From Rhodospirillales bacterium (GTDB lineage: Bacteria > Pseudomonadota > Alphaproteobacteria > Rhodospirillales > JASLLV01): DNA of 36,883 bases. Each line of letters opens with the position of its first letter. The stretch's first letter is position 1. Where the stretch lies: positions 1-36,883 of the forward strand of contig JASLLV010000005.1 of the NCBI GenBank assembly GCA_030746935.1, written 5' to 3'. Position numbers and translations under genes: made by a program. Shown piece by piece: positions 1-36,883 of the stretch. The notes under the pieces are model-generated. The model worked only from the letters and a program-made list of their open reading frames with translations, made no database searches and was not told the origin of the DNA.

Positions 1-290
1 ATAGCGCAGCGAAGCTCGGGAAGTCTCCGCCGAAGTCGGACATAGACGTCTGCCGGAACGTCAAGCCCTGTCGAAATACGCTCCGCGGCGAGAACGTCCA
101 TTTGATCTCGGTTGGCAAGGAACCACCTTCGCCCCAGCCCAGCCAAAATTTCAGTTGGCACGAGATACCGGAAAGTGGAATCGGGTCCGACCATCTCGGC
201 GATCTCGGGCAGCGCAACAGGAGCAATCTGACCCCGAGCGCGTTCGAGATAGGTCAGTGCGGTTTCGACGCATTCGCTTACGACGGATAT
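1..290 (-). CDS. Partial hypothetical ORF running off the left edge (…SECVETALTYLERARGQIAPVALPEIAEMVGPDSTFRYLVPTEILAGLGRRWFLANRDQMDVLAAERISTGLDVPADVYVRLRRRLPELRCA…), no clear start codon
   Basis: Manual reverse-strand translation gives an open frame from about 330 to position 1. It has no good start codon and abuts an IS-like remnant, so it may be a 5'-truncated gene. Confidence 0.35.
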   Translation of the reverse strand, partial: MSVVSECVETALTYLERARGQIAPVALPEIAEMVGPDSTFRYLVPTEILAGLGRRWFLANRDQMDVLAAERISTGLDVPADVYVRLRRRLPELRCA

Positions 291-420
291 CCCGGACCGC
301 CTTCTCGGTCGGGTCTTTCGAACTCATGGATGTCTGCCTCATCTTCGTTCCCTTCGGTCACTACGATGAGCCAGAAATTCTCCCTTATGAAAATCCCTCA
401 ATGTGTCCCAGGGGCGCTGA
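281..420 (-). mobile_element. Remnant of the 5' end of an IS3-family element (start of orfA: MRQTSMSSKDPTEKAVRDIRRK)
   Basis: The minus-strand peptide MSSKDPTEKAVRDIRRK resembles the N-terminus of IS3-family OrfA proteins (…SPTEKAVRDIRRxTRKxxSAEEKIRIV…). It is preceded by a CTGGGACACA…GGGATTTTCATAAGGGAGAAT leader. Similarity to orfA is lost after about 281. Confidence 0.5.
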
Positions 421-625
421 CGTCAGACAAATCGCGTGGCTGCCCCGGGTGCCCGGCCTCGAATCCTTCGAGCGCGACCGCGATTAGACTTTCCCGGCGC
501 ACCGTCTGGTATGCAGCCGCCCTTCACGCCTCGACGTCGGCCAGGCGGTAGCCGAATAGGGTGACACCGAAGTATTCCCGGACGGTCTCGTTCTCCGCGC
601 GCTCCAGGCGCCCATAGGCGGCGCG

Positions 626-1345
626 CTACTTCCGCCGCCCCTCGGCGGGAAGCTTGGCCGGTTTTTCCGGCCTCTCCGGCCCCCAGATCCGCTCGAAGTA
701 GCTGTCCGCCAGCATCAGCGCCCCGATAGGGTTGTGGGCCAGGACCCGGTCCTTGGCCACGAGCGTGGTCGCGAGGCCTTCGGAGTGCTTGAAGAACAGA
801 CTGTCGTGGCCGATGCAAAGGCCGAGCACGATGTTGAGCTCGCATCCATGACGATTGAGCATCACGGCCTGCGAGACGGGGTTGCACATGGGCTCGTACT
901 CGCCGGGGCGGATCTTTTCCGAATCCGCGAGCCCGATGTCCTCCTTGGGAACGCTGCCGTGCTTGCAGGCCGCCGAAGCCACTTCGAAGCCGTGGCTTTC
1001 GAGGATCCCGCTCAGCGTCCGCGCATGATCGACGAAGCTGATGCAGGTCGCGATTCCAATCTTGCGGAACCCCATTCGCTTCGCGAACGCCACGATCTCT
1101 TCGACGCGGGTCCAGCGGCAATACCCTTCGGCCTCGACCCGCGCGGATTCCTGCGCCACCTTCAGCACCCCCGGATCTTCGTAAAGGGCGCGCGCGTCCT
1201 CGATCCCGTCCGCGTCGACCTTGGATGGGCAGAAGCCGGGGCCGCGGCGCTCAGACTCGCCGGCTTGGCAGGCGCGGACCGCCGGCGGGCAATAGGCGCA
1301 CCCAGGGTCGCGATAGCGCGACTTGGCGCTCGGATTTTCTGGCAT
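626..1345 (-). CDS. DUF1847 family cysteine-rich (putative metal-binding) protein
   Basis: CAYCPPAVRAC, CISFVDHARTLSGILESHGFEVASAACKHG, MCNPVSQAVMLNRHGCELNIVLGLCIGHDSLFFKHSEGLATTLVAKDRVLAHNPIGAL are characteristic of DUF1847. Confidence 0.85.
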   Translation of the reverse strand: MPENPSAKSRYRDPGCAYCPPAVRACQAGESERRGPGFCPSKVDADGIEDARALYEDPGVLKVAQESARVEAEGYCRWTRVEEIVAFAKRMGFRKIGIATCISFVDHARTLSGILESHGFEVASAACKHGSVPKEDIGLADSEKIRPGEYEPMCNPVSQAVMLNRHGCELNIVLGLCIGHDSLFFKHSEGLATTLVAKDRVLAHNPIGALMLADSYFERIWGPERPEKPAKLPAEGRRK

Positions 1346-1415
1346 GGCGTGACTCCGCTACCGAACAAGGCACGAACGGTCGCCTACAGGAGACGAATAC
1401 GCACGCGGGCGCGCT

Positions 1416-1429
1416 TTGATTTGGATCAA
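1416..1429. promoter_or_regulatory. Putative FNR/FixK/Anr-type binding site TTGATttggATCAA
   Basis: Exact match to the CRP/FNR-family palindrome TTGAT-N4-ATCAA, in the divergent intergenic region between DUF1847 (-) and the aldolase gene (+). Confidence 0.6.
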
Positions 1430-1596
1430 TTGCCCGCCGTCTTTCGCCGCCGCCGGTCGGACCCGCCGCACGGCCCGAAGGCGAAGCTATCCCGATCCAT
1501 ATGGACAAGGTTGGGCGGCCCGGCTAAAGTCACCGGCGCTCACGGGCGCGACAGCAATTCGCGCGCTCGGGGCGTTACCCGAACAAAAGACGCGGA

Positions 1597-2496
1597 GTGG
1601 GGAGGATGCCCGGTTTCGAAGGAAGCTACACGGTTTTAGTCACGCCGTTCACCGAGGACGGCGCCGGCGTGGACGCGCCCGCGCTGAGAAGTCTGGTCGA
1701 GTGGCAGATCGACCAAGGGGTTCCGGGCCTGATCCCCTTGGGCAGCACCGGCGAGTTCCTGTCGGTCTCCGACGACGAGCGAACACTTGTGATCGAGACG
1801 GTCGTCGATCAGGCCAAGGGGCGGGTTCCCATCGTCGTCGGTACCGCCAACGAGTGGTGCGACATCGCGGTCCGCTACAGCCGCGAGGCCGAGAGCCTGG
1901 GCGCCGACGGTGTCATGGTGATCCAGCCCTACTACAGCTCGCCCACCGAAGACGAGCTGTTCGAGCACTACCGACGCATCTCGGACGCGATCTCGATCCC
2001 GATCATGCTCTACAACAATCCGCGCACGGCCAACGTCGACCTGCGCCCTGCGTTCGTCGCCCGCTTGGCCGAGCTCGACAACGTCCGCTACATCAAGGAA
2101 GCGAGCGGCGACCAGTCACGGGTGCGCGAGATCCACCGCCACGTCGCCGAGGATCGCATGGTCGTCTTTTCGCGCTACGACGCGTGGATGCTGGGCGCCC
2201 GGGGGTGGGTGTCGGTCTGCGGCAACATCGTGCCGGATCTTTCGGCCGAGGCGTACCGCCAAACGGTAACACTCGGTAATCCGGCGGCCGGCCGCGAGAT
2301 CTACCATCGACTGTATCCGCTGCTCGATGCGATCGACGGGGATTTGTACGTATCCGCGACCAAGGCGGCGCTGGCACTGATCGGACGCCCCGTGGGCTCG
2401 CCGCGCTTGCCGCGCCTTCCGCTTCCCGAGGCGAGTGTGGCCGCGCTGCGACGCGTCCTTGCCGATTTGGGCGTGCTTGCCGAAAAGGCGGCCTAA
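1597..2496 (+). CDS. Dihydrodipicolinate synthase / N-acetylneuraminate lyase family aldolase (paralog 1)
   Basis: VTPFTEDGAGVD, GSTGEFLSVSDDER, IMLYNNP and the Schiff-base Lys motif VRYIKEASGD. Start is GTG 1597 or ATG 1606. Confidence 0.88.
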   Translation: MGRMPGFEGSYTVLVTPFTEDGAGVDAPALRSLVEWQIDQGVPGLIPLGSTGEFLSVSDDERTLVIETVVDQAKGRVPIVVGTANEWCDIAVRYSREAESLGADGVMVIQPYYSSPTEDELFEHYRRISDAISIPIMLYNNPRTANVDLRPAFVARLAELDNVRYIKEASGDQSRVREIHRHVAEDRMVVFSRYDAWMLGARGWVSVCGNIVPDLSAEAYRQTVTLGNPAAGREIYHRLYPLLDAIDGDLYVSATKAALALIGRPVGSPRLPRLPLPEASVAALRRVLADLGVLAEKAA

Positions 2497-2554
2497 GTTG
2501 CCGCGCCAGCAGAACTCCCTACCCGACAATCAACCAGTGAGGAGACTACGACCC

Positions 2555-3538
2555 ATGAAGAAACTGTTCACGGTCGGATTGGCCGTCGCGTTCGGTGCGA
2601 CGTTCGCGCTGACGCAGAATGCCGCGGAGGCGATTGAGCTCAAGTACGCCCATCAGTCCAGTGTGACGAACATCAATCACCTGAACATCGTCGACTTCGG
2701 GGAAAAATTAAAGGAGCTTTCGGGCGGCGAAATGACCGTCCGCATCTTCCCGAACAAGCAGCTCGGCGGCGAGCGCGACGAGATCGAGGGAATTCTGCTC
2801 GGTACGCTGGATTCCGCCAGGCCGGCGTCCGCCGTGGTGGCCAACTGGGTGCCCGAGTTCAACGTCGCCAACATGCCTTTCGTGTTCCGCGATATCGATC
2901 ACTTCCAGCGCGTCTGGCGTGGCGGTGGCGAGCTGCACAATATCATTCAGGCAAAAGCGGAAGCGAAGGGGCTCCGTTTCCTTTGCGCAACGACCACCGG
3001 CATCCGCAACATCATGTCGAAGCGGCCGATTTTCGGCATCGATGACATGAAGGGCCTTAAGATCCGGGCGATCGAGAACCCGGTGCACGTGGCCACATTC
3101 AACGCCATGGGCGCGAACGCCACCGCGATCGCGTACCCCGAGGTGTACGGTGCGCTGCAGACCGGCGTCGTCGACGGCGCGGATGCGGCCAACAACAATT
3201 ACCACAGCCAGAAGTTCTACGAGCAGGCTCCCTATTGGACGCTGATCGGTTGGCTCGTGTTCACCAACACGATGATCATGTCGGAGAAGACGTGGGATTC
3301 GCTTTCCGCCAAGAACCAGAAGGCCACCCAAGACGCCGCCTTCTACGCTTGCGAGAAGCAGAACGAGTTCTACAAGACCGACGGGGACAAGAAGCTTCAA
3401 ATGCTGCTGGCCCTGGGCGTCAAGGTCACCGTGCCCAACCGCAATCCGTTCATCGAAGCCTCGCAGAAGGTCTACGACCAGTTCCTCAAGACCGACGAAG
3501 AGAAGAGGCTCGTCAAGCTCATCCAGGAGACCGAGTAG
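2555..3538 (+). CDS. TRAP transporter substrate-binding protein, DctP family
   Basis: Signal peptide MKKLFTVGLAVAFGATFALTQNAAEA; IELKYAHQSSVTN…, GMKGLKIRAIENPVHVATFNAMGANATAIAYPEVYGALQTGVVDGAD-type DctP signature. Followed by dctQ and dctM. Confidence 0.93.
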   Translation: MKKLFTVGLAVAFGATFALTQNAAEAIELKYAHQSSVTNINHLNIVDFGEKLKELSGGEMTVRIFPNKQLGGERDEIEGILLGTLDSARPASAVVANWVPEFNVANMPFVFRDIDHFQRVWRGGGELHNIIQAKAEAKGLRFLCATTTGIRNIMSKRPIFGIDDMKGLKIRAIENPVHVATFNAMGANATAIAYPEVYGALQTGVVDGADAANNNYHSQKFYEQAPYWTLIGWLVFTNTMIMSEKTWDSLSAKNQKATQDAAFYACEKQNEFYKTDGDKKLQMLLALGVKVTVPNRNPFIEASQKVYDQFLKTDEEKRLVKLIQETE

Positions 3539-3577
3539 TCCGGGATAAGCAATAGCGTACGACGATAAGCACCGACG

Positions 3578-3608
3578 TCGGCCGGGCGGAACGGCTCCGC
3601 CCGGCCGA
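3578..3608 (+). terminator. GC-rich intercistronic stem-loop between dctP and dctQ (no U-tract; probable mRNA stabiliser or attenuator)
   Basis: CGGCCGGGCGGA acggc TCCGCCCGGCCG: 12-bp perfect stem (13 with the flanking T-A pair), 5-nt loop, 40 nt after the dctP stop codon. Confidence 0.7.
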
Positions 3609-3654
3609 TGTTTCGACCGGGCCCGCACGAGAAGACGCGACGCCAGCGAAGGGG

Positions 3655-4188
3655 ATGACACGCATGCCCAGCGCCTTACCCGTGGTGACCAAAATCATCG
3701 AAGCCGTCCGCGGCGGCTTCACCTATTTCGTGCTCGCGTGTTACGGCTACATGATGGTGGCCGTGGGCTTTCAGGTTCTCGGCCGCTACGTCTTCAACTT
3801 CCAAATCGGCGACGCCACCGAAACCGCGACCTTCGCTCAGGTTTGGATGGGCTTGGCGGGTTCGGGCATCGCCATGCGCCGGGGCACCATCTTCGCCATC
3901 GACGCGCTGCCCCAGACCCTGCCGCTGATCCCTGCGCGCATTCTCAAGCTCGTGATCGCCGCGGCGAACCTCGGTTTCCTGTGCGTCATGGTCTACGGGG
4001 GCTACCTGCTGTTCCAAAGCGGCTTTCTCCAGACGTCGCCGACCATGCTGATCCCGATGTGGATCATCTACGCCGTGGTCCCGATCTCGATGGCCTATTT
4101 CATGGTCGAGGTGATCCTCCAGGTTATCGAGCATTGGGATAACCCGTTCCAACACCAAGTGCAGGTGGAAGCGGAGGACGTGGCGTGA
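3655..4188 (+). CDS. TRAP transporter small permease, DctQ family
   Basis: Four-TM hydrophobic protein with GRYVFNFQIGDATETATFAQVWMGLAGSGIAMRRG; located between DctP and DctM. Confidence 0.9.
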   Translation: MTRMPSALPVVTKIIEAVRGGFTYFVLACYGYMMVAVGFQVLGRYVFNFQIGDATETATFAQVWMGLAGSGIAMRRGTIFAIDALPQTLPLIPARILKLVIAAANLGFLCVMVYGGYLLFQSGFLQTSPTMLIPMWIIYAVVPISMAYFMVEVILQVIEHWDNPFQHQVQVEAEDVA

Positions 4189-5471
4189 GCTTCGCCGTCG
4201 CCGCCGTCCTCGTCACCCTGGCGCTCGGGGTGCCGGTCGTCTTCGTTCTCGGCATCACCGCGACGCTGACGCTGCTGTTCACGACCGAGTTGCCGGTCGT
4301 CCTGATCGCGCACCGCTTTTATGCGGGCATCAACTCGTTTCCGATCATGGCGATCCCGTTCTTCATCCTCGCCGGAATGATCATGGACGCCGGCGGTATC
4401 TCGCGCCGGATCGTCGATTTCGCCACCGCGGCCGTCGGTTGGATCACGGGAAGCCTGCTTCAGGTCGCGATCTTCGCCGCCACCGGGCTCGCCGCCATGT
4501 CGGGCTCGGGAAGCGCCGACACCGCGGCGATCGCGGCCATCCTGACGCCGGAGCTGAAAAAGCGGAAATACGACATAGACTTCGCGCTTGGCATCATCGC
4601 CACCGCCGGCAGCCATGCCCAGATCGTGCCGCCGAGTTTGATGATGGTACTGATCGCGGTGATCAACGACCTGTCCGTCGGGGCCATGTTCCTCTCGGGC
4701 GTGCTTCCGGGACTTCTGACCGTGCCCGCGCTCTCTGTCGTCGCGTACATTCACGCCAAGCGCGGCGGCCCTCAGTACCGCGACCCCGAACCGTTCAGCA
4801 TGGTGCGCCTGGTTCGCACATTCTTCTACGCCATTCCGGCGCTCGGGATGGCTGTAATCATCCTCGGAGGCATCCTGGGCGGCATCTTCACGCCCACCGA
4901 AGCGGCGGCGGTCGCCGCGTGGTACGGCTTGTTCGTCGGCCTCTACGTATACGGGGACCTCAAGTACAAGGACATTCCCGCGATCATGTTGCGCGCGGCG
5001 GGGTACAGTTGCGGGATCCTGCTCCTGGTCGGGGCCGGCAACATCTTTGGCTTCCTCATCGCCGTCGCCGGCGTCCCGGAGTTGCTGACCGCATGGATCA
5101 ACTCGGTGGTCGCGCAGCCGTGGACCTTCCTGCTTCTGATCAATATTATCTTCCTCGTACTCGGGTGCTTCGGCGAAAGCCTTGTCTACATCCTGGTCTT
5201 GAGCCCGGTGCTGCTGCCGATCGCCCAGGGCTTCGGGATCGACCCGATCCACTTCTGCCTGGTGATGGTCTTCAATCTGGTGATCGGCATGATCACGCCG
5301 CCGATCGGGGCGACGGTGTTCGTGGTCTCGACCATCGCCGAGCGCTCGATAATGCAGGTGACCAAGCGCTTGTTCTGGCCGTGGGTCTCCATGGTGATGG
5401 TCCTGATCCTTATCACCTACGTTCCCGACCTCAGCCTCTCCCTTCCGCGGTGGGCGGGCTACATCCGTTAG
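4185..5471 (+). CDS. TRAP transporter large permease, DctM family
   Basis: PVVFVLGITATLTLL, PFFILAGMIMDAGGISRRIVDFA, SGSGSADTAAIAAILTPELKK, PTEAAAVAAWYGLFVG; starts with a GTGA overlap with dctQ. Confidence 0.93.
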   Translation: MSFAVAAVLVTLALGVPVVFVLGITATLTLLFTTELPVVLIAHRFYAGINSFPIMAIPFFILAGMIMDAGGISRRIVDFATAAVGWITGSLLQVAIFAATGLAAMSGSGSADTAAIAAILTPELKKRKYDIDFALGIIATAGSHAQIVPPSLMMVLIAVINDLSVGAMFLSGVLPGLLTVPALSVVAYIHAKRGGPQYRDPEPFSMVRLVRTFFYAIPALGMAVIILGGILGGIFTPTEAAAVAAWYGLFVGLYVYGDLKYKDIPAIMLRAAGYSCGILLLVGAGNIFGFLIAVAGVPELLTAWINSVVAQPWTFLLLINIIFLVLGCFGESLVYILVLSPVLLPIAQGFGIDPIHFCLVMVFNLVIGMITPPIGATVFVVSTIAERSIMQVTKRLFWPWVSMVMVLILITYVPDLSLSLPRWAGYIR

Positions 5472-5673
5472 GTTCGGCCATCCGAGGCCGCTCGGCGCCG
5501 CCGCCTTGTCGCTCGCGGCCGCGCGTACCGTCATGCGACGCGCACGCTTCATCGCGGGGGCGCGTCCTCCGGGGTGCCGAAACCCCGGCCCGTTCCGTGG
5601 TAGGAATGACCGAAGCCGACACATCGTTCCGCGGCGGCCGGCTCGACAACAAGGCGGTCAAGGGAGGAATTGG

Positions 5674-6369
5674 ATGGGCGCCCAGGACATCACCATCAAG
5701 GCCGTGGACGGAGGCGAGTTCGCAGGATATCTGGCGACGCCAAGCACCGGCAAAGCCCCCGGGATCGTCGTCATCCAGGAGATCTTCGGCGTCAACGAGG
5801 TGATGCGAAACCTTGCCGACTGGATGGCGGGAGAGGGATTCGTGGCCCTTTGTCCCGATTTGTTCTGGCGCCAAGAGCCGGGCATCCAGATCACCGACCG
5901 GACCGACGCGGAATGGGCGCGGGCGTTCGAGCTGCTTCAAGGCTTCGACGTGGACAAAGGCGTCGACGACATCGCCAGCACCATCGACGCGCTTCGCGAT
6001 CTAGATGCCTGTGACGGCAAGGTCGGCGCGGTCGGATTCTGCCTCGGCGGCCGGCTCGCCTTCCTCACGGCGACCCGAACGTCCGTGGACGCCGCCGTCG
6101 GCTACTACGGGGTCGCCCTCGGCGGCCACCTGAACGAAACGGTGCGCGCGCCGCTGACGCTTCACGTCGCCACCGCCGACGAGTTCGTGCCCGCCGATGA
6201 GCAGGCCGCCGTGCACGCGACGCTCGATCCCAACCCCCGAGTTACGCTGCACGATTACGAGGGCAACGACCACGCGTTTGCGCGCGTCGGCGGCCAGCAC
6301 TACGACCAGCGCGCGGCCGAGCTCGCGCATACGCGCACGCTCGAATTCCTGAGGACCAATTTAGGCTGA
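5674..6369 (+). CDS. Dienelactone hydrolase family protein
   Basis: IVVIQEIFGVNEVMRNLADWMAGEGFVALCPDLFWRQEPG, nucleophile motif VGAVGFCLGGRLAF, and a C-terminal DHAF motif. Confidence 0.9.
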   Translation: MGAQDITIKAVDGGEFAGYLATPSTGKAPGIVVIQEIFGVNEVMRNLADWMAGEGFVALCPDLFWRQEPGIQITDRTDAEWARAFELLQGFDVDKGVDDIASTIDALRDLDACDGKVGAVGFCLGGRLAFLTATRTSVDAAVGYYGVALGGHLNETVRAPLTLHVATADEFVPADEQAAVHATLDPNPRVTLHDYEGNDHAFARVGGQHYDQRAAELAHTRTLEFLRTNLG

Positions 6370-6451
6370 AGCGAAAGCGGATCGCGCCTACGCGATTCCG
6401 AGTGACGACGATCTGGTCTCGGGGCACGAATCGCCCTGAGGGGATAAAGAT

Positions 6452-7492
6452 CTAGGCGCGGGCGATCGTAAGCCGGTTCTCGATCGGGCGGAGGCAGATC
6501 GCAAAAACTACGGCCACCGCGGCGGGCAGGAACCCACCGAGCCCCGAAAACGTGAGGCACAGCCCATAACGCAGGCCGTCCGACAGCGCCGGCGAGAAGA
6601 TTCCAAGCGCCGAGGTTCCCATGGCCGCGGCCCCGATCGCGATGAGAAGCCAGTGCCGGGCACCGCGGCGCATGAGCCAGCCGGCGACGATGTTCCCCGG
6701 CACGTTGACCGCCACCACCAACGCGCTCAACGCGGCCGCCACCCCGAGGCCGATTGCGCGCTCCTCGACCAGAAAGGTCGGCAGCCAAATCATGAGCGCC
6801 ATCCACTGAAGCGTGTAGAACGGAAAACAGATTGCGAGCAGCCAAGGCCCCGGTTTGCCGACCGTCAGCCGGACGTTTCGAACCAGCGACGCCGGCGGCC
6901 GCGAATCGGCGGACCGCGGCACCGGCGACGGCGCGACCAAGGCGACGACGCCGATCCAAATTACCGAGACGCCTGCCAGCACCCACCAGATGCCGCGCCA
7001 ACCGGCGGCCGACAGAAGGGCCGGCGCCGCCAGCAGCACCAACGCCATGCTCGCCGGCATGTACGCGCTCCAGATCCCGAGCGCGAGCCGGCGGTCGCGG
7101 CCCTTCGCCGCGGTCGCGATCAGCGACGGGGCCGCGACCGCAACCGAAAGGAAGCCGAAACCCTCGGCGAAGCGGCTCACGAGCAGCATCGCGCCTGTGT
7201 CCGTGAGGCCGCCGACGGCGCTGCCCGCCGCCAATAGCCCAAGCCCGATCATGGTCAGGCGCCGATGGCCGATGCGATCGGCGAGCGATCCGGCGGCGAG
7301 GCCGAGGGCCGCACCCGTGGCGCCGAAGACCGAGACCGCCCAGCCGCCGAATACGAGATCGAGCCCAAGCTCCGCTCGCAGCATGGGCAACGACGGGGGA
7401 AGCTTGCCCAGGTGGCTGGCGGCGATCATTCCGGCGAAGACCGCGACAACCACGGCGCCCCAGCGCGAATTCTCCGGCACATTCGTCGTCAT
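6452..7492 (-). CDS. MFS transporter (CynX/NimT-like), paralog A
   Basis: MTTNVPENSRWGAVVVAVFAG…LADRIGHRRLTMIGLGLLAAG MFS loop motif; multiple TM segments. The ORF extends upstream to 7657, but ATG 7492 fits the paralog start best. Confidence 0.85.
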   Translation of the reverse strand: MTTNVPENSRWGAVVVAVFAGMIAASHLGKLPPSLPMLRAELGLDLVFGGWAVSVFGATGAALGLAAGSLADRIGHRRLTMIGLGLLAAGSAVGGLTDTGAMLLVSRFAEGFGFLSVAVAAPSLIATAAKGRDRRLALGIWSAYMPASMALVLLAAPALLSAAGWRGIWWVLAGVSVIWIGVVALVAPSPVPRSADSRPPASLVRNVRLTVGKPGPWLLAICFPFYTLQWMALMIWLPTFLVEERAIGLGVAAALSALVVAVNVPGNIVAGWLMRRGARHWLLIAIGAAAMGTSALGIFSPALSDGLRYGLCLTFSGLGGFLPAAVAVVFAICLRPIENRLTIARA

Positions 7493-7681
7493 GGGAGCGA
7501 TCGGCCGGACGCCGGAGCGGCCTCGGAACACCCCGTCCGGCCACACCGGAGCGGTCCAAAGGCGTTGCATGACCCAGGGCATGTGGGCATACTTGAACAA
7601 AGCATGATTCCGGCCGCCGCGGCGAGATTGTTTCCACGCGAAAGGCCGACGATCCATTCACGCACGCGGGAGGCGTTATTC

Positions 7682-8608
7682 ATGGACAAAAACTCGGTCG
7701 ATTGGCACGGCTCGATCCCGGCAATGGTTACGCCGTTCGACGCCGATGGCAAATTCGATGAACCGAAGTTCCGAGCCCTCATCGAACTTTTCATAAAGAA
7801 CGGCGTCGCCGGCCTGCTGCCCAGCGGTTGCACCGGCGAGTTCTGGGCAATGACGGTCGACGAACGCAAGGCGCTTTACGGCGTCTGTGTCGACGCCGCC
7901 GACGGTCGCGTTCCGGTGATCGCCGGGACCGCCGCGATCCGTACACCCGACGCCATCGAACTGACACAGGCCGCCAAGGAGGCGGGCTGCGACGGCGCGA
8001 TGATCATGCCGCCGTACTTCGTCAAGCCGAGCACCGACGACATCATCGCCCACTACGAGGCGATCTCGGACGCGGTTGCGCTGCCGATCATGCTGTACAA
8101 CATCCCGATGTACAACCAGACGCCGTTGACGCCGGAACTGGTCTCGCATCTCGCCGACATCGACAACGTCGTCGCCATCAAGGAAAGCTCGTTCGACTTC
8201 AACAACTATTACAAGACCCAGCTCCTTTGCGGTGACCGCATCCGGGTCATGTTGGGCCCCGCCGGGGTCTACGGCGTCGCCGCCATCGAGCTCGGCTGTC
8301 CGGGCTATGTCGAGGCCTTCCCGAACTACTGGATGGAGCCGGATGCGAACCGCTTCGTCGAGATCGTCGAGGCCCGCGAGATGGACCTCGCGCGCGAACT
8401 TCAGCGCAAGGGACTGTTCCTCACCGAGCTCATGAACGAGAACGGGCGCAACTATTACGAATCGGTCAAGGCGGCCATGAGCGTCCTCGACCTGCCGGGC
8501 GGTGTCCCCAGGTTGCCACTACGACCGCTGGGCGAGCCGCATTTGACCGAGATCCGCGAGGGGTTGGAAAAAATCGGTATCACCAAGGTCGCGGCCGCCG
8601 CCCAGTAG
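7682..8608 (+). CDS. Dihydrodipicolinate synthase / N-acetylneuraminate lyase family aldolase (paralog 2)
   Basis: IPAMVTPFDADGKFDEPKFRALIE, SGCTGEFWAMTVDER, IMLYNIP and the Lys motif VVAIKESSFDF. Confidence 0.9.
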   Translation: MDKNSVDWHGSIPAMVTPFDADGKFDEPKFRALIELFIKNGVAGLLPSGCTGEFWAMTVDERKALYGVCVDAADGRVPVIAGTAAIRTPDAIELTQAAKEAGCDGAMIMPPYFVKPSTDDIIAHYEAISDAVALPIMLYNIPMYNQTPLTPELVSHLADIDNVVAIKESSFDFNNYYKTQLLCGDRIRVMLGPAGVYGVAAIELGCPGYVEAFPNYWMEPDANRFVEIVEAREMDLARELQRKGLFLTELMNENGRNYYESVKAAMSVLDLPGGVPRLPLRPLGEPHLTEIREGLEKIGITKVAAAAQ

Positions 8609-8726
8609 CGGCCGCCGACCCGAATCGAGCAGTCTTCGGCCGCCGACGCGTCGCGTCCGAACGTGATGGCGACGTGATCGCCGGCCGGGGCGAAAACACA
8701 AACAATGGGAACCAGGAGGTAATGCG

Positions 8727-10169
8727 ATGAACGACGCCCCTGCAAGACAGGAAGTCCAGCTCAAGTACCCCAAGTACAAGACCCATTTCTCGGAGTTCAT
8801 CGGGGTCGGCGCCAACGGCAACCTGTGGGTCGACGGCTGCGACTGCCAGGAACTGGCCGAGAAGTTCGGAACCCCGCTCTTTGTGCTTAGCGAGGCCCAG
8901 TTCCGCCACAACTACCGCCACTTTCGCGACGCGTTCCGGGCCGCTTACCCGGACGTCGAGGTCCTGTTCGCCAACAAGAGCGCCAACCAGCTCGCCGTAC
9001 GCCACATCTTCAACCAGGAAGGCGCCGGCGGCGACGCCTTCGGCCTTCAGGAGATGTACTACTCGCTGCTCACCGGCGCGGACACGTCCAAAATGGTGCT
9101 GAACGGCAGCAACAAGGAGGACGACGAGCTCGAGATGGCGGTCGCCAATAAAGTGTGCATCAACATCGACGCCATGGACGAACTCGACCGCATCGCCGCT
9201 GTCGCCAAGCGCCTGGGCGCGACCGGCGTTCCGCTCGGCATCCGCGTCAAGTTGGTGCTTGAAGACCTCAAGGACCGCTATGGCCAGCCCATGCACGGAG
9301 AAGGAAGCTTGCAGGAGCAGGCCGCGTCCCACAAGTGGGGCATGACCATGGACGAGACGGTCGAGCTGATCGGGCGCATCGACAAGATGCCCGACATGGA
9401 TCTGATCGAACTCCACTACCACCTGAGCCGCATGGACAACAAGGCGTCCGATTTTGCGGTGATGGCGCGCGAGATGATTGTCTGGACCGACGAGATCCGC
9501 AAAAAGACCGGCTGGACGGCGCCCACCATCGACATCGGCGGCGGCTGGACCTTCGGCCGCGCCGGCGGCACCGGCCCCGACCGTGCCGACGACGAAGCGA
9601 ACGCGGCCACTTTCGAGGACTACGGAACCGAAGTCTGCGAAGCGATCAAGGACGAGTGCAAGAAGCGGGACTTTCCGCTGCCGAAACTCAAGATGGAGCC
9701 GGGGCGCTCGATTTCGGGCAGCGCCGGCGTCGCCATCGGCCGCGTGGGCGCCGTCAAGAAGCACCCGACAAAGACCTGGATCAACTGCGACCTCAGCTCC
9801 AACATCATCACCTGGGTCAACTTCTGCAACTGGTGGTTCCCCATGTACCCGGTGAAGGATGCGCTCGCCAAGGCGACCCAGGTCGCGGACCTGGTAGGGC
9901 CGTTGTGCAGCTCCGACGAGCTCGGCCACGCTCGCGATTTCCCAGAGCTCGAGCGCGGCGATTACATCGCCCTGCTGGATTGCGGCGGTTACACCGAATC
10001 GACGATGGCCAGCTTCAATGCCCAGTTCTGGCCGGCAACGGTGCTCGTCAACGGCACCCAAGCCGACGTCATTACCGAGCGCATGCGCCTGAGTGACGTA
10101 ATGGGGCGCTTCAAGGTGCCGCCACGGCTTCTCGACGGCACTTACGGGCGGCTGCGCGAAAGCGGATAG
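8727..10169 (+). CDS. PLP-dependent fold-type III decarboxylase (diaminopimelate/ornithine decarboxylase-like)
   Basis: PLP-Lys context VLFANKSANQLAVRHIF, GGDAFGLQEMYYSLLTGA, TIDIGGGW, MEPGRSISGSAGV, CSSDELGHARDFPELERGDYIALLDCGGY. Confidence 0.87.
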   Translation: MNDAPARQEVQLKYPKYKTHFSEFIGVGANGNLWVDGCDCQELAEKFGTPLFVLSEAQFRHNYRHFRDAFRAAYPDVEVLFANKSANQLAVRHIFNQEGAGGDAFGLQEMYYSLLTGADTSKMVLNGSNKEDDELEMAVANKVCINIDAMDELDRIAAVAKRLGATGVPLGIRVKLVLEDLKDRYGQPMHGEGSLQEQAASHKWGMTMDETVELIGRIDKMPDMDLIELHYHLSRMDNKASDFAVMAREMIVWTDEIRKKTGWTAPTIDIGGGWTFGRAGGTGPDRADDEANAATFEDYGTEVCEAIKDECKKRDFPLPKLKMEPGRSISGSAGVAIGRVGAVKKHPTKTWINCDLSSNIITWVNFCNWWFPMYPVKDALAKATQVADLVGPLCSSDELGHARDFPELERGDYIALLDCGGYTESTMASFNAQFWPATVLVNGTQADVITERMRLSDVMGRFKVPPRLLDGTYGRLRESG

Positions 10170-10210
10170 GCGCGGCGCCGAGGTTCGGCCAAGCGGCCTT
10201 CCTTCGCGAT

Positions 10211-10250
10211 AACGGCGACGTCTCCCAGGCAGGCGTCGCCGTTTCTCTTT
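10211..10250 (+). terminator. Rho-independent terminator after the decarboxylase gene (possibly bidirectional with the convergent MFS gene)
   Basis: AACGGCGACG tctcccaggcagg CGTCGCCGTT: 10-bp perfect stem followed by TCTCTTT. Confidence 0.75.
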
Positions 10251-11472
10251 ATCTGGATGGTTCGCTGGCGGTCTTGCGCTGGCGGTGCTCGATCGCACCG
10301 ATGCCAAGCGAGAGTATCGTCATGGCGACGGCCGCGGCGATCATCAATTCGACGGCGCTCTCCCAGTTTCCCGCGACCGTCACCACCGCCGCCAGCGCCG
10401 GGGGCCCGGCAACGTTGCCGAGGTTGAGACCCTGGACCAAGAGCCCGTTCGTCGTCCCCATCTGGGCGGGCGTGGGCGCGAAGCTCGGGACCGCGGCCCG
10501 GAGCGCGGTCGGCGGCATCCCGCCAACCGCGGAAAACGCCAAGCAAAGCGCGTAGCGAGCTCCGTCCGAGAGGTCGGGATCGAATATCCCCACGGCAGCG
10601 AACCCCATCGCTGCCGCCGAGCCCGCCATCAGAAGCCAGCGCGGGAACCGGCGGTGCAACAACCAGCCGGCGATTAGGTTTCCGAGAACGTTGACCGCGA
10701 CGACGACCGCCGTCATGACCGCGGCGGCAGCCGATCCCATTCCCCGCTCTTCGATCAGGAATGTCGGCAACCAAACCATGACCGCGAGCCATTGGAACGT
10801 GAACAGCCCGAAGCAAAGCGCGAGAAGCCACGTGCCAAACTTGGAAACGGTTAGCCGAACGTTGCGCGCCAACGCCCCGTCGGGCGCCTGGCGTTGACCC
10901 GTGCTACCTTCGCGCCGCGTGCCCGCCGCGAGAACGACCATCCAGATTGCGGTCACGAACGCCGTCACCTGCCAAAGTCCCCTCCACCCCGAACTTTCGA
11001 GCAAAAGCGGCGATACCACGATCATCAGGGCGACGCCCACCGGCACGTTGGTGCTCCACACGCCAAGCACAAGAGCGCGATCGCCGACGCCGGCGGCCTG
11101 TGCGACCATCGACGGTGCCGCGACCGCGACCGCAAGGAACCCCAGCCCCTCGACGAGGCGCGCGCCAAGAAGTGACGGACCCGTCTCCGCGAAGCTTCCG
11201 GCCAAGCTTCCCGCGGCAAGGGCGCCCAGGCCGATCAACGTCAGGCGCCTGTGGCCGATGGTGTCGGCAACGCTTCCCGCGACGATGCCAAGCGCCAAGC
11301 CCGTCGCCGCGAAGGCTGAGACCAGCCAGCCGCCGACGATCAGGTTCAGGCCCAGCTCGGCACGCACGACCGGCATGGCTGGCGGCAGCTTTCCGACGTG
11401 GAAGGCGGCGATGTAGCCGGCGACGACGGCGAACAGGATCGTATTCCAGCGGGTGCCCTCGGTCCCGTTCAT
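10249..11472 (-). CDS. MFS transporter, paralog B
   Basis: MNGTEGTRWNTILFAVVAGYIAAFHVGKLPPAMPVVRAELGLNLIVGGWLVSAFAATGLALG…VADTIGHRRLTLIGLGALAAGS; clearly homologous to the MFS at 6452..7492. Confidence 0.88.
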   Translation of the reverse strand: MNGTEGTRWNTILFAVVAGYIAAFHVGKLPPAMPVVRAELGLNLIVGGWLVSAFAATGLALGIVAGSVADTIGHRRLTLIGLGALAAGSLAGSFAETGPSLLGARLVEGLGFLAVAVAAPSMVAQAAGVGDRALVLGVWSTNVPVGVALMIVVSPLLLESSGWRGLWQVTAFVTAIWMVVLAAGTRREGSTGQRQAPDGALARNVRLTVSKFGTWLLALCFGLFTFQWLAVMVWLPTFLIEERGMGSAAAAVMTAVVVAVNVLGNLIAGWLLHRRFPRWLLMAGSAAAMGFAAVGIFDPDLSDGARYALCLAFSAVGGMPPTALRAAVPSFAPTPAQMGTTNGLLVQGLNLGNVAGPPALAAVVTVAGNWESAVELMIAAAVAMTILSLGIGAIEHRQRKTASEPSR

Positions 11473-11687
11473 GTCGCTCCTCTCCCTCATCGGCCCGGTC
11501 TCGCAAGTCCAGCCGGATGGTCGCGCCAACGTTGGGCCGACGACGCCTCGGACGCAAGGGGGACTCCCCTCGCCCCGCCCCGGGGGCGTGATCGCGGGCG
11601 CGAGCATCGGTTGCGCCCGGTCCCGATCCCTGCCAAAAGAAAACCGGGTCCCGCGCCGAGTCGAAGCGATCGCGGGCGCCGGAGCGG

Positions 11688-12842
11688 ATGATGCGCAACG
11701 TGGTCATAGGAGGAATCGCCGGTGTCGTCGCCGGCGTCGTGATCGGGGCGACGATCGTTGCGCCGCGACTCGACCTCGCGGCCCGCGGCCCGTCGGCCGG
11801 AGTCGCCATCGAAGACGGCCCGCCAGGAATTGGGGATGGCTCGCCGCCATTGCCCGTCGACGGGGGCCCAAGCCTTCGCTGGCGGATGGTGAGCGCCTAC
11901 GCGACGACCCTTCCCCAGCTCGGCACCCTCGCCAAGCGGGTGGAAACGGAAATCGCGCGCGTGTCCGGGGGACGGTTCGAGGTGCGAGCCTTCGATCCCG
12001 ATGTCCTCGTACCGGCGGACGAGCTGTTCGGGGTCGTCGCGTCCGGAACCATCGACGCCGCCTTCGCGTCGCCATCGTCATGGGCGGACGAGGACCCGGC
12101 GTTCGATCTGTTCGCGGCCGCTCCCTTTGGTCCCGAGCCGGCAGAATACCTTGCCTGGATCTATTTCGGCGGCGGCCGCGAGCTGTTCGATGGACTGTTC
12201 CGTCGACGCAACGTCCACGCGCTCTTTTGCGGCCTGATCGCGCCCGAGGCTGGGGGCTGGTTCCGGGCCGAAGTCAACACCGTCGACGAGCTGCAGGGTT
12301 TGCGGATGCGGATCACCGGTCTGGGAGCGAAGGTGATGACGCGGCTCGGCGCCACCGCGGTTCCGATGGACGGCGGGGAAACGTTCATTGCCCTTGAAAA
12401 GGGCTCGCTGGAGGCGGCGGAATTCTTTACACCCGCGGTCGACGCGGCGCTGGATTTCCGCCGCCTCGGCAAACACTACTACTTCCCGGGTTGGCATCAG
12501 CCGGCGACGCTATTCGCCCTGATCGTCAACAAGGACCGGTGGGGCGAAGCCGATTCGGCGTCCAGAGCCCAGATCGAGACGGTGTGCGGCGACAACATCC
12601 GCTACGGCCTGGCCGAAGGCGAAGCGCTACAGTTCGCCGCGCTCGCCGAGATGGGCACCCAGGGCGTGAAGATGCACCGATGGTCCGACGTCATTCTCGA
12701 CGCCCTGGAATCGACATGGCTGGGCGTCGTCGAAGACGAGAGCGCCAAGGACGCAAGCTTCAAACGCGCCTGGGATTCGCTTGCGAGCTTTCGGCGCGAC
12801 TACGCCATCTGGAACGAGCTTGGATACGCGCGCGGGCGCTGA
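11688..12842 (+). CDS. TRAP transporter substrate-binding protein DctP family (orphan, no adjacent permease genes)
   Basis: N-terminal membrane anchor/signal; LRWRMVSAYATTLPQLGTLAKRVETEIARVSGGRFEVRAFDPDVLVPADELFGVVASGTIDAAFASPSSWADEDPAF, ELQGLRMRITGLGAKVMTRLGATAVPMDGGETFIALEKGSLEAAEFFTP. Confidence 0.87.
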   Translation: MMRNVVIGGIAGVVAGVVIGATIVAPRLDLAARGPSAGVAIEDGPPGIGDGSPPLPVDGGPSLRWRMVSAYATTLPQLGTLAKRVETEIARVSGGRFEVRAFDPDVLVPADELFGVVASGTIDAAFASPSSWADEDPAFDLFAAAPFGPEPAEYLAWIYFGGGRELFDGLFRRRNVHALFCGLIAPEAGGWFRAEVNTVDELQGLRMRITGLGAKVMTRLGATAVPMDGGETFIALEKGSLEAAEFFTPAVDAALDFRRLGKHYYFPGWHQPATLFALIVNKDRWGEADSASRAQIETVCGDNIRYGLAEGEALQFAALAEMGTQGVKMHRWSDVILDALESTWLGVVEDESAKDASFKRAWDSLASFRRDYAIWNELGYARGR

Positions 12843-13039
12843 CTTTATCTCTCGTATCGTGTTCGCGCCCGTCGGAGTCGGTTTCCCGGGCGTCGGCGAA
12901 TCGTCGCGGCAACCGCCGACATCGTTCCTTGGCAACGCGCTCACCCCTTGATCGCGGCCGGCGATTCCCTTACCTCTAGGCACCGTTTCCACTGCCCGGC
13001 CGGGCGAAACCCAAACCCCACCGCGGAGACCATGGCCCC

Positions 13040-13453
13040 ATGACCAACCCGAAGACCACGATCCTCGCGCTCGCGGCCGCGCTCGCGTTCGCCGCAGCAC
13101 CCGCTTTCGCCGAAGGCGACGCCGGGAACGGCGCCAAACTTTTCAAGAGAAAGTGCTTCGTCTGCCATACCATCGAGCAGGGCGCGAAGAACAAGGTGGG
13201 CCCGAACCTGTGGGCGGTGTTCGGGAACAAGCCAGGGATGGCCGAGGGCTACAAGTACTCGAAAAGCTATCTCGCGGCCGCCGAGAAAGGCCTGGTGTGG
13301 GACGATAAGGCGATCGACGCGTACATGATCGACCCGCGCAAGTTCATTCGCGAGGCGTCCGGCGATCCCAAGGGCAAGAGCAAGATGACCGTAAAGATCA
13401 AGAAGGATACCGAACGCGTCGACATCATCGCTTATGTGAAGACACAGAAGTAG
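13040..13453 (+). CDS. Class I cytochrome c (c2/c550-type)
   Basis: Signal peptide; heme motif CFVCH; GPNLWAVFGNKPGMAEGYKYSKSY; distal Met region KSKMTVKIKK. Confidence 0.93.
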   Translation: MTNPKTTILALAAALAFAAAPAFAEGDAGNGAKLFKRKCFVCHTIEQGAKNKVGPNLWAVFGNKPGMAEGYKYSKSYLAAAEKGLVWDDKAIDAYMIDPRKFIREASGDPKGKSKMTVKIKKDTERVDIIAYVKTQK

Positions 13454-13670
13454 GCGATTGTCGCCCGCGGTTCCCGGCCTCTGCGGGACTACCGGGTTGA
13501 CCGTGAAGAAAGGTCCTTCGCAAACGCTGAAGTCGTGCTTTTCTTCAATGTTTACAATGAAGAAGGCGGGCTAGAGTCGGCCCGCCGAGCCGCCTCAAGA
13601 GCCGAATGGGCCGCGTTCACGCCGGGGGGAAGTACACCAAGCCAACGGCGAGGGACTTTTTCACGACCGA

Positions 13671-14114
13671 CTACTCGCGGACGACCAGCACCGAACAGGT
13701 GGCGTGGCGGACGACCCGCGCCGCGTTGGGCCCCAGCAGATAGTCGGTCAACTCGGGCCGCTGCGCCGCCACAACGATCAGGTCGGCCTTGGTCTTTTGG
13801 GCCGCCTTCAGGATCTCCTCGTAGATGTTGCCGTAAGCGACAACGTGCTGGACGTTCACCGAATCAGGCACGTGGTCGCGCGACAGCGCGTGAAGGTCCT
13901 TGGTGGCGGCCGCGATCGCCTGAGTTTCATACCCTTCGGGAAAGTACTGGCCAACCGCGGTCATGCCGTAGTCGGGCACCACCGTCATCAGGTGCAAGTT
14001 CGCCCCAAACGCGCGGCAACACCCGAGCGCGCTCGGCAGGGCCTTGCGCCACGAGCTTTCCTCGTTGAGGTCGACGGGAAGCAGGATCTCGCCGTACATG
14101 ACCTGTCCGATCAC
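13671..14114 (-). CDS. Universal stress protein (UspA family), linked to the TRAP permease
   Basis: YGEILLPVDLNEESSWRKALPSAL…, ADLIVVAAQRPELTDYLLGPNAARVVRHATCSVLVVRE; GTG start overlaps the upstream permease stop codon. Confidence 0.9.
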   Translation of the reverse strand: MIGQVMYGEILLPVDLNEESSWRKALPSALGCCRAFGANLHLMTVVPDYGMTAVGQYFPEGYETQAIAAATKDLHALSRDHVPDSVNVQHVVAYGNIYEEILKAAQKTKADLIVVAAQRPELTDYLLGPNAARVVRHATCSVLVVRE

Positions 14115-16537
14115 CCGGAGCTAGCGGCAGGCGATGCGTCGTCACGACGGCGCCAGCGCAAATATTGCATCCCGATCACGAGGCCGAGCAGCGCGAGTGC
14201 GAAGGGATATACGAGTGCCTTCGGCGGTTGGCCGGGCTCTTCCAGGTCCACCGCGGTGACGTAGTCGCCGAAGCGCAACCCCACCCGCTCGGCCGGGCCC
14301 TCGACCGCGAGGTCGGTAACCGCGTAGCGGCCGTCGTCTTTAGGGGCGAGGACGACCCCGTACCGCCCCTTGAGCGCGGGTGCGCCCGCCTCGGGTGTCG
14401 GGATCAAGAACAGCTTGAACCGGTCGCCGTAGGGCGTTTCGCGCACCGCGTGCAGGCGCAGCATGCGCCCTGGCTCCGCCTCTACCTCGCCGGCGAGGAA
14501 ACGATCGAAGGGTATCTCGGCGAACGGCGGATTGATCATGTCCATGAAGAAGCCCGGCCGGAACAGCGCGACCATGACGACAATGAGGACCAGCGCCTCG
14601 TGCAGTTTGATCTTCACCAGCATCCAGCCTTGGGTGACGGAGCTGAAGCATAGGATGGCGATGAGCGAGACCACGAACACCATCAGCCCGTGCCAGACGC
14701 TCTCGACCCCGATCAGCAGAAGCTCGGCGTTGAAGATGAACACGAACGGCAGGATCGCGGTGCGGATGTCGTAGAGGAAGGACTGGACGCCGGTTTTCAT
14801 CGGATCGGCGCGCGAGATCGCGGACGCGGCGAAGGCGGCGAGACAGACGGGCGGCGTCGAATCCGCCATCAGCCCGAAGTAGAAGACGAACAGGTGCACC
14901 GCGATCAGCGGCAAGATCAAGCCGGAAGCGTTGCCGAGCTCGACCACCACGCCAGCGAGCAAGGAGGCGACGACGATGTAGTTCGCCGTGGTTGGTAGTC
15001 CCATGCCGAGGACCAGGCACAGAACCGCGGTCAAAATCAAAAGGACGTAGACGTTGCCGCCAGAGATCGCCTCGACGACGCCGACGAGCGCGTTGTTGAG
15101 GCCGGTGGACGAAACCGAGCCGACGATGATACCGGCCGCCGCGACCGCGACGGCGATGCTGACCATGTTGCGGGCCCCGGCGATTAGGCCGACGTAGACC
15201 TCCCTGACGCCCTCGACAATGGCCGACCCGGCCACCTGGCCACCGCCTGCGAGCATCGCCATAGCCGCGTGCTGGACGACGATGATCACCATCATCAGGA
15301 TGATGGAATAAAAGACCGCCGTGCCCGCGGTCCAACGCTCGACCATCAACAGCCAGATCAACACCACGATTGGGATCAGGAAATGGATGCCGGAGAAGAA
15401 GGTCCGGCGGAACGATGGAATCTCCGCGCGCGGAAGACCGCTCAAGCCCAGCTTCATCGCCTCAAGGTGCGAGATGTAGAAAAGCGCCATGTAGCTGATG
15501 ACGGCGGGAATCAAGGCGGCGGCGATGACGTCGAAGTACGAGATGCCGATGAATTCGGCGATGATAAAGGCCGCCGCGCCCATGATCGGCGGCATGATCT
15601 GGCCGTTGGTCGAGGCCGCCACCTCGATGGCGCCGGCCTTGACCGCCGGCATGCCCATGCGGCGCATCACCGGAATCGTGAAGGTCCCGGTGGTGACCAC
15701 GTTGGCGATCGACGAGCCCGAGATGGCGCCGGTCATCCCCGACGCCAGGATCGCCGCCTTGGCCGGCCCGCCGCGAAAGCGCCCGACCATGGCGAACGAG
15801 AGGTCCAGGAAGTACTTGCCGGCGCCGGCCTTCTCCAACAACGCGCCGAATAGCACGAACAGGAAGACGAAGCTGACCGAGACGTCGATCGGGATGCCGA
15901 AGATCGCTTCGCCGCCCAGCCACTGATAGCCGATCAGGCGATTGAGCGAGACCCCCTTGTGCGAGATGATCTCGGGCATCGACTGGCCGAAGATCGAATA
16001 CACCAGGAACACGCAGGCGACGATGACGAGCGGGATGCCGATGGCGCGCCGCGTCGCCTCGAGAAGTAGACCGATGCCGATCGCGCCAAGCACGGCCTCG
16101 GTCGGAAACGCGACGTCGACGCCGAACAGCGACACCTCGTTGACCAGAAGGACGCCCTGGCGCGCCACCAATCCTTCGTAGCCCAAGAACAAATAAAGCG
16201 CGGCCCCCGTGCCGAGCACCGCGAAGAGAAGATCGAGGGGCGGAATGCGCCCGTCGTCGGTCCGGCGCCCGCCGGGGAAGATCAGGAAACACAAGAGCAG
16301 CCCGAACGCCAGATGGATGCCCCGGGCGGGCACGTCGGCGATGATGCCGAAGCCGAACATGAACGGCAGCGGCGAAGCGATCCAAAGCTGGAATAACGAC
16401 CAAAGTGCTGCGATCGCGCCGATGACCAGCGCGACCCGCGGTCCGTGCCGGCGGCCGCTGTCCTCCAGCGCCTCGAGGGTTTGCCTAAGCTCTTCGGGCG
16501 CGCTATCCGGCTCTTCCGTGCTCGTCTCCGCCGTCAC
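14111..16537 (-). CDS. TRAP transporter fused permease (4TM/12TM, DctMQ fusion) with DUF3394-like C-terminal domain
   Basis: ATRRAIGIPLVIVACVFLVYSIFGQSMPEIISHKG, GGPAKAAILASGMTGAISGSSIANVVTTGTFTIPVMRRMGMPAVKAGAIEVAASTNGQIMPPIMGAAAFIIAE is the TAXI-type fused permease signature. Confidence 0.94.
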   Translation of the reverse strand: MTAETSTEEPDSAPEELRQTLEALEDSGRRHGPRVALVIGAIAALWSLFQLWIASPLPFMFGFGIIADVPARGIHLAFGLLLCFLIFPGGRRTDDGRIPPLDLLFAVLGTGAALYLFLGYEGLVARQGVLLVNEVSLFGVDVAFPTEAVLGAIGIGLLLEATRRAIGIPLVIVACVFLVYSIFGQSMPEIISHKGVSLNRLIGYQWLGGEAIFGIPIDVSVSFVFLFVLFGALLEKAGAGKYFLDLSFAMVGRFRGGPAKAAILASGMTGAISGSSIANVVTTGTFTIPVMRRMGMPAVKAGAIEVAASTNGQIMPPIMGAAAFIIAEFIGISYFDVIAAALIPAVISYMALFYISHLEAMKLGLSGLPRAEIPSFRRTFFSGIHFLIPIVVLIWLLMVERWTAGTAVFYSIILMMVIIVVQHAAMAMLAGGGQVAGSAIVEGVREVYVGLIAGARNMVSIAVAVAAAGIIVGSVSSTGLNNALVGVVEAISGGNVYVLLILTAVLCLVLGMGLPTTANYIVVASLLAGVVVELGNASGLILPLIAVHLFVFYFGLMADSTPPVCLAAFAASAISRADPMKTGVQSFLYDIRTAILPFVFIFNAELLLIGVESVWHGLMVFVVSLIAILCFSSVTQGWMLVKIKLHEALVLIVVMVALFRPGFFMDMINPPFAEIPFDRFLAGEVEAEPGRMLRLHAVRETPYGDRFKLFLIPTPEAGAPALKGRYGVVLAPKDDGRYAVTDLAVEGPAERVGLRFGDYVTAVDLEEPGQPPKALVYPFALALLGLVIGMQYLRWRRRDDASPAASSG

Positions 16538-16578
16538 CGCGTCCCCCCGCCCCCATCACGACCGTGCCGAACAAGATA

Positions 16579-16612
16579 CGGCCGGCGGCCCCGCATCAAG
16601 GGGCGCCGGCCG
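16579..16612 (-). terminator. GC-rich intercistronic stem-loop between the TAXI binding-protein gene and the fused permease gene
   Basis: Plus strand CGGCCGGCGGCCCC gcatcaa GGGGCGCCGGCCG: long stem with a single bulge, about 25 nt downstream of the binding-protein stop codon. Confidence 0.65.
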
Positions 16613-16636
16613 CAACGTTTCGGCGTCGGGCCGAAC

Positions 16637-17641
16637 CTACATCAAGCCCTTTTCCTTGTAGTACTTCACGGCGCCGGGATGGAGCGGCGCCGAAAGCGCG
16701 TTCCTGATCATATTCTTGGGATCGAGGTTGGCGAAGGCCGGGTGCAGAGCCCTGAAGTCGTCGAGATTCTCGAACACGGCCCGCGTGACCTCGTAAACGA
16801 TATCTTCGGCCACATCCGCGCTGGTCACGAAGGTAGCCATCACGCCGAAGGTGGTCACATCGCTGTCGGTGGTCTTGTACGTACCCTTCGGAATCGTGGC
16901 GAAGGCATAGTACGGGCGCTGTTCCACCAGCGTCTTCTCGACATCGCCTGTCAGGTTGATGATCTTCGCGTTGCAGCCGTCTGTCGCTACCGAGACGCCG
17001 GCGTTCGGCACCCCGACCGTGTATCCGTAAGCGTCGATCTTGCCGTCGCAAAGCGCCTTCGACTGCTCGGTCGAGGTCAGCTCCGTCGCGACCGCGAAAT
17101 CGCTGGTCTTGGTGCCGTAGCCGTCCATCAGCACTTCGGTGGTACCGCGCTGCCCGGAACCGGAGTTGCCGATGTTGAAGCGCTTGCCCTTGAGATCGCC
17201 CCACGACTCGATGCCCGAATTGGCGCCGACGATGATGTGATAGGGCTCGGGATGCACGGAAAAGACCGCCCGTAAGTTTTTGAACTCCTTCACCTTGTCG
17301 ACCGCAGAGCCGTTGTAGGCGTGATACTGCCAGTCTGATTGGGCGACGCCGAAGTCGAGTTCGCCCTCGGCGATCTGACCGATGTTGTAGGTGGAGCCGC
17401 CCGTGGAAGGCGCCGAGCATCGGATGCCGTGCTTACGCCCCGTCTTGCGCCCCTCGGCGGCCTCTTTGTGGACCATCCGGCAGACGGAGTTGCCGACCAC
17501 GAAATAGACCCCTGTCGGTCCGCCGGTGCCGATGGCGATGAAGCGGCTCGACTTGGAAGATTCGGTGAAGAGAAAGGCAGCAATGGCGACAACCGCAACA
17601 ACCGCCACCGCCAAAATCGAATAGGTCAACTTTTTCGTCAA
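16637..17641 (-). CDS. TAXI family TRAP transporter substrate-binding protein
   Basis: IAIGTGGPTGVYFVVGNSVCRMVHKEAAEG…RCSAPSTGGSTYNIGQIAEGELDFGVAQSDWQYHAYNG; TTG start preceded by GGAGGCGAAC. Confidence 0.93.
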   Translation of the reverse strand: MTKKLTYSILAVAVVAVVAIAAFLFTESSKSSRFIAIGTGGPTGVYFVVGNSVCRMVHKEAAEGRKTGRKHGIRCSAPSTGGSTYNIGQIAEGELDFGVAQSDWQYHAYNGSAVDKVKEFKNLRAVFSVHPEPYHIIVGANSGIESWGDLKGKRFNIGNSGSGQRGTTEVLMDGYGTKTSDFAVATELTSTEQSKALCDGKIDAYGYTVGVPNAGVSVATDGCNAKIINLTGDVEKTLVEQRPYYAFATIPKGTYKTTDSDVTTFGVMATFVTSADVAEDIVYEVTRAVFENLDDFRALHPAFANLDPKNMIRNALSAPLHPGAVKYYKEKGLM

Positions 17642-17846
17642 GTTCGCCTCCCGGTTCAGATCAACCAACCGACGCGACGGCGGACCCGCCGGCCGGTCTC
17701 GGAACATCCCTCGATCTTACTGTCATAAGGATATCGTGGACGACGCGTGCCGAGCAACAAATGATTCGCGCACCCCGGGTTTCGTTTCAAATGAATCGCC
17801 AACGGCAATCGCGCGCCGACGCGATTCCGGCGCCGGCGCAATCTCT

Positions 17847-18770
17847 TCACGAACCCCCTTTGCGTCCCCTTTTGCGTGCGGAACGGGGGCGATCGCCATC
17901 TTGGTGCCAATAGGCCTTGAACTCCTCGAGCTGGGCCTCGCTTTCCTCGATGGACTCGAGCGCAGGCGCGCCTCCGCGCGCCACCATCAGCGTGATCAGG
18001 GCTTCGGCCGCGGCCATCGCCGGGGTCATGGAATGAAAGAACGACGGGGTCTCGACGGCGGCGATCAAAACCCGGTCCGCGTACCTCGCGAGCGGCGAGA
18101 CCGGGCTGTCGGTCAACACCAGGGCCTTGCCCCCCTGGCGCTTGGTGTATTCGACCGCGCGAACGGTTTCGTGGCTGTAGGGCTGCACCGAGATCGCGAA
18201 CGTCGCGTCGCCGCTGCGCAGGGTACGCAACTCGTCCGCGAACGTTCCGCCGGGGCCCTGGAGCAGGATCCCGTTCGACCGAAACATGCGGTAAACGTAG
18301 GAAAAGAAGAACGCGACCGGAAAGCACGAGCGCTGGCCGACCACGAACAGCCTTCGCGCCGCCACCAGGTCTTCCACGAACTCGAGGTAGGGCTTCGGAC
18401 CCGCGCTTTCGAACGTCTCGCGCAGATTGCCCAAGTGAGAGTGCAGCACCTCGTCCAACAGGCGCGGCGCCTCGTCCTCGGCCCCGCGTGCCTGCAGCGT
18501 CCGGGCGCGGGCGAGATATCCCTCGGGCCGCGATCTCAGGCGCTGCTGGAAGGGTTCGCGAAAATCGCCGTAGCCCGGTAATCCGAAGGCGTGCGCCAGG
18601 CGGATCATCGTCGAGGGGTGAACGCCGGCCTCGGCCGCGAGCCTGCGCATGGACATCAGCGCCACATCGTCGGGCCGCCGGAGCACGTGCTGGGCCGCTT
18701 GCTGAAGCTTGGGGCTAAGCACCGGATAGTGCTCGGTAATTCTTCGGGCGAGATCCGAAAACGCAATCAT
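17847..18770 (-). CDS. RpiR/MurR family transcriptional regulator (HTH + SIS domains)
   Basis: HTH LSPKLQQAAQHVLRRPDDVALMSMRRLAAEAGVHPSTMIRLAHAFGLPGYGDFREPF; SIS domain RRLFVVGQRSCFPVAFFFSYVYRMF…GDATFAISVQPYSHETVRAVEYTKRQGGKALVLTDSPVSPLARYAD. Confidence 0.92.
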   Translation of the reverse strand: MIAFSDLARRITEHYPVLSPKLQQAAQHVLRRPDDVALMSMRRLAAEAGVHPSTMIRLAHAFGLPGYGDFREPFQQRLRSRPEGYLARARTLQARGAEDEAPRLLDEVLHSHLGNLRETFESAGPKPYLEFVEDLVAARRLFVVGQRSCFPVAFFFSYVYRMFRSNGILLQGPGGTFADELRTLRSGDATFAISVQPYSHETVRAVEYTKRQGGKALVLTDSPVSPLARYADRVLIAAVETPSFFHSMTPAMAAAEALITLMVARGGAPALESIEESEAQLEEFKAYWHQDGDRPRSARKRGRKGGS

Positions 18771-18866
18771 GTGAGACTCGAGGGCGGGCAAGATCCGGCG
18801 TGAATGGTAACCGGTGTCGCGCCGCCGCCGCAATACACCGGACGCTTGCGAAGACGCGATTGAATC

Positions 18867-18900
18867 CGATCGTTCGTTTTCGCACGTCCCCGAACGATCG
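18867..18900. repeat. 10-bp perfect inverted repeat CGATCGTTCG-N14-CGAACGATCG (candidate operator)
   Basis: Read directly from the sequence in the rpiR-like/apt divergent intergenic region. Confidence 0.6.
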
Positions 18901-19052
18901 CCGCCGTGCCGCCGGCGGGCCCGAAGCACCGCTTGGGGTGTTCGCGCACACAACCCGGCGCGATGAGAGTTCGCCCGGTTTCGCGCAGGAGCGATCCGCC
19001 AACCGCGTGGCTCCGGCGTACAGTCGTGGCTCCCGTCTACAGTATTGAAACC

Positions 19053-19112
19053 GAGCGGATCGGCACGCCTGATTGCAACCGCCTCGCGGTTCCAATTAAC
19101 CGCGATCCGCTC
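19053..19112 (+). promoter_or_regulatory. Nested, partly mutually exclusive inverted repeats upstream of apt (candidate leader structure or operator)
   Basis: GAGCGGATCG…CGATCCGCTC (10-bp perfect) enclosing AACCGC ctc GCGGTT ccaatt AACCGC, in which the middle GCGGTT can pair with either neighbour. Confidence 0.5.
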
Positions 19113-19157
19113 TACGATCGCGCCCTGGGACGCAGCGGCGAGGGAGGCCATCTCCGG

Positions 19158-19679
19158 ATGACGATCGACATCAAGGACCATATTCGATCGATCCCCGACT
19201 TTCCCAAGCCGGGCATCCTTTTCTACGACATCTCTACCCTTCTCGCGCATCCGGATGCGTGGCAGGTGTGCATGGGCCGCCTTGCGAAACTCGTCAGCAG
19301 CCACCAACCCGATGTGCTCGCCGGGATCGAGTCGCGCGGATTCCTGGTGGCCGCGCCGCTGGCGCTCAAACTCGGCTGCGGCTTTGTCATGGTCCGCAAG
19401 CGGGGCAAACTGCCCGGGGTCACGATCGCCCACGAGTACGCGCTCGAATACGGCGCCGACAGCGTCGAGATCCAAGAGGACGCGGTCGCGCCCGGGCAAC
19501 GCGTCACGGTCCTGGACGACTTGCTCGCGACCGGCGGCACGATGGCCGCCACGATCGCCCTATTCCGGAGTGTCGGCGCCGAGGTGGTGGGCACCGCGTG
19601 CATCATCGAACTCACGTTCCTGAACGGACGCGAGAAAGTCGACGCACCGTTCGGATCGCTGGTCGCCTACGACGCCTGA
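19158..19679 (+). CDS. apt: Adenine phosphoribosyltransferase
   Basis: [58 protein letters not shown] motif [17 protein letters not shown]. Confidence 0.95.
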
Positions 19680-20878
19680 CCGCGCCCCGCCGCGCCGGGC
19701 TTATGGCCGAGCGCGTGGCGCGCAACCTTTCGCATCACCGTCGGCAACGCGTGGTCGCCGAGTCGCTCGACCGCGCACCAGGTCCATTGCGACCCGCAGC
19801 CAAGCTCCATATCGCCGTCGACGCGTCCCGACAGCACCGCGAGCTCGAGATCGAAGTGGGTGAAGGTGTGGCGCACCGTCCCACCAAGACGCCGCCAGGT
19901 GGCCTTCGCCGGCGCCCGCGCCCGTGCCTCGGCGATTTTCCACGGCCTGTCGCGCCAATCGGTCGACGGAAATTCCATTAGCCCGGCGAGAAGTCCCGTC
20001 AGCGGCCGTTTTCGCAACAACACACGGCCGTCGCCCCTGAACGTCCAGAAGACAACGCCCTGGCGGCGCGGCCGGACCGCCTTGGGCGGCCGCCGGGGGA
20101 AGGATTCCGGCCGTCCGGTACGAAGCGCACCGCAGTCCCGGGCAAGCGGGCAATCGCCGCAACGTGGCGCGCGGGGCACACACACGGTTGCGCCGAGATC
20201 CATCATCGCCTGGGCGTGGTCGCCCGCTCGCCTGTTCGGCACCAGCAGCTTCGCCCAGGCTCGGATGCGCGCACCCGCCGCCGTCGGCGCCTCGTCCGCG
20301 GCGAGGAGTCGGCCCAAAACGCGCACGACGTTCGAATCGACGACCGCCTCGGGCCGCGAAAACGCGATCGCAGCGACGGCGGCGGCGGTGTACTCGCCGA
20401 TCCCGGGCAGCGAGCGCAGGCTTTCCGCCGTATCCGGGAAACGGCCGCCGAGATCGCGAACGACGATGCGCGCCGTGGCATGCAGGTTGTGCGCGCGCGC
20501 ATAGTATCCGAGCCCTTGCCACGCGTGGAGGACGGCGTCCAGATCGGCGTCGGCAAGATCGCGGACCGTAGGCCAGCGGGCAACGAACGCCCCGTAGTAC
20601 GGAATCGTCGCAGCCACCGTGGTCTGTTGCAGCATGACCTCGCTCAGCCACACGCGATAGGGATCGGCGTGTCCCGCGGGCGTCCGCCACGGCAAGGCGC
20701 GCCCATGCACATCGTACCAGGCGAGCAGGCGGCGGCGGATCCGCACCACGCTCGGCGCCATGTTCGGTGCCACGTTCGGTGCCACGTTCGCCGCTACGCT
20801 CGCCGCCACGTTCGGTGCGATGGCGTGGGTTTGCGGCGATTCGCGCTTCGCGTCGCCCGGTTTGCGTTGTGCGCGCAC
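19667..20878 (-). CDS. mutY: A/G-specific adenine glycosylase MutY (start uncertain: GTG 20878 or ATG 20761)
   Basis: [30 protein letters not shown], helix-hairpin-helix [17 protein letters not shown], 4Fe-4S Cys cluster [18 protein letters not shown]-terminal NUDIX-like domain. Confidence 0.94.
20749..20820. repeat. Six imperfect 12-bp tandem repeats (consensus CGTTCGGTGCCA) at the mutY 5' end
   Basis: cgctcggcgcca|tgttcggtgcca|cgttcggtgcca|cgttcgccgcta|cgctcgccgcca|cgttcggtgcga. Confidence 0.85.
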
Positions 20879-20887
20879 GCTGTAGTC

Positions 20888-21021
20888 CTAGAGCACTATC
20901 TGGCCAGATTGGATCAAATTGATGGTGGCAATTCGGCTTGGCCGGGCGGGCGCGTCACGAAGCGCGTCTGGCGACGGCGCAAAATAATTCCGGTGTTCAA
21001 TCTGGCCGGATAGTGCTCTAG
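20888..21021. mobile_element. MITE-like non-autonomous element, 134 bp, 24-bp TIRs CTAGAGCACTATC(T/C)GGCCAGATTG
   Basis: Left arm 20888-20911 and right arm 20998-21021 are reverse complements with one mismatch. No internal ORF; TA/CTAG at both ends fits a target duplication. Confidence 0.72.
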
Positions 21022-21053
21022 CTTAGCCACCCCCCGACCGCAAGGCGAATCGC

Positions 21054-21563
21054 ATGGGCAAAACACGATCGAAGCGCAGCAGCCGCGGGCTGCGGTCGAT
21101 TGCCGGCGTGGTGCCGAAGGTGACGAAGGCGGCATTCGCCAGGCGTGGATTCGCCGAAGGCGCCATCGTGACGGCGTGGCCGACAATCATCGGCCGCGAG
21201 CTCGCTGGGCGCTGCGTCCCCGACCGCATCGTCCGCGGACGCGACGGCGCGGGCGAGTCGGTTCTCAGGCTCCGCGTTGCGGGCGGCGCACTCGCGACCG
21301 AGCTTCTGCACTTGGCGCCCCAGCTCATCGAACGCGTCAACACGTTCTTCGGCTATCGCGCGGTAACGCAAATCGGGATCATCCAAGGACAGATCGACCA
21401 GCCGCCCGCCGGCCCGGAACGGAGGCCACGGAATCTCGACGCGGCAGGGGCCCGCGAGCTCGCGGCAACGTTGGAAGACGTGGGCGATGCCGAATTGAAA
21501 GCGGCCCTCGAGCGGTTGGGTCGGCAAATTCTCGCCCGCGCCGATCGCGACACCTCCGAATGA
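21054..21563 (+). CDS. DciA / DUF721 family protein
   Basis: VTKAAFARRGFAEGAIVTAWPTIIGRELAGRCVPDRI…LRLRVAGGALATELLHLAPQLIERVNTFFGYRAVTQIGIIQG. Confidence 0.87.
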   Translation: MGKTRSKRSSRGLRSIAGVVPKVTKAAFARRGFAEGAIVTAWPTIIGRELAGRCVPDRIVRGRDGAGESVLRLRVAGGALATELLHLAPQLIERVNTFFGYRAVTQIGIIQGQIDQPPAGPERRPRNLDAAGARELAATLEDVGDAELKAALERLGRQILARADRDTSE

Positions 21564-21687
21564 ACCACGGCCCATTTGACGTGCCCGCGAAGGCCCGATT
21601 TAGACCCCGGCGCGGAATACTTCGGCGCTTGTGGCGGAGCCGGGGCGGTCCTATAGTGCCACCACATACTGTGGTCAGGGAGCTTGT

Positions 21688-22353
21688 GTGCCGCGAATTG
21701 TAGTAGGTATTGCGATTGCGGTTGTGGTTGCCGTGGCGATTGGGATCGCCGCCTACCAGTTTTCACGCGAGCGCGTCGTAGATGCGGTGGCGCCGCCGGC
21801 GGCACCGGAAGCCGCCGTCGTCTACGAGGACGATTTCATCCTCGGCGAGCGCGACGCGCCCGTCACCTTGATCGAGTTCGCCTCGCTCACCTGTCCCCAC
21901 TGCGCTTCGTTTCACCGCGAAATTCTGCCGCAACTCAAGAGTGAGTACATCGACACCGGCAAGATCCGCTTGGTCTATCGCGATTTTCCGACGAGCCCCG
22001 TGGAGCTGGCGCTCGCGGCGGCTATGTTGGCGCGGTGCGGCGGCGAGGACCGTTTCTTCGGGTTCATCGAGGTCCTGTACCTCAGCCAGGAACGCTGGTC
22101 GCGTAGCGAGAATCCGCGCCGCGAGTTCGAACAAATCGCCCGCATGGGCGGCATGTCGAACGCCGACTTCAACACCTGCCTCGATGATCAGGCCTTGCTC
22201 GAGAAGCTTCAGGCGTGGACGCGGCGCGACCAGGAGCGCTACGGGATCCGCTCGACGCCCAGTTTCATCCTCGACGGACGAAAGTTGAGCCGGGTTGAGA
22301 CTGTCGAGGATTTCCGCAACGCACTCGATCCCGCGCTTGCGCGAAACCGCTAG
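21688..22353 (+). CDS. DsbA family thioredoxin-like protein, membrane-anchored
   Basis: N-terminal TM; DAPVTLIEFASLTCPHCASFHREILPQLKSEYIDTGKIRLVYRDFP; cis-Pro region IRSTPSFILDG. GTG start. Confidence 0.92.
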   Translation: MPRIVVGIAIAVVVAVAIGIAAYQFSRERVVDAVAPPAAPEAAVVYEDDFILGERDAPVTLIEFASLTCPHCASFHREILPQLKSEYIDTGKIRLVYRDFPTSPVELALAAAMLARCGGEDRFFGFIEVLYLSQERWSRSENPRREFEQIARMGGMSNADFNTCLDDQALLEKLQAWTRRDQERYGIRSTPSFILDGRKLSRVETVEDFRNALDPALARNR

Positions 22354-22367
22354 GGCGAGATCCGACC

Positions 22368-25300
22368 TTGCTGCAGTTCACAAAAGTACGGCTTTCTGGC
22401 TTCAAGTCGTTTGTCGAGCCGTCCGACGTGCTGATCGAGCGGGGAACGACGGGGATCGTGGGACCCAACGGTTGCGGAAAATCCAACCTGGTCGAGGCGA
22501 TCCGCTGGGCCATGGGCGAGACGTCGGCGAGGAAGGTGCGCGGCGGCGAGATGGACGACATGATCTTCGGTGGATCGGGGTCACGGCCGGCCCGCAACAT
22601 CGCCGAAGTGATTCTGAGTCTCGACAACCAAGCCCGCTCGGCGCCGGCCGCCTTCAACGATTCGGGCGAGATCGAGGTCAGCCGCCGTATCGAACGCGGC
22701 CAAGGCTCGACGTTCCGCGTCAACGGCCGCGAGGTCCGCGCCCGCGACGTCCAACTTCTGTTCGCCGATTCGGCGACCGGCGCGCGCTCGACCGCACTGG
22801 TCAGCCAGGGCCGGGTGGGCGAAGTGATCGCCGCCAAGCCCGTGGGCCGCCGCGCGCTGCTCGAAGAAGCCGCCGGCATCGTCGGCCTGCACTCGCGCCG
22901 CCACGAGGCCGAGCTTCGCCTGCGCGGCGCCGAGACCAACCTGGAACGCCTCGACGACGTCCTGGCGAGCCTGGAGCTGCAGCTTCGGGGGCTCAAGAAG
23001 CAGGTTCGCCAGGCGAAACGGTACCGGACCATCAACGACCACATCCGCCGCGCCGAGGCGGCGTTGTTCCTTTCGCGCTGGCGGGCGGCGACGGCGTCTC
23101 TTGCCGATTCCCAGCTCGATCTCGAACGCGTCTCGGCCGAGGTGGCGACCCTTACCGGCCGAACCGCGGCGGCTGCGACCGCACTTGCCGATGCCGATGC
23201 CGCGGTTCCCGCACACAGGGACGCCGAGGTGCGGGCCGCGGCGGTGCTGCAGCGGCTCAGCGTCGAACGCGACGGCCTGGCGCTCGAGGAGCAACGCGTA
23301 TCGGCGGCCGAGGCGGACTTGCGCGATCGCCTGCAACAGGCCGCCGCCGACATGGACCGGGAACGCGCGCTGGCCATCGAGGCGGGCGAGGCCGCCAAAA
23401 GGCTCGGGGTCGAGCTCGCCGAGATCGTGGCCGCTTCCAAGCGCGAGGCCGAAGCCCGCAATACCGCCGCGAGCCAACTCGAAGCGGCGAACGCGATGGC
23501 CGCGGAGGCCGAGGCAGTCGTGACGGCGCTCACCGAGGAAGCGGCGGCGGCGGGCGCACACCAAGCCGGCATCGAAGGGCGTATCGCCCAGTTCGACGAG
23601 CGGCGGCGGCGGCTGGCAGTTCGCCTGGACGAGATCACGCGAGAGCTGGATGCGCACGATTCGGGTACCGACGATCGTTCCCCGCTCGAAGGCGCCGCCC
23701 GGACACTCGACGAGGCGCGCCGCCAACTATCCCTCGCGCGTGATGCCACCGCAGTGGCCGAAAAGGCCCGCGTCGATGCCGCTTCGGCGACGGCGCGAAC
23801 GGCCGACGACCGCCAAGCCGCCGCTCAGACGCTTGCGACGCTGGAGGCCGAAGCTCGGGCATTGGCCGACGTGCTCTCGAGCGGCGAAGCGGATCTATGG
23901 CCGCCGGTCTACGAGGCCGTACGCGTGGCCGATGGGTACGAAGCGGCACTTGGGGCGGCGCTCGGCGACGATCTGTCGGCACCGTCGGACGAGCCGGCGC
24001 CCGTGCACTGGCGGACATTGCCGCCGACGTCCGACGCGCCCGCGCTTCCCGCGGGCGCGGATGCGGTGAGCCGCCACGTCAAGGCACCCGCCGCCCTTCG
24101 CCGGCGTCTCGACCAAATCGGCGTCGTCGAGGATGCGGACGCCGCCGAGCGCCTTCGCGATCACCTAGCCCAGGGACAACGCCTCGTCAGCCGCGACGGC
24201 GGCCTGTGGCGCTGGGACGGCTTCACGGTCGCGGCCGGCGCCGCGAGTCCGGCCGCGACGCGGATTGCCCAACGCAAGCGCCTCAACGCGGTCCGCCTCG
24301 AGACCGCCGACGCCATCGGAGCGCTGGAGACCAAGGACGAGCATATGCAGGCCGCGCGCGCGGCGGAAGCGCGCGCGGCGGACGAGGAGCGCAGCGCGCG
24401 CGAGAGCGGGCGCGCGGCGGAGGCCGCTTGGGAGGCTTTCGCCGAGATCAAGGAGAGCGTGGCCGAAGCCGCTTCCCGGCGGGCCGCACTCGGCGAAGGC
24501 GCCGAGCAGGCCCGCACCGAGATTGCCGAGATCGAGCCCGAGATCGAACGGCTCCGGCAATCGCTCGCCGATTTGCCCGCCACCGACGACGCCCGCACTC
24601 GACTGACCGCGCTTCGCGACGATCTTTCCCAGCGGCGGTCCGCCGAAGCCGATTGCCGGGCAGTCCACGACGGACTCGTCCGCGAGGTGGAAAACCGAAG
24701 CCGCCGCGAGAATGCGATCGGGCAAGAACTGGCACTTTGGCAGGGGCGCAAGGACGGCGCCGAGGCACACCTGAACGATCTCGAGGACCGCCGCCGACAG
24801 GCGGCGGGCGAGATCGATCGGTTGGCAGAACGGCCCCGCGAGATCGCCGAACGTCGGAGGTTGCTGCTTTCGTCACTCGAGCAGGCCGAAGGCGATCGTC
24901 GCGGGGCCGCCGACCGCCTCGCCGAGGCCGAAGGGCGGTTGGCCGAGGCGGGCCGCGCCGCCCGCGGCGCCGAAGCGGAACGCGCGGGCGCGCGCGAGCG
25001 GATGGTGCGGGCCGAGGGTCTGGCCGAGCAGGGCGAACAAGCCATCGCGAGTCTGACCGAGCGCATCGCCGAGCGGGTGCAATGCGCGCCCGAAGAGCTC
25101 GCCACGCACGCCGGGCTTGGCGAGGACGCCGAGACGCCGGACGAAGAGACGCTCCAGCGGCGGTTGGAGCGCCTACTTCGGGAACGCGACAATATGGGCC
25201 CCGTCAACCTTCGCGCCGAGCACGAAGTCGAGGAGGTCGAAGAACGGTTCACCAGCCTCGGCAGCGAGCGCGAGGACCTCGTCCACGCCATCGCCAAGCT

Positions 25301-25820
25301 CCGCCGGGGGATTGGCGAGCTCGATCGCGAGGGGCGGGAACGCCTGCTGGCCTCGTTCAACGAAGTCGACCACCACTTCCAGGAGCTGTTTAAGGGGCTG
25401 TTCGGCGGCGGGCGCGCCCATCTCCAACTCACGGAATCCGAGGATCCCCTCGAGGCGGGGCTGGAGATCATGGCGAGCCCGCCCGGCAAGCGGCTTCAAG
25501 TGCTGTCACTGTTATCCGGTGGCGAGCAGGCGCTGACTGCGATTGCGCTCCTGTTTGCCGTGTTTCTCACAAATCCGGCGCCGATCTGCATCCTCGACGA
25601 GGTCGACGCGCCCCTCGACGACGCGAACGTCGGCCGGGTTCTCAACCTGGTCGACCAAATCGCGAACCAATGCGACACCCGGTTCCTGATCGTCAGCCAT
25701 AACCGCATGACCATGGCCCAGGTGGACCGCCTGTTCGGCGTGACCATGGGCGAACAGGGTGTCTCGCAACTCGTCTCCGTCGACCTCGGTCAGGCCGAGG
25801 CGCTTCACCAGACTGCTTAG
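22368..25820 (+). CDS. smc: Chromosome segregation protein SMC
   Basis: Walker A GPNGCGKSNLVEAIRW; long coiled coils around a hinge; LSGGEQALTAIALLFAVFLTNPAPICILDEVDAPLDDANVGR. TTG start. Confidence 0.97.
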   Translation: MLQFTKVRLSGFKSFVEPSDVLIERGTTGIVGPNGCGKSNLVEAIRWAMGETSARKVRGGEMDDMIFGGSGSRPARNIAEVILSLDNQARSAPAAFNDSGEIEVSRRIERGQGSTFRVNGREVRARDVQLLFADSATGARSTALVSQGRVGEVIAAKPVGRRALLEEAAGIVGLHSRRHEAELRLRGAETNLERLDDVLASLELQLRGLKKQVRQAKRYRTINDHIRRAEAALFLSRWRAATASLADSQLDLERVSAEVATLTGRTAAAATALADADAAVPAHRDAEVRAAAVLQRLSVERDGLALEEQRVSAAEADLRDRLQQAAADMDRERALAIEAGEAAKRLGVELAEIVAASKREAEARNTAASQLEAANAMAAEAEAVVTALTEEAAAAGAHQAGIEGRIAQFDERRRRLAVRLDEITRELDAHDSGTDDRSPLEGAARTLDEARRQLSLARDATAVAEKARVDAASATARTADDRQAAAQTLATLEAEARALADVLSSGEADLWPPVYEAVRVADGYEAALGAALGDDLSAPSDEPAPVHWRTLPPTSDAPALPAGADAVSRHVKAPAALRRRLDQIGVVEDADAAERLRDHLAQGQRLVSRDGGLWRWDGFTVAAGAASPAATRIAQRKRLNAVRLETADAIGALETKDEHMQAARAAEARAADEERSARESGRAAEAAWEAFAEIKESVAEAASRRAALGEGAEQARTEIAEIEPEIERLRQSLADLPATDDARTRLTALRDDLSQRRSAEADCRAVHDGLVREVENRSRRENAIGQELALWQGRKDGAEAHLNDLEDRRRQAAGEIDRLAERPREIAERRRLLLSSLEQAEGDRRGAADRLAEAEGRLAEAGRAARGAEAERAGARERMVRAEGLAEQGEQAIASLTERIAERVQCAPEELATHAGLGEDAETPDEETLQRRLERLLRERDNMGPVNLRAEHEVEEVEERFTSLGSEREDLVHAIAKLRRGIGELDREGRERLLASFNEVDHHFQELFKGLFGGGRAHLQLTESEDPLEAGLEIMASPPGKRLQVLSLLSGGEQALTAIALLFAVFLTNPAPICILDEVDAPLDDANVGRVLNLVDQIANQCDTRFLIVSHNRMTMAQVDRLFGVTMGEQGVSQLVSVDLGQAEALHQTA

Positions 25821-25881
25821 GGCCCCATCGCTGAGACGGAAAATCTTTTAATTTCAATCGATAATCCCCAACCCTTCGGCC

Positions 25882-25910
25882 TTGACAGCGCCCGGAGCCG
25901 CGATTATTTT
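25882..25910 (+). promoter_or_regulatory. Predicted sigma-70-type promoter of the atp F0 operon: TTGACA-N17-TATTTT
   Basis: Perfect -35 hexamer, 17-nt spacer and good -10, about 59 bp upstream of the atpI ATG. Confidence 0.7.
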
Positions 25911-25968
25911 CGCGGGCCGAACAAGGCGCGAACTCAGCCTTCACGGTTCGGTGTCCGCGTATTTTTTT

Positions 25969-26427
25969 ATGGAACATGGCAAATCGGCAGAACCGCTAAA
26001 GGATCTGGACGAGCGGCTTCGACGCGCCAAGGCGGAGGGCGAGGCGCCGGCGAAGGCGGGACCGGCGGAATCGCAAGCGTCGATGAGCGGTTTGGGACTC
26101 GCCTTTCGCATCGGAACCGAGCTCGTCGCAGCCTTGGTCGTGGGTGTCGGTTTGGGGCTCGTTTTGGATCATTGGCTCGGCACCGCGCCTTGGCTTCTCG
26201 TGGTGTTCTTTTTTATGGGGGCCGCCACGGGAATTCTGAATGTGTACCGGGTAGCGAGCGGGATCGGACTGACGCCCGGCACCCAAACATCCACCGCATC
26301 GGGGCCGGGGGCCGAGAAGACGAACGGAAGGACCGACACGCCCGTGACACGCGAGCAGCGTAGCGGCGAGAACGCAATCGGTTCGGGCGACTCACCGAGA
26401 GAGGAGCACCGTGGCGAATCCGCTTGA
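25969..26427 (+). CDS. atpI: ATP synthase protein I (AtpI)
   Basis: GLGLAFRIGTELVAALVVGVGLGLVLDHWLGTAPWLLVVFFFMGAATGILNVYRVA; immediately upstream of atpB. Confidence 0.9.
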   Translation: MEHGKSAEPLKDLDERLRRAKAEGEAPAKAGPAESQASMSGLGLAFRIGTELVAALVVGVGLGLVLDHWLGTAPWLLVVFFFMGAATGILNVYRVASGIGLTPGTQTSTASGPGAEKTNGRTDTPVTREQRSGENAIGSGDSPREEHRGESA

Positions 26428-27136
26428 ACAGTTCCAGATCAAGACGATCGTCCCGATTCCAATCGGCGAGATCGACGCTTCGTTCACGAACGCGTCCGCC
26501 TTTATGCTGGTCGCGGTCGCCGCGGCAACACTCTTCCTCACGCTGAGCATGCGCGGGCGCTCGACGATCCCGAACCGCTGGCAATCCATGGCCGAACTCG
26601 CCTACGAGTTCATCGGCGCGATGGTGCGCGACAACGTCGGCCCCGAGGGCCGCCGCTACTTCCCTTTTATCTTCTCGCTTTTCATGTTCATCCTGTTCGC
26701 CAACCTGATCGGCCTGATTCCGTACAGCTTCACGGTCACCAGCCACATCGTCGTGACGTTCGCCATGGCGATCACGGTATTTCTGGGCGTGACCTTGGTC
26801 GGCATCATCCGGCACGGTTTCCGGTTCTTCACTTTCTTCCTGCCGACCGGGGTGCCGATGATCATGGCCCCGTTGCTGGTGCCGATCGAGGTTTTGTCCT
26901 ATCTATCGCGCCCAGTCAGCCTGTCGATCCGCCTGTTCGCCAATATGATGGCGGGACACACGATGCTGAAGGTGTTCGCCGGCTTCGTGGTGCCGTTGGG
27001 GCTGCTGGGCGGGTGGGCGCCGCTGAGCGTCGACGTGGCGCTGACGGCCTTCGAATTCTTGGTCGCCTTCTTGCAAGCGTATGTGTTCACCATCCTGACC
27101 TGTCTTTATCTCAACGACGCCATCCACTTACATTGA
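26411..27136 (+). CDS. atpB: F0F1 ATP synthase subunit a
   Basis: [66 protein letters not shown]. Confidence 0.97.
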
Positions 27137-27200
27137 CCGCGCGCGCGATTTCGTATCGCGATCAACCACTGAGACGAAACGAACACGAGGACGAACGACA

Positions 27201-27425
27201 ATGGAACTTGACGCCGCGAAAATGATTGGTGCCGGCCTGGCCGTGATCGGTCTTGGCGGAGTCGGCGCCGGAATCGGCAACATATTTTCCTCACTGATCG
27301 GCTCCATCGCGCGAAACCCGGCCGCCCGCGGGCAGGTATTCGGCTTGGCGATGCTTGGCTTCGCGCTGGTCGAGGCCGTGGCGCTTTACGCGCTCTTGAT
27401 CTCGTTCCTGATCCTTTTCACCTGA
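27201..27425 (+). CDS. atpE: F0F1 ATP synthase subunit c
   Basis: [69 protein letters not shown]. Confidence 0.97.
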
Positions 27426-27472
27426 GGCGGTTCGCAAGCGCCGCGACGGGAAAGGACGCAACGGAGTCCGGC

Positions 27473-28048
27473 ATGGTGCGCGCCTTGTTGCAAGCCGCGA
27501 TGGTGGCCCTGCTGATGATCGGTGCCGTCGATTCGACGGCGCTCGCGGCCGGCCTTCCGCAACTCGACGCGACCAAGTTCGCGCCGCAGGTGATCTGGCT
27601 CTTCCTCTCGTTCGCGATCTTTTATCTGCTCATGGCGCGGCTTGCGCTGCCCCGTATCAACCGCGTGCTCGAGGAACGCCAGCGACGTATCGACGATGGT
27701 CTGGCGAAAGCCGAGTCGCTCCGCGATGAAGCCGCCCGCGTACTCGAGGCCTATGAGGCCGCGATCGACGAGGCCCGGACCGAGGCCCGGACGATCGTTC
27801 GAACGGCTGCGGCCGAGTTCGCCGAGACCTCCGCCAAACGGCAGGGGGAGCTCGCCGAGCGCCTCGGCGCCGAGATCGCCCAAGGCGAGCAACGAATCGC
27901 CGAAGCCAAAGAGCGGGCGCTCGCCAACATCCGCGACGCGGCGATCGAAATCGCCCGCGCGGCGAGCGAGAAGCTTGTCGGCGAGGCCGCGGACGAGACG
28001 GTCCTTGGCGGCGCCGTCGACCACGCGCTGAAGGATCGTGCACGATGA
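27473..28048 (+). CDS. F0F1 ATP synthase subunit b'
   Basis: LPQLDATKFAPQVIWLFLSFAIFYLLMARLALPRINRVLEERQRRIDDGLAKAESLRDEA; tandem with the second b subunit. Confidence 0.93.
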   Translation: MVRALLQAAMVALLMIGAVDSTALAAGLPQLDATKFAPQVIWLFLSFAIFYLLMARLALPRINRVLEERQRRIDDGLAKAESLRDEAARVLEAYEAAIDEARTEARTIVRTAAAEFAETSAKRQGELAERLGAEIAQGEQRIAEAKERALANIRDAAIEIARAASEKLVGEAADETVLGGAVDHALKDRAR

Positions 28049-28572
28049 GTGCGCTTGCGGCGGAGGCCGGACATTCGGCGGCTGAGGCGTTTTTCGCCTC
28101 TACCGAATTCTGGGTGCTGGTTGCGTTCGTGATCCTGGTAGGGTTCGCAGCCAGGCCTCTGTTCCCAAAGATTGCCGGGGCCCTGGACGACCGTTCGGCA
28201 GCCATCAAGCGCCACCTCGACGAGGCCCGCGAGCTTCGCGAGGAGGCCCAGGAGCTGTTGGCCTCCTACCAGCGCAAGCATCGCGATTCGGCGACTGAGG
28301 CCGAGGCGATCCTCGATCTCGCGCGCAACGAGGCGGGGATGATGACCGAGCGCGCGGTGGGCGAGATGGAACGCACGCTCGAGCGTCGCGAGCAGCTCGC
28401 GCTGAATAGCATTGCGCACGCCGAATCGAAGGCGCTCGACGAAGTCCGCGACGCGGCGGCCGACGTAGCACTCGACGCCGTCCAACGCGTGATCGCCGAA
28501 ACCGTTACGGGCGAAAAGGCGGACGCCTTGATCGAAACCGAGATCAAGGAGCTTCCGAAGAAGCTGAATTAG
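28045..28572 (+). CDS. atpF: F0F1 ATP synthase subunit b
   Basis: TEFWVLVAFVILVGFAARPLFPKIAGALDDRSAAIKRHLDEARELREEAQELLASYQRKH; ATGA overlap with b'. Confidence 0.93.
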   Translation: MSALAAEAGHSAAEAFFASTEFWVLVAFVILVGFAARPLFPKIAGALDDRSAAIKRHLDEARELREEAQELLASYQRKHRDSATEAEAILDLARNEAGMMTERAVGEMERTLERREQLALNSIAHAESKALDEVRDAAADVALDAVQRVIAETVTGEKADALIETEIKELPKKLN

Positions 28573-28645
28573 AGCGCTATCGTGAAGCGCCAGCTGGCGC
28601 GATTCCACGCCGACGGACTACGCTCAAAGCCCCCGTCGAGGGGAT

Positions 28646-32406
<3,761 letters not shown>

Positions 32407-32419
32407 CCGCGACCGCCCC

Positions 32420-33235
32420 CTACCAGAACTGGTACCACGGCCCTTGCGAGGGAGCCTCTTCCTTTCCCTCAATGAGTCCGTAGCTGTCGCCGTACCAATC
32501 GTCGCCGCGAAAGTTATGGCTCAGGAAGGCCGCCCATTTGCGCGCCTCTGTCTCGGCGCCGAGCACGAGATTGACCTCCACGAGCCGATGCAGGGCTTCC
32601 GGCACGTGGCTCGTCGTCTGAAAGCGTTGAACGACGGTGATGAACCGGTTGATGGCGGCGTGGTAATGCCCCTGCTCCAGGTAGTAGCGGCCGATCTCCA
32701 TATCCGTGCCGGCGAGATGGTCGTTGATCAGGTCCAGCTTGATGCGGGCGTCGCGCGCGTAGCCGCTCGCCGGGTAGCGGCGGATCAGTTCGTCGAACGT
32801 CCCGAGCGCCTGTTGGGTCATGTTCTGGTCGCGGGCGACATCCGAGATCTGCTCGTAATAGGAAAGCCCCTTCAGGTAGTGCGCGTAGGGGGTATCGCGG
32901 TTCGACGGGTGCAGTTGGATGAAGCGGTCGATGGCGACGATGGCGTCGTCATATCGGTTGCCCACATAATGGCTGTAAGCGGCCATCAGTCGCGATTTGG
33001 TCGCCCACGCGGAATACGGATGCTGGCGCTCGACCTCGTCGAAGAGGATCGCTGCCTGCCCCGAATTTCGGCTTTCGAGGGCGTCCATCGCCTCGTTGTA
33101 GAGTTCGTGAACGGGTCGCTCGACGTATTCGCTGTCGCCGTCGCCCGAACATCCCGCAAGCGTGACGGTCGCCAAAACCGTCGCCAGCAGGGCGCGGCAA
33201 GCGGAACCGCGTTTCGTCGTCTCAATCTCTCGCAT
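32420..33235 (-). CDS. bamD: Outer membrane assembly lipoprotein BamD (ComL/YfiO)
   Basis: Lipobox TLAGCSG; PVHELYNEAMDALESRNSGQAAILFDEVERQHPYSAWATKSRLMAAYSHYVGNRYDDAIVAIDRFIQLHPSNRDTPYAHYLKGLSYYEQI. Confidence 0.95.
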   Translation of the reverse strand: MREIETTKRGSACRALLATVLATVTLAGCSGDGDSEYVERPVHELYNEAMDALESRNSGQAAILFDEVERQHPYSAWATKSRLMAAYSHYVGNRYDDAIVAIDRFIQLHPSNRDTPYAHYLKGLSYYEQISDVARDQNMTQQALGTFDELIRRYPASGYARDARIKLDLINDHLAGTDMEIGRYYLEQGHYHAAINRFITVVQRFQTTSHVPEALHRLVEVNLVLGAETEARKWAAFLSHNFRGDDWYGDSYGLIEGKEEAPSQGPWYQFW

Positions 33236-33365
33236 GGCCCTCGGCCGGCAACCGGGATTCTCGCTGCTGCGTCGGCGCACTATACCATGCGACGGCAGAC
33301 CGGCCCAACGGCCCAGGCGGGCGTCGGGTCCGGCGAAATCCGGGCGTGGAGTGAGAAAGAATTCG

Positions 33366-34400
33366 CTACGACGGAGGCCGGCCGTCAGGCGCCCGCGGCC
33401 ACGGATTGGAGGACGTGCGGGCGAGTCGTCTCGTCGGTTCGTGCGCGGGATGATCCAGCTCTCCGGCGCGAAGGACTTCTTCGCTCCACGCCTCGGAATC
33501 GGCGAACAATGTGCACAAAAGCTTGTTGTTGATGTCGTGGCCGGATCGAATTCCGTGGAACGCGCCCAAGATCGGCGCACCGGCGAGGTAAAGATCGCCC
33601 ACGGCATCGAGCGCCTTATGACGCGCGAATTCATCCTCGAACCGAAGGCCCCCGTGGTTGAGGATCCCGTCGCCGTCGACGACAATCGCGTTCTCGAGCG
33701 AGCCGCCCCGCGCGAGCCCGGCGGCCTGCATTTGCTCGATCTGGTCGAGGAAGCCGAAGGTTCGCGCCGGCGCCAACTCCGTCTTGAACGTTCCATTCAC
33801 GAGTGCCAGGGAAAGCGATTGGCGCGACACAATCGGGTTCTCGAAATCGATCTCGACACGCAGCGTGAAACCGGGCCCGGGCAGGAGCGACGCGGTGCTT
33901 CGCCCGTCGCTCACCGTTACGGGCTTCCGCACGCGGATGCCGCGGCGCGGGGCATCCTGCTCCTCGCAGCCGGCGCCGTCGATCAACGCGACGAACGGCG
34001 CCGCGCTTCCGTCCATGATAGGAATTTCGGGTCCGTCGACTTCGACCACGACGTTGTCGATTTCGCACCCCGCCAACGCCGCCAGCAGATGTTCGACCGT
34101 GCCGACGTGGGAGCCACCGTCGCCGACCAAGGTCGTGCAAAACCGCGTATTGACCACCCGGTCCCAACGTGCCGGAATCAGGGTGCCGCCGCCTTCGTCA
34201 CTACGCCTGAACGCGATGCCGGATCCCGGTGGCGCCGGGTGAAGGGTCACGGAAACCTTGGTCCCGCAATGGATGCCGATTCCGTCGAACGCGACCGCCG
34301 CGGCGAGGGTCTTCTGGCGGACGAATGGCCCGTCCGGGCCGTCACCGCCAAAATCGGTTTCGCGCCTTCCGCTATGGGCGGTCACTTGTACGATCTCCAT
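33366..34400 (-). CDS. lpxC: UDP-3-O-acyl-N-acetylglucosamine deacetylase LpxC
   Basis: RQKTLAAAVAFDGIGIHCGTKVSVTLHPAPPGSGIAFRR, GTVEHLLAALAG, EIPIMDGSAAPFV, ARTFGFLDQIEQMQAAGLARGGSLENAIV, HKALDAVGDLYLAGAPILG. Confidence 0.97.
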   Translation of the reverse strand: MEIVQVTAHSGRRETDFGGDGPDGPFVRQKTLAAAVAFDGIGIHCGTKVSVTLHPAPPGSGIAFRRSDEGGGTLIPARWDRVVNTRFCTTLVGDGGSHVGTVEHLLAALAGCEIDNVVVEVDGPEIPIMDGSAAPFVALIDGAGCEEQDAPRRGIRVRKPVTVSDGRSTASLLPGPGFTLRVEIDFENPIVSRQSLSLALVNGTFKTELAPARTFGFLDQIEQMQAAGLARGGSLENAIVVDGDGILNHGGLRFEDEFARHKALDAVGDLYLAGAPILGAFHGIRSGHDINNKLLCTLFADSEAWSEEVLRAGELDHPAHEPTRRLARTSSNPWPRAPDGRPPS

Positions 34401-34462
34401 CTTCACCTGTCCGCCTCTTTGCCGGCGCCGCTTTTCGATTTTTGCGAGAAGCGGTCGAGTCT

Positions 34463-34511
34463 CAAAGAAAAGCGCTTCGAGAGGCTGTTTACCAGCTGCT
34501 CCCGAAGCGCT
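34463..34511 (-). terminator. Rho-independent terminator/attenuator between ftsZ and lpxC
   Basis: Minus strand AGCGCTTCGGGAG…CTCTCGAAGCGCT (13-bp stem with one wobble) followed by TTTTCTTT. Confidence 0.75.
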
Positions 34512-34570
34512 CAAATCACTCTTTGTAACGGTTTGTTACGTCCGTTCAGTCGTTTACGGCAGTTCGCCCC

Positions 34571-36199
34571 TCAGTTCGCCTGGCGGCGGAGAAATGCCGG
34601 AATGTCGAGCAGGTCGTCTTCGGAATTCGATGACGCCAGCCGTTCGTTGGGATCGAGGCCGCCGAGTCGCGGCTGACCCGATTTCGCGGGCTCACGGTCG
34701 GATTCCGGCCGGCTTGCCGACGCCGCAGGGGCCTCGTCCGCGGCTGGATTGACTGGCGCGGGGTTGGTGGCCGCCGGCTTCGCGGCCCGGCCCGTGCCGG
34801 TCACTCGCTCGAACAGCGTCAGCCCTCTCGATTTCCGCGCCGAATCCACCGGTTGAGACTCCGTTCCCTGCGGGCCGTTGGCCATCGCCGCAACCGCGAA
34901 GGGATCGGGCTCCGGGCGGCTCTTCGTTGCCCTCGGGTCGACCGGAGGCGGAGGAATGTACGCATCGCCGCCGCCGACGGCTATTGCCGCCACCGCTTCG
35001 ACTGCGGCCGGCTCCTCGGCCGCGGGCTCTTCTTTCTCGGCGGCCTCCGCCTCGAGCGGCTCGGATGGCGGGAGCGCGCCCGGTCCATCGCCAGCCGCGG
35101 GCGCGGATTCCGGCATCTCGACCACGGTGGCGGACGTCGAGGCTTCCTCGGGAGCCGCTCCGACATGCGCCTTTTGACGTGCCGAGACGATGCTGAGCAT
35201 CGCCGGTCGGGACTTGAGCACCGCACTCGCATCCATGCCCGTGGCGACGATGGAGATGCGCATCCGGCCGTCCATCTCGTCGGCGAATGTCGAGCCGAAG
35301 ATGATGTGCGCCTCGGCTTCCACTTCCGAGCGGATGCGGTTCACCGCCTCATCGACCTCGAACAGCGTCATGTCGGGGCCGCCGGTAATATTGATGAGCA
35401 CGCCGGTCGCCCCGTTGAGGGAGTTGTCGTCGAGGAGCGGGTTGGCGATCGCGGCCTCGGCGGCGTCGAGCGCACGCCGTTCGTCGCCGGCCTCGCCCGT
35501 CCCCATCATCGCCTTCCCCATCTCGCTCATTACCGCCCGAATGTCGGCGAAATCCAGGTTGATCAACCCGGGCATCACGATCAAGTCGGTGATTCCGCGA
35601 ACGCCTGAGTGGAGCACGTCGTCCGCCATCTTGAAGGCGTCGGCGAAGGTCGTCTTCTCGTTGGCGACGCGGAAAAGGTTCTGGTTGGGAATGATGATCA
35701 GGGTATCGACGAACTGCTCGAGTTCCTCGAGCCCCGCCTCCGCGACCCGCATACGATGCACGCCTTCGAAGTCGAAGGGCTTGGTCACCACGCCGACCGT
35801 CAGAATGCCCTGCTCACGCGCCGCACGGGCGATCACCGGCGCGGCGCCGGTGCCGGTCCCGCCGCCCATGCCGGCGGTGATGAACACCATGTTCGGGTCG
35901 CCCATCTCGCGGATCAGTTCCTCAAGGCTTTCCTCGGCCGCCGCTTGGCCCACCTCGGGCCGCGATCCGGCGCCCAGTCCGCCGGTGATGTTCACGCCCA
36001 GCTGGATGCGCCGGTCGGTGTGCGTTCGCGAAAGCGCCTGTGAGTCGGTATTGGCGACGACGAACTCGACGCCCGCGAGTTGATCCTGGATCATGTTGTC
36101 GACGGCGTTTCCGCCGGCGCCGCCGACTCCGATGACCGTGATCTTAGGTTTCATGTCCGGCTTGGTCAGGTGTTCCGGAACGCTAATGTTGATGGTCAT
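34571..36199 (-). CDS. ftsZ: Cell division protein FtsZ
   Basis: [39 protein letters not shown] (tubulin signature); C-terminal conserved peptide [10 protein letters not shown]. Confidence 0.98.
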
Positions 36200-36314
36200 G
36201 TCCCTCTCCGTTTTGTTCCTCAAAACCGAGCCGACGCATGCGACACGTCGCCCAGGTGGATCGATGGTTCCATCTCGCCGCGAACCGCGTCCGCGACCGT
36301 AAAAAGGCCCCCCG

Positions 36315-36883
36315 TCAGAGGTTTTCGCGCAGCCATTGCCCGAGCCGACCCAAGCGGCCGTTCGGCTCCTCCACTGGGCGATACGCCCGTTCGGGCGCTC
36401 TTTGATTGTTGTCGGCGGGAAAGCTCAAAAGCCCCGCACACGTCGAGAACGCGGGTCCGCCGACCGCCTCGGCCAAGCCATCGACAGGTCGCGGCCTGGA
36501 CATTCGAACCTGTTTATCGAGCATCGTCGCGGCGAGTTCCCGCACGCCGGTGAGCTGACTCGCGCCGCCCGTAAGCACGACTCTGCGGCCGGCCACCTTG
36601 TCGAAGCCCGCGGCCTCGAGGCCCGAGCGCACCATCTCGAAGGTTTCCTCGAGGCGCGGCCGGATAATTCCGACCAGCATGGAACGCGGGACCTGGGTGG
36701 TTTCGCCGTCGTCGCCTTCGCCGATGAGCGGAACCTTGATGATCTCGCGGTCGTCCGAGGGCGACGGCAGAACGCTGCCGTGAAGGGTTTTGACGCGCTC
36801 GGCATGCTCGAGCGGCGTCGAGAGCCCGCGCGCGACGTCCTTGGTGACGTTGACGCCGCCAAGCGGGATCGAGTCCGTGTGAA
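36315..36883 (-). CDS. ftsA: Cell division protein FtsA (C-terminal part; runs off the window)
   Basis: …[33 protein letters not shown]…[44 protein letters not shown]; adjacent to ftsZ. Confidence 0.95.

Follow-up and report, generated by a model that had tools for sequence, protein, structure and literature searches.

A TA-inserting MITE between mutY and dciA in a Rhodospirillales genome is a shortened member of a family with a conserved predicted fold

The sequence separating mutY from dciA in a marine Rhodospirillales bacterium contains a non-autonomous TA-inserting transposable element (MITE) that corresponds to an internally deleted form of a longer, structured repeat family. The explanation that we consider very likely as a whole is that a MITE occupies a CTAG site in the mutY/dciA interval, was shortened from a ~266-bp form, and owes its movement to an IS630-family enzyme acting in trans. 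In the mechanism we propose, a non-autonomous DNA transposon entered the CTAG site and doubled its central TA, most likely through cut-and-paste movement in which an IS630-family (Tc1/mariner-like, DDE) transposase supplied in trans recognized terminal inverted repeats (TIRs) of ~21-24 bp. The ancestor of this copy was the ~266-bp form, a predicted three-way junction composed of a TIR stem and two hairpin arms, from which ~136 bp were lost between two 8-bp direct repeats, one close to each arm tip. Replication slippage or template switching is the probable route of this loss.

The stretch of DNA analyzed here in its entirety (36,883 nucleotides, hereafter the window) comes from genome G000, a MAG of 2.49 Mb in 203 contigs that is 83% complete, and was compared with genome G001, a same-genus MAG (Rhodospirillales bacterium ETNP2_MAG_87) that is 87% complete. 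Two inverted-repeat arms of 24 bp, at 20888-20911 and 20998-21021, are 96% complementary and spaced 86 nt apart, matching the 24-bp TIRs with one mismatch and ~86 bp between them that a sequence-only reading of the window had described. The TIR pattern occurs in the window at these two sites only, where shuffled sequences lead one to expect none. With the target duplication set aside, the element proper measures 128 bp (20891-21018, GAGC...GCTC; Table 1). Folded as RNA, the window copy has a predicted energy of -74.1 kcal/mol (z -8.55). The Pfam-supported neighbors agree with the proposed location in a mutY-dciA-dsbA-smc block, as dciA is followed by a gene for a DsbA-type thioredoxin and then by SMC, and the gap from the element to the furthest possible mutY start (20878) measures 12 bp, near the initial estimate of ~10 bp. 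As a separate observation, tandem GCCACGTTCGGT-like units occupy positions 20759-20820 near the 5' end of the mutY frame, a region that is shorter in G001 and expanded in the window.

Table 1 Features of the window copy and its flanking genes
Feature	Position	Strand	Evidence or remark
Left TA of target duplication	20889..20890	.	Context C-TA-G; empty site in G001 with single TA, GTAGGCCCTAGCTTAGCC
Outer bases of CTAG target	C20888 / G21021		
Left terminal inverted repeat, GAGCACTATCTGGCCAGATTG	20891..20911	+	96% complementary including the CTA prefix; 47 genome sites at <=3 mismatches
Interior remaining after ~136-bp deletion	20912..20997	.	Alignment with 266-bp copies; single GAAGCGCG
Right terminal inverted repeat	20998..21018	-	Inverted-repeat complementarity; genome TIR matches
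Right TA of target duplication	21019..21020	.	Comparison with G001 empty site
mutY-like gene (HhH-GPD + NUDIX_4), flank, outside element	19667..20878	-	Pfam
dciA (PF05258), flank, ATG at 21054	21054..21563	+	Pfam; 35 bp downstream of element

Copy numbers in G000 were obtained from sequence and TIR searches. A similarity search returned ~50 stretches that match the element, and the TIR was matched 47 times at three or fewer mismatches compared to zero times for a reversed control pattern; i.e., G000 holds two dozen or more copies. The exact TIR is also present on two G001 contigs. The mutY/dciA region of G001 aligns with that of the window at ~90% identity and lacks the element: its GTAGGCCCTAGCTTAGCC corresponds to GTAGTCCTA-[GAGC...GCTC]-TAGCTTAGCC in the window. 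Since this empty site has one TA, one TA became two upon insertion. For six more G000 insertions, the flanks were joined and aligned to G001, and every one of these sites proves empty there: four (L005, L006, L012, and L017) align across the junction without gaps once one TA is removed, while at L003 and L016 the G001 sequence has small deletions close to the insertion point. The flanks of G000 copies mostly read C/T-TA-G/A, and in some copies one TA has been lost or mutated. Taken together, the empty sites and the flank context indicate that the target is TA, mostly within C/T-TA-G/A, and that this TA is duplicated. The element is multi-copy, short, bounded by TIRs, devoid of a transposase ORF, flanked by a target-site duplication, and missing from orthologous sites, and it is thus a MITE. 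These observations uphold the sequence-only reading, which had proposed a MITE-like element with a TA/CTAG duplication at its outer ends and had regarded a single genome-wide copy, conserved across distant relatives at this locus only, as the outcome that would speak against mobility. One full-length copy, L005 (contig C150 of G000), lies between genes that by eye appear to be rplY and pth, at a site that is empty in G001.

Most G000 copies span 259-267 bp when measured from AGAG to CTCT, and the window copy measured likewise spans 130 bp. Alignment with 266-bp copies places the ~136 bp that it lacks in the middle of the element. In L003, the 8-bp direct repeat GAAGCGCG is found at element positions 70 and 200; the window copy has it at position 70 only, as expected for a deletion between short direct repeats, and its interior keeps the 5' portion of the full element's arm A along with the 3' portion of its arm B, joined at that one repeat. 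This origin from the ~266-bp three-way-junction family had been missed earlier because it is invisible from the window alone. A second 130-bp copy, L002, carries the same breakpoint. L002 is 94% identical to the full copy L007 and 85% identical to the window copy, which is itself nearest to another full copy, L005, at 89%. These identities led us to reject a shared 130-bp subfamily, and with each 130-bp copy nearer to a full copy than to the other, this deletion has probably occurred repeatedly.

Other derivatives without one or both arms occur in several genomes, in size classes that include 46-57 bp and 114-136 bp. Minimal elements of 46-47 bp, which consist of two TIRs back to back, are present in at least eight genomes (L057, L095, L108, L128, L132, L156, L201, L203, L205, L206, L209, and L210). 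L022 (contig C81 of G000) is full-size, but where its left interior should be it apparently has the other half in inverted form, the layout that template switching inside a palindrome would be expected to give. An additional repeat unrelated to the MITE, GGACCAGATCGTGGTCG... (~130 bp matched), occurs in the right flank of L010 and has more than 25 matches in G001 (loci L221-L243); GGACCAGATCGTGGTCG-like sequence is also located inside longer MITE copies, as the interior insert of L010/L011.

Full copies of 264-275 bp are distributed over at least seven genera (G000, G009, G016, G046, G299/G300, G374, and G619), with G374 and G619 belonging to other orders of Alphaproteobacteria. When ~30 full copies were folded singly, most yielded a TIR stem that closes two long hairpin arms in a three-way junction, and one G000 full copy reaches a predicted -152 kcal/mol (z -11.3). 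An alignment of 22 full copies gave a consensus of 69 base pairs, 36 of which have changed on both sides with pairing kept. Paired cells amount to 95.4%, versus 83.3% in shuffles and 35-41% with partners slid by 1-3 columns, and doubly changed cells number 157 versus 44 in shuffles; these counts refer to sequences and not to evolutionary events, the alignment is also the one from which the structure was taken, and quasipalindrome correction can produce changes that look compensatory. When each lineage is reduced to a single representative (n = 7, 55-88% identical), double changes persist in 26 of the 47 arm pairs, and 15 unpaired columns of the arms show no variation. As modeled, the fold is kept across the family though the sequences differ. 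No frame is consistently open across the 22 full copies, and a coding interior was rejected on this ground. Against Rfam 15, the window gave no match at the gathering score and four full-length loci gave no match at E<=1. GANTC, the CcrM methylation site, falls at the inner edge of one TIR (alignment column 22) in 14 of the 22 full copies and is absent from the window copy.

We raise only tentatively the possibility that the ~266-bp form represents an old transposable element spread through the class, in which selection acts on the three-way-junction fold itself (the TIR stem and two arms with conserved internal loops), either as DNA while it transposes or as RNA; it would then be a structured mobile RNA/DNA family that Rfam does not contain. 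We are more doubtful that the full-length copies are first of all a structured ncRNA or ssDNA element that also spreads by transposition, with a fold that functions, e.g., in mobilization or RNA processing. Such a role would fit the retention of the three-way junction at 55-88% sequence identity, together with the two-sided changes and invariant unpaired columns seen in the arms of the seven lineage representatives. However, quasipalindrome correction by template switching yields paired changes without selection on the fold, and the existence of armless, internally deleted copies of 46-57 bp and 114-136 bp in several genomes implies that movement may not require the arms. The lack of variation in those unpaired columns and the recurrence of internal loops favor some constraint over and above quasipalindrome correction, short of proof.

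Insertion of IS630-family elements takes place at TA, which is thereby duplicated (PMC2170065); the same article cites Tenzen and Ohtsubo for the CTAG preference of IS630. The MITE displays the same TA duplication with a CTAG-like preference. It also has the terminal TA|GAGC found in the inverted repeats of four loci with IS630 transposase genes (DDE_3), namely L080 (G009), L146 (G257), L148 (G299), and L181 (G323), with which it has only the outermost 4-6 bases in common. The IS630 copies L180 and L182 (G619) possess different ends, and the subterminal TIRs of the IS630 copies in G009 and G619 differ from those of the element. At L080, the IS630-type sequence at 1164-2019 contains overlapping ORFs (1164-1475 and 1447-2019) and the TIR TAGAGCACGTCAGGATTGACGC; the overlap is suggestive of a transposase made by frameshift.

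An autonomous parent with the same TIRs, for which the sequence-only reading had advised a search, did not emerge from the genomes searched. TIR searches that covered 317 genomes from the order plus a sample of 385 from the class returned none, no ~1-kb element bounded by the TIR is among the places listed, and no DDE_3 copy with a matching TIR was found in 18 genomes, copy-rich ones included. DDE_3 was undetected in the two MAGs G000 and G001 (83% and 87% complete) and in the other copy-rich genomes G300 and G046. Neither the ORFs beside unpaired TIRs nor the plasmids searched revealed an autonomous parent, and viral contigs contained no exact match to a 20-base core of the TIR. We therefore infer the IS630 assignment from the ends and the target only.

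The same reading had left the enzyme as either IS630/mariner-like or of some IS5-like type. Mobilization by an IS5-family (IS427-like, TA-duplicating) transposase rather than by IS630 appears improbable to us: some IS5 elements are also compatible with TA duplication and G001 encodes one IS5-type transposase (PF13340), but the sole IS5-type copy with recognizable ends, L192 (G257), has the TIR GGGTTTGTTGAGAATCA, unlike the GAGCACTATCC of the element, and PF13340 was not detected in G000, G009, G300, or G374. Because related IS630 copies end in TA|GAGC and the ends of L192 differ, IS630/mariner is the favored enzyme type, which places the first of the two proposed options ahead of the second.

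We detected neither a sigma-70-like promoter nor an intrinsic terminator in the mutY/dciA region, and the suggestion that the element might carry or replace the mutY promoter therefore finds no support. A transcript that runs through the insertion would carry a strong predicted hairpin. The notion that the element is a cis-acting regulatory hairpin of the divergent region, kept for control of mutY and dciA, is highly improbable: it has in its favor the strong predicted hairpin and a position that leaves 12 bp to the furthest mutY start and 35 bp to the dciA ATG, but copies are many and in unrelated places, the same site is empty in same-genus G001, and the region yielded no promoter or terminator of these kinds, so that the multi-copy spread and the empty site refute a regulatory hairpin as the element's origin. 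The simplest view is that of a tolerated MITE insertion, which would be nearly neutral for mutY and dciA apart from the added leader hairpin.

TA-inserting MITEs are well known, and the noteworthy part is the structured full-length family, more than the window copy. Neither in Rfam 15 nor in the papers searched did we find a case of one MITE family that keeps a single elaborate interior fold across alphaproteobacterial genera, families, and orders, here with more than half of the pairs changed on both sides. If the fold matters, the family offers a tractable case for why some MITE interiors are conserved and for asking whether folded DNA or RNA aids the movement of non-autonomous elements. The filled and empty states of an insertion beside two core genes can also be used to measure the effect of a hairpin on expression.

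No published description of the ~266-bp family is apparent in the portions of the literature searched, and one may exist beyond them. Among known systems, the comparisons with RUP, Correia/NEMIS, and CIR draw on the parts of PMC2229807 consulted. RUP (repeat unit of pneumococcus), whose mobilization in trans is credited to the transposase of IS630-Spn1, is likewise a short, non-coding, TA-targeting element; however, it measures 107 bp and its TIR resembles that of a known IS in the same genome, whereas here the parent was not found in the genomes searched and full copies reach ~266 bp with two hairpin arms. The Correia/NEMIS elements of Neisseria, compared by description, similarly have TIRs of ~24 bp, TA ends, longer and internally shorter classes, and a stable transcript hairpin, but they occupy another host class and a three-way junction is not mentioned in those parts of the source. 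The CcrM-associated CIR of Caulobacter, also compared by description, is an alphaproteobacterial intergenic element with two arms, TA ends, and phylogenetically conserved structures. In contrast to the family studied here, in which a TIR stem closes the two arms of a ~266-bp element and GANTC is found at the TIR edge only, CIR is ~110 bp long, has no TIRs closing the structure, and places GANTC in a hairpin loop. We rejected CIR membership in view of the TIRs, the ~266-bp full length, the position of GANTC outside the loop, and its absence from the window copy. PMC2170065 describes for the IS630 family (ISY100, IS630) the same TA insertion, 2-bp duplication, and CTAG preference, and IS630 copies of related genomes have the TA|GAGC ends of the element, which, unlike them, has no transposase gene. 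In its behavior the element resembles RUP, Correia, and further MITEs that target TA, from which its ~266-bp full form and two covarying arms set it apart.
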